Shown here: positions 1 to 64,000 of the stretch, in pieces
Layout of the letters: each line of letters begins with the position of its first letter
How positions within the stretch are numbered: the stretch's first letter is position 1
Origin: a bacterium
Lineage (GTDB): Bacteria; Vulcanimicrobiota; Vulcanimicrobiia; Vulcanimicrobiales; Vulcanimicrobiaceae
Direction of reading: 5' to 3'
Assembly: GCA_021790935.1 (NCBI GenBank)
Contig: JAJYFL010000002.1
Location: 1-64,000, forward strand
DNA length: 64,000 nucleotides
Translations under genes and position numbers: made by a program
The notes under the pieces: generated by a model
What the model was told of the DNA's origin: nothing
Database searches by the model: none
What the model saw: only the letters and a program-made list of their open reading frames with translations

Positions 1-1
1 A

Positions 2-205
2 GTTCAAAAGCAAGAGATTCTTAGCTTGCACCGATCCCTAATGAAGCCCATGCAACCCATGCGCGGTGGCATGAAGGCCAGCGGCATGGGTGGCGAGGAG
101 AACGGCATGAACGATCCTGGTGCGATCCTGATCGAGATGGCGGTACATTGGGGGCCGATGCGGCCACACATGGTTCCCGGCGCCCGCTATATGCGTAGCC
201 ACTGA
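2..205 (+). CDS. Met-rich protein, C-terminal fragment (5' end outside window)
   Basis: An open frame runs from the first bases to a TGA at 203-205 with no stop, so this is either the tail of a longer gene or a 54-residue protein starting at the ATG at 41. From that ATG, 10 of 54 residues are methionine, spread among Gly/Pro/His, as in metal (copper)-handling tails. The residues before it (VQKQEILSLHRSL) look helical and faintly recall the end of DUF305-type secreted proteins; that resemblance is a guess. It converges on the methyltransferase gene 28 bp downstream. I do not recognise the family. Confidence 0.45.
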   Translation, partial: VQKQEILSLHRSLMKPMQPMRGGMKASGMGGEENGMNDPGAILIEMAVHWGPMRPHMVPGARYMRSH

Positions 206-233
206 CGTCTCGCCGGCCGGTTCCCGGTTCCGG

Positions 234-818
234 CTATTGTACCAGTGTTGGCCGGAGGCGCGTGACTTCAAGGCCCTTGCCGATGGGTAGCGTGATTGAC
301 TCCACGTCGCTGCGCTTGCGGACGTGCGCGACGTAATCGAATAGATTATGAGAGAGAATGTTATCGGCAACGACCACGGCGCCGGGGGCAAGATCGAGGA
401 GCTCGAAGAAGCGGATGTAATCCTCTTTCTCGCAATCGAGCAGTACGAAGTCGAGCGCACCGCACTTTGGAATGATCTCTCCGGCATCGCCCAATACGAA
501 CTCAACCCAATCCGCCAGGCCTAGCGCGGCGATCGTCTCTCGTGCTTCAGCCTGCCGGGTGGGTTCGATCTCGATGGAGGTCAGGCTCCCACCCGACTGG
601 CGCGCAGCCTCGGCAAGGGCGATGGTCGAGATTCCGCTGGATCCTCCAATCTCGGCCAGCCGTCTTGCGTGGCACCCGGCAGCAACGGCACAGATGAACT
701 CGGCGGAATCAGGCTCGAGGTTACGATGCCGTTCCGATTGCGGGAGTTTTTTAAGGTCCTGGTCCAATTTGCGCTTCCATAAGCGAGCGATGGCCGCGCG
801 TTTCACTTCATCCAGCAT
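234..818 (-). CDS. class I SAM-dependent O-methyltransferase-like protein
   Basis: A 194-residue Rossmann-fold methyltransferase related to the O-methyltransferase (family 3) group. The SAM-binding motif I is visible as AEIGGSSGIS at residues 55-64, followed by an acidic end of beta-2 (SIEIEP) and a later DFVLLDCEKEDY motif typical of this group; the AVVVADN stretch matches the strand after it. Residues 1-35 are helical and may form the substrate cap. It is the second gene of a two-gene minus-strand unit, 7 bp after the ICMT-family gene. The substrate cannot be told from sequence. Confidence 0.8.
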   Translation of the reverse strand: MLDEVKRAAIARLWKRKLDQDLKKLPQSERHRNLEPDSAEFICAVAAGCHARRLAEIGGSSGISTIALAEAARQSGGSLTSIEIEPTRQAEARETIAALGLADWVEFVLGDAGEIIPKCGALDFVLLDCEKEDYIRFFELLDLAPGAVVVADNILSHNLFDYVAHVRKRSDVESITLPIGKGLEVTRLRPTLVQ

Positions 819-825
819 GACGGCC

Positions 826-1551
826 TCATTCGACTACGGTTATTCGTTTCATTTGTAAGCGGTTCACGATGTTCTGGGCGACGATGCCGATGACGTAGAG
901 TACGAAAAAAGCCAAGACCCCTAGGCGCGCGCCGAAGAGGACCGCAATCATGCCAAGCAACACCGCACCGGTAAGTAGTTCGGAGAGCAATCCTTGCCGG
1001 AGGGAGGCTTCGGCATCGCCCGTCGCTGGAGCGGGCGTCAAGCGTGGAAGAAGCCAAGGGACCGTTGCAGCGTATCGCGCATACGCGGCGCCGTAGCGTT
1101 CCCGCAATCCGGCCTCTTCATGACGCGCGAGCATCCAGATGAAGATGCCGGTCGCAAGAGCGATGAATATCCAGCCGCCGATCGGCGCCATGAGGCCGAT
1201 ACCGATCGCCATCAACAGGTTGCCGAGATAGAGCGGATTACGGGTGTACCGGAACGGGCCGCGGACCAGCAGCGCATCCGTGCGGGCGTTGTCGTTCCAG
1301 ACGACGCCCGCGCTCAAGTAACTAGATCCCGAAAGCCGCAGCAGAAAGCAAAGCGCCGTCAATACCACACCAAAGATCAGCAGTCCGAAGATGCAGTTGG
1401 AGCCGAAGCGCGAACCAAGTTGCACGAATGACGGCACGTAACCATGCTGCGGTTTGGAAGATACTCCCCCGACGGCAAAGCCGAGGAAGTAGATCATTCC
1501 AAACACGATGCTACGCCTGCGATACCACCACGGAGAGGATCGTTCGTTCAT
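826..1551 (-). CDS. isoprenylcysteine carboxyl methyltransferase-family membrane protein
   Basis: 241 residues with several membrane segments (about 15-32, 52-72, 111-142 and near 195-228). The C-terminal half carries the family core GPFRYTRNPLYLGNLL (residues 98-113) and RHEEAGLRERYGAAYARY (about 143-160), the SAM-binding signature of ICMT/PEMT-like integral membrane methyltransferases. In bacteria such proteins methylate diverse small molecules or lipids, so isoprenylcysteine should not be assumed. An AGGAAC element lies just before the ATG. It leads the unit with the soluble methyltransferase behind it, suggesting a shared pathway. Confidence 0.82.
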   Translation of the reverse strand: MNERSSPWWYRRRSIVFGMIYFLGFAVGGVSSKPQHGYVPSFVQLGSRFGSNCIFGLLIFGVVLTALCFLLRLSGSSYLSAGVVWNDNARTDALLVRGPFRYTRNPLYLGNLLMAIGIGLMAPIGGWIFIALATGIFIWMLARHEEAGLRERYGAAYARYAATVPWLLPRLTPAPATGDAEASLRQGLLSELLTGAVLLGMIAVLFGARLGVLAFFVLYVIGIVAQNIVNRLQMKRITVVE

Positions 1552-1610
1552 TTAGGTTCCTGCATGCCGTTTTTACGCAGCGACACCGCCGATTGTTTCA
1601 ACTGCGACAG

Positions 1611-1657
1611 GCTCCTATAGCGGACGAACCCAGCGCCCCGGCGGTCCGACGACCGGC
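1611..1657 (-). repeat. 47-bp tail repeat, copy 1 (encodes GPPGRWVRPL-stop)
   Basis: On the minus strand this block reads through the peptide VVGPPGRWVRPL and a TAG stop. A second copy at about 4699-4745 encodes the same peptide with about 43 of 47 bases identical. Here it is joined to the broken alpha/beta-hydrolase frame, so it looks like a recombination scar: the 3' end of a lost paralogue of the 4701-5552 protein. Confidence 0.6.
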
Positions 1658-1902
1658 GACCGTCGAAGCAAGGCAGCGTGAGCGCGTAGATCGTCTACGA
1701 ACGCGCGAAGTGCGCGATCTGACCGAACCACTCCCACTGCCCGCAAATCAAGCCAGGAATGAAGACGAGACTCTGCGATCCGCTGCCGTACTGCGTGACA
1801 TGGCACGACAGCGAGGGCCGGAAGCACCGACAGCATCAAGAGCCGCAGGACAAGACAAGGGAGATGTTTTATGAGAGGTTTTCCTTTCACAGTGCGAGTC
1901 AC
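1656..1902 (-). pseudogene. alpha/beta-hydrolase N-terminal remnant
   Basis: One minus-strand frame encodes a signal-peptide-like start (LPCLVLRLLMLSVLPALAVV). After a frameshift the neighbouring frame reads YGSGSQSLVFIPGLICGQW and WFGQIAHFARS, then a TAG, then TIYALTLPCFDGRR. That order (glycine turn, LVFIPGL strand, W-x-x-Q-I helix, Y-x-L-T-L-P-x-F strand) is the N-terminal sheet of secreted alpha/beta-hydrolases. The frameshift, the internal stop and the cut at the 47-bp tail repeat show a dead gene. The catalytic Ser and His would lie in the missing part. Confidence 0.55.
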
Positions 1903-2304
1903 GGTGCGAGCGCCATGAAGATGCGGTACCCGATCGAAGCCAGAGCGAAGAAGATCGCGGCATGGAGTGCACGGCCGGCGAACTCGGCGTGAAGGCGCGC
2001 GACACCAGCGCGAAGAGGGCCGCGGGATTCGGCGCGTCGGATTATCTCTGGCAGTAGGCGTCGCCGTTCCGGTCGCCGCTCATGCGGCCGCGCGCAGCTC
2101 TATCCGGCGTCCGCCTGTGGCCATAGCGCATGGGCCGCCTGGTTCCGAGAGGAACGCTCTGTTTGCCAAAATGGCTTGCGATGCGCACAACTTGCGCGTT
2201 ACGAACCCGATTACTGGCCACACGAGCGTCTTCTCACTGAGCATGCTCTTGCTTGCGGGGCAGGGGGGACGATGAAAAACGAGTGAGAGTTGGAGTCGAC
2301 TCCC
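1903..2304. other. intergenic region with decayed coding remnants
   Basis: No intact gene is supported. On the minus strand, about 2060 down to 1899, an open stretch ends HAAIFFALASIGYRIFMALAP-stop, which resembles the C-terminal membrane helix of a real protein that has lost its front part. The remaining open frames on both strands have unnatural composition and no start signal. This fits the decayed hydrolase next to it. Confidence 0.3.
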
Positions 2305-2333
2305 TGTACAATACCCCGCCCTTCGCGTACAAT
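2305..2333 (+). promoter_or_regulatory. candidate sigma-70 promoter of the phosphoesterase gene
   Basis: TGTACA (2305-2310) and TACAAT (2328-2333) are 17 bp apart, matching the -35 and -10 boxes at 4/6 and 5/6 positions. The stretch is AT-rich compared with its surroundings and lies 60 bp before the ATG. It is a pattern match only. Confidence 0.35.
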
Positions 2334-2392
2334 GCTCTCAATAAAAATCACGAACGGGCCACCTCAGGGCCGCGCGATCGGAGTAATCTCAA

Positions 2393-3820
2393 ATGGCGCA
2401 GAATAGATGTAGAACAGCCGTAGCGCTCGCGAGTTCGATCGCGTTTGTTGCGACTTCTCTTGGTTCAGCTCAGGCGGTTTCCCCGGATCGAGATGGGATT
2501 CACAAGATTCGCCACGTGGTCGTCATTTTCCAGGAGAACCGCTCATTCGATTCCTACTTCGGCACCTATCCGGGTGCAGACGGAATCCCGATGCGCAATG
2601 ATGTTCCAACCGTTTGCGTGCCCGATCCCCGCGCGCATACCTGCGCCAAACCGTATCCAGACCATGCCGATATGCAACGTGGCGGCCCACACAACGACGT
2701 CAACAGCGTGGCCGATACGGATGGCGGGAAGATGGACGGCTTCATCGCACAAGCGGAGAAAAATTCACGTCACGCGTGCCGCGACCTCACAAACCCAGCC
2801 TGCACGACTTCCGGGACCCCCGATGTCATGGGCTACCATACCGGCTCCGATATCCCGAACTATTGGACCTACGCACACGATTTCGTCCTGCAGGATCACA
2901 TGTTCGAGTCGGTCCACTCCTGGAGTTTTCCGTCGCACCTCTACCTGGTGTCGGCATGGTCGGCGCGGTGCGTACGAGAGAACGATCCGATGAGCTGCAC
3001 CAGTGCCGTCGATCCACCGAACCGGACGCGACGAAACCCGACACCGTTCGCGTGGACGGATCTGACCTATTTACTGGACAAGTACCACGTCACGTGGGCG
3101 TGGTATCTTGACCACGGCGCTAAGGGACCTGGCACGCGTCATGGTAAGCAGCGGCATGGCACGGGGAAACGCGTCCGGAAAGCAGCGTTCAAACAACCCG
3201 GAGTTCCGCCGATCTGGAACGTACTGCCGGGATTCAGCGATGTCGCCGAGGATCATCAAACGGCGAATATTCAAACGCAGAGTGCGTTCTTCGCGGCCGC
3301 AAAGGCTGGTACGTTGCCTGCGGTTTCGTGGCTACTGCCTGATAACGTGGACAGCGAACATCCACCGGCGCTGGTGAGCACGGGCCAATCCTACGTGACT
3401 AGAATCATCAATGCCGTGATGCGTAGTCCGAATTGGAACTCCACGGCGATCTTCCTGACGTGGGACGACTGGGGCGGCTTCTACGATCACGTCGTTCCGC
3501 CAAAGGTCGACGCGCTCGGATATGGCATACGTGTGCCGGCGATGGTTATCAGCCCGTACGCGAAGATGGGGTATATCGATCGCCAAACGCTATCGTTCGA
3601 TGCCTACCTGAAGTTCATTGAAGACGACTTTCTGAACGGCGCGAGGCTGAATCCCAAGACCGACGGACGCCGCGATTCGCGGCCAGACGTGCGCGAAAAT
3701 GCGCAGGAGCTTGGTAACCTCGTCAACGACTTCAATTTCTCGCAACCGCCGCGCCGTCCGGTACTTCTTCCGATCCACCCAAAGACAACGCTGATTGGGA
3801 GTCGCGTACCAAGCAACTGA
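2393..3820 (+). CDS. secreted phosphoesterase (phospholipase C / acid phosphatase family)
   Basis: 475 residues. A Sec signal peptide ends near SAQA (residue 28). The family signature follows: [20 protein letters not shown] (residues 41-60), which holds the metal-binding Glu-Asn and the nucleophile region of the PF04185 phosphoesterases, and later [15 protein letters not shown] (about 354-368) with the metal-binding Asp and His. Known members cleave phospholipids or phosphomonoesters outside the cytoplasm. The C-terminal extension seen in some phospholipases C is absent, so an acid phosphatase-type role is as likely. It stands alone, with a promoter candidate upstream. Confidence 0.85.
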
Positions 3821-4005
3821 CGTAGCCCTCTTGCGCGCGTACATGGCGCGAGTAGCGACACGGTAAGGCTCGTGCTTGCGGCTCCGCCCGATGCCTGGGG
3901 ACACTAGTGATGTCAAACGTTTCAATGCATGACTATGGGGGTACCACTAAGCGATTGGAGTAAAGTTACGCTGCCAATCCAATACGCGAAAGGGTAAGTA
4001 AAAAC

Positions 4006-4554
4006 GTGAACAAATTGTCTTCGTTTGTCGTGGCAGCACTGCTGGGCTCTACGCAACTCGGTTTGGCGGCAGTTCCGCTTTCGGTTGCTGCACAACAATC
4101 TCAAATGCCGATGCACGGCATGCATCAGGCGACCCGCGTTAGCGGAACGATTACCGCCGTCAGCGGCCATCTCGTCACGCTGCAACAGGCTCGCGGGACG
4201 ATCGTTATTAACGACCAGGTTGCGCTTAACCGTAAAATGACCGGTAACGTTGCCGTCGGACGCCAGATCGTCGCGGTCGGTCACTGGCGTAATGGCACCT
4301 TCTACGCGACGGCGCTCCAATTTGGCTTGGCAACCTCGGCAATGAAGCAGTCCGCCAGGGTTAGCGGGACGATCACTGCCGTCAGTGGCCATCTCGTTAC
4401 GCTGCAACGAAGCCGTGACACGATCGTCATCAACGATCAGCCCGCACTCAACCATGAAACGACCGGCAACGTGGCCGTCGGACGTCAGGTTGTCGCGCAC
4501 GGATATTGGCGCCGCGGCACGTTCTACGCAACGAGCATCGATAGACGACCGTGA
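4006..4554 (+). CDS. secreted protein with two DUF5666-like repeats
   Basis: 182 residues from a GTG start. A signal peptide covers residues 1 to about 29 (FVVAALLGSTQLGLAAVPLS). The mature part is a tandem duplication: residues 43-105 and 117-177 both run VSGTITAVSGHLVTLQ, then I-V-I-N-D-Q, then TGNVAVGRQ and GTFYAT. The two units are very similar in DNA too, so the duplication is recent. This beta-rich unit matches the small OB-like DUF5666 repeats of exported bacterial proteins, whose function is unknown. A Met/His cluster (QMPMHGMH, residues 33-40) could bind metal. The long minus-strand frame across it is a shadow. Confidence 0.7.
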   Translation: MNKLSSFVVAALLGSTQLGLAAVPLSVAAQQSQMPMHGMHQATRVSGTITAVSGHLVTLQQARGTIVINDQVALNRKMTGNVAVGRQIVAVGHWRNGTFYATALQFGLATSAMKQSARVSGTITAVSGHLVTLQRSRDTIVINDQPALNHETTGNVAVGRQVVAHGYWRRGTFYATSIDRRP

Positions 4555-4569
4555 CAGGAGAGGCCTTGC

Positions 4570-4689
4570 TTTGCGGAGCCTTTCCGTCCCCGTATTCGAG
4601 TCGCGGCCATCGGCGTAGGCACGCAGATTCACCTCCTCGTACGTGATCGATCGCCAGAACCGCTCGACAGTGGTGTTGTCGCGAACGGA
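4570..4689 (-). pseudogene. IS3-family transposase (OrfB) fragment
   Basis: Read on the minus strand, about 35 codons give DNTTVERFWRSITYEEVNLR followed by AYADGRDSN. This matches the late integrase-core motif of IS3-type transposases (D-N-x-x-V-E-R-x-W-R-S-x-K-Y-E-E-V-x-L). Nothing of the upstream catalytic Asp residues or of the C-terminal RPH motif follows, and no terminal inverted repeat was found. It is a scrap of a former insertion sequence lying directly against the tail-repeat boundary. Confidence 0.6.
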
Positions 4690-4698
4690 AGCTGACGC

Positions 4699-4745
4699 TC
4701 CTATAGCGGCCGAACCCAGCGGCCCGGCGGCCCGACCACCGGCGG
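4699..4745 (-). repeat. 47-bp tail repeat, copy 2
   Basis: This is the 3' end of the 4701-5552 gene, encoding VVGPPGRWVRPL and the stop. It matches the block at 1611-1657 with four differences in 47 bases. Homology ends just past TATAGGAGC on the downstream side, where the IS3 fragment begins. Confidence 0.6.
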
Positions 4746-5552
4746 CAGCGGAGGCAGCGGATGCAGCGGGGGGCTCGTCGGCGACCCGTTGAGAAGATCG
4801 CCGCCGAGGTCGACGTTCTGTGCCCGGACGTGGACGTCCACGCCGCGCCCGTTCTCCCGCAGCGTCGTCACGATCGACGCGCCCATGCCGTTGCTCTCGT
4901 CGATCGCGAGCGAGCCGTCGGCATTGCGCGTCACCGTCTCGCCGTCTCCCAAGTCTACGGTTTGCCCGTCTCCGATCGCGATCTGTTGCCCGTTCTGCAC
5001 GATGGTGGCGTTGCCGCCCGCGTCGAGACCGACTTGGGTCGCGCCCCCGGCAGTCGTCACGGCGGCGCTCTGATTCCAGGTGATGCCCCGGGCATCAGGT
5101 TGCGTCACCTGCGTGGATATCTGGAAACCACCCTGGAACGAATCCGAATCGAGCAGATCGGCGTGCGACGCCATGCTGTCGAAATGCGAATCGTCCTGAG
5201 TTCCGTCGCTCCGAGTACCCGAGAATGCAAGGTGCGGATCGCCGGTAGAACTTGCGTCGGCGCTGCCGAACCGGCCCTGCGCGACCGGGTTTGGTTGCTG
5301 CAGCCCGAGCAGGTTCAGGATATCCGCGATGATCCCGAAGAGCTTGTTGAGGATATCGCTCCAACCGCCCCCGGCCGGCTGCGCGGCATACGCCGATGCG
5401 GCGCTGGGAAGGGTGTCCGCTCGTAAGGCCGCATTCCACGGCCCGAAAAGGCCGCTCGCGCTCGCAAGCGGCGTCGCGGGAAGCCCCGTGCCGGTATCGC
5501 CGAGCAGGTCGCCCAGCGCAAAGTTCTCGACGGGTCGCTCCTGTACGTTCAT
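4701..5552 (-). CDS. GDPH-motif acidic protein with Pro-rich tail, function unknown
   Basis: 283 residues. The ATG at 5552 is chosen because GGAGGAGAG sits about 6 bases before it; the open frame extends further but without a ribosome site. Residues 69-84 form a hydrophobic amphipathic stretch (LFGIIADILNLLGL). Residues 103-112 read TGDPHLAFSG, the G-D-P-H turn seen in von Willebrand D-like domains, followed by a Gly/Asp/Thr-rich beta region with repeated DG/NG turns (IAIGDGQTVDLGDGETV). The end is Pro-rich and finishes GPPGRWVRPL. No classical signal peptide is seen, although the composition suggests an exported protein. It diverges from prfB, with 96 bp between the starts. Confidence 0.65.
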   Translation of the reverse strand: MNVQERPVENFALGDLLGDTGTGLPATPLASASGLFGPWNAALRADTLPSAASAYAAQPAGGGWSDILNKLFGIIADILNLLGLQQPNPVAQGRFGSADASSTGDPHLAFSGTRSDGTQDDSHFDSMASHADLLDSDSFQGGFQISTQVTQPDARGITWNQSAAVTTAGGATQVGLDAGGNATIVQNGQQIAIGDGQTVDLGDGETVTRNADGSLAIDESNGMGASIVTTLRENGRGVDVHVRAQNVDLGGDLLNGSPTSPPLHPLPPLPPVVGPPGRWVRPL

Positions 5553-5648
5553 GGTCGCTCTCTCCTCCGATGTCGTTCGCCCCGCCATCACGCGCAGCCG
5601 GGCGTGCGGAAAGGGGGTGGTGGTGCGCCGCAGAAACTGCACGCCGCT

Positions 5649-6765
5649 ATGAGCGACTCCCAGTTGACCAGCATCACCCGCCTCTCCGACCGTCTGGCGA
5701 CGCTCAAGGAGCGTCTTTGACTACGCGGGCAAAGCGCGTACCGTAAGCGAGCTCGACCAGCGCTCGCGCGCCGAGACGTTTTGGAACGAACCCGAGACCG
5801 CGCAGCGGGCGATGAAACAACTCGCGGAGTTGCGCGCGGACATAGAGAAGATCGACGCCGTCGCGCGGGCGCTCTCCGAGGCGCGCGAGATGCTCGAACT
5901 CTTCGGCAACGACGAATCCGCCGGCGTTGAAGTGGACGCCGGCATCGCGAAGGCCGAGGCCGCCACCGACGAACTCGAGATGGCCGCGAACTTCGACGGT
6001 GAGTTCGACGGACACGGCGCGATCGTCAGCGTCTTCGCGGGTGCGGGCGGGGTGGACGCCGCCGATTGGACGGCGATGCTCGCGCGCATGTACCTGCGCT
6101 GGGCCGAAGCCAAGGGTTTCTCGACTCAGATCGTCGACGAATCGCCCGCCGAGGAGGCGGGTTTGAAATCGATCACGTTCTTCGTACGCGGCCGCAACGC
6201 GTACGGGATGCTCGAGAGCGAGCGCGGCGTCCACCGCCTGGTGCGCATCTCGCCGTTCGATGCCGCGCACCGGCGGCACACCTCGTTTGCAGCCGTCGAT
6301 ATTATCCCCGAGATCGAGGCCGGCGAGAGCGTCGATTTCGAGATCAAGCCCGACGACATACGCGTCGAAACGTTCAAGGCGGGCGGCGCCGGTGGGCAGT
6401 ACGTCAACAAGACGGAATCGGCGATTCGAATCATCCACGTTCCTTCCGGGCTCATCGTCGCATCGCAGCAGGAGCGCTCGCAGATGCAGAACCGCGAGGT
6501 GGCGATGAGCATCCTGCGCGCGCGCCTCGTGCAGCGCGAGATCGAACTGCGAGATAAGAAGCTCGCCGATCTGCGTGGCGAGCGGAGCGCCAACGAGTGG
6601 GGATCGCAGATCCGCTCCTACGTGCTCAATCCGTACCAACTGGTGAAAGATCACCGGACCGGCGTAGAGAGCGGGAACACGGCGGCGGTGCTCGACGGCG
6701 AGATCGACGGGTTCATCTGGCCGTACCTGCAGCGGCGCCGTACGGCTGCCGGGAAAACGGAGTAG
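5649..6765 (+). CDS. prfB: peptide chain release factor 2, with programmed +1 frameshift
   Basis: RF2 reads UGA and UAA stops and triggers peptide release on the ribosome. Translation starts at ATG 5649, runs 23 codons to an in-frame TGA at 5718, shifts +1 and continues to 6765, giving 371 residues against 365 in E. coli. The stop-codon recognition tripeptide SPF is at about 200-202 (VRISPFDAAHRR) and the peptidyl-transferase GGQ at about 249-251 (GGAGGQYVNKTESA). The frameshift makes the gene self-regulating: when RF2 is scarce, ribosomes pause at the TGA and shift. The stop overlaps the GTG of the next gene by one base. Confidence 0.96.
5706..5721 (+). promoter_or_regulatory. prfB +1 frameshift signal
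   Basis: AAGGAG-CGT-CTT-TGA-C has the same geometry as the E. coli site AGGGGG-TAT-CTT-TGA-C: a Shine-Dalgarno-like element three bases before a slippery CTT, then an in-frame TGA followed by C. The +1 frame after CTT gives DYAGKARTVSELDQRS, which joins directly to the rest of RF2. Confidence 0.93.
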
Positions 6766-8114
6766 TGCGCGACCGCGTCCTCTGGCTGCTGACCGGAGCG
6801 TACGCGCTCCTCTACTTCGCGCTCGGTACGCTCAGGTATGCGGCGCATCGCAATTTCGTCGACCTCGGCATCTTCGCGCAGACCGCGGCCAGCGCGTTCG
6901 GCTGCTTCTGCAATACGATCGAGGGCAGCCACTGGGCGTATCACTTCTCGCCCATCCTCTATCTCGCGGGCGCGCTCATGCTGGTGTGGAGATCCCCGCT
7001 CGCGCTCGTGGCGCTGCAGGCCGCCGGCGGCGCGCTCGCCATCGCGCCGGTCTACGCGATCGTCGCGCGGCGGGCGGATCGCGCCGTCGCTCGCTTGGCG
7101 GCGCTCGTCGTCTTCGCCTATCCGCCGCTGGCGGGGCTGACGTTCGGAGATTTCCACGAGAACGGGCTCGCGCCGGCGGCGGTAGCGTGGCTGCTCTGGG
7201 CCTTCGACGGTGGGCTCACCGGCTGGACGATCGTCTTTGCGCTGGTCACGCTCTCGATCAAAGAAGATCAGGCGATCTTCTTGGCGGTCGCGGGCGGTCT
7301 CGCGGCGTGGCGCTATCGCGCCGACGCGCGGCGCGCGCGGTTGGCTCTCGGCATCGCGGCCGCCTCGCTCGTGGTGCTCGTCGTCTTCTTTGCGTTCGTC
7401 CAGCCGCACGCAAACGCGAACCCTCAGTGGTCGCCGACGCGTTTCTACGATTGGAGCGCCGCAGATTGGCGCGCGCTCTTCCCGGCAGGGCTGCTGCAGC
7501 GGGTCGGATTCCTCGTGCTGGCCTTCTTGCCGCTGCTCTTCCTGCCGTTGCGCGTGCCGGAGATCGCGATCGCGATCGCGCCGCTCTGCGAAACGCTGTT
7601 CTCGCGGATGCCGACGACCTTTACGATGGGGTCGCACTACGCCGGCGCGTGGATCGGCTACGCCGTTTTCGCATTCGCCGTTGCCGTCCGGCGCATCGCA
7701 AGGGACGATCCGGCGCGAGCGCGATACATCTTGTATTGGTGCGTAGGTCTCTGCGCGCTGGAGTTCGCGGTTGCCGATCCGTTGCACCCGGGCTACCTCC
7801 TACGGGCGCACGCCGTTGCCGATGCGCGGCTCGACCGCTTCTTGGCCACGCTGCCGCCGCACGCCGGAATCGCGACGCAAGAAGAAGCCTACACGCATCT
7901 CGCGGCGACCGATCCGAACGCCACGCTCCTGCCCGAATCCGCGGCCGGCCGAATAACCGCGTGCTACATCCTCACCGATACGCAGTTCCCGCGGTCGCCG
8001 CGGCTCGTTGAGAGCGCGGCGCTGGTGCGGCAGCTCGTGCGGGCGCGCGCCTACGCGCCGGCGCGGCGCGATGGCGCGATCACCCTCTATAAACGGTCGG
8101 CGGCGTGCCGCTGA
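6765..8114 (+). CDS. DUF2079 polytopic membrane protein
   Basis: 449 residues from the GTG that overlaps the prfB stop. The N-terminus (VLWLLTGAYALLYFALGTLR) and the motif NFVDLGIFAQTAASAFG, with GSHWAYHFSPILYL, are characteristic of DUF2079 proteins, which resemble GT-C glycosyltransferases and have about ten membrane helices plus a soluble C-terminal part. The likely role is transfer of a sugar from a lipid carrier in the envelope, unproven for the family. The last 35 bp overlap the convergent GT9 gene. Confidence 0.8.
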   Translation: MRDRVLWLLTGAYALLYFALGTLRYAAHRNFVDLGIFAQTAASAFGCFCNTIEGSHWAYHFSPILYLAGALMLVWRSPLALVALQAAGGALAIAPVYAIVARRADRAVARLAALVVFAYPPLAGLTFGDFHENGLAPAAVAWLLWAFDGGLTGWTIVFALVTLSIKEDQAIFLAVAGGLAAWRYRADARRARLALGIAAASLVVLVVFFAFVQPHANANPQWSPTRFYDWSAADWRALFPAGLLQRVGFLVLAFLPLLFLPLRVPEIAIAIAPLCETLFSRMPTTFTMGSHYAGAWIGYAVFAFAVAVRRIARDDPARARYILYWCVGLCALEFAVADPLHPGYLLRAHAVADARLDRFLATLPPHAGIATQEEAYTHLAATDPNATLLPESAAGRITACYILTDTQFPRSPRLVESAALVRQLVRARAYAPARRDGAITLYKRSAACR

Positions 8115-9039
8115 GGAGATCCGCGAGGGCCTCGCCGGCCACGACCGGCCACGCCCCGTCCATCTTCACGATACGGTGCGGCGCGGCCCACGGGTACCAG
8201 CGAGCCGTCTGCAGCGCGAAACTCGGATTCGCCGCGAATGCTGCGACGGTCGGCGTTCCCACCATGCCGGCAACGTGAAGCGCGCCCGAATCCGGTGCGA
8301 CGAGCGCCCGCGCGGCGGCGATCGCGGCCTTCCACGCGGCGAGATCTGCGAAGCGCTCCACCGGTAAACCCGCCGCCTGCTCGAACGCATCGGCGTAGCG
8401 TGCCTCCTCCGCCGCCGCGATCGCGCGCACCGGCGTACGCCGGGCGATGCGGCCGGCCAGATCCGCTACCTCCGCGAGCGGCCGCCCCAAGCGTTCCCAC
8501 TTGTCCGTGATCTGCAGCGCGACGCGCGCATCCGGCAGCGGATCCGCGTCCAGCACGAAACGCCGCAGCACCGAGGGATCGCGCGACGGCTGCGCGCCGC
8601 CCAGTAGGCTGCGACCGAGTTCGAAGAGCACCGCGCACTCGTGCGGGGCGCGCTCGTCGAGCCCGGCGGTTCGGTGGACCGTCGACGTGCAGAGACGGCG
8701 AACCCAAAGGGTTTTGAGCGGTTTCCCCCAGCCGTTCTCGAAGCCGATTCGCACCGGGATGCGGGCCGCCCGCGGAAGGCGGTACCCTTGCGCGTCTTCG
8801 GTGGCGATCAGCGCGCACGCATAGCCGTCGGCCTCGATTTCGCGTACGAGGCTCTGCGGTGCCGCGACGTAGGTGTGGGCCACCGCGCCTCGCGCGAAGA
8901 TGCCGGCATTCACGGTCGAGAGCACGATCCCGGTCGGGTAGCCCTTTGCGCGCAGCGCCGCCAGCAGGGGCACCAGCGCGAGCGCGTCGCCGATCGCGTC
9001 GAGGCGGACGATCAGTACGGATGGTGAAGTATCAGGCAT
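8080..9039 (-). CDS. glycosyltransferase family 9 (heptosyltransferase-like)
   Basis: 319 residues with a GT-B fold. The start SVLIVRLDAIGDALALVPLL is the GT9 N-terminal signature, and the C-terminal half has LVAPDSGALHVAGMVGTPTV, the nucleotide-sugar binding motif (D-S-G-x-x-H) of ADP-heptose:LPS heptosyltransferases. Known members build the lipopolysaccharide inner core; the acceptor here is unknown. Next to a DUF2079 membrane protein it suggests cell-surface glycan assembly and an outer membrane. The 3' end overlaps the DUF2079 gene by 35 bp. Confidence 0.87.
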   Translation of the reverse strand: MPDTSPSVLIVRLDAIGDALALVPLLAALRAKGYPTGIVLSTVNAGIFARGAVAHTYVAAPQSLVREIEADGYACALIATEDAQGYRLPRAARIPVRIGFENGWGKPLKTLWVRRLCTSTVHRTAGLDERAPHECAVLFELGRSLLGGAQPSRDPSVLRRFVLDADPLPDARVALQITDKWERLGRPLAEVADLAGRIARRTPVRAIAAAEEARYADAFEQAAGLPVERFADLAAWKAAIAAARALVAPDSGALHVAGMVGTPTVAAFAANPSFALQTARWYPWAAPHRIVKMDGAWPVVAGEALADLLSGTPPTVYRG

Positions 9040-9057
9040 GCTCGATTACTGGGTCGT

Positions 9058-9432
9058 GTGCGCGGCGGGGCCGCGCTAAGCCTGCACGTGCTCGCGAAAG
9101 ACGCCGTCGTGACGCTCGGTCGTGCCGAAGGATACGACGTGCTTCGCTCGTGCGGGCACGTCTCCGGTACCGCCATGCGACCGTACAATTTGCTGCGCGC
9201 GACCTTTCGAAGCCTCGGCGCATTCGTCGGGTTGAGCGCGCTCGATTGCGTGACCGATGCGGAGCGCGCACGCGAAGAGGCGCTCGACCAACTGCGGCGC
9301 AGGGCCGGCGAGCTCGGCGCCGAGGCGGTGATCGATCTTCGATTCCGCGTGAGCGAAACGCAGGACGGCTCGACGCGAATCCTCGCCTACGGCGAGGCCG
9401 TCGTATTGGCGCGAGCGGCTCGTGAGTCTTGA
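9058..9432 (+). CDS. UPF0145/YbjQ-family (DUF74) protein
   Basis: 124 residues from a GTG start 18 bp from the divergent GT9 start. Strands and helix in the order VVTLGRAEGYDVLRSCGHVS, FVGLSALDCVTDAERARE-ALDQLRRRAGELGAEAVIDLRFRVSE match the pentameric YbjQ/DUF74 fold, sometimes called a heavy-metal-binding domain. The family has no proven function. The 3' end overlaps the next gene by 11 bp, so they are probably translated together. Confidence 0.72.
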   Translation: MRGGAALSLHVLAKDAVVTLGRAEGYDVLRSCGHVSGTAMRPYNLLRATFRSLGAFVGLSALDCVTDAERAREEALDQLRRRAGELGAEAVIDLRFRVSETQDGSTRILAYGEAVVLARAARES

Positions 9433-10075
9433 GGAACGCGCGCGGCGCGAGCGCTTGCTTTCAAATGGCGCAGGCGCGGCCGCGGCGTGCCGTGCCTGCC
9501 GGATCGGCTACGAACGGCGCAACAACGTCTACGGAGAGGGCGAGCCATGCGCGCGCTTGATGCTCATCGGCGAAGGACCGGGCGAGACGGAAGATCTGCT
9601 CGGCCGGCCGTTCGTGGGGCGTGCCGGCGACCTGCTCGAAAAGATGCTCGGCGCGATCGGGCTGGCCCGCGAGGACGTCTACATCTGCAACACCGTCAAG
9701 TGCCGGCCGACGCTGCTGGATGGCGAGAAACTGCGAAATCGAGCTCCGGACCCGGCCGAGATGGCGAACTGCCGCCCGTTTCTCGACGAGCAGATCGAGA
9801 TCGTGGATCCCTCCGTCATTCTCGCGCTCGGCGCGCCCGCGGCGAAATCGTTTCTGGGGCGTGATTTTGCGATCACGCGCGGCCGCGGGCGGTGGTACGA
9901 CGGGCCGCGCGGCATCCCGTTGATGGTCACCTTCCATCCTGCCTACGTGTTACGCCAAGGAGGCACGGCGCTGACGGAGACCAAGCGGCAGGTCTGGTCG
10001 GATCTCAAAGCGGTACGCGCGAGGCTCGACGAGCCTTCCCTCAGCGAGCCCGCCCAAGCGAGTCTCTTCGAATGA
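9422..10075 (+). CDS. type 4 uracil-DNA glycosylase (Fe-S)
   Basis: 217 residues. It removes uracil from DNA to start base-excision repair. The iron-sulfur ligands are visible: CRAC (C23, C26), C94 in NTVKCRP and C117 in ANCRPFL. The active-site motif GEGPGETEDLLGRPFVG and the later MVTFHPAYVLR (catalytic His region) are typical of family 4, first characterised in thermophiles but common in bacteria. It starts with GTG inside the UPF0145 gene and its stop shares ATGA with rlmN. Confidence 0.9.
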   Translation: MSLEERARRERLLSNGAGAAAACRACRIGYERRNNVYGEGEPCARLMLIGEGPGETEDLLGRPFVGRAGDLLEKMLGAIGLAREDVYICNTVKCRPTLLDGEKLRNRAPDPAEMANCRPFLDEQIEIVDPSVILALGAPAAKSFLGRDFAITRGRGRWYDGPRGIPLMVTFHPAYVLRQGGTALTETKRQVWSDLKAVRARLDEPSLSEPAQASLFE

Positions 10076-11184
10076 AGCTTGAAACGTCCGGCGGCGTGCA
10101 AGCCGCGTGGTTTGCCGAGAAGGTTCGTCGCGCGGGATTCCCCGACGCGGAGGCCTTTGCGGCGCATTTCCGGTTGAAGCCCTACCGGCTTCGGCAGATC
10201 TACCGTGCCGCCGCCAAGGAACTCGCGGCGGATATCGGCGACGTCACGACGCTTCCCAAGGATCTTCGCGCCGCGCTCGCGGAGCGCGGCTTCTCGTTCG
10301 ACGCGGTCGTACCGGTTGAGGTGCGGCGCAGCAGCGATGGGCAGACGAGCAAAGGTCTCTTTCGGCTCGCCGACGGCAACGAAGTCGAAGCGGTGCTGAT
10401 GGAGCATCACGGCGATCGCAATACCGTCTGCATCTCGAGCCAAGCCGGCTGCGCGTTCGCCTGCGCGTTCTGCGCGACCGGCCAGGCCGGCTTCGCGCGC
10501 CAGCTCGAGCCGACCGAGATCTTCGACCAGGCGCGCTATTTCGCGCGAGAACTCGCCGCCACGGGCAAGCGCATCACCAACGTCGTCTTCATGGGCATGG
10601 GCGAACCGTTTCACAACTACGACGCCGTGATGGAAGCCGTCGCGCTGCTAAACGATCCACACGGGTTTGGGCTCGGTCACCGGCACATTACGATCTCGAC
10701 GGTCGGGCTCGTCGACAAAATCGATCGCTTTGCCGGCGAAGGTATCCAAGTGAACTTGGCGATCTCGCTGCACGCACCGAACGACGAAGTGCGCGGCGCG
10801 ATGATGCCGGTCAATCGCAAGTTTGCGATGGCAGAGTTGCTGGCCGCATGCGAGCGTTACGTCGCCAAAACGAACCGTAAGGTGTTTTTTGAATACGTGA
10901 TGCTCGCGGGCGTGAACGATACGCAGGAGCACGCGCAGCAACTCGCGCGCCTGCTTTCGGGGCACCTCTACCACGTCAATCTCATTCCGTACAACACCAC
11001 CCCGGATGGCGCGTTCTCGGGAAGTGAGGCCGCGCAGATTTGGCGCTTTGCAGCGGTACTCGATGCGGCCGGCGTGCCGACGACGGTGCGCCAGAACATG
11101 GGGCGCGATATCGCCGCCGCCTGCGGCCAGTTGCGCGCCGAGACCCAACCGAAGGCGCGATTTCGTGCTGGGCTCAAGAGGTGA
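10072..11184 (+). CDS. rlmN: dual-specificity 23S rRNA/tRNA adenine-C2 methyltransferase RlmN
   Basis: 370 residues, a radical-SAM enzyme that methylates A2503 of 23S rRNA and A37 of some tRNAs. The cluster motif C-x3-C-x2-C is at residues 127, 131 and 134 (CAFACAFCATG). VVFMGMGEPFHNYD follows, and the methyl-carrying cysteine lies near the end in GRDIAAACGQL. The ATG overlaps the glycosylase stop, so the longer upstream frame is not the start. A partial second copy of this 3' end lies 300 bp downstream. Confidence 0.95.
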   Translation: MKLETSGGVQAAWFAEKVRRAGFPDAEAFAAHFRLKPYRLRQIYRAAAKELAADIGDVTTLPKDLRAALAERGFSFDAVVPVEVRRSSDGQTSKGLFRLADGNEVEAVLMEHHGDRNTVCISSQAGCAFACAFCATGQAGFARQLEPTEIFDQARYFARELAATGKRITNVVFMGMGEPFHNYDAVMEAVALLNDPHGFGLGHRHITISTVGLVDKIDRFAGEGIQVNLAISLHAPNDEVRGAMMPVNRKFAMAELLAACERYVAKTNRKVFFEYVMLAGVNDTQEHAQQLARLLSGHLYHVNLIPYNTTPDGAFSGSEAAQIWRFAAVLDAAGVPTTVRQNMGRDIAAACGQLRAETQPKARFRAGLKR

Positions 11185-11268
11185 GACCGCCTTTGACTCG
11201 TCCGACTATGTGCGGCAATCGCGGAAGACGTCGTGAAGACGAGGCGCGGCATTACTGCTGCGCCTCGC

Positions 11269-11423
11269 GCGTTTCGATGTGCTTGGCCGGCCTGATACGT
11301 ACCGACCGTAGCATATCCGTGACGACTTCGCAACAGCCGTCAAGCTGCCGCGGCTGGAACGCCCGGGAATCGAACCCGGAGCTGCTCGGTGTATCAGGCC
11401 GGCAGTCGACACCATCGAAACGC
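11269..11423. repeat. interrupted inverted repeat (24 paired bases)
   Basis: GCGTTTCGATG (11269-11279) is the exact complement of 11413-11423, and GCCGGCCTGATAC (11286-11298) is the exact complement of 11391-11403. The two blocks are separated by 6 nt on one side and 9 nt on the other, giving a long stem with an internal loop around a 92-nt apical region. A transcript from either strand could fold it. Confidence 0.75.
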
Positions 11424-11426
11424 CCC
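11355..11426 (-). ncRNA. tRNA-like element, not a standard tRNA
   Basis: On the minus strand, GGGGCGT pairs with GCGTTCC (wobbles allowed) as a 7-bp acceptor stem. CCGGG-TTCGATT-CCCGG is a perfect T arm, an A stands at the discriminator position and CGA-TGGTG-TCG can form a short D arm. The middle arm is too long (CTGC-CGG loop CCG-A-GCAG) with no variable loop; a T-G-A-T loop sequence recalls tRNA-Ile(GAU). CCA is not encoded. It could be a decayed tRNA, a tmRNA-derived tRNA-like domain (the 5' GGGGCG...GTCGAC resembles tmRNA) or an attachment-site scar. Confidence 0.35.
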
Positions 11427-11494
11427 AGCGCTCATCAATCCCTCGCTATCGCGCGACGACAAGTGTGCCTGTGCGTTCGATTAGCCCGACTATT

Positions 11495-11593
11495 TGCGGG
11501 CAACTGCGCGCGGAGGCGCAACCGAAGGCGCCAGGCGAGCGCGTAAAGGATGCCGGCACGAGACGTCGCTTGGATACCAAGCGTTTTGGATGA
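11495..11593 (+). pseudogene. orphan rlmN-like 3' end
   Basis: The frame beginning at TGC 11495 reads CGQLRAEAQPKAPGERV and ends at TGA 11591-11593. The intact rlmN ends CGQLRAETQPKARFRAGLKR. At DNA level 31 of 38 bases match 11132-11169 with mostly silent changes, so this is a diverged duplicate of the 3' end, not a fresh copy. No upstream RlmN sequence is attached. Confidence 0.55.
11567..11587 (+). terminator. hairpin with short T run
   Basis: CGCTTGG-ATA-CCAAGCG is a perfect 7-bp stem with a 3-base loop, followed at once by TTTT. It would end transcription from the rlmN side about 100 bp before the GT2 gene. The T tract is short, so strength is uncertain. Confidence 0.45.
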
Positions 11594-11679
11594 CAACGGC
11601 ATAGCCTTCGTGACGGCCATAGGGGAACGCATAGTTCCATTGAACGATCGCGCAATGCAACTGCCGTTTATTTCCTAGA

Positions 11680-12840
11680 ATGCGCGTGCTCGATACGATA
11701 GCCGTGCTGGCGGCGGGCGCGTTTGCGGCGCGGTCGCTGCACGTGGCGCTCTGCTCGAACGACCGTATCGAACCGGTCGAACCGAGCGACGATCTGCCGC
11801 CACTATCGATCGTCGTGCCCGCGCGCGACGAGGAGCGCCAGATCGAAGGCTGCGTGCGCTCGCTGCTCGCGCAACGGTATCCGCACTTGGAGGTCGTCGT
11901 CGTCGACGATCGTTCGAGCGACGCTACGCATGCGATTCTAGCGCGGCTCGCCCGCGAAGACGATCGCTTGCGCATCGTTACGGGGGAGCCGCTGCCCCGC
12001 GGATGGGTCGGCAAACCCTGGGCGCTCCATCAGGGTGCGCGGCGGGCGAGCGGAGAGTGGCTCCTCTTCACCGATGCCGATACCGTGCACGAGCCGCGGG
12101 CCGCGGCCTCCGCCATGCGATACGCACGAGACCGCAAGCTCGGCGCGCTGAGTTTGCTCTCGACGCAGGATCTGGGATCTCTTGCCGAGCGCGCGGTCCT
12201 ACCGAGCATACTGTGGGCGATTGCTTGTGGTGCCGGTCCGCTCGCCGACGTGAACGATGCCTCCAAATCCGGCAGCGCCCTCTTCAACGGCCAGTACATA
12301 CTCATGCGAGCAGATGCCTACGCCGCGATCGGCGGGCACGAAGCCGTGAAGGGCGAGATCGCCGAGGACTTCGAACTCGCGCATCTGCTAAAGACCGACG
12401 GCCGGTACCGTACCATGCTCGTCGGTGCGAACGATCTCGTGCGCACGCGCATGTATCGCAACCTGCGCGAGATATGGAACGGCTTCGGCAAGAATCTTGC
12501 GCTGGGGGCCCGCGGCAACCCGCTCGTGCTCGCGGCAGGGGTGGGATTTCTCGCGTTCGTTGCGCCGGTGCCGCAGCTGCTGCTGCTGCGCGCCCTGCAG
12601 CGGCGCCGCTACCGGGAGGCCGCCTGGATGGGAGGCGCGACGGTTGCGACCATGCTGGCAGCTGAAGTTGGGATGCGGCGCTCGCGCTTTCCGCGCGGTT
12701 CGGGCGCCTGGCTGCCGGTGGGACTCACGATCATGTTGGGCATCCTGCTCGACTCGGCGTACCGTCATGCCGGCGGCCGAGGCGTTCGGTGGCGCGGGCG
12801 TCGCTACGGCGCGCGGCTCGGCCCTTCGCCGGAAGGCTGA
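11680..12840 (+). CDS. GT2 glycosyltransferase, hopanoid/carotenoid-type
   Basis: 386 residues. An N-terminal membrane segment (1-20) is followed by a GT-A domain: LSIVVPARDEERQIEGCVRS, VVVVDDRSSDAT and LLFTDADT (the D-x-D metal site). EIAEDFELAHLL is the acceptor/catalytic motif. Two to three C-terminal membrane helices (about 285-360) anchor it. The layout (PRGWVGKPWAL, then the DxD) matches HpnB-like and diaponeurosporenoate-type glycosyltransferases, which decorate hopanoids or carotenoids, but the acceptor cannot be fixed here. It starts at an ATG 93 bp after the hairpin terminator and precedes glyQS. Confidence 0.8.
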   Translation: MRVLDTIAVLAAGAFAARSLHVALCSNDRIEPVEPSDDLPPLSIVVPARDEERQIEGCVRSLLAQRYPHLEVVVVDDRSSDATHAILARLAREDDRLRIVTGEPLPRGWVGKPWALHQGARRASGEWLLFTDADTVHEPRAAASAMRYARDRKLGALSLLSTQDLGSLAERAVLPSILWAIACGAGPLADVNDASKSGSALFNGQYILMRADAYAAIGGHEAVKGEIAEDFELAHLLKTDGRYRTMLVGANDLVRTRMYRNLREIWNGFGKNLALGARGNPLVLAAGVGFLAFVAPVPQLLLLRALQRRRYREAAWMGGATVATMLAAEVGMRRSRFPRGSGAWLPVGLTIMLGILLDSAYRHAGGRGVRWRGRRYGARLGPSPEG

Positions 12841-12879
12841 GAAGGCGCGCCACCGGCGCGCTCGAACATCCTGCTCCCT

Positions 12880-14220
12880 ATGGAGACCGACGCCCGCCCG
12901 CGCGCGAGTATGGACGAGATCGTGGCGCTTGCCAAGCGCCGCGGCTTTATATTTCAGTCCAGCGAGATCTACGGCGGCATAGGCGGCTTCTACGATTACG
13001 GCCCACTCGGCACCATCCTAAAACGTAACGTCAAAGATGCGTGGTGGCGCGAAAACGTGGAGCTGCGCGACGACGTGGTGGCCTTCGATTCGTCGATCGT
13101 CATGCACCCGCTCGTATGGAAAGCCTCCGGGCACGTCGACGCATTTCACGATCGCCTCGTCGACTGCAAGATCTGTAAGCACCGCTTTCGCTTCGATCAC
13201 TTGAAGAATGCCGAGCAGTGCCCGGATTGCGGGAGCAAAGGGTCGCTGACGCAGCCGCGGAACTTCAATTTGATGCTGCAGACGCACGTCGGTCCGATGG
13301 AGGATTCGGCTTCGGTAGCATATTTGCGCCCGGAGACGGCTCAGGGCATCTTCGTCAATTTCAAGAACGTCTATCAAAGCGCGCGCAAGAGACCGCCGTT
13401 CGGCATCGCGCAGATCGGCAAGTCGTTTCGCAACGAGATCACTCCCGGAAATTTTACCTACCGCCTGCGCGAGTTCGAACAAGCCGAACTCGAATACTTC
13501 GTTCCCGACGACGGCAACGATCTGGCGACGTTCGAAACGTGGGTGGAACGGCGCAAGCAATGGTATGCCGATTACGGCGTGAAGCCCGACCGCTTGCGGT
13601 TCTACGAACTATCGCAGGAAGAACGCCCCCATTATGCCAAGGCCGGCGTCGACGTGGAGTATCTGTTCCCGTGGGGCTGGGGCGAACTCGAGTCGATCGC
13701 GCATCGTGGGACGTACGATCTCGACGCGCATATGGCGCTCTCGGGCAAAGACCTGCGCTTCTTCGACGAGGGTTCCAAGACGCATTACACGCCGCTGCTC
13801 ATCGAGAGCTCCGCGGGGGTGGATCGTACGGCGCTGACGATGCTGATCGATGCCTACGAGATCGACCGGAGCGTCGATCCCAACGGGAAGGATACCGAAA
13901 GGCTGGTGCTGCGCTTCCATCCGCGCATCGCGCCGGTGCAGGCGGCCGTATTTTCCCTGGCGCGCAACAAACCGGAGCTCGTCGAGCGGGCCCGTTCGAT
14001 CGAGAGCGCGCTTCGCCGGCGATTTCGAACGCAGTACGATGAGGGGAATATCGGGCAGCTCTACCGGCGCCAGGACGAAATCGGGACCCCCTGCTGCATT
14101 ACCGTCGATTTCGATACGCTCGAGGACGGAACCGTAACGGTGCGGGATCGCGACTCGATGCACCAGGAACGCGTCGGTGCCGGCGGGCTCGAGGCGCTCT
14201 TGCACGAAAGATTCGCCTAG
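12880..14220 (+). CDS. glyQS: glycine--tRNA ligase, single-chain class II type
   Basis: 446 residues, charging tRNA-Gly as a homodimer (eukaryote/archaeal-like GlyRS rather than the alpha2-beta2 form). The N-terminus FIFQSSEIYGGIGGFYDYGPLG, a zinc-ribbon-like insert (CKICKHRF ... CPDCGS), YLRPETAQGIFVNFKNV (motif 2 region) and IAQIGKSFRNEITPGNFTYRLREFEQ are all diagnostic. The anticodon-binding domain runs from about 335 to the end. A second possible ATG lies at 12910. The stop TAG shares its last two bases with the left end of the palindromic repeat. Confidence 0.95.
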   Translation: METDARPRASMDEIVALAKRRGFIFQSSEIYGGIGGFYDYGPLGTILKRNVKDAWWRENVELRDDVVAFDSSIVMHPLVWKASGHVDAFHDRLVDCKICKHRFRFDHLKNAEQCPDCGSKGSLTQPRNFNLMLQTHVGPMEDSASVAYLRPETAQGIFVNFKNVYQSARKRPPFGIAQIGKSFRNEITPGNFTYRLREFEQAELEYFVPDDGNDLATFETWVERRKQWYADYGVKPDRLRFYELSQEERPHYAKAGVDVEYLFPWGWGELESIAHRGTYDLDAHMALSGKDLRFFDEGSKTHYTPLLIESSAGVDRTALTMLIDAYEIDRSVDPNGKDTERLVLRFHPRIAPVQAAVFSLARNKPELVERARSIESALRRRFRTQYDEGNIGQLYRRQDEIGTPCCITVDFDTLEDGTVTVRDRDSMHQERVGAGGLEALLHERFA

Positions 14221-14383
14221 GAGGCTGTCGGAGTTGAGCCGTTTTCGGATTTGGTGCCGAATTTTGTTCGGAGACGAGGCGCGAAGAAGGAGCGAAGCCG
14301 TAGCTTCGTGACTGATGAGCAACGAAGTATTCGGGCAAAAGGCGGCCCAAAGACGGGAACGTGCTTAACTCCGACAGTCTCCT
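14219..14383 (+). repeat. palindromic dispersed repeat, copy A
   Basis: 165 bp. The ends AGGAGGCTGTCGGAGTTGAGC and its near-complement match at 19 of 21 positions, and imperfect pairing continues inward for about 55 bp per arm. The centre (GACGAGGCGCGAAGAAGGAG through CTGATGAGCAACGA) is almost identical in all three copies and itself contains the hairpin CGAAGC-CGTA-GCTTCG. This copy begins in the glyQS stop codon and ends 41 bp before ppdK. No transposase is encoded. Confidence 0.85.
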
Positions 14384-14423
14384 AGCTTCGACCCGACCGC
14401 TTTTCGGAGGTACGCACGACACG

Positions 14424-17105
14424 ATGTCTGAGACCATCGCCGATCCCACGAGCGCAACCCGGATGATCTGGTATTTCGAAGAGGGTCGCGGGGACATGAA
14501 GGAGCTGCTGGGCGGAAAGGGAGCCGGACTCGCGGAGATGACGCGCGCCGGCCTGCCGGTGCCTCCCGGCTTTACGATTACCACGCAAACGTGCCTGCAA
14601 TACTACGCGCTCGGCCGGAAGAATCCGCCGGGCCTTATCGCAGGCGTGCGCGAAGCGATGTGCGAGATCGAGCGCCGCACCGGCAAGCGCTTCGGCCTGG
14701 AAGAGAACCCGTTGTTGGTTTCGGTACGCAGCGGAGCGCGTGCCTCGATGCCCGGCATGATGGATACGATCCTCAATCTCGGTCTCAACGACGCTACGGT
14801 TATGGGCCTCGCGCGGGGAACCGGTAACGAGCGTTTCGCGTGGGATGCGTACCGCCGTTTCATCATGATGTTCTCGAGCGTCGTCCTCGATCTCGACAAG
14901 CATCTCTTCGAAGATCTGATCGACGAGAAGAAGGCAGAGCTCCGCGTCGCGAGCGATCCGGAGCTCGACGCGGACAGTTGGAAAGATCTAGTGGCGCGCT
15001 TCAAGGATATCGTCCGCACGCATGCGGGACGCGAGTTTCCTACGGACGTGTTCGAGCAACTCGATCTCGCAATCGGGGCCGTCTTCGATTCCTGGAACTC
15101 GAAGCGAGCGATCGATTATCGCCGCTACAACAAGATTCCCGACGATTGGGGAACTGCCGTCAACGTCGTCGCGATGGTGTTCGGCAACATCGGTGACGAC
15201 TCGGGAACGGGCGTTGCGTTCACGCGCGATCCGAATACCGGCGAGCGCCAGCTCTTCGGGGAGTACCTGCGCAACGCTCAGGGCGAGGACGTGGTCGCCG
15301 GCATCCGCACCCCGGAACGCATCTCGGATCTCGAACGCACGCAGCCGGAGGTCTACCGGCAGTTTCTCGAGATCGCTCGCAACCTCGAGCGCCATTACCG
15401 CGATATGCAAGATTTGGAGTTTACGGTCGAACGTGGGAAGCTCTACATGCTGCAGACCCGTACCGGGAAGCGCAGCGCCGAGGCCGCCGTCAAGATCGCA
15501 ATCGACCTCGTGAACGAAGGAGTCATCGACAAGCGCGAAGCGATCGCGCGCGTGAGCGCGCAGTCGCTGGATCACCTCTTCCACGCTCGCATCGATCCGC
15601 ACGAAGCTTTCGACGTTGCCGCCACGGGCCTTAACGCATCTCCGGGCGCGGCGAGCGGCCAAGTGGTATTCGAAGCCGACGACGCGGTCGCTTGGAGAGA
15701 GGCGGGGAAGGACGTCGTGTTGGTGCGCGTCGAGACGACGCCCGACGACGTACACGGCATGATCGCCGCGCGCGGCGTGCTGACGGCGAAAGGCGGTGCC
15801 ACCTCGCACGCCGCCGTCGTTGCGCGCGGCATGGGCGAACCGTGCGTGGCCGGATGCGAAGCGCTGCAGATCGACCGGCGCACGAAGACGGCCACGCTCG
15901 CCGGCAAACCGCTGCGCGAGGGCGACTGGATCACGATCGACGGGACGACCGGCAACGTCATGCTCGGAAAGCTCACGCTGATCGATCCGCCATCGCAACT
16001 GCCGGATTGGCTTTCGACCTACTTGTCGTGGGCCGACGGCGTCCGGCGCCTGGAGATCTGGGCGAACGCCGACACGCCGCAGGATGCCCGCAAGGCACGC
16101 GAACTCGGCGCGCAAGGGATCGGTTTGTGCCGCACGGAGCATATGTTCATGCAGCAGGAGCGGCTGCCGATCGTGCAGGGGATGATCTTAGCCGATACGG
16201 CGGCGGCACGCGCGGAGGCGCTGGCGAAGTTGCTGCCCTTCCAACGCGAAGACTTCATCGGCATCCTCGAAGCGATGACGGGGCTCCCGGTAACGATACG
16301 CCTGCTCGATCCTCCGCTGCACGAGTTTCTCCCATCGCTCGAGACGCTGCTGGTAGAGACGACCGAGCTGCGGGTGCGCGAGGGTGAGAGCTCGCCGCGC
16401 TATCTCGAGCGGCGCGCGGTGCTCAAGCGCGTGGAGCAGTTGCACGAACAGAATCCGATGCTGGGGCTGCGCGTCTGCCGGCTAGGCATCCTCTTTCCCG
16501 AAATCTACGCCATGCAGGTGCAGGCGATCTTCGAAGCGGCCTGCGATCTCACGGCGCGCGGCGTCGAGGTACGCCCCGAAGTGATGATTCCGGGCGTCGG
16601 CACGAAAGAAGAGATGAAGGTGACGCGCGATGCTGCCAAGGCCGTGGCCGACCGCGTGCTGGCCGAACGGTCGGTTGCGCTCGCCTACCGCATCGGCACG
16701 ATGATCGAGCTGCCGCGGGCCTGCGTGGTGGCCGACGAGCTCGCGCTCCATGCGGAGTTCTTCTCGTTCGGAACCAACGATTTGACGCAGACGACCTACG
16801 GATACAGCCGCGACGACGCCGAGGCTTCGTTCATCCCGCGTTATCTCGACCTGAAGATTCTCAAGGACGATCCCTTCCAGGTGCTCGACCGCCGCGGTGT
16901 CGGGGCGCTGATGGAAGAGGCCGTGCGCCGCGGGCGCGGCGCGCGTGCGGGTTTGAAGATCGGCATCTGCGGCGAACATGGAGGCGAGCCGTCGAGCGTG
17001 GCGTTCTGCCACCAGCTCGGCTTGGATTACGTATCGTGCTCGCCGTACCGCGTTCCGATCGCGCGCCTCGCCGCAGCGCAGGCGGCGATCGGAGCTATCG
17101 ACTAG
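14424..17105 (+). CDS. ppdK: pyruvate, phosphate dikinase
   Basis: 893 residues. It interconverts pyruvate + ATP + phosphate and PEP + AMP + diphosphate. The ATP-grasp domain begins with YFEEGRGDMKELLGGKGAGL, the swivelling His domain carries the phosphoryl-accepting His in KGGATSHAAVVARGMGEPCV (about 460) and the PEP-binding barrel ends with FGTNDLTQTTYGYSRDD and KIGICGEHGGEPSSV (catalytic Cys near 850). The ATG at 14424 is used because upstream in-frame starts lie inside the repeat; GGAGG lies 13 bases before it. Next to malic enzyme elsewhere in the window it fits reversible C3 metabolism. Confidence 0.95.
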   Translation: MSETIADPTSATRMIWYFEEGRGDMKELLGGKGAGLAEMTRAGLPVPPGFTITTQTCLQYYALGRKNPPGLIAGVREAMCEIERRTGKRFGLEENPLLVSVRSGARASMPGMMDTILNLGLNDATVMGLARGTGNERFAWDAYRRFIMMFSSVVLDLDKHLFEDLIDEKKAELRVASDPELDADSWKDLVARFKDIVRTHAGREFPTDVFEQLDLAIGAVFDSWNSKRAIDYRRYNKIPDDWGTAVNVVAMVFGNIGDDSGTGVAFTRDPNTGERQLFGEYLRNAQGEDVVAGIRTPERISDLERTQPEVYRQFLEIARNLERHYRDMQDLEFTVERGKLYMLQTRTGKRSAEAAVKIAIDLVNEGVIDKREAIARVSAQSLDHLFHARIDPHEAFDVAATGLNASPGAASGQVVFEADDAVAWREAGKDVVLVRVETTPDDVHGMIAARGVLTAKGGATSHAAVVARGMGEPCVAGCEALQIDRRTKTATLAGKPLREGDWITIDGTTGNVMLGKLTLIDPPSQLPDWLSTYLSWADGVRRLEIWANADTPQDARKARELGAQGIGLCRTEHMFMQQERLPIVQGMILADTAAARAEALAKLLPFQREDFIGILEAMTGLPVTIRLLDPPLHEFLPSLETLLVETTELRVREGESSPRYLERRAVLKRVEQLHEQNPMLGLRVCRLGILFPEIYAMQVQAIFEAACDLTARGVEVRPEVMIPGVGTKEEMKVTRDAAKAVADRVLAERSVALAYRIGTMIELPRACVVADELALHAEFFSFGTNDLTQTTYGYSRDDAEASFIPRYLDLKILKDDPFQVLDRRGVGALMEEAVRRGRGARAGLKIGICGEHGGEPSSVAFCHQLGLDYVSCSPYRVPIARLAAAQAAIGAID

Positions 17106-17109
17106 GAGG

Positions 17110-19689
17110 CTACTTCCGTCGGTGCCCGCGGCTCGCTTTGTACGCACGCATGGCTGCGGCATCCTTGATATCGAGGATCGCCGACCACGCCCCGCTCTGC
17201 ACGGCCTGCTGGGAGTCCGAAGCCTCGATGCGCTGCAGGGCCGGTATCGCCGACGTCTCGCCGAGCATCCCGAGTGCGTGCACCGCGGCGATGCGCGTGC
17301 CGATGATCGGGTCGCTTTCAGCCAGGGCGATGAGGTGCCCTTCGACCGACTGCTGCCGCTCGTTCTTCACGGCCAACCGAGCGAGCGCGAAGATCGCGGC
17401 AGAACGCTCCAGCAGCGGCGTGCCGTACGCCGTCCGAGCCTCGATCGATGGGAACGCCTTCATATTGCCGAGGGCACCGAGACCCATGAGCGCGCCGGCG
17501 GGGATCTGCTCGCGGAACGACGGCCTCCCGAGCGCGGCCACCAGCAGCGCGTAGGCGCCGGGTGCCTTGAGCGCGCCGAGCGATGAGAGGGCCGCGGCCG
17601 CTGCCAGCGGGTTGGGGCTGCCGGCAAGGCGCCGGAGATCGGCGACGAGCGTCGGATCGGCGGTGCCTTTCAGGCGGCCGGCGTCCTGCGCGGCGGCGAT
17701 GACGACGCGCTCGTCGCGATCGTGCAGTGCGGCGCGAACAGTCTGCCAGTCACCGAGTCTGGCAGCCGCCGCAACCGCATCGGCGCGTACGCCATAGAAC
17801 GAGTCGAAGAGCGCCATCTCGCGTATGGTGCGCCGCGCTCCTTTGCGCTCGCCTTTTTTGGCACGCTCGAGTTGGCCGAGGGCCCAGAGCCGGTCGCCGG
17901 CATAGCGAGCTCGAATGGCCTGATAGGCTAGCGCGCGCAAACTCTTGTGCCAGGTGAGTTTGCGTATCACGTTGTCGTTTGGATCGAAGAGTACCATCGA
18001 GGGCGCCTGCGCGACGCCCGGGATCGTCACGACCTGGTGGTTGCGATCGATGGTCGGCCGAACGGATTTGATCTGATTCCCGAAGTAGGCTTGGATGACG
18101 ATCGGCATGCGGAAGGGTTTACCGTCGTGGTTCTTCTGCGTGACGTCGAGCGCGAGCGTCTTCGTCTTGGCGTCGTAACGCTGCTTCACGTAATAGTGCG
18201 GATAGGCGGCACGGAAGAACCATTCGTGCTCGAACCACGTGAGGTTCGTCCCGAGCGACTTGTCGATCGCGGAGAAGAATTGCTGCGTGTCGGCGTTCTT
18301 GTGCTGGTACTGCTCGAGGTAATAGTGCAGAGCCGCGAAGAAACGATGGGTGCCGACCATGTACTGGAGCATATGCAGCACCTGCGCCGGGCGAGGGTAG
18401 GCGCTCGCGTCGAAGTTGTCGAGCGGATCGTCGTAGACGTAGTCCACGATCGGGCGCCAATACGATTTCGTTTCGCCGAAGTACGCCTGCTGCGCGTTAT
18501 ACCGCTCGTACTGGAACTCCGGTCTGCCGAAATGATGGCGGCTCCACAACTCCTGAAAAAAGGTGGCGAAGCCTTCGTTGATCCAGACGTTCGACCAGTC
18601 GGAGAGGGTCACGTCGTCGCCCCACCACTGGTGGGCGAGCTCGTGCGCCACGAGCCCATCGCACGGCTGCTCGAGGTTCTCGATCGGCGGATGGATCGCA
18701 TTCGACGTCTGAATGGTTACCGAGGCGTTTTCCATGCCGCCGTAGGTGAAGCGCTCGGCGGTGACTTGGTCGTATTTCTCCCACGGAAACGCGATGCCGA
18801 TACGTTTCTGGAAGTACGCCACGATGCGCTTGGTCTTTCCGAAACAGAGGGCGTTCCACTTGGCATACCGCGGCTGCACGAACGAGTCGACGGGCAGGGG
18901 CTTGTGGCCCTGAAACTGCGGCACGTCGAGCGAGGTGCGGTGCTCGGAGAGCGGCCCGGCGGCGAACGCGATCAGGTAGGTCGATTTGGGGATCGGCGCG
19001 TTCCAGTCCCAGGTCGCGACGTCGGACTGCGTGCCGTACCAGGCGTGCAGCTTCGCCGACTTCACGACGCTCTTCAGGTAGCCGTTGCCGACGACGGTCC
19101 AGCCCCGCGGGACCGTTACGATCAGCTCGCTCGGCGTCTTCTGATTGGGCTCGTCCCACGTTGGGAACCAGCGGCGGTTATCGGTCATCTCGCCCTGCGA
19201 CCAGATCTCGGGTGCGGTACGCGGATACCCCTTGTCCGGTCGGATGAAGTAGATGCCGCGCTGCGGTTGCGCCCAATACCTGAACGTAACGGTCAGCGGC
19301 TGCCCCGCTGCGGCCGGCGCCTGCAAAGCGACGTAGATACGCTGGTGGGCCGCATCGAGACGGTAGGCGGCAGGCTTACCGTTTACTGCAACCGCCTTGT
19401 AGTGGATCCCGAGCGTATTGAACGGAATCCGGCGTAACCCGGCGCGCTTGGGGATCACGACCGCCGTCTCGTCGCCGTAGACGATGCCTTTGGCAAAATC
19501 GAAGCCGACTCGGACGATCGTGTCCTTGAAGCGGTACGGCGCAAAGAGCGTCTTATGGTAGTACGCGTGCCCACGGCCGAACGGGCGGGGCAGCGGCGTT
19601 GGCGGTGCGTGGTCGGAGGCGGCGAGAGCCTGCGCGCTAAAGACGCAAGCCAACAGAAGCGTAATGGCGGATCGCAACACGTTCTTCAT
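17110..19689 (-). CDS. secreted M1-family metallopeptidase with C-terminal HEAT-like region
   Basis: 859 residues from the ATG at 19689; the frame upstream of it is a shadow. A signal peptide covers residues 1-24 (LLLACVFSAQALA). The exopeptidase motif YGGMENASVT (near 316) and the zinc site VAHELAHQWWGDD (near 345) with NEGFATFF 18 residues on are complete. The last 260 residues are helical Ala/Leu-rich repeats (WALGQLERAKKG, VAAAARLGDW, ALSSLGALKAPGAYALLVAAL) of HEAT type in place of the usual ERAP-like domain. It likely degrades peptides outside the cytoplasm. It converges on ppdK with a 4-bp gap. Confidence 0.9.
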   Translation of the reverse strand: MKNVLRSAITLLLACVFSAQALAASDHAPPTPLPRPFGRGHAYYHKTLFAPYRFKDTIVRVGFDFAKGIVYGDETAVVIPKRAGLRRIPFNTLGIHYKAVAVNGKPAAYRLDAAHQRIYVALQAPAAAGQPLTVTFRYWAQPQRGIYFIRPDKGYPRTAPEIWSQGEMTDNRRWFPTWDEPNQKTPSELIVTVPRGWTVVGNGYLKSVVKSAKLHAWYGTQSDVATWDWNAPIPKSTYLIAFAAGPLSEHRTSLDVPQFQGHKPLPVDSFVQPRYAKWNALCFGKTKRIVAYFQKRIGIAFPWEKYDQVTAERFTYGGMENASVTIQTSNAIHPPIENLEQPCDGLVAHELAHQWWGDDVTLSDWSNVWINEGFATFFQELWSRHHFGRPEFQYERYNAQQAYFGETKSYWRPIVDYVYDDPLDNFDASAYPRPAQVLHMLQYMVGTHRFFAALHYYLEQYQHKNADTQQFFSAIDKSLGTNLTWFEHEWFFRAAYPHYYVKQRYDAKTKTLALDVTQKNHDGKPFRMPIVIQAYFGNQIKSVRPTIDRNHQVVTIPGVAQAPSMVLFDPNDNVIRKLTWHKSLRALAYQAIRARYAGDRLWALGQLERAKKGERKGARRTIREMALFDSFYGVRADAVAAAARLGDWQTVRAALHDRDERVVIAAAQDAGRLKGTADPTLVADLRRLAGSPNPLAAAAALSSLGALKAPGAYALLVAALGRPSFREQIPAGALMGLGALGNMKAFPSIEARTAYGTPLLERSAAIFALARLAVKNERQQSVEGHLIALAESDPIIGTRIAAVHALGMLGETSAIPALQRIEASDSQQAVQSGAWSAILDIKDAAAMRAYKASRGHRRK

Positions 19690-19730
19690 GAACGGGGGGT
19701 TTGTTGCGCCCGGGCAGGTTTCCCCGTGTG

Positions 19731-20966
19731 TCAGGATTCGGGCATCGAGCGCGCACCCGTCGCCGCCAATACGATCTCCCGGCAGAGCGCGCGCGCCTGC
19801 GACACGTCGGCGCGGCTGCGTTCTACGAAGAGCTTGCGCCAGTACGCCTTGCCCGAGAGTTTCGCGATAAGATCCGAGGCGTCGCGCGCGTCGACGATGC
19901 CGCCCGATCCGGTGCGAACCCAGACGGTTCGTTGCCCGGGCGCAGCCTGCAGCGGCAGCCGGTGCAGCAGTTGCGACTGTTCGTCGCTCCAAACGGCGCC
20001 GCCCCAGCGTTTGCGCAGCGCCGCTTCGCAGAGTTCGTATGCGTGCAGGTCGTGCTCCGCATTGAACTCCGCCGCTAGGGCGTAGAGGAGCGTGCGTTCG
20101 CGCAGCGCGCGCGCGGCTTCGGAGGGCGCGTCGCGCAGATCGTTTAGCACGCGGAAATCGTCCCAGCGTAGGAACTCCTCGATCGGATCGAGCTTCCGCG
20201 GATCGGGCCACAGCTCGCGCAGCACCTGCTGCAGCGTTCGTTCGAAGATACGCGTCGTGTGGTGGAAGTAGACCGACGCGAACATCATGTAGCGGGCGAG
20301 CACGAAAGATTCCAGCGCCACCACGCCGCGCCGGTCGATTCCCATGACGGCACGGCCGTCCATCTCGAATAGGCGCAGCGAGCCGACGAGCTGATCGGCG
20401 TCGTAGCGGCCGCCGGCTACCCCGGTGAAATACGCATCGCGCAGGAGGTAATCCATCCGGTCCGCATCCAGGTTCGGTCCGCTGACGATCTCCCCGAGGA
20501 CGGGATACCGGTTCTCGGACGAGCCAAGGATCAAGCCGAGGACGTCGTCCGCGGCTACGCCGAGCTCGTCGAGATGAGCGCGCATATGGGGCACTTCCAG
20601 CAGCGCGCGCGTCCGGTCCTCATGCCGTATGCCGAGCACGTCCTCGCAGGCGTGGCTGAAGGGCCCGTGTCCGATATCGTGCAGGATGAGCGCAGCGCGG
20701 ACGAGCTTGCGCTGGTATGCTACGTCGGCGTCGCCCGCGAAGAAGGCACGCCCATGGCGCACGAGCTCGTCAAAAACGCGCGTGCCCATGGCGAGCGCTC
20801 CGAGCGCGTGGCTGAAGCGGGAGTGCTCGGCAGAGGGATAGGCCAGGTACGCCAGCCCCAGCTGCCGCAGGCGGCGCATGCGTTGGAGCACCGGCGCATC
20901 CAGCAGGCGCGCTTCGGCACCGCCGAGTTCGATGAAATGGTGGACCGGATCGAAAATCCGCTTCAT
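19731..20966 (-). CDS. HD-domain phosphohydrolase (dGTPase/SAMHD1-like)
   Basis: 411 residues from ATG 20966. MKRIFDPVHHFIEL is the typical start of this family. Metal ligands are in HSRFSHALG (48-56), LHDIGHGPFSHACEDV (HD at 96-97) and LDADRMDYLLRDAYFTG. These are the signatures of HD proteins related to dNTP triphosphohydrolases, likely trimming the nucleotide pool, although the exact substrate is open. The starts of this gene and of dnaG are 43 bp apart on opposite strands, so they share one control region. Confidence 0.88.
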   Translation of the reverse strand: MKRIFDPVHHFIELGGAEARLLDAPVLQRMRRLRQLGLAYLAYPSAEHSRFSHALGALAMGTRVFDELVRHGRAFFAGDADVAYQRKLVRAALILHDIGHGPFSHACEDVLGIRHEDRTRALLEVPHMRAHLDELGVAADDVLGLILGSSENRYPVLGEIVSGPNLDADRMDYLLRDAYFTGVAGGRYDADQLVGSLRLFEMDGRAVMGIDRRGVVALESFVLARYMMFASVYFHHTTRIFERTLQQVLRELWPDPRKLDPIEEFLRWDDFRVLNDLRDAPSEAARALRERTLLYALAAEFNAEHDLHAYELCEAALRKRWGGAVWSDEQSQLLHRLPLQAAPGQRTVWVRTGSGGIVDARDASDLIAKLSGKAYWRKLFVERSRADVSQARALCREIVLAATGARSMPES

Positions 20967-21009
20967 CGAGGGCCTCTTCGCCGGGCGCCGCGAATCATCT
21001 GCAGACGCT

Positions 21010-22803
21010 ATGCGCTTCGACCAGGACGTCATCAGGGAGATCCACGCGCGCGTCGACATCGCGAGCTTCGTCGGCGCGTACGTGCCTTTGCGCAAGCGCG
21101 GCAACGATCTGGTCGGCTTGTGCCCGTTCCACGGCGAGAAGACGCCCTCGTTTCACGTACACCCCGACAAGGGTTTCTTCAAGTGCTTCGGCTGTGGGGC
21201 CGGCGGCGACGTGATCGCCTTCGTTTCGAAACTCGAAAACGTGGCATTCCCGGAGGCGGTGAGGATGCTCGCCGCTCGGGCCGGAATCGAACTGGCCCCC
21301 GAAGACGCGCAGTCGGCCAGGCGGCGCACGGAACGCGAAGCGATCTACGAGGCCAATCAGATCGCCGCCGCCTTCTTCGAACGGATGCTGCGCGGCGAAG
21401 CCGGCGGCGCGGCTCGAGCCTACTGCGAGCGGCGCGGCTTCTCGCCGGCGACGATCGAGAAGTTCCGTCTCGGCTACGCGCCCGACAGTTGGGATGCTCT
21501 CTCGACCGAGCTGACGCGCAACGGCGTCGACCTTGCGCTGGCGGCCACGGCGGGTTTGGTCAAAGCCGGCCAGCGCGGATATTACGATTTCTACCGCGCA
21601 CGCCTCATGGTGCCGACGTACGCGACGACCGGCGAGGTCATTGCGTTCGGCGGCCGGGCGCTGGGGGATGCCGAGCCCAAGTATCTCAACACCAGCACGA
21701 CGCCGGTCTATACGAAAGGGCATCATCTCTTCGCTCTCAACCTCGCCCGGCGCGCCGCGGCCAACGAGCGCACGCTGATCGTCGTCGAAGGGTATCTGGA
21801 CTGCATCGCGCTGCACCAGGCCGGCTTCGAGACGACGGTCGCCGCGTTGGGCACGTCGTTCACGCAGGAGCAAGCCGCGGAACTGCGCCGGTACGCCGAG
21901 AACATCTTTCTTTGTTTCGACGGCGATACGGCGGGCGGCAATGCCGCGACCAAAGCCATCGACGTTGCGACGGCGGTCGCCGAGCACGCCGGATCGAGCG
22001 TGCGCGTCGTCGTCCTGCCCGAGGGCGAGGATCCCGACAGCTTCGTCCGCACGCGCGGCGCGCAGGCCTTCCGCGAGGTGCTGGAGGCCGCCAAACCGTC
22101 GATCGAGTTCAAACTCGATCCCGAGATCGATCGCTTGAAAAGCGGCTTCGATTCGCCGGCCGCCATCGCGCGAAAGGCCGAGACGCTGATTGCGCGGATG
22201 ACCCCGCGCGCCGAGTGGGATAAGTGGCGCGTCTACGTCGCCGGGCGCCTGAAGGTCAACGTAGACGACCTCCGGAATAGCCGCTTTCTCGCAAACGGCG
22301 CGAACTTCTCGCCGCGTTTCGGGAGTCCGGGTGCAGCTGCCGGCCGTCACCTCTCGCTCGACGTCCAGTCGTTTTCGTTCGAACGCGAGGTCTTGGCAAT
22401 CCTCATCGAAGAGCCGGCGCTCGCAGCCGAGTCCGGTCGCCGCATCGAACCGCGGCGTTTCCGGAACGAGGTGTATCGCAGCATCTATGAGCGGTTGCTG
22501 GAGAACGCCGAGCGGCTGAATGCGACGGCTGATGTTTTTGCCCTGTTTGCCGAAGATACTTCGTGTGTGGAGGTCCTTTCGGCACTGGGGCAACGGGATC
22601 GCAGTTCGACCGTGCGTTACGCGGACTCGGGGCAGCGCCGGGCTCATCTCGAGCGAGTGGCCGAACGCTTGCAACTCGAAGACGAACGCCGGCGTTATCA
22701 GGAGTTGTCCCGTCGGATCGACGAACTCCTGACGGCGGGTCAGGCCGTAAGTGCGGACCTGCGCGGCGAGTTCGAGGCGCTCGTAACGAAACTCAAGGGA
22801 TAG
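21010..22803 (+). CDS. dnaG: DNA primase
   Basis: 597 residues, making RNA primers at the replication fork. The CHC2 zinc finger is at the N-terminus (CPFHGEKTPSFHVHPDKGFF then KCFGCGAGGD; C38, H41, C59, C62). The TOPRIM core has LIVVEGYLDCIAL (from about 256) and CFDGDTAGGNAATKA (from about 303). A helical C-terminal domain (about 455-597) would bind the helicase. The ATG at 21010 is chosen by family alignment. dnaG is followed by rpoD with a 51-bp gap, the classic macromolecular-synthesis pairing. Confidence 0.95.
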   Translation: MRFDQDVIREIHARVDIASFVGAYVPLRKRGNDLVGLCPFHGEKTPSFHVHPDKGFFKCFGCGAGGDVIAFVSKLENVAFPEAVRMLAARAGIELAPEDAQSARRRTEREAIYEANQIAAAFFERMLRGEAGGAARAYCERRGFSPATIEKFRLGYAPDSWDALSTELTRNGVDLALAATAGLVKAGQRGYYDFYRARLMVPTYATTGEVIAFGGRALGDAEPKYLNTSTTPVYTKGHHLFALNLARRAAANERTLIVVEGYLDCIALHQAGFETTVAALGTSFTQEQAAELRRYAENIFLCFDGDTAGGNAATKAIDVATAVAEHAGSSVRVVVLPEGEDPDSFVRTRGAQAFREVLEAAKPSIEFKLDPEIDRLKSGFDSPAAIARKAETLIARMTPRAEWDKWRVYVAGRLKVNVDDLRNSRFLANGANFSPRFGSPGAAAGRHLSLDVQSFSFEREVLAILIEEPALAAESGRRIEPRRFRNEVYRSIYERLLENAERLNATADVFALFAEDTSCVEVLSALGQRDRSSTVRYADSGQRRAHLERVAERLQLEDERRRYQELSRRIDELLTAGQAVSADLRGEFEALVTKLKG

Positions 22804-22854
22804 GCGCGCAGAGGTAATCGCGCTGCAACGGGAGAGGAGGTGATCGGAGCAAAG

Positions 22855-24036
<1,182 letters not shown>

Positions 24037-24043
24037 CGGGCCG

Positions 24044-24715
24044 TCACATGCCGCCCATGCCGGCACTCTTGCTCGGATGCACGCGCGGATTCATGTAAGC
24101 GAAGGCGCCGTTCGGATTGCGCAGCACCCAGAGTTCCAGGTCCCAAAGATTCGGGAACGCAAAGACGTGAGCCACTTCGCCGGCGCTGCTCGCCTTGCCG
24201 AGTTTGACGATGGGTGCGGCGGTCGGGTGCTCGACGTTTCCTCCGGCGTCCTCGTACTTCTCGACGCTCGTCATCAGCTCGTACTCGTACTTTCCGTTCG
24301 GAAGCCTCAGGACCCAGTGCACGTGTGCGGGAAATCTGTGCCAGCGCTGCGGATCGATCCCCCACATTGCAGGCTTATGCGCGTGCCGAGCCATCGGAAC
24401 GGTGTAATCGGCGCCGAGCAGCCGCCCGTGTACGTCGTACCAGAGTTGACTGGGATGTTTGAGATCGCTCGTCCAGTGCGAAGGGTTTACGTAACTGATC
24501 GAGCCGGTGCGGTCTTCGTTCGTGAACCGGAAGTACCCGGCTTTTTCGGCGGCGGCAGGCGTCGGATAGAGTGCCGAAAGCGTTCGCTGAACGGACCGCA
24601 CGAACGGCATCTCCGCGGCGGACGGTTTGTCGGAGAGTTTGGTGGCGGCGCCGGCGGGGAGCGTTGCTAGGCCGACGGCGAAGGCGATCGAAGCGAAAAG
24701 CAGGCGTTTGAACAC
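24044..24715 (-). CDS. secreted protein of unknown function
   Basis: 223 residues. A signal peptide (LLFASIAFAVGLATLPAGAA) ends near residue 24. The mature part is rich in Trp, His and Tyr (SQLWYDVHGRLLGADYTVPM, HRFPAHVHWVLRLPNGKYEY), with a beta-like pattern and a short Met/Gly tail (SAGMGGM). I recognise no family. It converges on rpoD with only 7 bp between, and lies 14 bp after the stop of the next minus-strand gene, so the two are probably co-transcribed. Confidence 0.65.
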   Translation of the reverse strand: MFKRLLFASIAFAVGLATLPAGAATKLSDKPSAAEMPFVRSVQRTLSALYPTPAAAEKAGYFRFTNEDRTGSISYVNPSHWTSDLKHPSQLWYDVHGRLLGADYTVPMARHAHKPAMWGIDPQRWHRFPAHVHWVLRLPNGKYEYELMTSVEKYEDAGGNVEHPTAAPIVKLGKASSAGEVAHVFAFPNLWDLELWVLRNPNGAFAYMNPRVHPSKSAGMGGM

Positions 24716-24729
24716 GGTCTGGTCCCTCG

Positions 24730-25605
24730 TTATGGGCTTGCCGATGGCGATGGCGATGGCGATGGCGATGGCGACGCGGTCGGTACGGGCGACGGCTTCG
24801 GCGTAGGCGGATGGAATCCCCGAGCGGTTGCGAACGGCTCGGGAGAGAACAGCGCGTGCGGCCGGACGAGCGTGAACGTGAACGGCGGCGGCGTGGCGAT
24901 CGCGATAGCGCCGCCGGGGCTCGTTTTCAGCGTTGCCGCGGTGCGTGCGCGTATAGCCGTGCCCGGGCGCAGATCGACGTCTGCGCCTTTGCGGACCACG
25001 CTGTAAATATAGTAGTAGGGAACCACGATATCGGCCGCGGTGTCGGCGATCGATTTGGTCGAGGCTTGCCCCGCGGTCATGTGCGGGTCGATGTGCGAGG
25101 TGGGCGTGTAGAGCGGCAGCACTTGGCCGTCGGGCAGCGTCAGCGGTTCGAAGTTGATCGTTACCGATCCGTTGACGTTCGCCATCTGCGCGGGCGACGT
25201 TTGCACGACCTCGATATCGACCGGCGTTCCCGCGGGAGCGACCGTTACTCCGCCCACGATCAGCGGATCGCGCAGATGAGCGCGCACCACCGTTCCCGGT
25301 TTGGTCGAGTGCGAATCGATGGTTTGATCGAGTACGAAAAAGAGGCTCGAGTTGAGAGGCAGTATGGCGCCGGTCGCGGGCGGCGCGCTCGGAGCGACGG
25401 GTACGGCCGCTCTCGAGCCCGTCGCTAAGGCGATCGCCGCAACGATGATTAGAGCTGGCGGGAAGAGTGCGCGCAGCCCATTAGCTCGCGCGTTTGCGCT
25501 GCTCGGCCTCTTCGCTTGCCGCCGCGGCGCGCTTCCCCTCTTCGATGAGTTGCTTGACTCGTTGGCCACCTTTTTGTCCGATCTGTTCGTAGAAGTTTGG
25601 ACCAT
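24730..25605 (-). CDS. exported protein with Pro-Ser repeat tail, unknown function
   Basis: Up to 291 residues. The start is uncertain: the first Met at 25605 lies 125 bp inside the preceding KGG gene, a GTG is at 25566, and the hydrophobic export segment (LFPPALIIVAAIALATG) begins only where the KGG gene stops. The mature part repeats V-x-A-x-L-x-D-P-L-x-V-G-G-V, P-A-G-T-P-V and P-G-T-A-I-R-A patterns, recalling beta-rich envelope proteins whose genes list a property and a default. The C-terminus is (Pro-Ser)n from a 6-bp microsatellite. No family assigned. Confidence 0.55.
   Translation of the reverse strand: MVQTSTNRSDKKVANESSNSSKRGSAPRRQAKRPSSANARANGLRALFPPALIIVAAIALATGSRAAVPVAPSAPPATGAILPLNSSLFFVLDQTIDSHSTKPGTVVRAHLRDPLIVGGVTVAPAGTPVDIEVVQTSPAQMANVNGSVTINFEPLTLPDGQVLPLYTPTSHIDPHMTAGQASTKSIADTAADIVVPYYYIYSVVRKGADVDLRPGTAIRARTAATLKTSPGGAIAIATPPPFTFTLVRPHALFSPEPFATARGFHPPTPKPSPVPTASPSPSPSPSPSASP
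24742..24773 (+). repeat. (CGATGG)n microsatellite in coding tail
   Basis: About five tandem copies of CGATGG encode the repeated Ser-Pro tail of the minus-strand protein ending at 24730. Because the unit is 6 bp, gain or loss of copies keeps the frame and only changes tail length. Confidence 0.8.
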
Positions 25606-25831
25606 AGCGGTCGCGAGTGGCTTCGCCGCCCTTTTTTCCGCCCTTCTTTCCGATCTCTTCGTAAAAGGCGTGGCCGTGAGCCAGCTTCGTAGCCTGGCCG
25701 CCTTTGCGGCCGATCTGCTCGTAAAACTCCGGGCCGTACTTGTTCTTGACGGTTTCGCCGCCTTTTTGGCCGGCCTCGCGGACCGTCATGCCGCCCGGTT
25801 TCTTGGGTTGCGGGACCTTGGGGGTACTCAT
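25481..25831 (-). CDS. KGG-repeat stress-induced protein
   Basis: 116 residues from the ATG at 25831 (MSTPKVPQPKKPGG). Three copies of a short unit, GGE-T-V-K-N-KYGPEFYEQIG-x-KGG, HGHAFYEEIGKKGG and RYGPNFYEQIGQKGG, match the KGG (stress-induced bacterial acidophilic repeat) family found in general-stress and desiccation proteins such as Con-10 and YciG. Such proteins are small, very hydrophilic and probably disordered. The tail is Ala/Glu-rich. It overlaps the next gene on the same strand if that gene uses its upstream start. Confidence 0.85.
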   Translation of the reverse strand: MSTPKVPQPKKPGGMTVREAGQKGGETVKNKYGPEFYEQIGRKGGQATKLAHGHAFYEEIGKKGGKKGGEATRDRYGPNFYEQIGQKGGQRVKQLIEEGKRAAAASEEAEQRKRAS

Positions 25832-25930
25832 GGATATCCAAACCTCGGTTCTTTGCACCGCCCGAGAAGGACGGCAATCTCATGCTTCATATACTACAAC
25901 GCACGACCGCTGCAGAAAGTTGGTATCGTT

Positions 25931-27418
25931 TTGGTCAAGCGAATCCTTGGCTCGATAATATACACGGCCCTAGGCTTGCTCGCTCTGACCGCCGCGGGGC
26001 AGGCGCCCCCGAACCCATACGTGCAGATCGAGCGCTTGGAACGCGCGCGATCACTCGGTGGGGGCCAGCTGGCGCGCTACCTTTCTTCCCGCGACCCTCG
26101 GATCGCGGCGCGTGCGGCTCTTGCGGTCGGCCGGACCGAGCTGCTCGCCGGCGCGCCGCTACTGGCCGCGCACCTGCACGATCCTCGACCGGGTGTGCGG
26201 GCCATGGCGGTCTACGGGCTCGGTTTGATTCGCGACCCCCGGTACGCGGCGGCGGTGATCGCTGCGGTCGGCGCTCGCAACGGGGCCGTAGCCGTCGCCG
26301 CGCTGGACGCGGTCGACCGTTACGAGGCGCCTCCGACGCTCTTCTCGGCTCGCCGCGAACGGGCGGCGGCACGCGCGCTCGCCCGCACGCTGCGGCAGCG
26401 GCGCGATCCTATCCTCCGCGCGCGGGCGGCAACCGCGCTCGAAGCGTTCGGGACCGGCGCGATGGGTTTCTTCGCCGAGCGGACGCTGGTCGCGGCGTTC
26501 GCGTCCGAGCGCGACGCGTACGTGCGCTGGCACATCATGTGGGCGGTCTTCCGCGCGTATTCCGTGCGCGTGCCGAGAACTTTTCTCACGCACGCGCTTC
26601 ACGATCCGAGCGTGCTCGTGCGGATCGAAGCGGTCCACGCGCTCGGCCGCGTCGAGAACCGCGACGCGATCGCGGCGCTCGAGCCGATGACCCACGATCC
26701 ATCGTGGCGCGTACAAGAACAGGCGCTCGAATCGATCCGCGAGCTGCGCGGGGAACCGCTTACCGCGCACTTGAAGGCGATTCCGGCCGGCGTCCACATC
26801 CCACCGCTGCAGCCCGATCCGTTCGCCGATCTTCCGGCGCTGCCGCGCGCGGCGGCGAACGCGAAGCCCGCCGCTCCCACCGCAGCGGCTGCGATCTACC
26901 TGCCTCGAATCGATCCGACCACCTCGGCGCTGATGAACGGCCCGGCACCGGGGCCGCATCCGCGCGTGCGGATCGTTACCACGAAGGGCGACGTCTACGT
27001 CGAACTCTACCCCGAGTGGGCGCCGCTTACGGTCGAGAACTTCCTGAACCTCGCCGGCGAAGGATACTTCGATGGGAATGCGTGGTTCCGCATCGTGCCG
27101 GATTTCGTCGTGCAGACGGGCGATCCAACAGGCACCGGCAACGGGGATGCGGGTTACACGCTGGTATCCGAGGAGAATCCGTTAGAGCAGGGCAGTTACG
27201 TCATCTCGATGGGTTTGAACTACACCGACCCGCCCGGCGCCCATGCGATTCGCGACTCCGCGGGCACGCAGTTCTATATCACGCTTTCGCCGCAGTTGCA
27301 TCTGGATCGAAACTTCACGGTCTTCGGGAAGGTCGTAGGCGGATTCGGCGTACTGGGCCGCTTGATCGAATCCGATAAGATCGTCCGCATCGAACGCATC
27401 CCGGACAGCGGCTCTTAG
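25931..27418 (+). CDS. HEAT-repeat / cyclophilin fusion, exported peptidyl-prolyl isomerase
   Basis: 495 residues from TTG 25931, chosen because it gives a signal peptide (LVKRILGSIIYTALGLLALT, cleavage near AGQA); upstream frame is shadow. Residues about 40-300 are HEAT-type repeats (AVYGLGLIRDPRYAAAVIAA, VHALGRVENRDAIAALEPM). From about 345 a complete cyclophilin follows: VRIVTTKGDVYVELYPEWAP, the active-site FRIVPDFVVQTGDPTGTG and FYITLSPQLHLDRNFTVFG. The predicted role is folding of exported proteins, with the HEAT part recruiting clients. The stop TAG overlaps the left end of repeat copy B. Confidence 0.85.
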   Translation: MVKRILGSIIYTALGLLALTAAGQAPPNPYVQIERLERARSLGGGQLARYLSSRDPRIAARAALAVGRTELLAGAPLLAAHLHDPRPGVRAMAVYGLGLIRDPRYAAAVIAAVGARNGAVAVAALDAVDRYEAPPTLFSARRERAAARALARTLRQRRDPILRARAATALEAFGTGAMGFFAERTLVAAFASERDAYVRWHIMWAVFRAYSVRVPRTFLTHALHDPSVLVRIEAVHALGRVENRDAIAALEPMTHDPSWRVQEQALESIRELRGEPLTAHLKAIPAGVHIPPLQPDPFADLPALPRAAANAKPAAPTAAAAIYLPRIDPTTSALMNGPAPGPHPRVRIVTTKGDVYVELYPEWAPLTVENFLNLAGEGYFDGNAWFRIVPDFVVQTGDPTGTGNGDAGYTLVSEENPLEQGSYVISMGLNYTDPPGAHAIRDSAGTQFYITLSPQLHLDRNFTVFGKVVGGFGVLGRLIESDKIVRIERIPDSGS

Positions 27419-27580
27419 GAGTTTGTCTGACTTGGGCCGTTTTTGGATCCGGAGGCGATTTTTGTCCGAAGACGAGGCGCGAAGAAGGAGCGAAGCCGTA
27501 GCTTCGTGACTGATGAGCAACGATGTATCCGGCAAAAATCGACCCGGAGACGAAAACGCGCTCAAGTCAGACAAACTCCT
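27417..27580 (+). repeat. palindromic dispersed repeat, copy B
   Basis: 164 bp. The ends are AGGAGTTTGTCTGACTTGGG and its near-complement. The outer arm differs from copies A and C (TTTGTCTGACTT against CTGTCGGAGTT), but both arms of this copy carry the change, so pairing is kept. The central 50 bp are almost the same as in A and C. It starts within the stop codon of the cyclophilin fusion and ends 24 bp from the stop of the convergent cytochrome gene. Confidence 0.85.
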
Positions 27581-27603
27581 GGGGCGGCCCGGCTACGCCG
27601 GCG

Positions 27604-28257
27604 CTATTTTATCGACTCGACGTAGGTGGCGATATCCAAGACCTGCTCCTCGTTCAGACTGCCCGGATACAGCTTGGGCATCGGCGGTCTCGGATTCTTT
27701 ATCCACGCCACCGCCTGGGAGAGGTTCATGCGCGAGGCTTCGTTTTGCAGAGACGGGCCGATGCTCCCCTGCCCGCGGGCTCCGTGGCAGGTTGAACAAT
27801 CCTGCATGTAGAGGCGCTTGCCTTCCACCAGCTCGCCCGTGACGGCAACGGTGCTCGCAGGCGCCTTTGTCGCCGCTACGGGCGTATGCGGTGCTGCCGT
27901 GGGCTGACGGGGTGCCGTGGTGGGCTGACGCGTTGCTGCGATGGGTGCAGCCGTCGGGCTTCGGCGAGCCGGCGCTGCCGCAAGATGCGGGGTCGAGGGC
28001 GCAGCGCGCCCGGCCGGCGTAGCGGCGGCGCGCCGCGTGGGCGTTACGCTCGCTTTAGGGTGCGCCGCGGCCGGCGTGCTTCGGGCGGGCGCCGCGGCAA
28101 CGCGCCGGGCAGTGGGTTTGGCTGCGGTACCCGGCGTAACGCTCGCCGCCGCCGGCGTAGCGGTCGGCGCTACGGCGGCCGTGTGTTTCGAGCATGCCGG
28201 AAAGATGAGAAGTCCAAGGACCGCCGCGACGATGGGACCGCCGATTCCTATACGCAT
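27604..28257 (-). CDS. membrane-anchored cytochrome c with Ala/Pro linker
   Basis: 217 residues from ATG 28257, four bases after GGAGG; an ATG one codon upstream is also possible. The N-terminus (IVAAVLGLLIFPACSKHT) is a signal or lipoprotein anchor with an imperfect lipobox. Residues 25-130 are a low-complexity Ala/Thr/Pro/Arg linker. The C-terminal 80 residues form one class I cytochrome c: CSTCHGARGQGSIGP (heme site CxxCH) and a distal Met in PPMPKLYPGSLNEEQVLDIA. It would carry electrons at the outer face of the membrane; a partner oxidase is not in the window. Confidence 0.85.
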   Translation of the reverse strand: MRIGIGGPIVAAVLGLLIFPACSKHTAAVAPTATPAAASVTPGTAAKPTARRVAAAPARSTPAAAHPKASVTPTRRAAATPAGRAAPSTPHLAAAPARRSPTAAPIAATRQPTTAPRQPTAAPHTPVAATKAPASTVAVTGELVEGKRLYMQDCSTCHGARGQGSIGPSLQNEASRMNLSQAVAWIKNPRPPMPKLYPGSLNEEQVLDIATYVESIK

Positions 28258-28331
28258 CATTCCTCCGATGTGTTGCCGCCGGCCCACCCGCTTGCCGGGG
28301 CGAACCATGCTGCGATATACCGCGGTGCGGG

Positions 28332-28781
28332 TCAAAAGACCCGCTTCGAGTCCAAGAGTATCGTCACGGGGCCGTCGTTGACCAGTTCGAGCTCCATAGA
28401 TGCCCCGAAGATGCCGTACTCGACCGGAACGCCGAATCTCGCGATCGACGCGCCGGTGTGCTGGTAGAGCGTCTGCGCGAGATCGCCCTTGGCGGCCGCG
28501 GAGAACGAGGGGCGCCGCCCGGCGCGCGCGTCCCCGTACAACGTAAATTGCGAGACGAGTAAGACGGCCCCGCCGACGTCGCGAATGCTGCGGTTCATCA
28601 GCGCCTCGTCGTCGCGAAAGATCCGTAGGTTGACGATCTTTTCGGCTAGGTGCTCGGCGTCACGTTCGGTATCGCCGGCACCGACGCCGAGCAAGACCGT
28701 AAGCCCGACTCCGATCGCCCCAGTCGTGCGGCCGTCGACTGCGACGCGAGCGCGAGAGACGCGTTGCAGGACCGCTCTCAC
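28332..28781 (-). CDS. dtd: D-aminoacyl-tRNA deacylase
   Basis: 149 residues, the usual family length. It removes wrongly attached D-amino acids (and glycine) from tRNA. The N-terminus MRAVLQRVSRARVAVDG, the catalytic SQFTLYGDARAGRRPSF and the cross-subunit Gly-cis-Pro loop NDGPVTILLDS are complete. The gene is followed on the minus strand by the cytochrome and preceded, 6 bp away, by proline dehydrogenase. Confidence 0.95.
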   Translation of the reverse strand: MRAVLQRVSRARVAVDGRTTGAIGVGLTVLLGVGAGDTERDAEHLAEKIVNLRIFRDDEALMNRSIRDVGGAVLLVSQFTLYGDARAGRRPSFSAAAKGDLAQTLYQHTGASIARFGVPVEYGIFGASMELELVNDGPVTILLDSKRVF

Positions 28782-28787
28782 GTCCGG

Positions 28788-29681
28788 CTACTTTGCAAAG
28801 ACCGACGATAACGCGAACCAGGCGTTCTCCCTGCGCTCCAAGACGCGTCGATAGAAATAACTGGCCCAATGCGTGCCGAACGGAACGTAGACGCGTACGC
28901 GGTATCCCTGCGCGACGAGCTGCTTTTGCAGTTCGGGCCGGCAGCCGTAAAGCATCTGAAACTCGAAGGCATCGCTGCCGATGCCGTGCTTGACGACGAA
29001 CGCCTTGACCGCATCGACCAGCCGCACGTCGTGCGTGGCGATACCCGGATACGAACCACGCGTCAGGAGTTTCTCGGCCAGACGCAGATACTCGCGGCGG
29101 ATCGCCGGCATCTCCTTGAACGCGATCTCCGAGGGTTCGTTGTAGGCGCCCTTACAGAGACGGACGCGCGCGCGGAGTTCGATAGCGCGTTCCACGTCGC
29201 GCGGCGTGCGCCGCAGGTAGGCCTGCAGCACGGGCCCGACGTTGTCGTAACGCGCGAACGCGGCTTCGAAGACGTCGAGCGTCTGCTGCACCACCGCGGA
29301 GCCTTCCATATCGATGCGTACGAACGGGTCGGCGTTTGCTCGCGCGCGCTCGAGAACCGTGCAGAGGTTATCCAGTGCGAAATCGCCGCCGAGGAGCAGT
29401 CCCATCGCCGTGAGCTTGACCGAGACGTTCGTCCGAACGCCGGAATCGGCAATCGCGTCGAGCATGGCAAGGTACGCATCGCGCGTCTTGACGGCGGCCT
29501 CGCGCTCGAGCACGTCTTCGCCCAAGAAATCGAGCGTTGCCGTTATGCCCAGTGCGTTGAGCCCGCGCACCGCGTCGATCGCCGATGCGACGGTCTCCCC
29601 CGCGACGAAGCGCTTTGCCAGGAAGAAGAAGCGCCGCTGGAAGGTGGAGTCCGCAGCCAAGAGCCGGTCGATTACGGTCAT
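28788..29681 (-). CDS. proline dehydrogenase
   Basis: 297 residues, the single-domain FAD enzyme that oxidises proline to pyrroline-5-carboxylate, as in Gram-positives and Deinococcus rather than the fused PutA. Barrel motifs include TATLDFLGEDVLE, NVSVKLTAMGL, VRIDMEGSAVVQQTLD, VRLCKGAYNEPSEIAF and FQMLYGCRPELQ; the end YVPFGTHWASYFYRRVLER binds proline through the paired arginines. The matching dehydrogenase for the second step is not in the window. Electrons probably enter the quinone pool. Confidence 0.93.
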   Translation of the reverse strand: MTVIDRLLAADSTFQRRFFFLAKRFVAGETVASAIDAVRGLNALGITATLDFLGEDVLEREAAVKTRDAYLAMLDAIADSGVRTNVSVKLTAMGLLLGGDFALDNLCTVLERARANADPFVRIDMEGSAVVQQTLDVFEAAFARYDNVGPVLQAYLRRTPRDVERAIELRARVRLCKGAYNEPSEIAFKEMPAIRREYLRLAEKLLTRGSYPGIATHDVRLVDAVKAFVVKHGIGSDAFEFQMLYGCRPELQKQLVAQGYRVRVYVPFGTHWASYFYRRVLERRENAWFALSSVFAK

Positions 29682-29688
29682 GCGCTCC

Positions 29689-30462
29689 TTATACTACGCG
29701 GCGGCGTATGGCCCATTGCATGCCGACCACGACGGCCGCCAGGACGGCAAACCCGTAGCACAGAGCGAGGGCCGGCCCGACGCCCTCGGCCGAGAGCGTG
29801 ACGTAAAGGTAGACGGGAAGCGCGGTTGGGTGGAAAGCCACGATCGAGGTGGCGCCGTACTCGCCGATCGCACGCATCCACGCGAGCAGGATCCCCGCTA
29901 GGACGTTGGGAGCGGCCAGCGGCAGCGCTATGCGGAAGAAGACGCGCCCCGGCGAAGCGCCGAGCGTGCGTGCCGATGCTTCGTAGATCGGGTCGAGCGA
30001 GGCGAACGCGGCGCAAGCCGTGATCGCGACAAAGGATCCTGCTACGAAAAACTCCGCGAGCGCGACGCCCCACAGCGAATCGACGAGCACGATCCCGTGA
30101 GCGGCCAACCATCCTCCGAGCGGAGCGCGTGCCCCGAAGCTTTCCAGCAGAATGATTCCGGATGCGACCGGCGGGAATGCCAGCGGCAACGCAAGCGCAA
30201 AGAGCGCCCCGCCGCGCCGGCGCGCGTCGGTGTGGGCTAGGGCGTAGCCCGCAGGCACGCCGAGCAGCGTCGCGACGCTCGCCGCGATGCACGAAGCGAC
30301 GAGGGAGACGCGCAGCGCGTGCTGCGCGCCGGGAGCCGAAAAGGCCGCGATGAGCGCGGCCGGGGGAATGGCCGCCAGCATCCCCACGACGGGCCCGAGC
30401 ATGACGAGCAGCAGCAGGAGCGCTGCAAGCGCGAAGACGGGGCTCGTGTGCGATCGATCCAT
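29689..30462 (-). CDS. ABC transporter permease, molybdate/tungstate-like (ModB family)
   Basis: 257 residues with about six membrane helices. The EAA loop that docks the ATPase is YEASARTLGASPGRVFFRIA followed by LPLAAPNVLAGILLAWMRAIGEYGAT, and the IGEYGAT ending is typical of ModB/WtpB/CysT-type permeases for oxyanions. No binding protein or ATPase gene is next to it: the downstream neighbour is proline dehydrogenase 8 bp away and upstream is a divergent receiver gene. The substrate is therefore a family-level guess. Confidence 0.82.
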   Translation of the reverse strand: MDRSHTSPVFALAALLLLLVMLGPVVGMLAAIPPAALIAAFSAPGAQHALRVSLVASCIAASVATLLGVPAGYALAHTDARRRGGALFALALPLAFPPVASGIILLESFGARAPLGGWLAAHGIVLVDSLWGVALAEFFVAGSFVAITACAAFASLDPIYEASARTLGASPGRVFFRIALPLAAPNVLAGILLAWMRAIGEYGATSIVAFHPTALPVYLYVTLSAEGVGPALALCYGFAVLAAVVVGMQWAIRRRVV

Positions 30463-30531
30463 AGATGAAACTTTACCAAATTATGATTTGCAAGCGAGGC
30501 CGTTCGAAGGGGCGGGCGGAAATGCACGCCC

Positions 30532-30954
30532 ATGACTGTGCAGACTTGGCGCGTACTCGTCGCCGACGACGATCCCGCGATTTGCACGCTGATCGAGACG
30601 GTTCTGAGAAAGGGACCGTATCAGATCGTCCTTCGAAACGATGCGGAGACCGCGCTCGTCGCGCTCGACCGCGACGGTCCCTTCGACGTTGTCGTTTGCG
30701 ATTTCATGCTTCCGGGCATCTCGGGCATCGATCTCATCGAGCGCCTTCGCAGCGACGGCCGAACGCGCCGCGTACCGATTCTGATGATCAGCGGTCATAA
30801 CAACTACGCCATGGAAAAACGGGCTATGGCGGCGGGTGCCAATCTCTTTCTCAACAAGCCTTTCACCATCTCGCAACTGCGTACCGCAGTCAACAGCCTG
30901 CTTGCGCAACCGAAGGTAGATCCCTTCGCGAACGCGCCCGCCGCTTCGCGTTAG
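30532..30954 (+). CDS. single-domain response regulator (CheY-like)
   Basis: 140 residues, one receiver domain without an output domain. The acidic pocket is VADDDPA (11-14 region), the phosphoryl-accepting Asp is D57 (VVVCDFMLPG), the switch residue is S87 (LMISGHNN) and the conserved Lys is K109 (FLNKPFT). Such proteins act through partner proteins. No histidine kinase is nearby. It diverges from the ABC permease across an AT-rich 69-bp gap. Confidence 0.88.
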   Translation: MTVQTWRVLVADDDPAICTLIETVLRKGPYQIVLRNDAETALVALDRDGPFDVVVCDFMLPGISGIDLIERLRSDGRTRRVPILMISGHNNYAMEKRAMAAGANLFLNKPFTISQLRTAVNSLLAQPKVDPFANAPAASR

Positions 30955-30957
30955 CTC

Positions 30958-31518
30958 TTGTCGTTCCTAAAGATCCTGGCGGTCGCGTTCGCGCTGGCAC
31001 TCGACGTCTTTGCGGTGAGCGTGGGCGTAGGGATTCGAACGATACCGCGTCACCTAAAGATCCGTATCGGTATCGCGTTTGCCTCGGCGGAGGTCGCCAT
31101 GGTCGTAATCGGCGCGGCCTTGGGCATGGCGGCGGACCGTCTTCTCGGCGGCGTCGCCGGCTACTTCGGTTTCGTGGCGCTGGTAGGCTTGGGCGTCTAC
31201 ATGATCGTGGAGAGCCGGCGCGAGGCCGAGCTTGCGGTACCGGTCGACTTCTCGCGCGGCTGGGGCCTGCTCCTCGCCTCCCTCTCGATCAGCCTGGATT
31301 CCCTCGGCATCGGGTTTTCGATCCTGTACGTCGGCGTGCCGCTGATCGAGTCGCTCGCGACCATCGCCATCGTTTCGGTCTGCGCCACGAGCCTCGGGCT
31401 GCTTCTCGGGCGCGCGCTGGGCCGGCGCGCCGAGGAGCGGGCCGAGTTGTGGTCTGGAATCCTGCTCGCCGCAACCGGGGTTGCCTTCGTGCTTCTCAGA
31501 GCGCTTCATATCGGCTAG
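30958..31518 (+). CDS. mntP: manganese efflux pump MntP-like
   Basis: 186 residues from a TTG 3 bp after the preceding stop. Six membrane helices are arranged as two repeats, each with the conserved Asp in a helix: ALALDVFAVSVGVGI (first) and SLSISLDSLGIGFSI (second). This is the signature of the MntP (DUF204) family of Mn2+ exporters. No manganese riboswitch was seen upstream, and the tight spacing suggests translation coupled to the receiver gene. Confidence 0.87.
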   Translation: MSFLKILAVAFALALDVFAVSVGVGIRTIPRHLKIRIGIAFASAEVAMVVIGAALGMAADRLLGGVAGYFGFVALVGLGVYMIVESRREAELAVPVDFSRGWGLLLASLSISLDSLGIGFSILYVGVPLIESLATIAIVSVCATSLGLLLGRALGRRAEERAELWSGILLAATGVAFVLLRALHIG

Positions 31519-31519
31519 C

Positions 31520-31538
31520 GTGGTGCCTCACGCACCAC
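31520..31538 (+). terminator. hairpin between mntP and kamB
   Basis: GTGGTGC-CTCAC-GCACCAC is a perfect 7-bp stem with a 5-base loop, 1 bp after the mntP stop codon and 41 bp before kamB. There is no T run, so it may be a pause, a processing site or a Rho-assisted end rather than an intrinsic terminator. Confidence 0.35.
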
Positions 31539-31578
31539 ACGAGAGAGGTCGGCGAACCGGGGCGCGAAAGCGGGCGGC

Positions 31579-32475
31579 GTGAGAGTCGGTGATGCGCTGC
31601 TCGATCTTGCGCGCGCGGGGGGTGCGCGTTCGCTCTTCGTCGTCGGCACCGGGAAAAACGTCGGGAAAACCGTGGTCGTGCGGGCCGTCGCGGAGCGCGC
31701 GATCGCGCGCGGGCTGGCGCTCGGGATCACGTCGCTCGGCCGCGACGGAGAATCTGCCGACGTCCTCGACGCGCAGGCGAAGCCGCGCCTGCGCCTTGCG
31801 CCGGGGACGGTCGTGGCTACCGCACGCGACGTGCTTCCTCGGCATCCCGCGAGCGAGATTCTGGATCTCTCGGATCTGCAGACGGCAGCCGGCACGCTCC
31901 TCTACGTGCGCGTACGGCGTTCGGCGGACTACGAACTGGTCGGGCCCCCGACCGCCTCGGGCATCCGCAGCGCGGTGGCGCGCTTCTTCGAACTCGGCTG
32001 CGAACAGACGATCGTCGATGGTGCGATCGATCGCGTAGCGGCGCTCGCCGGCGGCGAAGATGCGATCGTCGTGGCGACCGGAGCGAGCGGTGCGGCGTCG
32101 CAGGCAGAGGCCGTCGAGGCTATCGCCGCGTTGGTGCGCCGCTTGAGCCTTCCGCGATACGATCCATCACAGCCATTCGTGCGCGTCGAGGGCGCGCTGA
32201 CGGCCGCGCTCGCGGCGCGTTTCATGGAGTCCGCCGAGCGGCACCAAATCGTCGTCGGGGACCCGACCCAGATTACAATCGCCGGGAAGGCTTTCGATCG
32301 CGTCGCCGACCGGTTTGCGCTGCGCTGCGAGCGGCCGCTGCGCGTAGTGGCCGCGACGGTCGCGCCGATCGGCCGCGAGGGCTACTTCGAACCCCGCGGC
32401 TTCGCTCGCGCGGTTGCGGGCGCGACCGGCCTGCCGACGTTCGACGTCTTTGCGGCTGCGATGGTCGCGGCATGA
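31579..32475 (+). CDS. kamB: lysine 5,6-aminomutase reactivase subunit KamB
   Basis: 298 residues. A P-loop lies at 23-31 (GTGKNVGKT), then GITSLGRDGESADVLDAQAK, PRLRLAPGTVVATARDVLP, the YELVGPPTASGIRSAV block and TIVDGAIDRVAALAGGEDA. The end TFDVFAAAM corresponds to the PVFDV ending of this family. KamB acts with KamC to eject damaged cobalamin from lysine 5,6-aminomutase and reload it in an ATP-driven step. The stop overlaps kamC by ATGA, and the pairing with kamC and kce supports the call. The mutase genes are not in the window. Confidence 0.82.
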   Translation: MRVGDALLDLARAGGARSLFVVGTGKNVGKTVVVRAVAERAIARGLALGITSLGRDGESADVLDAQAKPRLRLAPGTVVATARDVLPRHPASEILDLSDLQTAAGTLLYVRVRRSADYELVGPPTASGIRSAVARFFELGCEQTIVDGAIDRVAALAGGEDAIVVATGASGAASQAEAVEAIAALVRRLSLPRYDPSQPFVRVEGALTAALAARFMESAERHQIVVGDPTQITIAGKAFDRVADRFALRCERPLRVVAATVAPIGREGYFEPRGFARAVAGATGLPTFDVFAAAMVAA

Positions 32476-34076
32476 GATTCTCGCGTTTGGCCGACGCGCC
32501 TACCGTGCGCGCGTTGCAACTCGAATGGCTGCAACGAGAGCTCGAGCCCGCGAGCGAGTACGGGCGCCGGGCGTTCGCGGAATTGTCGCCCCTGCGCCGC
32601 GGTGAGGAAGCTGCCGCCGCCGCGCGCTCTTCGCGCGTGGCGGAGCTCGCGCGCCGCCTGGACGGCTCGCACGTCGACGGGCTGCGTGCGACGCTGCGTG
32701 GGATGCCGGACGCGTTGCAGGCGATCGCCGGCGCGGCCATCGGCGGCGTGCTGGCCGACGCCGAGTTCGTCGAGATCCAACGCATGCTCGACGGAGCCTT
32801 TCGCATAGAGAGCCTGCTCGGCGATGCCGGCGATCTGCTTCCCGCGCTCGGCGGCGGCCTGCGGAGCCTCGGCGGCGCGCTCGAATGCGGACGAACGCGT
32901 ACCGGCGGCTTCTATCTCGCCGACGATTTCGACCGCAGCCTTGCGGCGGCACGCTCCCGGGCGGCGGAGGCGCAGAGAGAGTACGATGCAATGCGCGCGC
33001 GGCTCGTGCTGCGCGTAGCCGCGACCTTGGGGCGCGAGGATCTTCCCGGCGACGAGTTCGTCGTGATGCGCGACGATCTGCGCGGCCCGCTCTCCGCCCA
33101 GATTCGTGTCGTTCGGGAGGCGCCGACCTATTTTTTGTGCGAGCTCGAGCTCGACGCCGCGACGGTCGAGGCGCTGCGCGCTCGCGACGCGGCGGCCGAG
33201 GACGTCGCATCGGCTGAGGAGGCGGTGCGCGCCAGGCTTTCGGAGTTGGTGCGCGCGCGGGCGCGCGATCTCGAGGCGCTCGCGGGATCGATCGGCGCGA
33301 TCGACGTCGTCGTCGCGCAGGTACGCTTCTCGCAGCGCCACGCCTGCGTCGCAGCGGAGATCGCCGCCGAGCCCGTCGTCGCTTTTCGAGAGGCTCGGTT
33401 CCTGCCGCTGGCCGCGGAACTCGAACGTGAAGGCCGCAGCTACGAACCGATCTCGGTGGATTTACACGACGTGGCCGTTCTCACCGGCCCGAACATGGGC
33501 GGGAAGAGCATCGCTCTGCGAACCTGCGGATTCATCGCAACGCTGGCGGCCTTCGGCATCCCCGTTCCCGCGGCGCGCGCGCGCGTCGGTCTCTTCGAGG
33601 AGATCGCGTGGCTCGGTATCGGAGGCGAGCGCGAGGCGGGCGGCTTACTCTCTTCGTTCGCGGAGGAGGTCGTGCGCCTGCGCGACATACTGGCGCGGAG
33701 CGCGCCGCGGATGCTGGTGCTGGCCGACGAATTCGCGCGTACGACCACGCCGCACGAGGGCAAAGCGCTCGTGATCGCGTTGGTCGGTGCCCTGCGTGCG
33801 CGCGGCCGTACCGCGCTCTTAGCCACGCACCTTGCCGGCATCGCGGAGGCGACGGGCGCGCGTCATTTCGGCGTGCGCGGCATGCGCGGCATACCCGCGG
33901 CACCGCCTCGCGGAGACTTGCAGGCGGCGCTCGCACTCTTGGCCGCATCGATGGATTACTCGATCGAGGAGATCGCGGAGGGCGGCGAGCGGCCGGCCGA
34001 CGCAATCGCGCTCGCGCGCCTGCTCGGCCTCGACGACGACCTCATCGCCGCCGCGCGCTCCGCTCTCGAGCGTTAA
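32472..34076 (+). CDS. kamC: lysine 5,6-aminomutase reactivase ATPase KamC (MutS-like)
   Basis: 534 residues. The C-terminal third is a MutS-type ATPase: Walker A LTGPNMGGKSIALRT (about 337-351), LGIGGEREAGGLLSSFAEEV and Walker B MLVLADEFARTTTPHEGKAL (from about 413), ending with the ATHLAGIA switch. There is no mismatch-recognition domain, and the N-terminal half is helical with lever-like segments, as in KamC rather than MutS1 or MutS2. It works with KamB on the B12-dependent aminomutase. It is tightly coupled to kamB (ATGA) and followed 41 bp later by kce. Confidence 0.82.
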   Translation: MRFSRLADAPTVRALQLEWLQRELEPASEYGRRAFAELSPLRRGEEAAAAARSSRVAELARRLDGSHVDGLRATLRGMPDALQAIAGAAIGGVLADAEFVEIQRMLDGAFRIESLLGDAGDLLPALGGGLRSLGGALECGRTRTGGFYLADDFDRSLAAARSRAAEAQREYDAMRARLVLRVAATLGREDLPGDEFVVMRDDLRGPLSAQIRVVREAPTYFLCELELDAATVEALRARDAAAEDVASAEEAVRARLSELVRARARDLEALAGSIGAIDVVVAQVRFSQRHACVAAEIAAEPVVAFREARFLPLAAELEREGRSYEPISVDLHDVAVLTGPNMGGKSIALRTCGFIATLAAFGIPVPAARARVGLFEEIAWLGIGGEREAGGLLSSFAEEVVRLRDILARSAPRMLVLADEFARTTTPHEGKALVIALVGALRARGRTALLATHLAGIAEATGARHFGVRGMRGIPAAPPRGDLQAALALLAASMDYSIEEIAEGGERPADAIALARLLGLDDDLIAAARSALER

Positions 34077-34117
34077 CCTGTTAAGGGGTCGCCAAGAGCT
34101 TGTCGAAAGATGCCCGC

Positions 34118-34942
34118 ATGGATCCGCTGATCGTTACCGTGGCGCCCGTCGGCGCAGAACTGACTCCCGGGCAGACGCCGCACTTGGCCGTAACTCCGGA
34201 GCAGTTGGGCGAGGTCGCGTTCACCTGCCGGGAAGCCGGAGCCGCGCTCATCCACGTGCACTGCCGTAACGACGACGGGACCAACACGCACGAAGTCGCG
34301 CGCTTCAAGCAGGCCTACGACGCGATCCGCGCGCGCAGCGACCTGATCGTGCAGTTCTCGACCGGCGGCGCGATCGGCATGACCCCGCAGGAACGTGCGG
34401 CGGTATTGCAGCTTCGCCCCGAGATGGCGACGCTCACGTGCGGCACGGTGAACTTCGGTGACGAGGTTTTCGAGAACAGCTTTCCCATCATGCGCGGGAT
34501 ACTCGCCGCGATGAACGAGTACGGCGTACGGCCGGAGCTCGAGATCTTCGACAAGGGGCACCTCTCGAACGCGCGCATACTGGAGCGAGAGGGCCTGCTC
34601 TCGTTCCCGCAGCACGTCGACTTCGTGCTCGGGGTTCCGGGCGGGCTGGAGGCCGACGCGCGCAATCTCTGCGATCTGGTAGGGTACCTGCCGGCCGGCT
34701 GCACGTGGTCGGTCGCGGGCATCGGCCGCATGCAGCTGCCGATGGCCACGATGGCGATCGCCATGGGGGGACACGTGCGCGTCGGCCTCGAGGACAACAT
34801 CTATTACTCGAAAGGGCGCTTGGCCCGGAACGACGAGCTCGTAGCCCGCATAGTCCGGATTGCGGCCGAGCTCGGCAGGCCGGTGGCGACGCCCGACCGT
34901 GCCCGCGAGATTCTAGGGCTGAACCGCCGGGCGCCGGGCTAG
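34118..34942 (+). CDS. kce: beta-keto acid cleavage enzyme, probable 3-keto-5-aminohexanoate cleavage enzyme
   Basis: 274 residues from ATG 34118; an in-frame TTG lies 18 bp earlier. In lysine fermentation Kce reacts 3-keto-5-aminohexanoate with acetyl-CoA to give acetoacetate and 3-aminobutyryl-CoA. The zinc ligands fall at H46 and H48 (AALIHVHCRNDDG), as in the characterised enzyme, with the third, Glu, at about 225 (VGLEDNIYYSKG). TCGTVNFGDEVFENS and the FDKGHL motif are typical of the BKACE family. BKACE members act on several beta-keto acids, but the kamB-kamC context favours Kce. Confidence 0.85.
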   Translation: MDPLIVTVAPVGAELTPGQTPHLAVTPEQLGEVAFTCREAGAALIHVHCRNDDGTNTHEVARFKQAYDAIRARSDLIVQFSTGGAIGMTPQERAAVLQLRPEMATLTCGTVNFGDEVFENSFPIMRGILAAMNEYGVRPELEIFDKGHLSNARILEREGLLSFPQHVDFVLGVPGGLEADARNLCDLVGYLPAGCTWSVAGIGRMQLPMATMAIAMGGHVRVGLEDNIYYSKGRLARNDELVARIVRIAAELGRPVATPDRAREILGLNRRAPG

Positions 34943-35036
34943 CAGGAGAACCCTGCGCACAGGAGATGCTACTCAAGGACCCTAACTAGCGCGGGTCCGT
35001 CACGGCCAATGCGCCCCGGATTCGGAGGATTCGAGC

Positions 35037-36011
35037 CTGTTTAATTACGTCGTCCGGCGAACGCTGCAGGCGATACCGCTGCTGGCCTTGATCTCGCTGA
35101 TCCTCTTCATCATTCTCAATAACGCGCCGGGCGGGCCGTTGGCCCCCTACCTCCAGAATCCGCACATCACTCCCGCGGACATCGCGCGGCTCAAACATAA
35201 CCTCGGGCTCGACAAGCCGATCTGGTACCGATACCTCGTTTGGATAGGCCACGTGCTCCGCGGCGACATGGGCTACTCGACCAGTAACTCGGAGCCGGTA
35301 CTCCAAGCTATTCTGCAGCGGCTGCCGGCGACGCTCGAACTGATGGGCGCATCCTTCGTGCTCTCCATCGTCGTCGGGTCGGCGGCGGGAATATTTTCGG
35401 CGATCCGCCCCTACTCGTTTGCCGATTACTTCATCACGACGTTCGCCTTCTTCGGCTACTCGATGCCGGTCTTTTGGTTTGCGCTGATGATGCAGCTCGC
35501 GTTTGCGGTGCACGGCATTCCGCTCCCGTTCGGCTATCAGATCCAGCTCCCGTCGGCCGGCATCTCGACCCACGATCGCTTCTTCCTGGGAGACAGGCTC
35601 GAACACCTGATCTTGCCCACGGTCGTCTTGGCGCTCCTGCAGCTCGCGCTCTACAGCCGGTTCATGCGCAGCTCCATGCTCGAGGTGATGAAGACCGACT
35701 ACATGCGGACGGCATCGGCAAAGGGCCTCGACTTCAAGACGGTCATCTTCAAGCACGGCCTGAAAAACGCGCTCATCCCCATCGTGACGGTCACCGCGCT
35801 GAATCTGCCGAGTCTGGTGGGCGGCGCCATCGTCACGGAGACGATCTTCGCCTGGCCCGGGATGGGGCGCCTATTCTTCAACGCGCTCGGCCAGAGCGAC
35901 ATCGCCCTGCTCATGGGGTATCTATGCTTGATCGCGTTCCTCGTCGTGTTTTTCAACCTCGTTGCCGACGTTGCCTACGCCTGGCTCGACCCGCGCGTCA
36001 AGTACGACTAG
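35037..36011 (+). CDS. dppB: peptide/nickel ABC transporter permease, DppB/OppB family
   Basis: 324 residues if a CTG start at 35037 is used: family members begin FNYVVRRTLQAIPLLALIS, which here follows CTG, and GGAGG sits 8 bases before it. No ATG, GTG or TTG fits that position. Signature blocks are NAPGGPLAPYL, LRGDMGYSTSNSEPV, the EAA loop YMRTASAKGLDFKTVIFKHG and GGAIVTETIFAWPGMGRL. With DppC it forms the membrane channel for oligopeptides. The 94-bp gap after kce contains no clear terminator. Confidence 0.88.
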   Translation: MFNYVVRRTLQAIPLLALISLILFIILNNAPGGPLAPYLQNPHITPADIARLKHNLGLDKPIWYRYLVWIGHVLRGDMGYSTSNSEPVLQAILQRLPATLELMGASFVLSIVVGSAAGIFSAIRPYSFADYFITTFAFFGYSMPVFWFALMMQLAFAVHGIPLPFGYQIQLPSAGISTHDRFFLGDRLEHLILPTVVLALLQLALYSRFMRSSMLEVMKTDYMRTASAKGLDFKTVIFKHGLKNALIPIVTVTALNLPSLVGGAIVTETIFAWPGMGRLFFNALGQSDIALLMGYLCLIAFLVVFFNLVADVAYAWLDPRVKYD

Positions 36012-36024
36012 GAGCGTCGTAAGC

Positions 36025-36969
36025 ATGGCAGTTGGTTTCGCTCCCGAGTATCCGCCAACCGGTGTAGAAGAAGACGACTTCCAGTTTGCCAAGAGCAGCG
36101 TCTGGAAACGCTTTCGCCGCCACCGCCTCGCAATGGTCGGCGTGCTGGTGCTGGCCTTCATGGTGTTCGTTGCGGTCTTCGCCAAGCAGCTCGCTCCGTA
36201 CAACCCCGACGCCATCGACCAGGTCCACTGGCAGGGCAATCCGTTGCCGCCGTGCTTCCTGAACGCAGCGCTGTGCGCGGGCCACCTATTGGGAACGGAC
36301 GAAGTCGGGCGCGATCTGCTCTCGCGTCTGATGTTCGGAGCGCGTATCTCGCTGACCGTCGGCGTCTTTGCCGTCCTGATGGAGATTATCATTGGGACGT
36401 TCCTGGGCGCGATCGCGGGATATTACGGGGGCTGGATCGACTACGCGATCATGCGCATCACCGACGTCTTCTTGTCGATTCCGCTCCTGCCGCTGCTGCT
36501 CGTGCTCACCGCGATCGTGGCCGCGAATTCGAGTAAGGCGTCGCTCGGTTTCGGGGTCATCGTCTTGATCATCGGAGCGCTCTCGTGGCCCGGCGTCGCT
36601 CGTCTGGTGCGCGCCTCGTTTCTCTCGCTGCGTGAATTGGAGTACGCCGAGGCCGCGCGCGCGGTCGGCAACAACGACGGCCGCATCATCTTCCGGCATC
36701 TGCTTCCGAACGCCGTCGCACCGATCATCGTGCAGGCCACGCTCGACGTGGCGAACGTCATCATCTTGGAGTCGACGCTTTCGTTTCTAGGCTTCGGCAT
36801 TCAACCGCCTACGGCGTCGTGGGGCAACATGCTGGCCAACGCCGAGAGCAATCTGCAGATCGCATGGTGGGTGGCCACCTTCCCCGGCCTGTGCATTCTT
36901 GTCACCGTGCTGGCCATAAACTATATCGGCGACGGCCTGCGGGATGCGCTCGACCCGAATATGCGTTAG
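36025..36969 (+). CDS. dppC: peptide/nickel ABC transporter permease, DppC/OppC family
   Basis: 314 residues from ATG 36025 behind GGAG, 13 bp after dppB. The soluble N-terminal stretch WKRFRRHRLAMVGVLVLAFM leads into the first helix; YNPDAIDQ, GTDEVGRDLLSRLMFGARIS, the EAA loop EAARAVGNNDGRIIFRHLLP and LSFLGFGIQPPTASWGNML are all canonical. It pairs with DppB. The binding protein and the DppD/DppF ATPases are not in the window, so the operon is either truncated or relies on distant partners. Confidence 0.92.
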   Translation: MAVGFAPEYPPTGVEEDDFQFAKSSVWKRFRRHRLAMVGVLVLAFMVFVAVFAKQLAPYNPDAIDQVHWQGNPLPPCFLNAALCAGHLLGTDEVGRDLLSRLMFGARISLTVGVFAVLMEIIIGTFLGAIAGYYGGWIDYAIMRITDVFLSIPLLPLLLVLTAIVAANSSKASLGFGVIVLIIGALSWPGVARLVRASFLSLRELEYAEAARAVGNNDGRIIFRHLLPNAVAPIIVQATLDVANVIILESTLSFLGFGIQPPTASWGNMLANAESNLQIAWWVATFPGLCILVTVLAINYIGDGLRDALDPNMR

Positions 36970-37042
36970 CGGCCGCAGCGGGGAACTCGGCACCCGGTGC
37001 GGAAAGCCCGGGGTCGACTTTATCGTAAGCCCCCTCTAACAC

Positions 37043-37129
37043 GCGCGAGTGGCGAAATTGGTAGACGCACTAGCTTGAGGGGCTAGCGCCCGCAAGGGCG
37101 TGCTGGTTCGAGTCCAGTCTCGCGCACCA
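37043..37129 (+). tRNA. tRNA-Leu (anticodon GAG)
   Basis: 87 nt, class II. Acceptor GCGCGAG (37043-37049) pairs exactly with CTCGCGC (37119-37125), followed by A and an encoded CCA. The anticodon arm is CTAGC-TTGAGGG-GCTAG, giving GAG. A long variable arm (CCCGC-AA-GGGCG type) and the T arm GCTGG-TTCGAGT-CCAGT complete it. Standard for tRNA-Leu reading CUC/CUU. Confidence 0.95.
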
Positions 37130-37243
37130 CACTCCCGATATCGCGGCGGCGCCCCGGTTCGCCCCGCTTCCCGGCAGGCCTCTGAAACACCGTTCGCGCC
37201 TGCACCGTATGGGAGGCGTACGTTCGTCACGGGAGTCGCTATC

Positions 37244-40200
37244 GTGTGGTTGACCCGGTTTGCCATTAGTCGTCCAGTCATCGCCGCGATGGTCTTCATC
37301 GCTCTGGCGGTCTTCGGCACGATCTCGTTTTTCAAGCTGGGCCGCAGCGCCAATCCGCCCAATACGACTTTCCCGGTCGTCGTCGTCATCGCGAACTACC
37401 CCGGCGCCTCCCCGCAAGACATGGAGAAATTGGTCGTCAAGCCGATCGAAGACCAGCTCGATGGGATCGACGGCCTCGATCAGGTGTCGGCTACGGCGCA
37501 AGAGGGCACCGCCTCGGTCATCGTGCAGTTCAAGCTCGGCACGAATCTGGATCTGGCAGCGGTCGACGTGCAGCGGCGCGTCGACACGGCGCGCGTCTAC
37601 ATGCCGAGCGACCTCGATCCGCCGTACGTCTATAAGAACGGCGCTTCGAAGCCGCTCCTCGATTTGGCGGTAAGCTCGCGCGTGCTCTCGCCGACGCAGC
37701 TCGCCGACGTCGTCACGAACACCGTAGAGCCGCTGCTCAAACAGATCCCGGACGTGCAAACGGTCGACGTCTACGGCGCCGCGCAGCGCGAGTTTCGGGT
37801 CGAACCGATTCCGGGGCGCCTGTTCGGCGTCGGCGCAACCCTTTCGGACGTCTTGAACGCGGTCTCGCAGAACAACGCGAATCTGCCGGGCGGCCGCCTC
37901 GAAGAGCCGACCCGCGAAGCGAGCGTCTCGGTGCACGCCGCCATCGAGCATGCCGCCGACATCGCGGCGATTCCGCTGCCCGTTCCGGGAAACGCCGTCA
38001 AGACGCTGCGCGTCGGCGACGTGGCTACCGCGATCGACGGCCACGTCGAGCAGCGTACGATCTCACGCTTCGACGGCTCGCCGCGCCTCTACGTCTCCCT
38101 GGGGCGCGCCATCGGTTCGGACGAGATCACGGCGACGCAGATCGCACGCCGGCACCTGAAGGCGATCGAAACGCAGTTTCCGCAGTTGAGATTCCACGAG
38201 ATCGACGCGCCGGCCGACTACACGCAGGCATCGCTCGACGGAGTCTGGCAGTCGCTGGCGGAAGGCGTATTTCTCACCGCAATCGTGATGATGCTCTTCC
38301 TGCACGCTTGGCGCAATGCCGTCGTCGTCATGGTTTCGATTCCGGCGTCGATCCTATCGACGTTCATCGTCATGAATCTCTTGGGCTTCCACCTCGACAT
38401 GATGTCGCTCATGGGGCTCTCGCTGATCATCGGCATATTGGTGGACGATTCGATCGTCGTATTGGAGAACATCACGCGGCATCGAGATTCGGGCCTGGAT
38501 CCGATGGCCGCCGCCGTCGCGGGCCGCAGCGAGATCGGCGGCGCCGCAATCGCCATCACGCTGGTCGACGTGGTCGTCTTCCTGCCGATCGCGTTCCTCT
38601 CGGGCATCGTCGGTGAGTACTTGAAAGAGTTCGGCTTGGTGGTCGTCGTCGCGACGCTGTTCTCGCTGTTCGTCTCCTTCACGCTCACGCCGCTGCTCGC
38701 GGCGAAGTGGTCGGTCAAGCGGCGCTCGGTCGCCGCGCCGAGATGGATGGAGTTCTTCAAGGGCTTATGGCCGAACGCCGTGCTGGGAGCGCTCGCACTC
38801 GCATTGGCGTTGCTCCCGTGGCCGTACGGCCATCTGGTTGCCGTCTTTGCCGTCGCGCTGCTGGTGCTGAACGCTTTCGTCCAGCGCTACGACCGGATCT
38901 TGGACCTCTATCGCTCGCGGCTGCTGCCCCTCGGGCTGCGGCACGGGTACTTCGTCGTCTTCGTATGCGCGATGCTTCTCGTCAACGCGCTGATGCTGAT
39001 CGCCGGCGGTCAGATCGCGGCCGTTCTCGATGCGTGCGTGGCGGCGGTGCTGCTGGCGGCGGTGGCATTGCGGATCGGCGGCTTCGGGCGCAGCCGCCGC
39101 TTGGCGATCGCGACGTTGGCGATTCCCCTCGTGCTTGCCGTCGCGATGGCGCCGCTCGGCAAGTTGAACTTCGATTTCGTCCCGCAGATGCAGACCGGTC
39201 ACATCGCGATGACGGTGACCTACCCGCCCGGCACGCCGATCCGCACGACGTCGGGCTACGTCGATGCCCTCGAGCGCGCCATCATGAAGATCGGCGGCAT
39301 CAAGTCCGTAAGCTCGACGGTCGGGCGAAAGCCGTCGGGCTGGGGCTCCGTCGTCGGCGGAAACTACGCGCAGCTCGACGCGAACACGCAGGCCGCCCGG
39401 CGCAACGAGACCAACGCGCTTGCGGCAAAGATCCGTAAACTCACCTATCTCGTTCCAGGCGGGAACCTCCAGGTCGCCGGCGACGGCGGCGGCGGCTCCG
39501 GAACGGCCATCTTCTATTCGATCTCCGGGCCCGATAACCAGATCGATGCGGCGGCCGAGAAGGTCGCGGCGTTCCTGCGCGCTACGCCGGGCAGCGTCAA
39601 CGTGCAGACGAGCGCCGACGTTGCCGCACCGCGCTTAAACGTGCGGATCGATCCCGCGCGGTGTGCGGTCCTCGGCGTCGCGCCGGCCGCCGCCGCCCTG
39701 GCTGCGCGCATAGCCGTCGACGGGGCGGTTGCGACAAAGGTGCGCACGCAGAACGGCCTGGTCGACGTGCGCGTGCAGTTCCCCAAAGCCGACCGCAGTA
39801 CGGTCGCCGAGATCCAAAACGTGCGCGTGCGCGCCGCCGGCGGAACGCTCGTGCCGCTAGCGGACGTGGCCACGTTTTCGTGGAGCATGGCTCCGACCCG
39901 CATCGAGCGCCTGAACCGCCAGCGCGTGGTCAACATCTTCGGCGACGTCTTGCCGGGCTACTCGCTGGGTGCGGTAACCGGTCCGCTCGAGGCGAAGCTG
40001 CACCGGCCCGGCTTCTTGCCGGCGACGGTCCACCTCACCACTCAGGGCGACACGCGCTACATGCAGCAGACGATGCAGAACATGCTCGTCGCACTCGGCA
40101 CCTCGTTCATGCTCGTCTACATGCTGATGGTGGTCCTCTACGGTTCCTTCCTCGAGCCGTTGATCGTCATGTTCTCCGTTCCGCTCGCGATCGTCGGCGC

Positions 40201-40651
40201 GCTCGTCGCGCTCGCGGTTACGAGCAAATTGAATCCGCAAAACGCGCAGTCGCTCAACCTTATCTCGATGATCGGGATCGTCATGCTCTTCGGCTTGGTT
40301 GCCAAGAACGGCATCCTGCTCGTCGACTATTCGAATACGCTCGTGCGACGCGGGATGCGGGTGAAGGAAGCCGTATTGCAGGCGGCGGCGACGCGTTTTC
40401 GCCCGATCTTGATGACGACCAGCGCGATGGTCTTCGGCATGCTGCCGCTCGCGCTCGGGTTTTCGGAGGGCGCGGAATGGCGCCAGTCGATGGGGACCGT
40501 CATCATCGGCGGCCTGCTCAGCTCGTTGATCCTCACGCTCTTTCTGGTGCCGATGATCTACAACACGTGGATGGGCGCGCTGGAACGGCGTGCCGATCGC
40601 CGCGCCCTCAAGGCCGAGATGGTGCTGGAACCGGCCGCGCCCGGCGCGTGA
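37244..40651 (+). CDS. RND-family efflux transporter, inner-membrane subunit (HAE1-like)
   Basis: 1135 residues from GTG 37244 behind GGGAG; the frame upstream overlaps the tRNA and is not coding. RND layout: FAISRPVIAAMVFIALAVFG, the first porter domain, then the TM4 proton-relay pair in GILVDDSIVVLENITRHRD (about D400-D401), GEYLKEFGLVVVVATLFSLF, a second porter domain and FGLVAKNGILLVDYSN. It would export drugs, lipids or metabolites. No membrane-fusion protein or TolC gene is adjacent. A Gly-rich insert (AGDGGGGSG) lies in the second porter domain. Confidence 0.92.
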   Translation: MWLTRFAISRPVIAAMVFIALAVFGTISFFKLGRSANPPNTTFPVVVVIANYPGASPQDMEKLVVKPIEDQLDGIDGLDQVSATAQEGTASVIVQFKLGTNLDLAAVDVQRRVDTARVYMPSDLDPPYVYKNGASKPLLDLAVSSRVLSPTQLADVVTNTVEPLLKQIPDVQTVDVYGAAQREFRVEPIPGRLFGVGATLSDVLNAVSQNNANLPGGRLEEPTREASVSVHAAIEHAADIAAIPLPVPGNAVKTLRVGDVATAIDGHVEQRTISRFDGSPRLYVSLGRAIGSDEITATQIARRHLKAIETQFPQLRFHEIDAPADYTQASLDGVWQSLAEGVFLTAIVMMLFLHAWRNAVVVMVSIPASILSTFIVMNLLGFHLDMMSLMGLSLIIGILVDDSIVVLENITRHRDSGLDPMAAAVAGRSEIGGAAIAITLVDVVVFLPIAFLSGIVGEYLKEFGLVVVVATLFSLFVSFTLTPLLAAKWSVKRRSVAAPRWMEFFKGLWPNAVLGALALALALLPWPYGHLVAVFAVALLVLNAFVQRYDRILDLYRSRLLPLGLRHGYFVVFVCAMLLVNALMLIAGGQIAAVLDACVAAVLLAAVALRIGGFGRSRRLAIATLAIPLVLAVAMAPLGKLNFDFVPQMQTGHIAMTVTYPPGTPIRTTSGYVDALERAIMKIGGIKSVSSTVGRKPSGWGSVVGGNYAQLDANTQAARRNETNALAAKIRKLTYLVPGGNLQVAGDGGGGSGTAIFYSISGPDNQIDAAAEKVAAFLRATPGSVNVQTSADVAAPRLNVRIDPARCAVLGVAPAAAALAARIAVDGAVATKVRTQNGLVDVRVQFPKADRSTVAEIQNVRVRAAGGTLVPLADVATFSWSMAPTRIERLNRQRVVNIFGDVLPGYSLGAVTGPLEAKLHRPGFLPATVHLTTQGDTRYMQQTMQNMLVALGTSFMLVYMLMVVLYGSFLEPLIVMFSVPLAIVGALVALAVTSKLNPQNAQSLNLISMIGIVMLFGLVAKNGILLVDYSNTLVRRGMRVKEAVLQAAATRFRPILMTTSAMVFGMLPLALGFSEGAEWRQSMGTVIIGGLLSSLILTLFLVPMIYNTWMGALERRADRRALKAEMVLEPAAPGA

Positions 40652-40724
40652 GATCCCGCCCGCACGGCGCTTGCCGGCGCCTGCCAACGAGGCACCGGCA
40701 CCGGCGGCGTGCAACGACCCGGAT

Positions 40725-41480
40725 ATGCGTATCCTCGTTACCGGCGCGGCGGCCGGATTGGCTGCGGGCGTGGCCCTCGCCCTGGCGCGCGACGGCCACG
40801 ATCTCACGATCACGCATCGGCCCGGAGGCACCGACCCATCCGGAACGCTCGCCCTCATTGCGGCTGCGGGAGCCGCCGCGCGGGCCGAGCCCGTGGAGTT
40901 TCTCGGCGACGAGGGCACCGTCGGCGCGGCGCTCGAGCGGGTGGTGCGCGTGGGGGGGCCGTTCGATGCGCTCGTGCATGCGGTCGGCCCGATGACGGTC
41001 AAACGCTTCGAGCGCTGCACCCTTTCCGACTACCACGACATGTTGGACGGGAATCTTCGCAGTGCCGTGCAAGCCGCTGCCGCCGTGCTGCCGGCTATGC
41101 GGGCGTCGGGGTTCGGGCGCATCGTCTTCTTCGGCATGAACGGCTCGGAGACGTCGCAGCCGGCGCGCGGTCTATCGCTGCACGCGGCTGCAAAGTCGGC
41201 ACTTGTGAGCTTTGCACGCACGCTCGCGCTCGAAGAAGGCCGCCGCGGGATCACCGTCAACGTGGTCGAGCCCGGCGACATCCGTCAAAAGTCACTGACG
41301 CGCGAGGCGGCTCGCAACCAGACCGCCGGCAACCCGCGGGGGCGCCCGGGCACGTGGGAGGACGTCGCCGACGCCGTCCGTTTTTTCGTGAACGGCGACC
41401 ACGACTTCGTGAACGGCTCGGTGCTGCGCGTCACCGGGGGGGCTACCGAAGCCTACGAGCGAAACGCCACCGCTCCATGA
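40725..41480 (+). CDS. short-chain dehydrogenase/reductase with altered active site
   Basis: 251 residues. The Rossmann motif is TGAAAGLAAG (6-15), close to T-G-x3-G-x-G. DALVHAVGPM fits the N-A-G strand and FGRIVFFGMNGSE the serine strand. The catalytic Y-x3-K is H-A-A-A-K here (H153 to K157, GLSLHAAAKSALVSF), so the tyrosine is replaced by histidine. GITVNVVEPGDIRQ is the usual post-active-site strand. It may be an FabG-like reductase with changed chemistry or a non-catalytic member. The stop overlaps the next gene by ATGA. Confidence 0.82.
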   Translation: MRILVTGAAAGLAAGVALALARDGHDLTITHRPGGTDPSGTLALIAAAGAAARAEPVEFLGDEGTVGAALERVVRVGGPFDALVHAVGPMTVKRFERCTLSDYHDMLDGNLRSAVQAAAAVLPAMRASGFGRIVFFGMNGSETSQPARGLSLHAAAKSALVSFARTLALEEGRRGITVNVVEPGDIRQKSLTREAARNQTAGNPRGRPGTWEDVADAVRFFVNGDHDFVNGSVLRVTGGATEAYERNATAP

Positions 41481-44026
41481 GTTTTGACGAAACGAATAGA
41501 CACCGCGCTTTCGCGTTGCCGGGCGCCTCGCGCAACTACGGTCCCGACAAGACCGTCGACGTCGAGCACGTCGACCTGCATCTTACGCCGGACCTCGCGT
41601 CGCACGCGCTCGACGGCATCTGCACGACGACCGTCCGGGCGCTCGACGAAGACGTCGCAACGCTAGCGCTGGATGCGATCGATCTGCAGGTGAGTTCCGT
41701 CGAACGAGACGCGCGGCCGCAGCGCTTTACCTGCCGCAACGGGAAACTGGAGATCGCGTTCGTTCCGGCGATCGCGGCCGGGGAGCGCACGACGTTTGCG
41801 ATCTCCTACCGTATCGCCGAACCGCGGCACGGACTCTTTTTCGTCGAACCGACGGCCGCCTATCCTCACAAGATCGCTCACGCTTGGACCCAAGGCCAAG
41901 ACGAGAACGCGCGGTACTGGTTCCCGTGCCTGGACTATCCGCACGAGAAGCAGACGAGCTCGGCGACGATCGTGGTGCGCAAAGGCCTCTTCGCGCTCTC
42001 CAACGGCGAGCTCGTCTCTCGCGAAGACCGCGGAGAGCTAACGGCGTTTCGTTACGAACAGCGCGTGCCGCATTCGACGTACCTGATGACGCTGGTCGTC
42101 GGGCCCTTCGTCGAAACCTCGTCTCCCGTCGCCGGCGGCGCCGTACCCGTCTACTATTACGTCTTGCCCGGGCGCGAAGCGGACGGCGAGCGCTCTTTCG
42201 GCAAGACGCCGCGGATGATCGAGTTTTTCGAGCGCATGACGGGCGTTCCGTACCCCTACGCGCGCTACTCGCAGATCGCCGTCGGCGACTTTATCTTCGG
42301 CGGCATGGAGAATACCTCGGCGACCACGCAGACCGATCGCACCTTGCACGACGAGCGCGCGCATCTCGATTTTTCGAGCGACCCGCTGGTTTCGCACGAA
42401 CTGGCGCACCAGTGGTTCGGCGATCTCTTGACCTGCCGCGACTGGGCGCACGCGTGGCTCAACGAGGGCTTCGCGACGTACTTCGATTGCGCGTGGCGCG
42501 AAGCCGACTTGGGGTACGACGAGTATCTCTACGCGATCTTCGGCTGCGTCGAGCGCTACGTGCGCGAGGATTCGGAGCGCTACCGCCGGCCGATCGTCTG
42601 CAACCAATTCCGCGACCCGATCGAACTTTTCGACCGCCACCTCTACGAAAAGGGTGCCGCCGTGCTGCACATGTTGCGCGGCGATCTCGGCGAGGCCCGT
42701 TTCCGGCGTGCCATAGCGCGTTACGTGAGAGATAACGCGCAACGCAGCGTCGAGACGATCGATTTGATACGAGCGATCGAGGCTTCGACCGGGCGCAACA
42801 TGCGCGGGTTTTTCGACCGATGGGTCTTTCGCGGCGGTCACCCGGAGCTCGCCGCGAGCGTGAAGTGGGACCCGGAGCGCAATACCGCTACGGTGACGAT
42901 CGACCAGAAGCAGCCGATCGATGCCGAGAACCCGCCATACGCCCTGGATATCGAGGTCGGCTTCGTTCTCGAAGCGCCCGCGGCTCCGGCCGCCGATCTC
43001 GGCAGCGGGCTCCTCGCGGGCGAACGGCGAGTCCGCATGCGCATCGAACGCGATCGCCAGACGATCGCGGTGCCGCTCGGCGCGCGACCTGCACTGGTTC
43101 GCATCGATCCGGGAGCCTTTGCCCTCGCAACCGTCACGTACGAGTATGGAACAGAGTGGGCGGCCGCCGCGCTGCGCGGCGATCCCGACGTGGTCGCCCG
43201 GATTCGCGCGGCGCGCGAGCTGGCGAAAGACGGCTCGCTGCAGGCGCGCGAGGCGCTCGCCCGGGGGCTCTCGCACGACCCGTTCTGGGGCGTATCGGCG
43301 GAGATCGCCAAGGCGATCGCGAGCACGCACGCACCGTGGGCTCGCGTGCTGCTCGCCGAGGCGTTGCACCACGCCCATCCCAAGGTTCGGCGCGCGGTTG
43401 CCGAGGGGCTTGGGAGTTTCAAGCATCCCGATGCCGCGAGCGCGCTCCTCGCGCCGGCCCGGGGCGACGCCTCCTACTTCGTGACCGCGCAAGCGCTGCA
43501 GTCGCTCGGCCAGACGCGGGACGTGCGCGCCTTCGATCTCTTGCAGGCCGCGCTGCAGAGCGAGAGTTGGAACGGCACGATCGCCGCCGGCGCCGCACGC
43601 GGCTTGGGCGAACTCGCAGATCCGCGCGCGACCGCACTCTTGATCGCGGCCGCCGCTCCGGGCTCGGACGAAGCCGTCCGCCGGGCGGCCGTCGAGGGAT
43701 TGGCGCGGCTCGGCACTTTGGTCGAGAGCGAGCGCACGCGCGTCGTGCGTGCGATCGACGATCTCCTCGACGACGAAGCTTTTCTCGTGCGGCTCGCCGC
43801 GATCGCCGCGGCCGAAGGCTTGGCCGACGCGCGCCTGCTCGCGGCCCTCGAGCGCGTCTCGCTCGGCGCGTTGGATGGCCGCGTCCGCCGCAGTGCGGAC
43901 GAAGCGGCGATCCGCATCCGAGAGGCGCAGAGAGTTCCCGCGCAAGTCACGACGTTGCGCGACGATCTCGACCGGCTTCGTGAAGACCAGCGCAAGCTGC
44001 AAGAGAAGATCGAGGGACTCTCGTAG
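41477..44026 (+). CDS. M1-family aminopeptidase with C-terminal HEAT repeats
   Basis: 849 residues, no signal peptide, so probably cytoplasmic. The substrate motif FGGMENTSATTQ and the zinc site VSHELAHQWFGDLLTCRDWA with NEGFATYF are complete (His near 307). From about 560 the protein consists of HEAT repeats (AVAEGLGSFKHPDAASALLA, ALQSLGQTRDVRAFDLLQAA, AVEGLARLGTLVES) and ends in a short coiled coil (LRDDLDRLREDQRKLQEK). It resembles the secreted M1 enzyme at 17110-19689 but lacks export. Likely role: peptide turnover. It is coupled to the SDR gene (ATGA). Confidence 0.92.
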   Translation: MSFDETNRHRAFALPGASRNYGPDKTVDVEHVDLHLTPDLASHALDGICTTTVRALDEDVATLALDAIDLQVSSVERDARPQRFTCRNGKLEIAFVPAIAAGERTTFAISYRIAEPRHGLFFVEPTAAYPHKIAHAWTQGQDENARYWFPCLDYPHEKQTSSATIVVRKGLFALSNGELVSREDRGELTAFRYEQRVPHSTYLMTLVVGPFVETSSPVAGGAVPVYYYVLPGREADGERSFGKTPRMIEFFERMTGVPYPYARYSQIAVGDFIFGGMENTSATTQTDRTLHDERAHLDFSSDPLVSHELAHQWFGDLLTCRDWAHAWLNEGFATYFDCAWREADLGYDEYLYAIFGCVERYVREDSERYRRPIVCNQFRDPIELFDRHLYEKGAAVLHMLRGDLGEARFRRAIARYVRDNAQRSVETIDLIRAIEASTGRNMRGFFDRWVFRGGHPELAASVKWDPERNTATVTIDQKQPIDAENPPYALDIEVGFVLEAPAAPAADLGSGLLAGERRVRMRIERDRQTIAVPLGARPALVRIDPGAFALATVTYEYGTEWAAAALRGDPDVVARIRAARELAKDGSLQAREALARGLSHDPFWGVSAEIAKAIASTHAPWARVLLAEALHHAHPKVRRAVAEGLGSFKHPDAASALLAPARGDASYFVTAQALQSLGQTRDVRAFDLLQAALQSESWNGTIAAGAARGLGELADPRATALLIAAAAPGSDEAVRRAAVEGLARLGTLVESERTRVVRAIDDLLDDEAFLVRLAAIAAAEGLADARLLAALERVSLGALDGRVRRSADEAAIRIREAQRVPAQVTTLRDDLDRLREDQRKLQEKIEGLS

Positions 44027-44046
44027 GCGTAGGCGTAGGCGTAGGC
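44023..44046 (+). repeat. (GTAGGC)x4 microsatellite at a stop codon
   Basis: Four perfect copies of GTAGGC. The TAG of the first copy is the stop codon of the M1/HEAT peptidase. Every copy has TAG in the same frame, so expansion or loss would not change the protein. Confidence 0.85.
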
Positions 44047-44091
44047 GCGTTGCGGGCCTTCACCGTTGCGGCTTCGAATCGAGGGACGGGT

Positions 44092-45486
44092 ATGTTAGAT
44101 CGAGAGACGCTCGAGCGGCTACTGGGCACGGCGCTGGCACGCGGCGGCGACTATGCGGACGTCTTTTGCGAAAGGCGCGTCGCTCTTTCGTTTCGTTTGC
44201 AGGGGGGCGTCATACACGAAGGCGGCCTCGTCGTAACGCAGGGCGTCGGGATCCGAACGATCGCCGGTGAATCGGCGGGTTACGGTTACTCCGACGATCT
44301 CTCCGCTACTGCGCTCGCGCGCGCCGCCGGCGTGGCTTCGACGATTGCGAACGGCAGTGACGGCGCCGGGCGGCGCGCGCACGTCGAGCCGGTTTCCGTT
44401 GCGCGGCTATACGATGCCGATGGCTCCGCGAGCTCCGATTCCGCCGCATACGTGAAGTTACTGGAACGCGCGGACGTTGCGGCACGCGCATTCGATCCGC
44501 GCGTCTCGTCGGTGAACGCCACGATTACCGACGAGATTCAAGAGGTATGGATCGCAACCAGCGATGGACGCCTGGCCTACGACCGCCGGCCTTTGATATC
44601 GCTCGGCGTGCAAGTCCTCTGCGTCCGCGGCAAGGAGCGCGGCTTCGGTTACGCGGGCGACGGGGGTCGCACGTCGATGCTCTACTTCGACGGCCGCACG
44701 CCCGAATCGATCGCTCTGGAAGCCGCACGCGTATCGGCGATCAATCTGGAGGCGATCGAAGCTCCCGCCGGCGAGATGGAGATGGTGGTCGGATCGGGCG
44801 GCGGCGGCGTGCTGCTGCACGAGGCGGTCGGACACGGCCTCGAAAGCGATTTCAGCCGCCAAGGCGTCTCGCTCTACAGCGGCCGCGTCGGCCAGCGGGT
44901 TGCGAGCGAGCTCGTTACCATCTATGACGACGGCAACCTCGCGGGCGAGCGCGGCAGCCTCGCCGTGGATGACGAAGGCAACCCCGGCAGTCACAAGGTG
45001 CTGGTGGAGAACGGCATTCTGCGCGGATACATGCAAGATTACCTGAACGGGAGGTTGATGGGCGTCGCGTCTACGGGGAGCGGAAGACGCCAATCGTTTC
45101 GCTCGATGCCGCAGCCGCGGATGTGCAACACATACATGCCAGCCGGAACGTCGACCGTTGACGAGATCGTCCGGTCGACCAAGCGCGGAATCTACGCAAA
45201 ATCTTTCGCCGGCGGACAAGTCGAGATCAGCAAGGGCGACTTCGTTTTCATGATCGCCGAAGGATATCTCATCGAAGACGGTCGCGTTACGTCCCCGGTC
45301 AAGAACGCGACGATCGTCGGGAACGGGCCCGAGGTGATGTCGAGCGTGGTCGCGGTCGGCAACGACAGCCGCTTGGCAGGCGGCCATTATACCTGCGGCA
45401 AGGGCGGGCAGTACGTGCCGGTCGGAGTCGGCATGCCGACGGTGAAGATCTCATCGATAACGGTCGGCGGATCCGATCTTGGCTGA
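44092..45486 (+). CDS. tldD: metalloprotease TldD
   Basis: 464 residues from ATG 44092. With TldE it forms a heterodimer that degrades small unfolded peptides and processes some peptide natural products. The zinc motif LLHEAVGHGLESDF (H243, H247) is in the C-terminal domain and GGQVEISKGDFVFMIAEGYL precedes the final metal cysteine, which lies in HYTCGKGGQ. An in-frame start 42 bp upstream (44050) is possible but lacks a ribosome site. The 3' end overlaps tldE by 8 bp. Confidence 0.94.
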   Translation: MLDRETLERLLGTALARGGDYADVFCERRVALSFRLQGGVIHEGGLVVTQGVGIRTIAGESAGYGYSDDLSATALARAAGVASTIANGSDGAGRRAHVEPVSVARLYDADGSASSDSAAYVKLLERADVAARAFDPRVSSVNATITDEIQEVWIATSDGRLAYDRRPLISLGVQVLCVRGKERGFGYAGDGGRTSMLYFDGRTPESIALEAARVSAINLEAIEAPAGEMEMVVGSGGGGVLLHEAVGHGLESDFSRQGVSLYSGRVGQRVASELVTIYDDGNLAGERGSLAVDDEGNPGSHKVLVENGILRGYMQDYLNGRLMGVASTGSGRRQSFRSMPQPRMCNTYMPAGTSTVDEIVRSTKRGIYAKSFAGGQVEISKGDFVFMIAEGYLIEDGRVTSPVKNATIVGNGPEVMSSVVAVGNDSRLAGGHYTCGKGGQYVPVGVGMPTVKISSITVGGSDLG

Positions 45487-46837
45487 CGCGCGGCGCGCCG
45501 ATGGCGCATCGGAGCTCGAGCGCGCGCACGCGGCGGTCGAAACGGCGATGCAAGCCGGCGCGACGCAGGCCGAAGCCACATTTACCGTCAGCGAGCGTTT
45601 CACCGCCGAAGCTCGCGACCGCACGTTGACGAAGGTGGAACGGTCGATCGGCAAGATGCTGCAGATGCGCATCTTCGTAGATGGACGCAAGTCCTCGCTA
45701 ACATCATCGGATTTCGATTCGTCGCGCTTGCGAGCGGCAATCGAACGAGCCGTCGGGCAGGCCCGCTACGTGCAGAGCGACCCGCTGGCCGGGCTTCCGG
45801 ATCGGCTAGAGGCGCCTCCTGCGTATCGCGAAGATCTCGGCTTGTTCGCATCGGCGGTTGCCGAGCGGACCGCGCAAGAAAAGACGGAAGAGGCCGTCGC
45901 GCTCGAACGGCGGATCAGGGAGATCGACGCGCGCATCGAAAACAGCAACGGCTCGTCGGTCGGCGACGCGAGCGCGACGGTTGCCTTCGTCAACTCCCTT
46001 GGCCTCAACGGCTCGTATCGCTCGACGCGGGTGAATCGCTCGAGTAGCCCGGTGGCTCACGATGGCGGAAACAAACGCACCGGCGCTTACGGTACCGCCG
46101 CCCGCAGCCTCGACGACCTCGAAACCGTCGATGCGGTCGCACGTGCCGCCGTGCGCCGAACGGTCGAACTCTTCGGCGCGTGTAAGCCGCCGACGATGCG
46201 GGTGCCGGTCATCTTCGAACGCGACGCTGCGGCGAGCGTCATGGCCGACCTCTTCGCGGCCTTGAACGCGGCCAACGTTGCCACTGGCAACTCGTGGCTC
46301 GCCAATCGCGCCGGCGAGCGCATCGGAAGCGAGCTGGTGCGGATCGTAGACGACGGCTGCCTGCCCGGCCGGCTCGGCTCGTCGCCCTTCGACGGCGAGG
46401 GCGTGCCGACGCGCCGGACGGTCGCCGTCGATCGGGGAGTCCTGCGGACGTTCCTCTACGATACCTACTATGCGCGCAAACTCGGAGCCGGGACGACGGC
46501 CAACTCGGCCGGCGGAGGCATCGGGCCAAACAATTTCTATCTCGAAGCCGGCGCAGGCTCGCTCGAGGATCTCATCGCCGCGACGCCGCGCGGCGTGCTC
46601 GTGTTGGATACGATCGGCTTTGCGACCGAGCACGCGAGCGGGACGTACAGCCGCGGAGCCCGCGGGTTCTATATCGAAAACGGCGAGGTGGCCTATCCGA
46701 TCGACGGATTCACCATCGCCGGCACGTTTGCCCAGATGCTCGCAGGTGTGGACCGCGTAGCCGGCGATCTGCGCTTCGACGCCTCCGTCGTCTCGCCGTC
46801 TTTTCGCGTTGCAGAGATGACGATTAGCGGCACATAA
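45479..46837 (+). CDS. tldE: TldE/PmbA, partner of TldD
   Basis: 452 residues from a TTG inside the end of tldD. It shares the two-domain TldD/PmbA fold: SERFTAEARDRTLTKVERSI in the N-terminal domain and, later, PVIFERDAAASVMADLFAAL and SWLANRAGERIGSELVRIVD. The HExxxH motif is absent, as in other TldE proteins, where this subunit completes the chamber. The overlap ensures equal synthesis of the two subunits. No peptide-precursor gene is near, so a general peptide-clearing role is the simplest reading. Confidence 0.93.
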   Translation: MADARRADGASELERAHAAVETAMQAGATQAEATFTVSERFTAEARDRTLTKVERSIGKMLQMRIFVDGRKSSLTSSDFDSSRLRAAIERAVGQARYVQSDPLAGLPDRLEAPPAYREDLGLFASAVAERTAQEKTEEAVALERRIREIDARIENSNGSSVGDASATVAFVNSLGLNGSYRSTRVNRSSSPVAHDGGNKRTGAYGTAARSLDDLETVDAVARAAVRRTVELFGACKPPTMRVPVIFERDAAASVMADLFAALNAANVATGNSWLANRAGERIGSELVRIVDDGCLPGRLGSSPFDGEGVPTRRTVAVDRGVLRTFLYDTYYARKLGAGTTANSAGGGIGPNNFYLEAGAGSLEDLIAATPRGVLVLDTIGFATEHASGTYSRGARGFYIENGEVAYPIDGFTIAGTFAQMLAGVDRVAGDLRFDASVVSPSFRVAEMTISGT

Positions 46838-46901
46838 TACCGAGGTGGAAATGGCGCATCCGCGCTGCGCGCTGCGCGCCCCCCGTCGGCAAAGCCGCCG
46901 G

Positions 46902-47024
46902 GGCCCCCGGCCTTCGGCCCTCGCGCATCGCCATCCGTTTCCATGTGCCTCTCAAGGGCCATGGGTTCCTAAGGGACCACGCGGAGGCCGCTGAAAATGC
47001 GCGGGGCCGAAGGCCGGGGAGGCC
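46902..47024. promoter_or_regulatory. GC-rich inverted repeat in the malic-enzyme leader
   Basis: GGCC-CCCGGCCTTCGGCCCT-CGCGCAT (46902-46927) is the near-complement of 46997-47024, with single-base gaps only. The loop of about 70 nt holds a smaller stem GGTTCC-TAA-GGGACC (46964-46978). The second arm ends 26 bp before the malic-enzyme ATG. It could end the tldDE transcript or form a folded leader controlling the next gene. No T run follows and no known riboswitch pattern was recognised. Confidence 0.55.
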
Positions 47025-47050
47025 GGCGCCGACCGACGAAAAGAGGGAAG

Positions 47051-48496
47051 ATGTCACCGGAAGTAGCCATTGGGTTTACGCTCATCATGCGGGTCGAGAT
47101 GCCGAATACTCCTGGAGCCTTCGGCCAACTGGCTTCGACCATCGGGGACGCCGGGGGCGTCATCTCGGCCGTCGACATGCGCTCCGTGACGCGGGCGAAC
47201 GTCGTGCGCGACGTGACCGTGAACGTGAGTTCGGATATGACCGGTAAGGCGGTCCGCGCAGCCGTAGAATCGATCGGCGGCGTCAAGGTCGTCAGCGTTT
47301 CGGACAGCACCTTCCTTGCGCATCTTGGCGGCAAGATCCAAATCGAACTCAAGATCCCCGTGAAGACGCGCCAAGACCTTTCGACGGTCTATACGCCCGG
47401 CGTCGCGCGCGTCTCGATGGCGATTGCCGCCGATCCCAGCAAGGCCTTCGCGCTCACGATCAAGCGTAACACCGTCGCGGTCGTCACCGATGGGACGGCG
47501 GTGCTCGGGCTAGGCGATATCGGACCGTACGGTGCGGCCCCGGTGATGGAAGGCAAAGCGATGCTCTTCAAGCAGTTCGCAGGTATCGATGCCTTTCCGA
47601 TCTGCCTGGATACGAAAGACGTCGACGAGATCGTCGAAACCGTCGTTCATATCGCGCCGATCTTCGGCGGCATCAATCTCGAGGATATCAGCGCTCCGCG
47701 CTGCTTCGAGATCGAGCGGCGGCTTGTCGAAGCGCTGGATATTCCGGTCATGCACGACGACCAGCATGGGACGGCGGTCGTTATTTTGGCTGCGCTCATC
47801 AACGCGGCCAAAGTGGTCGGCAAGCGGATGGAGGATCTGCAGGTCGTCGTCGCCGGCAGCGGTGCGGCGGGAACGGCGACGATCAAGATGCTGCTGGGAG
47901 CCGGGGTCCGCGACGTGATTCCCGTCGATCGCGCCGGCGCGCTCAACCGCGACGAACGCTACGACAACTCTCATTGGCGCTGGCTCGCCGAACACACCAA
48001 CCGGGAGAACCGGCGCGGCTCGCTGCACGAAGTCTTGCGAGGGGCGGACGTCTTCATCGGGGTCTCGGCGCCGGGCATCCTGCAGCCCGAGGACGTGCGG
48101 GCGATGGGCAAAGACCCGATCGTCTTCGCGATGGCGAACCCCACGCCGGAGATCATGCCCGACGCGGCCGCTCCTTACGTTGCGGTCATAGCGACCGGCC
48201 GGTCGGATTTCCCGAATCAAGTGAACAACCTGCTCTCCTTTCCGGGAATCTTTCGAGGCGCCCTCGATTGCCGCGCTCGCCGGATCACCGAGAACATGAA
48301 GCTGGCGGCGGCCAAGGCGATCGCCTCGATGGTGGGCGACGACGAACGTAGTTCCGAATACATCATTCCGAGCGTCTTCGATACGAGGGTGGTCGAGGCC
48401 GTAGCCAAAGCCGTCGCGCAGGCGGCCGTCGACGAGGGAGTATCCCGCCGGCAGTTCGTGTTGACCGAAGGTGAAGATATCACCGCATCTGCATAA
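47051..48496 (+). CDS. NAD(P)-dependent malic enzyme with N-terminal ACT domain
   Basis: 481 residues from ATG 47051. Residues about 8-85 form an ACT domain (MRVEMPNTPGAFGQLASTIG, GGVISAVDMRSV), a common small-molecule sensor. The malic enzyme follows: QDLSTVYTPGVARVSMAIA, VAVVTDGTAVLGLGDIGPYG, MHDDQHGTAVVILAALINA (metal site), VVVAGSGAAGTATIKMLLGA (cofactor site) and SDFPNQVNNLLSFPGIFRGA. It converts malate to pyruvate and CO2. The phosphotransacetylase-like tail of MaeB is absent. ppdK in the same window could carry pyruvate on to PEP. Confidence 0.93.
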   Translation: MSPEVAIGFTLIMRVEMPNTPGAFGQLASTIGDAGGVISAVDMRSVTRANVVRDVTVNVSSDMTGKAVRAAVESIGGVKVVSVSDSTFLAHLGGKIQIELKIPVKTRQDLSTVYTPGVARVSMAIAADPSKAFALTIKRNTVAVVTDGTAVLGLGDIGPYGAAPVMEGKAMLFKQFAGIDAFPICLDTKDVDEIVETVVHIAPIFGGINLEDISAPRCFEIERRLVEALDIPVMHDDQHGTAVVILAALINAAKVVGKRMEDLQVVVAGSGAAGTATIKMLLGAGVRDVIPVDRAGALNRDERYDNSHWRWLAEHTNRENRRGSLHEVLRGADVFIGVSAPGILQPEDVRAMGKDPIVFAMANPTPEIMPDAAAPYVAVIATGRSDFPNQVNNLLSFPGIFRGALDCRARRITENMKLAAAKAIASMVGDDERSSEYIIPSVFDTRVVEAVAKAVAQAAVDEGVSRRQFVLTEGEDITASA

Positions 48497-48508
48497 GAGG
48501 AGAAGAGC

Positions 48509-49201
48509 ATGGCGCTGGCACGGGTTCTCGTCATCGAAGATGACGACGACGTGGCGAAACTCGAGCAGACGGTGCTCGAGCGCGCGGGGTACGAAGTCCG
48601 CGCCGTTCGCACCGGCGCCGATGGGCTCGAACAGGCTGACGTTTACAAGCCGGACGTCGTTATTTTGGATATCGGGCTCCCCGACATCTCCGGACTCGAC
48701 GTCTGCACCTCGGTCTCAAACTCGAGCAATGCGTTCATTCTCATGGTCAGCGGGCATTCGCGCGAGCAGGACGTATTGCTGGGGCTCGGTCTGGGCGCCG
48801 ACGACTACGTTACCAAGCCGTTCTCCGGCAACGAGCTCGTCGCACGTATCGCGTCGTTCTTGCGGCGGCGCGAAAAGAGCGCAAAGAAAAAAGACGAGCC
48901 AGGCATCCTGCAGATCGGCTCCGCAAGACTCGTTCGCGATTTTCATACGCTCAGTATGGACGCGAAGACGGTTGCGCTCACGGCCCTCGAGTTTCGCTTG
49001 ATGTGGTACCTGGCCGAAGCCGAGGGGCGCTTGCTCACGCGCGGGCAGATTCTCGAACACGTATGGAACGATACCTCCGGGGTCCCGACGCGTGTCGTCG
49101 ACGTGCACATAGCGTCGCTGCGCAAAAAACTGATCGAGGTAGAGGCGCCCCTCGAAATCGCAAGCGTGCGAGGGATCGGATACCGGCTCGATCGACAATA
49201 G
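48509..49201 (+). CDS. OmpR/PhoB-family response regulator
   Basis: 230 residues. Receiver domain: acidic pocket VIEDDDDV (8-15), phospho-acceptor D54 (VVILDIGLPDI), switch S81 and K103 (DDYVTKPFS). The winged-helix DNA-binding domain starts near 130 (LTALEFRLMWYLAEAEGRLL) and ends VVDVHIASLRKKL then SVRGIGYRL. It acts as a DNA-binding regulator after phosphorylation. The gene follows malic enzyme by 12 bp with AGGAG before the ATG and may be co-transcribed. No sensor kinase is next to it, so its signal is unknown. Confidence 0.93.
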   Translation: MALARVLVIEDDDDVAKLEQTVLERAGYEVRAVRTGADGLEQADVYKPDVVILDIGLPDISGLDVCTSVSNSSNAFILMVSGHSREQDVLLGLGLGADDYVTKPFSGNELVARIASFLRRREKSAKKKDEPGILQIGSARLVRDFHTLSMDAKTVALTALEFRLMWYLAEAEGRLLTRGQILEHVWNDTSGVPTRVVDVHIASLRKKLIEVEAPLEIASVRGIGYRLDRQ

Positions 49202-49265
49202 CGGCTGCCGCCGGCAGCGAGCCCGGGAGGTAACGCGCGCCGGGCGCCCGTAACCCTGGCCGGTG

Positions 49266-51716
49266 ATGTCGCGACGTATCCTAGCGGCACTTTGCACCCT
49301 CGTGCTCCTCGGTGCGAATGCTCCGCAACTTACCGTCTACAGCGCCCCGGCAGCGAAACGGCCCGCCGGTGCGCCGAATCCGCGAAGGCCCTTCGATCTC
49401 ATCCTGCCAAACGGGCGCACCGTCGCGCCGGTCGGCGCGAGCACCGTGGTCGGCACGAATGCGCTGGGGCTGACGCTTACGCCGGATGGCGCCTTTGCGA
49501 TCGTGAGCAACGACGACGAGCTCCGCTACGGCGTGCGCAGCTACCTCGCTCGGGCCGCGCGCGGCGGCTACTCGCTGGCAGTCGTGAACGCGCGCACGAT
49601 GCGGCTGGTTTCGACGTATCAAGCCCCCAAGCGGACGTTTTTCGCGGGTGTCGTGGCCTGTAAGGATCCGGCAGACCCGTCGCGGACCATCGTGCTGGCC
49701 TCTGGGGGGCCTTCAAACGGCGTCGACGTCTTCGACCTCTCGCGCTACGGGCGGCTGACCTTCGAACGTGCCATCGCCATTCCGGGGCCGGCCGATGCGC
49801 GTTTCGCGAACGATGGCCACAGTTTCCCGGCGAGCCTCGCGCTCTCCGACGATCATCGTACGGCCTACGCCGTCAACTTCTTGGGCGACACCGTGACCGC
49901 GATCGATGTCAAGACGCGCACCGTGGAGAGCACGGTGCCCGTGGGATTCTTCCCATCGGGCATCGCGGTAGCCCACGCGCGCCTCTACGTGACCGACGGT
50001 GGCCTCATGCGCTACGCGAGGCTGCCGCAGCGGACCCTCCTGCCGCCCTTCGCAAACGTCTCCCGCGCGCCGCGGCACGCCTCGGCGCTCTCGCTGCTTG
50101 GATTGGATGCGCGCGGCAACGTGCATGGCGGGCTTGCGCCCCTTCGTATGGACCGGACGCCCGACGGCGTGGAGAACGTCGGCGGGGCCGATCCGAGCGC
50201 GATCGTGCTTTCGCGGAACGGCCGGTACGCCTATGTGACGATGACGAACGTCGATCGCGTCGCAATCGTCGATCTGCGCGCCCGGCGCGTGATCGGCGGC
50301 CTCGACCTGCGGCTGTTCGACGAAGCGCCGTACGGAACGCAGCCCGATGCGATCGTCCGCAGCCCCGACGGAACACGCGTCTATGTCGCACTTGCGGGCA
50401 TGAACGCGGTTGCGGTTCTGGACTCGCGCAACCCCGCGAAACTCCACCGCTTGGGGCTGATTCCGACGGGCTGGTACCCCTCGGCGCTGGCGGTCTCCAA
50501 GGATGGGCGTTATCTCTACGTTGCCAACGCCAAGGGCCTCGGCACGGAGCCAGGACCGGCGGGCGAGAGCGACACGATGTGGGCAACGCTGCAGCGGATC
50601 GACCTGAAATCCGTGCCGCTGGTCAAAACCACGCTATCGACCTTACGGTACTTGCGCGTGGCGCGCTTAGCCGTCAGCGATCCGATCGTTCCCCCGCTGC
50701 GTTCGCTGCAGCGATCGAGCGTGATCCGGCACGTCGTCTTCATTCTCGAGGGGAGCCAGACGTTCGACTCGGCCTTGGGCGACCTTCAGGACGCCCAAGG
50801 CCATCCCTACGCGAACGGCGATCCAGCCCTGGCATCGTGGCCCCAAAGCCTGACGCCGAATCTGCATGCCCTGGCAAGCGAGTTCGCCCTGGCCGAAAAC
50901 GTCTATACCGGCGGCACCGCGACGGCATTTGAGGAGCGCACCGAACGGCTCAAGGACGCGAGCGGCGCGTTCTTCGGTTCCGGAGAAGATCCGGAGGATT
51001 ACCCGCGCAGCGGATATATCTTCAACGCCTTGCAGCGCGCACACCTAACCTACCGCGATTATGGCGAGCTCCTGCGCGTCTCGGGCTACGAGACGGGCGG
51101 CGCCGCGACGCCGGGACTTGGCGGCTACTACACGTGGAACGTCCCGGCTCTGGCGGCGCTCGCTGGCCACGTCGATCTTCGCTACCCTGGGTGGAACCCA
51201 AGGATCGGCAACCTGAAGCGGGCGCTGGAGTTCGAGCGAGACTACGGCCGTTACGTGAAGGCAGGAACGGTACCCGACTTCACCTACGTCTGGCTGCCCG
51301 GCGACCACGGGGAGAGCGCTCCGGGGCTGCCATCTAGGAGGGCGCAGGCGGCCGAAAACGACCGGGCGGTCGGTGAGATCGTTCAGTATATCAGCCACCT
51401 TTCGACCTGGGCGTCGACGGCTATCTTCATCATGCCGGCCGATACCCGGGGCGGGCGCGATCACGTATACGCCCGCCGAACCTATGCGATCGTCGTTTCT
51501 CCGTACGCCAAGCGCCACTACATCGGCGCCGATCACCTCTCGACGGCCAGCATCCTCAAGACCGAGGAGGAGATCCTTGGTCTGCCGGCACTCTCCTTGA
51601 ACGACCTCTTGGCGACCGATATGGCCGGCTTCTTTACGCCGATGGCCGATTTAACGCCGTTCGAAGTGCTCGGCGCTCCGACGTCGAACTCTTCGCACAC
51701 CGATACGACGAGATGA
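49266..51716 (+). CDS. secreted YncE-type beta-propeller / phosphoesterase fusion
   Basis: 816 residues from ATG 49266 (a GTG lies one codon before). A signal peptide covers 1 to about 19. Residues 60-450 are beta-propeller repeats (SPDGTRVYVALAGMNAVAVL, SKDGRYLYVANAKGLG) of the YVTN/YncE type. From about 490 a phosphoesterase domain related to phospholipase C follows: RHVVFILEGSQTFDSALGDL, YTWLPGDHG-like FTYVWLPGDHGESAPG and IFIMPADTRGGRDHVYARR. In the usual motif E-N-R-S-F-D the Asn-Arg is Gly-Ser here, so activity is uncertain. The stop overlaps the next gene by ATGA. Confidence 0.85.
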   Translation: MSRRILAALCTLVLLGANAPQLTVYSAPAAKRPAGAPNPRRPFDLILPNGRTVAPVGASTVVGTNALGLTLTPDGAFAIVSNDDELRYGVRSYLARAARGGYSLAVVNARTMRLVSTYQAPKRTFFAGVVACKDPADPSRTIVLASGGPSNGVDVFDLSRYGRLTFERAIAIPGPADARFANDGHSFPASLALSDDHRTAYAVNFLGDTVTAIDVKTRTVESTVPVGFFPSGIAVAHARLYVTDGGLMRYARLPQRTLLPPFANVSRAPRHASALSLLGLDARGNVHGGLAPLRMDRTPDGVENVGGADPSAIVLSRNGRYAYVTMTNVDRVAIVDLRARRVIGGLDLRLFDEAPYGTQPDAIVRSPDGTRVYVALAGMNAVAVLDSRNPAKLHRLGLIPTGWYPSALAVSKDGRYLYVANAKGLGTEPGPAGESDTMWATLQRIDLKSVPLVKTTLSTLRYLRVARLAVSDPIVPPLRSLQRSSVIRHVVFILEGSQTFDSALGDLQDAQGHPYANGDPALASWPQSLTPNLHALASEFALAENVYTGGTATAFEERTERLKDASGAFFGSGEDPEDYPRSGYIFNALQRAHLTYRDYGELLRVSGYETGGAATPGLGGYYTWNVPALAALAGHVDLRYPGWNPRIGNLKRALEFERDYGRYVKAGTVPDFTYVWLPGDHGESAPGLPSRRAQAAENDRAVGEIVQYISHLSTWASTAIFIMPADTRGGRDHVYARRTYAIVVSPYAKRHYIGADHLSTASILKTEEEILGLPALSLNDLLATDMAGFFTPMADLTPFEVLGAPTSNSSHTDTTR

Positions 51717-52549
51717 TGACAAAGGAAAACGTTCGCTCCGGGCCACGCCTCGCGGCTAGCCCGACCGGCGCTTTGCGCGCCGCACTCCTGGTTGCACCGC
51801 CGGCGAATATTGCCGACGCACGCCCGCTGCAGGGCGAGCCGTCGGCAGTCTTCGCGCGCGCTACGTTGCAGTTCGAGACGCTTTGCGCGACCCTGCGCTA
51901 TTTCGGCTGCGGGCCGGCGGTCGCGCAGGCTGGGGACGGGGCCGGACCAAACGCCTCCGCCGTCGCGGATTGCGCGCTGGTCTTTGACGACGGTGCGGCG
52001 ATCCTGCGCCCCTCGGTGCTTTCGCGGCGGCCCGAGACCGAGCCGGTCGCGCGGGAGTTGGCTCGGCTCGGCCTCCCGATCGCCTGGCGTACGGCACCGC
52101 CCGGTCTCATAGACGGCGGCGACGTGCTGCTGGTCGGGCATACGGCGTTCGTGGGCGTAGGTGCCGGCAGCAATGCGTTCGGCCGAGCCGGATTCGCCGA
52201 GCTGGCCTCAGCCCACGGGTTTGAAGTCGTCGAAGTCTCCGTAGCGGGCGGTTGCGCGCTGCGCACCGTCGCCGGTGCCATCGCGCACGATACCGTTGCG
52301 TATGCAAAGGGTCGCGTGGACGCGGCGGCGTTCTCGCGGTTACGCGCGATCGAGATCGATAGCGACGAGGCCTTCGGCGCAGGCGTCCTCAATATCGGCG
52401 AGCGCCACGTCATCGCCGATCTGCGCTACCCGAAGGCGGTCGACGCGTTGCGCAAGGCGAGAGTCGTGGTCGAAGCGATCGATCTCTATGAGTTCGGCAA
52501 GATCGGCATAACGCCGTCGATGCTGGCCATAGCGCTCAGACGCAGCTGA
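51713..52549 (+). CDS. dimethylarginine dimethylaminohydrolase-like protein, possibly inactive
   Basis: 278 residues of the guanidino-group hydrolase fold: CALVFDDGAAILRPSVLSRR and GLIDGGDVLLVGHTAFVGVG are the N-terminal DDAH-like blocks (substrate Asp, G-G-D motif). Two key positions look changed: where DDAH has L-H-L-K/R-S/T with the catalytic His, this protein reads C-A-L-R-T, and the C-terminal T/H-C-L-S-L with the nucleophilic Cys reads T-P-S-M-L-A-I-A-L. It would normally turn dimethylarginine into citrulline. This member may bind rather than hydrolyse. It is coupled to the preceding gene. Confidence 0.72.
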   Translation: MMTKENVRSGPRLAASPTGALRAALLVAPPANIADARPLQGEPSAVFARATLQFETLCATLRYFGCGPAVAQAGDGAGPNASAVADCALVFDDGAAILRPSVLSRRPETEPVARELARLGLPIAWRTAPPGLIDGGDVLLVGHTAFVGVGAGSNAFGRAGFAELASAHGFEVVEVSVAGGCALRTVAGAIAHDTVAYAKGRVDAAAFSRLRAIEIDSDEAFGAGVLNIGERHVIADLRYPKAVDALRKARVVVEAIDLYEFGKIGITPSMLAIALRRS

Positions 52550-52550
52550 C

Positions 52551-53288
52551 GTGCGCATCGCGGTCGTCTCCGACATTCATGGGAACCTCGTGGGCTTGGA
52601 TGCGTGCTTGGCGGATCTGCAGAGCCAAGGCGGCGCGGATCTCATCGTCGCGGCGGGCGATCTCTGCATGGACGGTCCCAAGCCCAAGAAGGTTTTGCAG
52701 CGTTTGGCCGAGGTGGGCGCGCGCTGCATCCGCGGAAACACCGACCGCTACCTAGCCGCGACCGACGACGCGGCGCTCGCGGAGCTGAGCGAAAGCGATC
52801 GCCAGCAGATACCGTGGCAGCGTACGGATGTGGGCGAAAAGTGGATTGCGTGGCTCCGCGATCTGCCGTTTTCGCTGCGTTTCGGTGAGGAAGACGCGCA
52901 ATTGCTGGTCGTGCACGCCAATCCGACGACCGACGACGAGCAACTGTGGCCGGATGCCGAAGACGCGTTGCTCGAGCGGCTGATCGGTGACGAACGTGCC
53001 CAAACGATCGCCTTCGGCCATCTGCACCTTCCTTACGTCCGGGCCTGGCGCGGCCGCCTTCTGGTCAACGTGGCGTCGGCGGGATTGCCCAAAGACGGCG
53101 ATCCTCGCGCCGGGTATGCGATCTTGACGGCCCGGTCGGCCGGATGGGAGGTCCGCCACCGTCGCGTCGCCTTCGACGTCAAGAAAGTTGCAACCCAACT
53201 GGCCGATTGCGGTATTCCGGATAGTACCAACCTCATCAACGTTCTTCGCCGCCACCGGTACAGAAAATTAAAGACGCTCATTCCTTAG
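52551..53288 (+). CDS. metallophosphoesterase (YfcE/DR1281-like)
   Basis: 245 residues from a GTG 1 bp after the preceding stop. The calcineurin-type metal motifs are in order: AVVSDIHGNLVGL (D8, H10), VAAGDLCMDGPKP, CIRGNTDRYL, LLVVHANPT and IAFGHLHLPYV. Members of this small cytoplasmic group hydrolyse phosphodiesters or phosphomonoesters; the natural substrate is usually unknown. A basic C-terminal extension (LRRHRYRKLKTLIP) could bind nucleic acid. Repeat copy C begins 3 bp after its stop. Confidence 0.88.
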   Translation: MRIAVVSDIHGNLVGLDACLADLQSQGGADLIVAAGDLCMDGPKPKKVLQRLAEVGARCIRGNTDRYLAATDDAALAELSESDRQQIPWQRTDVGEKWIAWLRDLPFSLRFGEEDAQLLVVHANPTTDDEQLWPDAEDALLERLIGDERAQTIAFGHLHLPYVRAWRGRLLVNVASAGLPKDGDPRAGYAILTARSAGWEVRHRRVAFDVKKVATQLADCGIPDSTNLINVLRRHRYRKLKTLIP

Positions 53289-53290
53289 TG

Positions 53291-53461
53291 GCTAGCAGGC
53301 TGTCGGAGTTAAGCACGTTTCCGTCTTTGGGCCGCCTTTTGTCCGAATACTTCGTTGCTCATCAGTCACGAAGCTACGGCTTCGCTCCTTCTTCGCGCCT
53401 CGTCTCCGAACAAAATTCGGCGCCAAATCCGGAAACGGCTCAACTCCGACAGCCTGCTAGC
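53291..53461 (-). repeat. palindromic dispersed repeat, copy C
   Basis: 171 bp, core in reverse orientation relative to copies A and B. Its ends form a terminal inverted repeat of 24 bp (GCTAGCAGGCTGTCGGAGTT outward) with one mismatch. It is about 95 percent the same as copy A by eye, including matching arm changes (GTTTCC with GGAAAC here, GTTTTC with GGGAAC in A). It lies between the metallophosphoesterase stop and the ABC ATPase coding region. Confidence 0.87.
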
Positions 53462-53488
53462 GGCAGCCCGGCCATCGATATCTCGCAT

Positions 53489-54184
53489 ATGGTCAAGCGC
53501 TACGGTGATTTCACCGCGGTTGACGACGTGTCGCTGCGCGTGGAGGCCGGAGACTTCTTCGGGTTTCTCGGCCCCAACGGGGCCGGAAAAACGACGACGA
53601 TCAGCGCGATCGTCGGCCTTGCGCGGATCACGTCGGGCAGCATCGAGGTCTTCGGATACGACAACGCCACGCAGTGGCGTGAAGCGCGGCGGTTTATCGG
53701 CTTGGCGCCTCAAGAGTATAATTTCGACCGCTACCTCTCGATTCGCGACGTCTTGATCTATCAGGCGGGCTACTACGGCCTCGCGCCGCGCCTTGTGCGC
53801 GAACGGGCCGACGAGCTGCTCGAACAGTTTGGCTTGGAGCGGCATGCCAAGCTCGAGTACACGAAACTTTCGGGCGGCATGAAACGGCGGTTGACCTTGG
53901 CGCGCGCGCTCGTGCACGACCCGAAAATCCTAATCCTCGACGAGCCGACCGCGGGTGTCGACGTCGAGTTACGGCTCGAATTATGGGCCCTGCTGCGCCG
54001 CCTGAACGCCGAAGGGATGACGATCTTCCTCACGACGCACTATTTGGAAGAAGCCGAGGCCCTGTGCCGCAACATCGGCATCATACGAGCGGGGCGCCTG
54101 GTCGCGCTCGAACCGACGCGAGATCTCCTGGCGCGTGCGGGCCGCGGTTTGCAGGATATCTTCTTGGAGTTGACGCGAGCGTGA
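53489..54184 (+). CDS. ABC-2 type exporter, ATP-binding subunit
   Basis: 231 residues if the ATG at 53489 is used. Walker A GPNGAGKTTTISAIVGL (about 29), Q-loop GLAPQEYNFD, signature LSGGMKRRLTLARALVHDP and Walker B ILILDEPTAGVDVELRLELW with the switch His in TTHYLEEAEALC are complete. Family members have a short strand (AIDISHMVKRYG) before this Met; those codons exist but no normal start precedes them except a GTG at 53288, which would read through repeat copy C and add 67 residues. It is coupled to the permease by GTGA. Confidence 0.9.
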   Translation: MVKRYGDFTAVDDVSLRVEAGDFFGFLGPNGAGKTTTISAIVGLARITSGSIEVFGYDNATQWREARRFIGLAPQEYNFDRYLSIRDVLIYQAGYYGLAPRLVRERADELLEQFGLERHAKLEYTKLSGGMKRRLTLARALVHDPKILILDEPTAGVDVELRLELWALLRRLNAEGMTIFLTTHYLEEAEALCRNIGIIRAGRLVALEPTRDLLARAGRGLQDIFLELTRA

Positions 54185-54954
54185 TCGCACGCATCAACCA
54201 CGTCGCCATGCTGACGCTCATTCGGCGCGAGATGGTTCGCAGCATCAAGATCATCAATCAAGTGATCTGGCCGCCGATCATTACGACGTTGCTCTACGTC
54301 TTCGTCTTCGGCATGGCGCTTGGAAGCCGCATCAAGCAGGTACAGGGAGTTTCATACTCGGAGTTCTTGATACCCGGGCTGATCATGCTGCAAGTCATAG
54401 ATTCTTCTTACGGCGAGTGCAGTAGTTCCGTCTTTCAGGGGCGCTTCATGAATTCGATTCAGGAGATGCTGATCGCGCCGATGTCGGCCGGCGAGATCGT
54501 CTTCGGCTATGTCTTGGGGAGCCTCGTTCGCGCGCTCGTCATCGCAAACATTATCATGGTGCTCGGTGTGATTTTCGTGCACACCTTACCGCGCGACTGG
54601 GTGCTGTATTTCGGCGTCATGACGCTGGTGGCGGTGCTGTTCTCAGCACTCGGCGTGATCTTCGGCCTACTGGCGGAGAAGTTCGACCATATTGCGGTGC
54701 TTACGACGTTTGCGATTACGCCGCTGGTCTTCGTCGGCGGCGTCTTTACCTCGGCGCAACTGCTCCCGCCGTTTCTGCGAAACTTCGAACTGTTCAATCC
54801 GATGTTTTACACGATCGACGCCTTCCGGTACAGCTATACGGGGCAGAGCTATCTGCCGCTGTGGTTCTCCTTGACGGTCATCGGTGCGCTGGCGGCTGCA
54901 TCGCTCGCCACGGCGCTGCGAATGGCCGCCGTCGGTTATAAATTGCGCACCTGA
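54181..54954 (+). CDS. ABC-2 type exporter, permease subunit
   Basis: 257 residues from GTG 54181. Six membrane helices: LIRREMVRSIKIINQVIWPP begins the first, then FLIPGLIMLQVIDSSYGECS and SIQEMLIAPMSAGEIVFGYV (the coupling-helix region), and FAITPLVFVGGVFTSAQLLP with NPMFYTIDAFRYSYTG near the end. This is the NodJ/DrrB/YadH-like ABC-2 pattern. With the ATPase it would export a lipid, glycan or drug; the substrate is unknown. A fragment of the palindromic repeat follows the stop directly. Confidence 0.9.
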   Translation: MIARINHVAMLTLIRREMVRSIKIINQVIWPPIITTLLYVFVFGMALGSRIKQVQGVSYSEFLIPGLIMLQVIDSSYGECSSSVFQGRFMNSIQEMLIAPMSAGEIVFGYVLGSLVRALVIANIIMVLGVIFVHTLPRDWVLYFGVMTLVAVLFSALGVIFGLLAEKFDHIAVLTTFAITPLVFVGGVFTSAQLLPPFLRNFELFNPMFYTIDAFRYSYTGQSYLPLWFSLTVIGALAAASLATALRMAAVGYKLRT

Positions 54955-54961
54955 GCGCGCG

Positions 54962-55002
54962 GTACCAAATCCGAAAACGGCTCGACCCCGGCGGCCTGTT
55001 AT
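54962..55002 (+). repeat. palindromic repeat end fragment D
   Basis: ACCAAATCCGAAAACGGCTC and the following bases match one arm of copy C (CCAAATCCGGAAACGGCTCA) and continue through its terminal segment with a few changes. The core and other arm are missing. It lies between the ABC permease and the convergent MBL gene. Confidence 0.65.
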
Positions 55003-55826
55003 TCCGGGAAGAATGGGTTGTGCGCCTTCTCCCAGCCGACGCGACTGGGCGGTCCGTGCCCCGGCATCAGGACGGTGTCGTCGGGGAGTGTAAATATCCG
55101 CGTTCTAATGCTGCGTAGGATATCGTCGTAGGTCGTGCGGTCCCCGTACGCGCCGCCGACGCTGCCGGCGAAGAGCGTATCGCCGGTGAAGACGGTGGAG
55201 CGAAAGAGGTACGACGACGAGCCGTCGGTGTGCCCCGGGGTATGCAGCATACGGATGCTCGCATCGTCGCCAAATGGGAGTTCGTCGCCGTCGCGCACGA
55301 GCGTCGCTCCGGCGGCTAGCGGCCCGAGCGCGTGGGAGTCGGCGCGATGCACGACGACGCGCGCGTCCGGGAATGCGGCGGCGACGTCGGCGGCCGCATC
55401 GCAATGGTCGGCATGTTTGTGCGTGACGAGCACGTACTGCAGGTGATAGGCGCCCTCGCGTAAGATGCGCAGCAAGTTTGCGGGAACGCCCGCCGGATCG
55501 ACGAGCGCCGCCCGCTTGCCCCCATCGAGAAAGAAGACGTATCCATTGCTTGGATGCGGGCGCTGCGGATGGTGCCGCACGTCGGATAGGACGATAGGCT
55601 CGGGGTGCCAGCGCGATGCGGCCGCCTCCGCGAAGGCGCTCGGATCGAGTCGGAGCGCGCGGGCCAGCGCGCGCGCCTCCTCGCCGGCGGGTGCGCTCTG
55701 CCCGGCGGACCACGAGGCGATCGCCGCCACGGAGAGGCCCGTCGCCCGCGCCAGCCCTCGCGCATCCAAGCCGGTGCCGCGCATGGCTTTCCCGAGAACG
55801 TCCGAAAAGTCGTCTTCCAGTGCCAT
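54999..55826 (-). CDS. N-terminal HTH / metallo-beta-lactamase fold hydrolase
   Basis: 275 residues from ATG 55826. Residues 5-65 look like an XRE-type helix-turn-helix (VLGKAMRGTGLDARGLARAT then GLSVAAIASWSAG). From about 85 an MBL fold follows with H-x-H-x-D-H in VTHKHADHCDAA, the second His in TPGHTDGSSSY, the bridging Asp in FTGDTLFAGSVGG and a last His in LMPGHGPPS, as in glyoxalase II-like hydrolases. The substrate is unknown. The joining of the two parts is unusual. It diverges from trxB with 63 bp between. Confidence 0.82.
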   Translation of the reverse strand: MALEDDFSDVLGKAMRGTGLDARGLARATGLSVAAIASWSAGQSAPAGEEARALARALRLDPSAFAEAAASRWHPEPIVLSDVRHHPQRPHPSNGYVFFLDGGKRAALVDPAGVPANLLRILREGAYHLQYVLVTHKHADHCDAAADVAAAFPDARVVVHRADSHALGPLAAGATLVRDGDELPFGDDASIRMLHTPGHTDGSSSYLFRSTVFTGDTLFAGSVGGAYGDRTTYDDILRSIRTRIFTLPDDTVLMPGHGPPSRVGWEKAHNPFFPE

Positions 55827-55889
55827 TTGCCGGCGATTCGACGCCGCGGTGCAACCGGACTGCCGCATCGAGCGGTCGAAAAATGCGCT

Positions 55890-56825
55890 ATGGAACGCCT
55901 CGTCATCATCGGTTCCGGTCCGGCCGGACTCACCGCCGCCATCTACGCCGCCCGGGCGAATCTGCATCCGCTGGTGCTGGCCGGCGGAATGTACGGCGGC
56001 CAGCTCATGCTCACCACGGAGGTCGAGAACTATCCAGGTTTCCCCGACGGTATCCAGGGGCCCGACCTCATGCTCAAGTTTCGCGAGCAGGCGGTGCGTT
56101 TCGGCGCGCGCATCGAGGATGTCGACGTAACGGCCGTCGATTTTGCTCGGCGCCCGCTCGTCGTGCGCACGGCCGACGGCGAGCGCGAGGCGCGCAGCGT
56201 TATCGTTGCGACGGGAGCCGCAGCGCGTTGGTTAGGCATTCCGGGCGAGGAGCGCCTACGCGGCCGCGGCGTCTCGACCTGCGCGACGTGTGATGGAGCG
56301 TTCTTCCGAGACAAGCATATCGTCGTCGTCGGCGGCGGGGACTCGGCGATGGAGGAGGCGCTTTTTCTAACGCGCTTCGGCCGTAAAGTAACGGTCGTCC
56401 ACCGCCGGCCGGGCCTGCGCGCGAGCAAGATCATGAGCGACCGCGTCCTGGCGAACGAAAAGATCGAGTTCGTTTGGAATGCGGTCGTGGAGGAGGCCGT
56501 CGGCGAGAGTCAGTTGACCGGATTGAAACTGCGCGACGTGGAGAACGGCAGCCGCAGCGAGCTCGCGGCCGACGCGCTCTTTATCGCGATCGGCCACGAC
56601 CCCAACACGGCGATCTTCGCCGGTCAACTCGAACTCGACCGAGCCGGATATATCGTCTCGCCCGACGGTACCTCGACCAACGCCGAAGGGGTCTTCGTTG
56701 CCGGAGACGTGCACGATATCCGCTACAAGCAGGCGATTACCGCCGCGGGCTCGGGGTGCAAAGCGGCAATGGACGCAGAGAAGTATCTCGAAGCGCTGGA
56801 GTTTGCGGCCGCTACGCGCGCGTAA
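55890..56825 (+). CDS. trxB: thioredoxin reductase
   Basis: 311 residues. The FAD-binding start VIIGSGPAGLTAAIYAARAN, the redox-active pair C131/C134 (STCATCDGAFF), the NADPH domain IVVVGGGDSAMEEALFLTRF and the closing FAD motif GVFVAGDVHDIRYKQAITAA are complete. It reduces thioredoxin with NADPH in the cytoplasm. The start at 55890 is where the family begins; the longer upstream frame is the shadow of the MBL gene. No thioredoxin gene is adjacent. It converges on the GNAT gene with a 14-bp overlap. Confidence 0.95.
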   Translation: MERLVIIGSGPAGLTAAIYAARANLHPLVLAGGMYGGQLMLTTEVENYPGFPDGIQGPDLMLKFREQAVRFGARIEDVDVTAVDFARRPLVVRTADGEREARSVIVATGAAARWLGIPGEERLRGRGVSTCATCDGAFFRDKHIVVVGGGDSAMEEALFLTRFGRKVTVVHRRPGLRASKIMSDRVLANEKIEFVWNAVVEEAVGESQLTGLKLRDVENGSRSELAADALFIAIGHDPNTAIFAGQLELDRAGYIVSPDGTSTNAEGVFVAGDVHDIRYKQAITAAGSGCKAAMDAEKYLEALEFAAATRA

Positions 56826-57366
56826 GGCACAGCTCGTACACGAACTCACCGGTAGGAGGCCCGTAGCCGCGCCGTACGCCAAGGCGCGTCTCCACGTGCC
56901 GGAAACCTAGCGATTCCGCCACCGCGACCGACGCCACGTTGCGAACGTCCATCTCGGCCACGACGCGCCGTACTCCATGAACGTGCTGCAGATGTTCGAT
57001 GGTCGCGTGCGCGGCCTCACGGGCGTATCCGTTGCGGCGATGAACGACGTAGATGCCATAGGCTATGTGCGCCGTATCGTTCGCGACCATCGTGGCCTGC
57101 GTCGCACCGAGCAGCAGCCCGGTCTCGCGCGATCGGCACAGCCAGTTTTCCCACGTTTCGTTACGATTTGGAAAGGGGCTTCCGCGCTCCCAGCGGCGGT
57201 AGAGCGCGCGTAGATCGTCGAGCGTCTTCGGGCGCAGATCGGGGAAAAATTCCCACATGCGTTCATCGTCGAGATACGGCCACGCCTCCCGCGCGTGCTC
57301 GGGCGTCGTCGGCTCGAGTACGAGCCGCGGCGTCTGCAAGAGATGCCGGGCGGTGCTCTCGCTCAC
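56812..57366 (-). CDS. GNAT-family N-acetyltransferase (RimJ/RimL-like)
   Basis: 184 residues. LLQTPRLVLEPTTPEHAREA is the usual start of RimJ/RimL-type acetyltransferases; the acetyl-CoA site is in IYVVHRRNGYAREAAHATIE, where the R/Q-x-x-G-x-A/G loop reads R-R-N-G-Y-A, and NVASVAVAESLGFRHVETRL is the C-terminal motif. It acetylates an amine of an unknown small molecule or protein terminus. The start ATGA overlaps the stop of the epimerase gene, so the two are co-translated. Confidence 0.87.
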   Translation of the reverse strand: MSESTARHLLQTPRLVLEPTTPEHAREAWPYLDDERMWEFFPDLRPKTLDDLRALYRRWERGSPFPNRNETWENWLCRSRETGLLLGATQATMVANDTAHIAYGIYVVHRRNGYAREAAHATIEHLQHVHGVRRVVAEMDVRNVASVAVAESLGFRHVETRLGVRRGYGPPTGEFVYELCLTRA

Positions 57367-58229
57367 CGAAGGATCTGCGCCAGGGCCGGTGCGAGGGCCG
57401 GAAAGCGGAACGCGTAGCCGAGCCGCTGCGTGCGCTCGGGCAGGACGCGCTGTCCCTCCAGGAGGACCGTCGATCCTTCTCCGAGGAGCGCGCGTACGGC
57501 AAGTGCCGGGACGGGAAAGGGCGTAGGACGGTGCAGCGCCGTGCCGAGCGCCGCTGCGAACTCTTCGTTGCGTACGGGGTTGGGTGCCGTCGCGTTGAGC
57601 GTCCCGTCAGCCCCATCGAGAGCCATCAGGTAGATGCCGACGAGGTCGTCGACGTGGATCCACGAGTACCACTGGTGGCCGCTTGCGATCTTCCCGCCGA
57701 GCCCCAGCCGAAATGGCCACAGCAGGCGTGCGAGCGCGCCGCCGCCGGCTCCCAACGCGAGACCCGTCCGAACGCACGCGACACGCATACCCAGTTCGGC
57801 CGCGCGCCGCGCCTGCATCTCCCATCGCTCGCAGACGCGCGCGAGGAAACCCGAACCCGCCGGATCGGCCTCGGTGAACGTTCGCGTTTCGCTGGTGCCG
57901 TAGTAGCCGACCGCCGACGCCGAGACGAAGACCTTCGGGTGCCCGTCCGCAACGGCGAGCGCTTCGAAGAAAGCGCGCGGTAAGGCCACGCGGCTAGCTT
58001 CGATGCGCTCTTTGGCTGCCGCGTTCCATCGCTGGGCGATCGGCTCGCCCGAGAGGTTCGCTATCGCATCGCAGCCGGCGGCAAGCTGGGCGGCGCGCGA
58101 GGGATCGCGCAGCGAGCCCGCGCGCACCTCGTCGCCGCGGGCGGAGAGCGCGGCAGTTAAGTGGCTACCGATGAACCCGGAGGCGCCGAAGACCGCTACG
58201 CGCACCGAAGGTTCCTGCGACCCAACCAC
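57363..58229 (-). CDS. TIGR01777-family NAD-dependent epimerase/oxidoreductase (YfcH-like)
   Basis: 288 residues. The Rossmann motif is VAVFGASGFIGSHLTAALSA (11-30). DAIANLSGEPIAQRWNAAAK and ERIEASRV are signatures of this subfamily, followed by VFVSASAVGYYG (with the Tyr of the SDR site) and WYSWIHVDDLVGIYLMALD. The C-terminal part resembles the DUF1731 extension (LLGEGSTVLLEGQRVLPER). Family members are often called cell-division inhibitor-like, but function is unproven. It follows the terpene synthase gene by 15 bp on the same strand. Confidence 0.88.
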   Translation of the reverse strand: MVGSQEPSVRVAVFGASGFIGSHLTAALSARGDEVRAGSLRDPSRAAQLAAGCDAIANLSGEPIAQRWNAAAKERIEASRVALPRAFFEALAVADGHPKVFVSASAVGYYGTSETRTFTEADPAGSGFLARVCERWEMQARRAAELGMRVACVRTGLALGAGGGALARLLWPFRLGLGGKIASGHQWYSWIHVDDLVGIYLMALDGADGTLNATAPNPVRNEEFAAALGTALHRPTPFPVPALAVRALLGEGSTVLLEGQRVLPERTQRLGYAFRFPALAPALAQILR

Positions 58230-58244
58230 ATGGCGGCATCTTCC

Positions 58245-59333
58245 CTAAGGCGCCGTGCCGGGCCTCGCCAGGGCTTCGACGAGCGCCCGCGCTTCGCCGT
58301 CGAGGCCTTGCTCGTAGACCTTCGGATGCGTCAGATAAAAGAGGCTCATCACGCGCAGCACGAACTCGTGCACGTGCGGCCGCGCGAGATGCGCAAAGCG
58401 GGCCCGCGCTCGCCGTGCCAGCACGCCCGCGCGCGCCAGAAAGCGGTCGGAGCTGGCGTAACACGCGATGAAGTTCAGCTCGTCGTGCTCCCGGTCTTCG
58501 GATTGGTCGATGAAATAATCGAGCAGAACGTGAAGCGCCGAGACGTTGGGGAAGTAGGCGTCGTGCGTCGCGGCGATCTGGGGAAGATCTCCGCAGAACG
58601 CCGCGTAGAGTGGGGCGTACACCTGAAATTGCGAGCCGGCGGCACTGGCGAACTCCCACCAGGTTAGGTCGCCGAAGCGGTCGCGATGACGCTCCCACCA
58701 CGCGATGCACGCGGCTTCGCGCCGGTCCTTCGGGTAGTGCTTGAACGTCTGCAACTCGGCGTAGAGTTCGGCGGCTTCCCTAAAGATGGGAACCAAGCGG
58801 CGGTACTCGGGGAAACGCGCGATGGCGTCGCGCGTCTCGCATACCAGCCCTTGCAGATATCCCCCGTCGTCGCCTGCCGGACCGAGCGTGTAATACGGCC
58901 GCAGAGGCGCGTCGGGGTCGAGCGCGTCGGCGATGGCGCGATGGAGGACCGGATAGGCATCGACGGGCACGGCCTCGTGGCGATCGCACAGGTTGTCGAG
59001 GTAATCGTAGATCGATTCCAGCGGCGTCACGATCTCGATGTAGTGCCGGCGCGCTTTGCGCGGTAAGAAGGTCGCAAGGATGCAGGCGCCCGCAGCATGG
59101 TAGGCCTTGGAGCCGACGCTCGAAAGCGCCTCGCGGCGAAGCGGACCGTCGGGTATGCGTTCGGCGCGCAGTTCGATGCGGCGCAGGCTGCGGCGAGCCG
59201 ATGGCACGACCGCGCACAGAAAACGCGCCAGCGCGATTGCGTCGCGAGGACCGGCTGCGAAGAGCGCGCGCCGGCGAACGCGGCTCCGCAAAACGTGACC
59301 GGCCGCCCAGCGGATCTCGTCGCGCAGGTTCAA
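58245..59333 (-). CDS. DUF2600 terpene synthase (tetraprenyl-beta-curcumene synthase-like)
   Basis: 362 residues, helical throughout. It carries both acidic motifs of the YtpB/DUF2600 class: TPLESIYDYLDNLCDRH (about 101-117) and LLDYFIDQSEDREHDELNF (from about 264), where metal-bound diphosphate is expected. In Bacillus this family turns long prenyl diphosphates into sesquarterpene precursors. No prenyltransferase or cyclase gene is nearby. It sits 3 bp after glcE and before the epimerase and GNAT genes, all on the same strand, so the five genes may form one transcript. Confidence 0.88.
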   Translation of the reverse strand: MNLRDEIRWAAGHVLRSRVRRRALFAAGPRDAIALARFLCAVVPSARRSLRRIELRAERIPDGPLRREALSSVGSKAYHAAGACILATFLPRKARRHYIEIVTPLESIYDYLDNLCDRHEAVPVDAYPVLHRAIADALDPDAPLRPYYTLGPAGDDGGYLQGLVCETRDAIARFPEYRRLVPIFREAAELYAELQTFKHYPKDRREAACIAWWERHRDRFGDLTWWEFASAAGSQFQVYAPLYAAFCGDLPQIAATHDAYFPNVSALHVLLDYFIDQSEDREHDELNFIACYASSDRFLARAGVLARRARARFAHLARPHVHEFVLRVMSLFYLTHPKVYEQGLDGEARALVEALARPGTAP

Positions 59334-59336
59334 CTC

Positions 59337-60563
59337 CTAGATTCCGCCGACGAAGCGCCCGGGATTCAGCGTGCGATTCGGATCGAAGCGTGCTTTGATC
59401 TCGCGCATCTTTGCAAGACCGCTCGGCAGTTGGCCCCAGACGAGCAGCGAGGAGCGGACCGGGGAATCTCCGGCGACGATCGTCGCCCGAGGCTCGATCG
59501 CGTGGAGCTCGTCGTCGAAGATCTCGACGCTCGCCGAAAACGCGCGCGCGTCGCGCCGGCTGACGCGCAGGATCGTATCGCCGTTCATCACGTCCGCGAG
59601 CACGTCGGTGAAGAGCTCGTGCCGGTGCGCGAGATCGCGCATCGCAATGGACCGGACGGCGATGCTTTCCGGGGAGCCGAGCGCGTGGTAGGTAACCGAG
59701 CGATCGGAGATGCAAGCGACGGTCGCGTCGAGCACGCGCTCGAACGCCTCGCGTGCGCCGGCATCCAAAATCGTGGTTTCGGGTACGCCGGCTTTCCCCA
59801 AGGCCGAGCGCAGGTCGCGCGTGGCGCGCTCGATCAGCGTCGACGACCCCTCGAGTAAGACGAAGAGGCGGCCGTCGGTCCCGTCCTCACCATCGATAGC
59901 TTTGCGGTAGCCTTCGACGCAAAAGGCTGCGGCTGGGGCGATCGCGAGCTCTGCGATCTGCGCGATAGCGCGCGAGCGCGTGCCTTCGGGAAGTTTGGCG
60001 ACGAAGGCGCGGCGCCGCTGCGGCAGCGGCAACGTCTTGAAGTTGACGCGTACGAGCGTGCCGAGCGTGCCGAACGAGCCGACGTAGAGCTTGCTCATGT
60101 CATATCCGCTGACGTTCTTCACGACCATTCCGCCGGCTTTGGCGAGCGTACCGTCGGCGAGGACGACGTGCGATCCGATGACGTAGTCGCGCGCGCGCCC
60201 GAGCAGATGCCGGCGCGGCCCGAGCCACCCCGCCGCCAGGGTGCCGCCGACGGTCGCTTTTCGAGCGAAGGGGGCGTCGATCGGCACGTACTGGCCGCGA
60301 GCGGCCAAGCTCTCGGCGAGAGAGGCGAGGGTTATGCCGGCTTGCACGGCGCACGTGAGATCGCGGTATTCGTGCTCCAACACCGCATCGAGTGCGGTTG
60401 TCACGACGGTGACGTCGGCTCTGGCTGGTGGCAGACCCATTCCGCGCAGCGTGTTACCGCCTTCGATCGCGACCGCCTCTCTCGTGCGGTCGCAGGCTGC
60501 CACGACGTCGCGAAGTTGGTCGACGCTTTTCGGCGTGATGCGGCGCCCGGATCCGGCGCTCAC
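59337..60563 (-). CDS. glcE: glycolate oxidase subunit GlcE-like FAD-binding protein
   Basis: 408 residues from GTG 60563, which overlaps the glcD stop (GTGA). An FAD-binding PCMH domain starts near 10: RITPKSVDQLRDVVAACDRT, EAVAIEGGNTLRGMG and TVGGTLAAGWLGPRRHLLGR, with KAGGMVVKNVSGYDMSKLYV. The end RFDPNRTLNPGRFVGG is typical of GlcE. With GlcD and the Fe-S subunit GlcF it would oxidise glycolate to glyoxylate; GlcF is not adjacent. The glcDE pair alone could also serve another 2-hydroxy acid. Confidence 0.88.
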   Translation of the reverse strand: MSAGSGRRITPKSVDQLRDVVAACDRTREAVAIEGGNTLRGMGLPPARADVTVVTTALDAVLEHEYRDLTCAVQAGITLASLAESLAARGQYVPIDAPFARKATVGGTLAAGWLGPRRHLLGRARDYVIGSHVVLADGTLAKAGGMVVKNVSGYDMSKLYVGSFGTLGTLVRVNFKTLPLPQRRRAFVAKLPEGTRSRAIAQIAELAIAPAAAFCVEGYRKAIDGEDGTDGRLFVLLEGSSTLIERATRDLRSALGKAGVPETTILDAGAREAFERVLDATVACISDRSVTYHALGSPESIAVRSIAMRDLAHRHELFTDVLADVMNGDTILRVSRRDARAFSASVEIFDDELHAIEPRATIVAGDSPVRSSLLVWGQLPSGLAKMREIKARFDPNRTLNPGRFVGGI

Positions 60564-61942
60564 AACGGTTCCCCGCACTTGGCGCCTGCGGGAAAAATCT
60601 TTTCGGGATTGAGCATGCGCTTGGGATCGAAGACATCGCGCACGCGCGCCATCGCCGCGAGATCGTCGGTCGAATAGATGAGATTCATCCCCGCTCGCTT
60701 CTCGTGGCCGATACCGTGCTCTCCGCTGATGGTGCCGCCGAGATCGATGCACGTTTGCAAGATCTCGTTGCCGGCTTCAACGACGCCGGCAACTTGGCGC
60801 CGGTCGCGTTTGTCGTAGAGCATGAGCGGATGGAGGTTGCCGTCGCCGGCGTGGAAGACGTTGCCGACCGCGATGCCGTGCGCACGCGCCGACCGTTCGA
60901 CCGCTCGCAGCGCCTCGGGGAGCCGCGTGCGCGGCACGCAGACGTCCTGCGTGTAATAGTTCGGCGCGATGCGACCGGTAGCGCCGGCGGCGCCTTTGCG
61001 CCCGGCCCAAAGCGCGTCGCGCTCGGCTTGGGTGGCGGCGGCACGCCACGAAAGCGCACCCTGCGCTCGGACGATCGCGCGGATCTCGGCTTCGCGGGCG
61101 TTCATCTCGTCGGTGAAGCCGGCGCTCTCGATCAGCAGCACGGCGCCCGCATCGGTGGGGTAGCCGGCGTGGAAGGCGGCCTCGACCGCGCCGAGGATGA
61201 CCGAGTCCATGATCTCGAGCGCGGTAGGCAGGATCCCGCTGCCGACGATCGCCGAGACGGCCTCGCAGGCGGACTCCACGTCGGGAAACGCGGCGAGCCA
61301 GACGCGCACCGATTCGGGCAAACGGAGCAGCCGGACCCAAGCCGACGTGACGATCCCCAGCGTGCCTTCGCTCCCCACGAGCACTCCAGTGAGATCGTAC
61401 CCTGCATCGTCGACGTCCGAGGTGAAGACTTCGCCACGTTCGTCGACGACCTCCAGGCCCACGACGTGGTTGACGGTGACGCCGTACGATAGGCAATGCG
61501 GGCCGCCCGCGTTCGTCCCGATATTCCCCCCGAGGGTCGAACTCTTCTGCGAGGCGGGGTCGGGCGCATAGAAGAGGCCCGTCGATGCGATTTGCTTCGA
61601 GAGTTCCAGGTTGATCAGCCCTGGCTGAACGCGCGCCCGGCGGTTTCGAACGTCGAGTTCGAGCAGGCGATTCATACGCGCAAACGACATCACGATGCCG
61701 CCGCCGGTCGGCACGGCCCCCCCGCAGAGGCCGGTGCCTGCGCCGCGCGCGACGATCGGCTCGCCGCAGGCGGCGGCGATCTTCACGATCGCGGCCACGT
61801 CACGCGTGGATGCCGGCAATACGACGGCGGAGGGCAGCGTCTCCGATTGCGTATAGGCATCGAATGCGTAGACGGCCAGGTCCTCGGGGGCCGTCTTGAC
61901 CGCTTCGGCTCCGACCGCCTCGATCAAACGTTCTGCAATCAC
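60560..61942 (-). CDS. glcD: glycolate oxidase subunit GlcD-like FAD-linked oxidase
   Basis: 460 residues. PCMH FAD site: PIVARGAGTGLCGGAVPTGG, then GLFYAPDPASQKSSTLGGNI (with the FAD-contacting Gly-rich turn) and GVLVGSEGTLGIVTSAWVRL. The C-terminal FAD-oxidase domain ends NVFHAGDGNLHPLMLYDKRD and TISGEHGIGHEKRAG, which hold the metal and substrate residues of the GlcD/D-lactate dehydrogenase group. Its neighbour glcE favours glycolate. It diverges from the PilZ gene with 63 bp between. Confidence 0.92.
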   Translation of the reverse strand: MIAERLIEAVGAEAVKTAPEDLAVYAFDAYTQSETLPSAVVLPASTRDVAAIVKIAAACGEPIVARGAGTGLCGGAVPTGGGIVMSFARMNRLLELDVRNRRARVQPGLINLELSKQIASTGLFYAPDPASQKSSTLGGNIGTNAGGPHCLSYGVTVNHVVGLEVVDERGEVFTSDVDDAGYDLTGVLVGSEGTLGIVTSAWVRLLRLPESVRVWLAAFPDVESACEAVSAIVGSGILPTALEIMDSVILGAVEAAFHAGYPTDAGAVLLIESAGFTDEMNAREAEIRAIVRAQGALSWRAAATQAERDALWAGRKGAAGATGRIAPNYYTQDVCVPRTRLPEALRAVERSARAHGIAVGNVFHAGDGNLHPLMLYDKRDRRQVAGVVEAGNEILQTCIDLGGTISGEHGIGHEKRAGMNLIYSTDDLAAMARVRDVFDPKRMLNPEKIFPAGAKCGEPL

Positions 61943-62005
61943 AACGGTTCAGGTACGGTCGAGCAGGAGGCGAGGCCTGCCCCTCTTAACCGCCATAGCC
62001 AGTTC

Positions 62006-62527
62006 ATGCATTTCTTTGGGAGCAAAAAGAAGCGGCCCGAGCATCGCCTCCTCCGGAGTGCCGGGCCAAGCGCGGAGCAAAAACGCTCGGCTTTTCGCAT
62101 GCCCGTCGAGTTCGGCATCGTCTATACGCTTGAAGGGCGTGCCGGCCGCCGCAGCGCGCGTGCCAACGATTTGAGCGCGGGCGGCCTGCAGTTATCCTGC
62201 GACGAAGACCTGCCGCTCGGGTCGCAGCTGCTGCTGGACTTCAAACTCCCGGCCGATTTTCTGGCATCGCTCACCGTCGAGAAGGAAGTTTACGAGCAGA
62301 GCCCATTCGGCCTGCGCCCCGAAACCGTGAAAGTTACGCCGCCCGGATTCGCGCCGATGCGTTTGCGCGCGCAGGTGCTCGGCGCGGTCTTCGAGATGCA
62401 GCGCCGCTCCTTTGGGTACGGCTTAGGCTTCGTCGAGATCGACGCCAAAGACCGGGAGGAGCTGCAGCGTTTCATGCATCTGTGGCAGATCCATTACTTG
62501 CGTACGCGGCGCGGCGATTTGGAGTGA
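62006..62527 (+). CDS. PilZ-domain protein
   Basis: 173 residues from ATG 62006. The c-di-GMP-binding motifs of PilZ are present: R-x3-R at 27-31 (KRSAFRMPVEF) and D/N-x-S-x-x-G at 55-60 (RANDLSAGGLQLSC). The rest is a beta-barrel with a long insert (about 85-125) and a helical C-terminus. It likely senses cyclic di-GMP to tune motility, polysaccharide or another output; no partner is evident. No good ribosome-binding site precedes the ATG, so the exact start is not certain. A repeat fragment lies directly after the stop. Confidence 0.78.
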   Translation: MHFFGSKKKRPEHRLLRSAGPSAEQKRSAFRMPVEFGIVYTLEGRAGRRSARANDLSAGGLQLSCDEDLPLGSQLLLDFKLPADFLASLTVEKEVYEQSPFGLRPETVKVTPPGFAPMRLRAQVLGAVFEMQRRSFGYGLGFVEIDAKDREELQRFMHLWQIHYLRTRRGDLE

Positions 62528-62530
62528 ACG

Positions 62531-62554
62531 CGGCCCAAGCCAGACAAACTCCTA
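62531..62554 (+). repeat. palindromic repeat end fragment E
   Basis: CGGCCCAAGCCAGACAAACT and the CCTA that follows match the terminal arm of copy B (reverse complement of AGGAGTTTGTCTGACTTGGG) with one change. CTA at its end supplies the TAG stop of the minus-strand NamZ gene. Only this end remains. Confidence 0.7.
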
Positions 62555-63781
62555 GCGGTACAGCAGATACTTGGCGCGCAGTGCTTTGAAGCGCTCGAGC
62601 GCGGGTTGCCATTCGCGTTCGATCGCACCCGCCGACTTACCCGATTCGAGGCCCAGCCGCAGCGTATCGGTTCCCCAATCGATGTCGAGGCCGCGCGCGT
62701 CGACGTGCAGCGTCTGCGGCGAGATGTCGCGCACGGCCGTCAAGATTTCGACCGCCGTGCGTACCGGCCGGAAGGTTCGCGGATTGTAGACGACGAGTTG
62801 GACGCCGCCGAACGGCGTGCCGGTCGCGGCGCCGAAGAGCGGGGACCAGTACGCAGGCCGGAAGAAGACGCCCGGCAGTTCCTGTTGGTCTAGGACGGCC
62901 GCCAGGCGGTAAGCATCCAGACCCGGAGCGCCCGCGTATTTGAACGGCTTGGTCGTGCCGATGCCGCCGCTCAGGCCGGCGTTGTCGAGCAGGCCCGTGC
63001 ACGGGTAGACGACGGTGGTGCTCCATTCCGGAATGTTTGGCGAGGACTGGACCCAGTGCAGCCCCGTATCCGGCCAGAGCATCGATCGCTTCCAGCCCTT
63101 CATGCGGATCACGCGCAGCCTCGCGTGGATGCCGAATGCGTTGTTGAACATCTCGGCCAGCTCGCCGACGGTCATGCCATGCACCATCGCGATCGGGTAG
63201 AGCCCGATGAACGATCTGTAGCGTGGATCGAGCACCGGACCCTCTACGTTCTCGCCGCCCAGCGGGTTGGGCCGGTCGAGGATCCAAATCGACTTATGAT
63301 AACGCTTGGCCGCCTGCATCGCGTAGGCCATCGTCGAGACGAACGTGTACGGCCGGTCGCCGACATCTTGAATGTCGAAGAGCAGGACGCCGACGCCGCG
63401 AAGCATCGCGGCCGTCGGGCGCTTTTGCGCGCCGTAGAGGCTGTAGACCGGCAGGCCCGTGCGCTTGTCGACGTACGAGGAGACGAACGCACCGGCGGTG
63501 TGGTCGCCGCGGAAACCGTGCTCCGGAGAGTAGATCGCCTTAATACAGATGCGCGGGTTGGCTTTGATCGCATCGACGATGCTCACCATCTGCGAGGTTA
63601 CGCCGGTTTGATTGGTGATCACCCCGACGCAGCGCCCGTGAAGATCGTGCCACGCAGACTGCAAGAAGACTTCGTCGCCGAGCGTGACCTTCGCGCGCGG
63701 CAGCGGCCCGCCGGCCGCGGGCGCGCCGAGGCAGGCGCAGGCAAAGAGCGCGGCTAGGCCGGCTGCGATACGTCTATACAA
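62552..63781 (-). CDS. namZ: NamZ-family exo-beta-N-acetylmuramidase (DUF1343), exported
   Basis: 409 residues from TTG 63781 behind AAGGAG (8 bases). A signal peptide spans about 1-24 (IAAGLAALFACACLGAPAAG). DUF1343 blocks: GRCVGVITNQTGV, KAIYSPEHGFRGDHTAGA, GVGVLLFDIQDVGDRPYTFV, WILDRPNPLGGENVEGPVLD and VHGMTVGELAEMFN. The characterised member releases terminal MurNAc from peptidoglycan fragments, so a role in wall recycling is likely. The TTG lies inside the end of the preceding mqn-like gene (8-bp overlap), and the stop codon lies in repeat fragment E. Confidence 0.87.
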   Translation of the reverse strand: MYRRIAAGLAALFACACLGAPAAGGPLPRAKVTLGDEVFLQSAWHDLHGRCVGVITNQTGVTSQMVSIVDAIKANPRICIKAIYSPEHGFRGDHTAGAFVSSYVDKRTGLPVYSLYGAQKRPTAAMLRGVGVLLFDIQDVGDRPYTFVSTMAYAMQAAKRYHKSIWILDRPNPLGGENVEGPVLDPRYRSFIGLYPIAMVHGMTVGELAEMFNNAFGIHARLRVIRMKGWKRSMLWPDTGLHWVQSSPNIPEWSTTVVYPCTGLLDNAGLSGGIGTTKPFKYAGAPGLDAYRLAAVLDQQELPGVFFRPAYWSPLFGAATGTPFGGVQLVVYNPRTFRPVRTAVEILTAVRDISPQTLHVDARGLDIDWGTDTLRLGLESGKSAGAIEREWQPALERFKALRAKYLLYR

Positions 63782-64000
63782 AGTTCGGCTCCTTGTGATC
63801 GGGGATGATGCCGGCCGCGTACGCTCGGCCGAAGAGTTCGCCGGCGGCCGCGATGCCGTCGTCTCCGACGTCGTCGCTGAAAGCGTTGACGTACAACTCG
63901 ACGTGTTTGCGCATGACCGCATCGTCCATCTCGAACGCGTGCCGGCGAACGTACTCGTAAACGCGCGATTCGTTCTCGCGGGCGAAGCGCAGACTCCGCG
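63774..64000 (-). CDS. menaquinone biosynthesis MqnD/MqnA-like protein, C-terminal part
   Basis: The last 74 codons of a gene that runs out of the window end at the TAG 63774-63776. They read RSLRFARENESRVYEYVRRH, FEMDDAVMRKHVELYVNAFS and end AGIIPDHKEPNFV. The E-M-D-x-x-V-M-R-K-H-x-x-L-Y-V-N block is the conserved C-terminus of the futalosine-pathway MqnD (1,4-dihydroxy-6-naphthoate synthase) and related MqnA proteins; MqnD is favoured. This suggests menaquinone made through futalosine. Confidence 0.8.
   Translation of the reverse strand, partial: RSLRFARENESRVYEYVRRHAFEMDDAVMRKHVELYVNAFSDDVGDDGIAAAGELFGRAYAAGIIPDHKEPNFV

Follow-up and report, generated by a model that had tools for sequence, protein, structure and literature searches.

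The structured non-coding segment that follows rlmN in the window (the whole 64,000-nucleotide stretch of DNA analysed here) is real: its minus strand is one copy of a dispersed RNA cassette of ~200 bp, which belongs to an undescribed RNA gene family seen in one phylum. Comparison of the copies strongly supports the order of parts, which appears to run from an upstream motif of non-sigma70 type (P1) through a cloverleaf-like tRNA-like domain (TLD), an internal sigma70-type promoter (P2) and an antisense arm to an intrinsic terminator (Table 1). In the reading that we prefer, and to which we give about an even chance, the TLD would be an effector of alanine identity that is silenced by an antisense RNA, with logic like that of a toxin and its antitoxin; its transcription, charging and toxicity are what we infer from sequence.

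Table 1. Parts of the cassette in the window (position 1 is the first letter of the window)
Feature	Position	Strand	Details
P1 bipartite motif, putative non-sigma70 promoter of TLD	11439..11463	-	CTTG 11463-11460, GGGA-type box 11443-11439
TLD with 10-bp extended acceptor stem	11353..11429	-	R1 107.6 bits, R2 102.8 bits; covariation
Strict 72-nt tRNA-like unit	11426-11355	-	
Short D arm TCGA-TGGTG-TCGA	11406..11418	-	helix 2, 93.6% of cells paired
Anticodon-like arm, 3′-side bulge	11382..11405	-	all 8 helix 3 pairs change on both sides (90 copies)
Anticodon-like loop CTGATAC, 7 nt	11397-11391	-	pseudo-anticodon GAT 11395-11393
T arm CCGGG-TTCGATT-CCCGG	11363..11379	-	helix 4, 99.3% of cells paired
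Alanine mark, 3′ side	11355..11358	-	U70 (11358, pairs G3 at 11424), C71, C72, A73 (11355)
P2 internal promoter	11305..11333	-	-35 TTGCGA 11333-11328, 17-nt spacer, extended -10 TGC-TACGGT (-10 at 11310-11305)
Predicted antisense small RNA, ~64 nt	11235..11298	-	start near 11298, predicted from P2
Antisense arm versus anticodon-like arm	11298-11286	-	pairs 11403-11391
Antisense arm versus acceptor/D region	11279-11264	-	pairs 11428-11413
Terminator hairpin of small RNA	11241..11266	-	subsequent U-run weak here (GTCTTC)

The earlier note on this DNA, made from the letters alone, had described a hairpin, an interrupted inverted repeat and a minus-strand tRNA-like fold of 72 nt. The fold was recovered, with a perfect T arm of 5 bp, as were both parts of the inverted repeat (16 nt, 88%, and 13 nt, 100%; Table 1), through which the 5′ half of the tRNA-like element pairs with a downstream arm. 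What had been taken for a second, inverted copy of that half is there, but as the antisense arm of a downstream small RNA, and the hairpin at 11241-11266 is also present, but read on the plus strand it has an 11-bp stem and a 4-nt loop instead of the 7 bp first reported. The minus strand folds at −105.9 kcal/mol versus −74.2 ± 4.1 kcal/mol for shuffled sequences (z −7.8; 0 of 200 shuffles as low), and the plus strand gives z −7.6 against its own shuffles. ARAGORN, one of the checks that had been proposed, and Rfam at gathering thresholds called only a tRNA-Leu at 37043 in the window. The feature itself went uncalled but drew sub-threshold matches to tRNA-Sec (19.3 bits) and mascRNA (17.1 bits), and at such scores its identity as a selenocysteine tRNA or a mascRNA was rejected.

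The outcome named beforehand as fatal to the claim, no conservation and a structure missing in relatives, did not occur. A DNA search returned another copy elsewhere in the genome, 76% identical (C22:162749-162935), and matches in 15 of 60 relatives. Over the tRNA-like part, 17 copies align gap-free in 100 columns with MAFFT, and in this ungapped alignment 59 cells are double-changed, versus 16.4 ± 3.7 in shuffles. A larger set of 90 copies (81 loci chosen from the matches of the DNA search and of the covariance model R1), whose alignment was fitted to the model and is thus biased towards the structure, contains 363 double-changed base-pair cells, versus 97.4 ± 9.4 in shuffles, a level that 0 of 500 shuffles reach; structures slid along the same alignment give 44–66. 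Changes on both sides affect 8 of 8 pairs of the anticodon-like stem and 4 of 5 T-stem pairs among the 90 copies, and the D arm is near-invariant in most copies, with other stems in diverged ones (by eye). That the cloverleaf fold is conserved and under selection is well supported by this pattern of substitution.

The acceptor stem of the TLD also appears to bear the bacterial alanine identity set, an assignment that is well supported. According to the excerpt available of one account (PMC9976931), this set comprises A73, G2-C71, G3.U70, G4-C69 and G20; another excerpt (PMC3985003) describes the third pair of tmRNA as wholly conserved as G-U and as serving alanyl-tRNA synthetase (AlaRS). In the cassette family, 83 of the 90 copies have G3.U70 as the third acceptor pair and two have A.C (the remainder are gapped or broken), whereas acceptor pairs 5 to 7 switch among Watson–Crick types. 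Of the 90 copies, 85 have A73 and 70 have every base of the strict set, GGGG with CUCCA; the window copy, in which acceptor pair 4 is G.U, reads UUCCA instead of CUCCA. Most simply read, these features mean that the TLD has to be recognised by AlaRS or by something else that reads the alanine mark. Counting against our model, the sequence does not encode CCA, and positions 73-75 are closed over by three additional covarying pairs; unless trimmed off, these would hinder aminoacylation, so that the RNA could be charged only after trimming.

The 5′ end of the cassette TLD (GGGGC...GG..TCGAC) recalls that of tmRNA, and a collapsed tmRNA had been one of the possibilities raised for the segment. The likeness extends to G3.U70 and A73, a reduced D region, the T arm and a longer stem in place of the normal anticodon arm. 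Unlike tmRNA (RF00023), however, the TLD lacks a tag reading frame and pseudoknots, is a closed unit of 72 nt with a real, short D stem, and is accompanied by its own antisense RNA. The proposal also fails on the genome, in which the sole RF00023 match at the cut-off is a separate and complete tmRNA (C9:151406-151761), the window being unmatched; tmRNA was found in 55 of 60 relatives searched. This tmRNA (L001), although above the Rfam cut-off, carries GGCAGTA at the T-loop position and not a TTCGA-type sequence (by eye). One further genome, G022, has two full-length tmRNA matches over the cut-off (G022:C7:546-898 and G022:C135:19000-19350), which reflect either a duplication or a mixed assembly.

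With ordinary tRNAs, tRNA-Ala included (RF00005), the TLD shares the cloverleaf, the alanine identity set and the T loop. Could it then be a working tRNA, charged with alanine through G3.U70, that is made on demand to misread codons through its non-alanine anticodons (Ile GAU, Val GAC, Asp GUC, Leu GAG), with the antisense RNA masking the anticodon? In favour, ARAGORN identifies 14 of 60 loci, the window copy not among them, as tRNAs that have anticodons for Ile, Val, Asp, Ser or Leu, the loop triplets of the 90 copies include GAT (35), GAC (17), GTC (16) and GAG (7), and position 33 is a pyrimidine in 85 of 90. A tRNA is expected to have U33, however, and C33 occupies that position in 33 of 90 copies, and in some diverged copies the loop is shifted. 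The anticodon-like stem is also unlike that of a tRNA, with eight pairs and a bulge, only 2 nt between the arms and thus almost no variable loop, and the acceptor stem is extended. The traits of an elongator tRNA (a 5-bp anticodon stem, a variable loop of at least 4 nt and U33) are not those of the cassette family, and RF00005 exceeded its Rfam cut-off in 0 of 20 diverse loci and not in the window copy either. YUNR loops, which are also usual in the targets of antisense RNAs, occur in 40 of 90 copies. We therefore consider a role in mistranslation distinctly unlikely. Since ARAGORN takes 14 of 60 loci for ordinary tRNAs, genome annotations may carry false tRNAs from this family. The loci so called (for example, L024, L036, L041 and L132) mostly have the alanine mark in their acceptor stems.

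Downstream of the TLD, the P2 pattern TT....-N17/18-TA...T is present in 81 of 86 assessable copies (4 of the 90 were left out because their downstream DNA is short or masked), and transcription from it is predicted to begin exactly where the antisense arm does. Among the diverged copies, L153, L156 and L158 carry a consensus TATAAT separated by 17 nt from a TTG box. The small RNA is predicted to end, at a family median of 63 nt, in a hairpin with U residues after it, which 74 of 81 copies have, versus 5 of 81 shuffled sequences. An internal promoter and a terminator are accordingly well supported as predicted parts of the cassette; the weak U-run in the window copy counts against the model. 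Upstream of the TLD, 53 of 81 non-redundant sequences match the P1 motif CTTG-N17-CGTGA with two mismatches at most, versus 2.8 in shuffles; the spacing peaks sharply at 17, and the motif mostly ends 12–13 nt before acceptor base 1. It looks like the promoter of an alternative sigma factor, although several points speak against the model here: P1 is of no known promoter type, it is not clearly enriched in the genome (32 occurrences, versus 20 for the reversed control), and the window copy has a variant of the family motif. The suggestion that the segment encodes a new small RNA has thus held up, through the covarying, conserved fold and the presence of a promoter and a terminator, except that there are apparently two RNAs.

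Antisense pairing was assessed in 46 copies, to which the 81 promoter-bearing copies were reduced by similarity (variable parts below 75% identity). Duplexes of a TLD and its cognate small RNA have a mean energy of −46.7 kcal/mol, versus −29.4 kcal/mol for non-cognate and −24.5 kcal/mol for shuffled partners. Among the 46, 34 TLDs pair best with their own small RNA and 35 small RNAs with their own TLD; several of the failures are truncated copies. Co-evolution of the antisense arm with the TLD thus appears well supported; given cognate pairing, the 5′ strand of the anticodon-like arm would have kept two partners, its own 3′ strand and the antisense RNA. The window small RNA pairs with its own TLD at −50.5 kcal/mol and with the tRNAs of the genome at −37.8 kcal/mol at best (median −28.5 kcal/mol; 30 of 46 tRNA matches). 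Because its pairing with the TLD is stronger than with any of these 30 loci, the TLD is the likelier target, and an antisense role against true tRNAs was set aside. The six copies from another family of the class (L153–L158) have a longer stretch separating the TLD from P2. Inspection by eye showed that in several of them, most clearly L153 and L156, this stretch contains a hairpin with a loop that again complements the anticodon-like arm and may be a second antisense element, acting in cis.

The same pairing is open to two other interpretations. In the first, the small RNA regulates mRNAs in trans, and the TLD, once induced from P1, is a stable sponge that soaks it up. The strong, constitutive-looking P2, the separate P1 and the very strong cognate pairing would all suit such an arrangement. 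A sponge, however, needs neither G3.U70 nor A73, and because the antisense arm changes with the TLD between copies, no fixed mRNA target site is kept; we regard this interpretation as unlikely. In the second, a single long transcript from P1 is processed, and its tRNA-like 5′ part pairs with the downstream arm to control termination, in the manner of the P4 CI and P1 c4 RNAs, which are known for tRNA-like processing. The cassette resembles these systems in having an antisense-type RNA and its complementary target in tandem, in the same order and on one strand, and the additional hairpin ahead of P2 in L153 and L156, with its complementary loop (by eye), would fit. It differs from them in that the complement has its own promoter and terminator; since a strong promoter sits at the start of the arm, the arm is probably an RNA of its own. 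Moreover, a gene that such a switch could control is usually missing downstream, where the neighbour is convergent in 70 of 85 placements, with its stop codon often close to the small-RNA terminator. C4 is itself an Rfam family, and no Rfam family, C4 included, matched the window copy or any of 20 diverse loci at the gathering score. Searches of phage, plasmid and viral-contig collections also gave no match to the element, and an origin from any of the three was rejected on that basis. A switch of this kind has only a very slim chance of being correct.

Additional insight came from the decay of the copies. Among 85 assessable copies (5 of 90 could not be assessed), both parts are intact in 71, the TLD is broken and the small-RNA gene intact in 11, both are broken in 3, and an intact TLD beside a broken small-RNA gene was found in 0, counts in which the TLD was judged on more features than the small-RNA gene. 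The empty class is the more striking because the model search, which begins at the TLD, is biased towards intact TLDs. Three further loci (L028, L037 and L038) keep the small-RNA gene without a TLD. This pattern of loss suggests, as would be expected of a poison and its antidote, that a TLD without its antisense partner may be harmful; a sponge would predict the one-sided loss of the TLD no better than chance, although loss of the sponge alone could still happen. Two remnants in one genome, ~1.3 kb apart (L051, G020:C5), retain nothing beyond the P1 box and the TLD's 5′ half, so other kinds of decay occur too. L046 and L038 (G031:C31 and G031:C15), each at a contig end, are probably the two halves of a single element that a repeat with GATGTCCCC motifs has interrupted; the half with the TLD also has an insertion in the anticodon arm, and the small-RNA half looks intact.

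R1 matched 47 of the 149 genomes of the phylum (Eremiobacterota/WPS-2, which has few cultured members) at E ≤ 0.001, 43 of them in the family of the window genome and 4 in another family of the class. This threshold was used for the genome counts because true tRNAs turn up among matches that score around 40 bits or lower; the match at C10:255750-255846, for example, overlaps one. A scan of genome contigs for the exact pattern returned 29 stretches, labelled Eremiobacterota, WPS-2 or simply 'bacterium'. Copy number is mostly 1–4 per genome, and neighbouring copies occur in G008, G084, G082, G100, G088 and G079. The module is dispensable, since 52 of the 99 genomes of the family have no match even at E ≤ 0.01 or weak ones only, a point that speaks against the model.

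Such patchy presence, at several places per genome and in tandem arrays, is also what a MITE- or REP-like mobile repeat, an inverted duplication without RNA function or an integration scar might show, with the complementarity kept by template switching or recent spread. In G003, G004 and G009, none of which has an R1 match, rlmN adjoins a glycosyltransferase gene without the element, so the element was gained or lost there, and a duplicated rlmN tail lies alongside it in the window: the region of the last 37 nt of rlmN (11122-11158) recurs beyond the element at 11495-11531 (84%), as if the end of rlmN and the element had been duplicated together. In G008 and G013, sequences resembling the rlmN tail likewise flank elements (by eye). 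In a sister species (G001:C71; L021 and L202), ~1.4 kb of extra DNA separates rlmN from the element, and the glycosyltransferase gene is still on the other side of the element. Against a passive repeat, however, are the covariation, the retention of G3.U70 and A73 and the conservation of promoter and terminator, none of which would be expected of one. No integrase, phage or other mobile-element gene was recognised among 40 neighbour proteins scanned, and neither a target duplication nor a transposase was identified, although many places, tandem arrays and empty sites were seen. A repeat without RNA function is therefore very unlikely. The integration scar that the earlier note had offered as an alternative does not serve as the main reading, given the same protein scan and the strong constraint at the RNA level, with the caveat that empty sites between rlmN and the next gene do occur. 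The neighbours were also considered as a clue to function and set aside: they are diverse metabolic genes (for example, acyl-CoA dehydrogenase, thiolase and aminotransferases), among which only rlmN, adjoining the element in 15 of 81 loci, and acyl-CoA dehydrogenase (6 of the 40 proteins scanned) recur.

Returning to the antisense-silenced effector, the model has two RNAs. RNA 1 would be the TLD with its alanine identity set (G2-C71, G3.U70, G4-C69 and A73), transcribed from P1, which lies directly before it and, being non-sigma70, is probably separately controlled. RNA 2 would be the antisense RNA of ~64 nt, transcribed from the strong internal P2 and ended by the intrinsic terminator. At its 5′ end (GUAUCAGG...) lies a match to the anticodon-like loop, from which the duplex could zip through the anticodon and D arms and unfold the cloverleaf. 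Most likely the antisense RNA would thereby keep the tRNA-like effector silent, and the effector would act once P1 is induced or the antisense RNA is lost, either through its charging by AlaRS or because it ties up AlaRS, EF-Tu, SmpB or the ribosome. It counts against the model that, if transcription from P1 reads through, the TLD and the antisense sequence would lie on one RNA and pair in cis. We infer the production of both RNAs, promoter activity of P1, charging of the TLD and harm from free TLD, and the logic would then be that of a toxin/antitoxin pair with both partners made of RNA. A bolder version, which we hold only tentatively, is an RNA-only addiction or stress module in which an alanylated mimic of tRNA-Ala or tmRNA poisons the translation machinery and the antisense RNA attacks its anticodon and D arms, the diverged copies forming their own specific pairs; it would be fired by the alternative-sigma promoter.

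Each single part of the cassette is of a known kind. The closest parallel in logic is the type VIII toxin/antitoxin system, made of RNA only, in which, according to the excerpt available, CreT sequesters tRNA and CreA needs CRISPR effector proteins (PMC8501985). Both systems place a toxin-like RNA beside a silencing RNA, and the loss pattern of the cassette fits; at the sequence level, its two RNA genes are adjacent, one is complementary to and specific for the other, and the TLD is never kept without the small-RNA gene (0 of 85; the reverse, 11; the small-RNA gene judged on fewer features). Unlike CreT and CreA as that excerpt portrays them, the proposed effector of the cassette mimics a tRNA and its silencer pairs with it directly. 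The pseudo-tRNA tRNA-Other of Bacillus cereus, as an excerpt describes it, is likewise tRNA-like, is not for translation and resides in a regulatory RNA (PMC3399842); unlike the cassette, it is a single locus by a genomic island, and the excerpt describes no dedicated antisense RNA gene for it. In Rfam and the open-access literature searched, no tRNA-like RNA with a dedicated antisense RNA gene was found, and because no described system pairs the two, the cassette appears new in kind. It falls outside tmRNA, tRNA and the described Rfam families, and would work like an RNA-only toxin/antitoxin pair.

With RNA as its sole component, the cassette may serve as a control module or as a poison with its antidote. 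Should the pair function as predicted, bacteria of this phylum would possess a control or addiction system that targets translation without any protein, and the cassette would offer a simple test bed for how an antisense RNA switches a tRNA fold off.

Follow-up and report, generated by a model that had tools for sequence, protein, structure and literature searches.

A TA-bounded, MITE-like stem-loop with a tandem-GA head shared across bacterial phyla and exchangeable arms

Short stem-loop repeats that are MITE-like by anatomy occur in three copies (A, B and C, each of about 165 nt) in the 64-kb window, i.e. the whole stretch of DNA that was analysed. The head of the repeat is conserved across several phyla, and its arms vary freely as long as they are paired. 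Judging from sequence comparison, the repeats are probably a non-autonomous mobile stem-loop of the MITE kind, bounded by TA and carrying a conserved folded head, which is moved in trans, in the likeliest case by a DDE transposase.

Three related copies in the window

The following features were located:

14218..14384, plus strand: copy A of the element, running from TA to TA
14218-14220: left TAG of copy A, the stop codon of the ORF at 12880-14220
14273..14327, plus strand: head of copy A (tandem-GA helix and hairpin), from a match to covariance model R1 and from the fold
27416..27581, plus strand: copy B of the element, its right TA decayed to TG
27416-27418: left TAG of copy B, the stop codon of the upstream ORF
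27471..27525, plus strand: head of copy B, from a match to covariance model R1 and from the fold
53293..53459, minus strand: copy C of the element, running from TA to TA
53350..53404, minus strand: head of copy C, from a match to covariance model R1
54960..55001, minus strand: lone, headless remnant of an A-type arm (TAACAGGCCGCCGGGGTCGAGCCGTTTTCGGATTTGGTACCG)

The central core of about 50 nt has the form GGCGCGANGARGGAGC-hairpin-GTGACYGANGAGCRACGA and is the same in the three copies except at its 3' edge, which reads either ACGAAG or ACGATG. In the window the exact core motif CTGATGAGCAACGA is found three times, a number reached in none of 100 shuffles even with two mismatches allowed. The fold of copy B has a z-score of -10.5 with RNA energies and of -9.9 with DNA energies, and no shuffle was equally stable. 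A tRNA at 37043-37126 (plus strand) is the sole Rfam match at gathering level in the window.

A sequence-only reading of this DNA had proposed that the arms covary between copies around a fixed core, with one arm sequence common to A and C and another in B, each of them self-complementary. Both claims hold. CTGTCGGAGTT is present in both arms of A and of C and TTTGTCTGACTT in both arms of B; between A and B, 7 of the 52 arm pairs are changed on both sides, where 1.7 would be expected if the sides changed independently (Fisher p = 3e-5), six of these seven differences keep the pairing, and the core is near-identical. The same reading had named the independent insertion of two unrelated elements as a refutation. 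This is excluded, since A and B can be aligned end to end and are homologous over their full length: the A-type and B-type arms are diverged relatives.

Insertion at TA and placement at gene ends

A genome-wide search found about 40 copies in the host genome, which is Eremiobacterota-related. Nine or ten of these are of the B-type, with 90-98% identity to copy B, and about double that number are of the A-type (roughly 79-85% identity to copy B). The ends read TA-[GGAG...CTCC]-TA. CTAG is the preferred target, but GTAG, TTAG and others also occur, and the duplicated target is thus TA rather than CTAG. Two sister species (G001 and G002) have neither copy A nor copy B at the corresponding positions. 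At the site of copy A, G002 reads GATTCGGCTAGCTTCG, whereas the window reads GATTCGCCTAG-element-CTAGCTTCG; G001 has only the short CTAGCCGGCTAG there, reading ACTAGCCGGCTAGC where G002 has GCTAGC, which is perhaps the footprint of an excision. The anatomy is that of a MITE: the elements are short (164-303 nt) and non-coding, paired ends are found in 76 distinct elements, TA is duplicated and relatives carry empty sites.

Gene context was determined for 31 mapped copies in the host genome with our own simple gene caller based on codon usage. A stop codon lies exactly at a boundary in about 20 of them. Relative to the neighbouring genes the head strand displays no bias: nine copies lie '++', nine '--', ten between convergent and three between divergent genes. 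A 3'-UTR RNA was considered and rejected, as the gene-strand bias expected of it is absent from the 31 copies. CTAG itself is more than fourfold depleted in the window (45 seen versus 206 expected from base composition), so that stop codons are among the few CTAG sites that are tolerated. Insertion into a CTAG that holds a TAG stop codon would be harmless, because the leading G of the element re-forms TAG, and this would explain the placement at gene ends.

That most copies lie at gene ends (10 of the 31 between convergent genes) and that the hairpin is very stable would also fit ordinary transcription terminators or stabilisers of 3' ends. We regard this as very improbable, since the full hairpin is not followed by a U-tract, the CTAG target accounts for the position at stop codons, the sister species have empty sites and a simple terminator has no need of a head that is shared across phyla.

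The head in other bacterial lineages

Within the host phylum the covariance model of the head has matches in 64 of 149 genomes, all in two families of one order, and a DNA pattern of the head is found in at least 96 stretches of public genomes. The head occurs in at least six groups, namely Eremiobacterota, Myxococcota, Sphingomonadales, Bacteroidota, Elusimicrobia and Verrucomicrobia; among the pattern matches listed are Eremiobacterota, Myxococcales, Kofleriaceae, Sphingopyxis, Sphingomonas, Qipengyuania, Phaeodactylibacter, Saprospiraceae, Chitinophagales, Elusimicrobia and Verrucomicrobiales. Contamination during binning is not the explanation, as several of the head-bearing genomes are from cultured isolates. 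In 12 genomes that were checked the number of heads ranges from 1 to 72, with at least 7 in 11 of them. A search of viral contigs, plasmids and phages gave no match to the element.

In each lineage the head is found within different self-complementary arms, usually bounded by TA. Across 19 distinct arm families an arm scores on average 22.1 for pairing with its own partner, versus 3.8 with the partner from another family. A longer form of 240-300 nt, with a second branch, is present in Sphingomonads, Elusimicrobia, Verrucomicrobia and some Bacteroidota and Eremiobacterota; in the Elusimicrobia a variant head, lying on the opposite strand, makes up this second branch. The host genome holds a further arm family (TTAACAGGTTGCGGAAAAAG...) with the same head (locus L022, minus strand, position about 2457), a copy of which lies near G000:C9:273735, about 0.8 kb from an A-type copy.

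Fold of the head

The element is predicted to form a long hairpin, in which an outer helix of about 25-31 near-perfect base pairs would double as the terminal inverted repeats. The predicted inner helix is interrupted by small internal loops and leads to the head of about 50 nt, where a continuous helix with four tandem G.A/A.G steps would be capped by a hairpin with a variable stem.

Covariation in the head was assessed on 87 distinct heads with a tree-aware procedure (G statistic with average-product correction; null of 200 replicates in which the inferred substitutions were placed randomly on a FastTree tree), which is our own approximation of R-scape and not R-scape itself. Significant covarying pairs, which the sequence-only reading had named as confirming the fold, are present in the head. 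The nine top-scoring column pairs all lie within one nested helix, with E-values at the test floor of 0.005 for three pairs, of at most 0.05 for two more, of 0.065 for one and above 0.6 for three. The pair between the second and the third GA step occurs in all four Watson-Crick combinations, and one non-canonical pair alternates between C.A and A.G. The covariation score of 30 cross-phylum sequences is 0.497, versus 0.136 after shuffling and at most 0.075 in slid registers. RNAalifold, unaided, gives the same continuous helix. The four tandem G.A/A.G steps, which may be sheared pairs, lie among Watson-Crick pairs; the inner three hardly vary, and the outermost is variable at its first G. As a clear example of a helix in which covarying pairs frame four tandem G.A steps, the head should be useful to structural biologists. 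A hammerhead ribozyme was considered and dropped: the motif in the place of the invariant CUGAUGA core varies as YGANGA, its variable, supposedly catalytic bases pair with the other strand and change in pairs, and an Rfam search at gathering and relaxed thresholds gave no hammerhead match at the element.

Of 76 elements, 74 fold better as the core strand than as the complementary strand, the head shows a conserved G-U pair, and its fold is reproduced with RNA energies but not with DNA energies. The covariation is statistically supported, as in structured RNAs, and this holds equally for a folded single strand of DNA; the head may act in either form.

Movement as folded single-stranded DNA, read through the hairpin head in the way that RAYT (HUH) transposases read REPs and integron integrases read attC sites, would account for the unrelated ends. 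The recognition-like conservation sits in a hairpin head on one strand, and the arms need only pair. Nevertheless, REP/RAYT movement involves no TA duplication, and both orientations of the element are found close together on the same contig with no evident bias for a replication strand, so that this route seems to us distinctly unlikely. The attC sites of integrons are imperfect palindromes in which the folded strand rather than the sequence is read, and their arms vary freely, as do those of the element. They are located in cassette arrays and undergo site-specific recombination, whereas the element forms dispersed insertions at TA.

Changes in the arms

Among the 22 A-type copies of the host genome we find 10 distinct Watson-Crick double changes, versus 1.3 double cells expected. 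These include transversions, and few broken intermediates are present, which suggests occasional templating of one arm by the other. The nine B-type copies contain no double change. One-sided arm changes, counted in three copy sets with the target-site pairs left out, keep a G.U pair in 19 cases and give A.C in 7 (one-sided p = 0.014), and this excess suggests that the folded core strand matters. Templating between arms and importance of the fold may both be true.

It is possible, though somewhat doubtful, that the complementarity of the arms is maintained by template switching or fold-back repair at a quasi-palindrome instead of by selection, the arms being terminal repeats only. In line with this are the double changes among the A-type copies and internal deletions between short direct repeats that resemble slippage. 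Templating alone does not predict, however, that G.U-keeping single changes exceed A.C changes; inner arms keep their internal loops across lineages, no double change occurs in the nine B-type copies, and the conserved head is left without an explanation. Selection for a folded hairpin with a sequence-specific head, as originally proposed, is supported in part. The support is strong for the head, which is the same across phyla and has its covarying pairs exactly in the predicted register. For the arms the argument is weaker: the element is mobile, its outer arms double as terminal inverted repeats, and the both-sided changes in recent copies, with few broken intermediates, could reflect templating of one arm by the other, so that arm pairing alone is weaker evidence for selection on the fold than the head is.

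The tolerance of G.U over A.C, together with the covarying head, its conserved G-U pair, the success of RNA energies where DNA energies fail and the extra hairpin domains inserted in some heads, as structured RNAs have them, would agree with a parasite at the RNA level or a regulatory RNA. The core strand would then be transcribed, its GA-rich head being protein-bound or active, and it would spread via an RNA intermediate, like a bacterial SINE. We consider this unlikely, since strand bias relative to the neighbouring genes is lacking (9 versus 9), no promoter-like site was found in copy B, and a duplicated TA together with inverted ends is characteristic of DNA transposons.

Comparison with known repeat families

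The bacterial MITE families ERIC, RUP and Correia (CREE) duplicate TA on insertion. Like them, the element is short and non-autonomous, has terminal inverted repeats and a TA duplication, forms a stable stem-loop and is present in many intergenic copies. Those families are united by their ends and limited to related hosts, whereas the ends of the element differ between and within hosts and its structured head spans phyla. The new feature is this cross-phylum head with exchangeable ends. With structured RNAs in Rfam 15 the element shares a covarying helix, a conserved non-canonical core and optional inserted hairpins, but no Rfam 15 family matches it at gathering or relaxed thresholds. The short repeat TTGCGAGGAGCGAAGCGACGAAGCAATC resembles the outer part of the head, to which it may be related; fragments of it led to no relevant paper in the open literature. 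Neither the core sequence nor repeats of this kind were found described in the open literature, subscription journals lying mostly outside the search, and an earlier description in the latter is possible.

The ERIC, RUP and Correia (CREE) elements are reviewed in PMC10969869. Among palindromic repeats, the CGTC-tagged REPs (dRS3, RPE-4, RPE-6) are found in several phyla, many of them in the Alphaproteobacteria, and have no dedicated transposase known; they are 20-40 bp long, with a stem of 8-9 bp, a loop of 4-5 nt and an unpaired CGTC tag (PMC3733652). The element is likewise palindromic, present in several phyla and variable in its paired stems, with no dedicated transposase known. It differs from REPs, which are palindromes of 20-40 bp with an unpaired terminal tag, in its length of 165-300 nt, its fully paired ends bounded by a TA duplication and its tandem-GA head. 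The GTAG REPs are hairpin repeats with an unpaired GTAG tag on one side, moved in trans by RAYT transposases (PMC3733652). They may be a parallel in that a folded strand is recognised, although the element, unlike the GTAG REPs, has paired ends and duplicates TA.

How the element may be moved

Duplication of TA and long inverted ends are typical of DDE transposases of the IS630/Tc1 or IS5 (IS427-like) kind. Mobilisation in trans by a TA-duplicating enzyme would most likely involve such a transposase, which the TA duplication makes the likeliest mover. Elements with unrelated ends have only the head in common, from which we infer that a common factor would read the head, folded on the core strand either as RNA or in the form of single-stranded DNA. 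Recognition of DNA transposons normally goes through their ends. In this family, which accounts for tens of insertions in a genome, frequently at stop codons, the ends can be replaced and conservation across phyla lies in the middle. A conserved middle with variable ends is odd if a transposase reads the ends, and it points to a partner that reads the folded head.

No transposon with the ends of the element was found among the DDE_3 and DDE_Tnp_1 genes of the host genome. In one Elusimicrobia genome the pairs of terminal repeats enclose only short elements, with no transposon having the same ends. No gene is common to the neighbourhoods of the head across lineages; clusters are seen only among related hosts, and on inspection none is a shared transposase. 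On contig C24 of G000 (loci L237-L240) several transposase genes are clustered, and two IS5-like reading frames are interrupted by a TAG codon.

More speculatively, the repeats could belong to a bacteria-wide mobile class that is defined by the folded tandem-GA head and not by its ends. The fold would be recognised by one conserved factor, or by the head itself, and the arms would be rebuilt by self-templating, so that almost any sequence could serve as terminal repeats. We think this wider reading doubtful.

Variants and decay

At loci L063-L071 the heads have an extra domain of 45-60 nt with two hairpins in one strand. The short loops of this domain contain UCC and look conserved, whereas the stems differ between species.

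In decayed copies (L216-L231) the head or the greater part of the arms is gone, in several cases between short direct repeats, and other copies are reduced to one end only; from the sequences, this decay looks like slippage at hairpins. Solitary element ends of 17-30 nt (e.g. AACTCCGACAGNCTCCTAG), which by their sequence are probably deletion remnants, lie at gene ends at 1600-1616 of the window (minus strand) and at loci L221, L222, L225-L227 and L229-L231.
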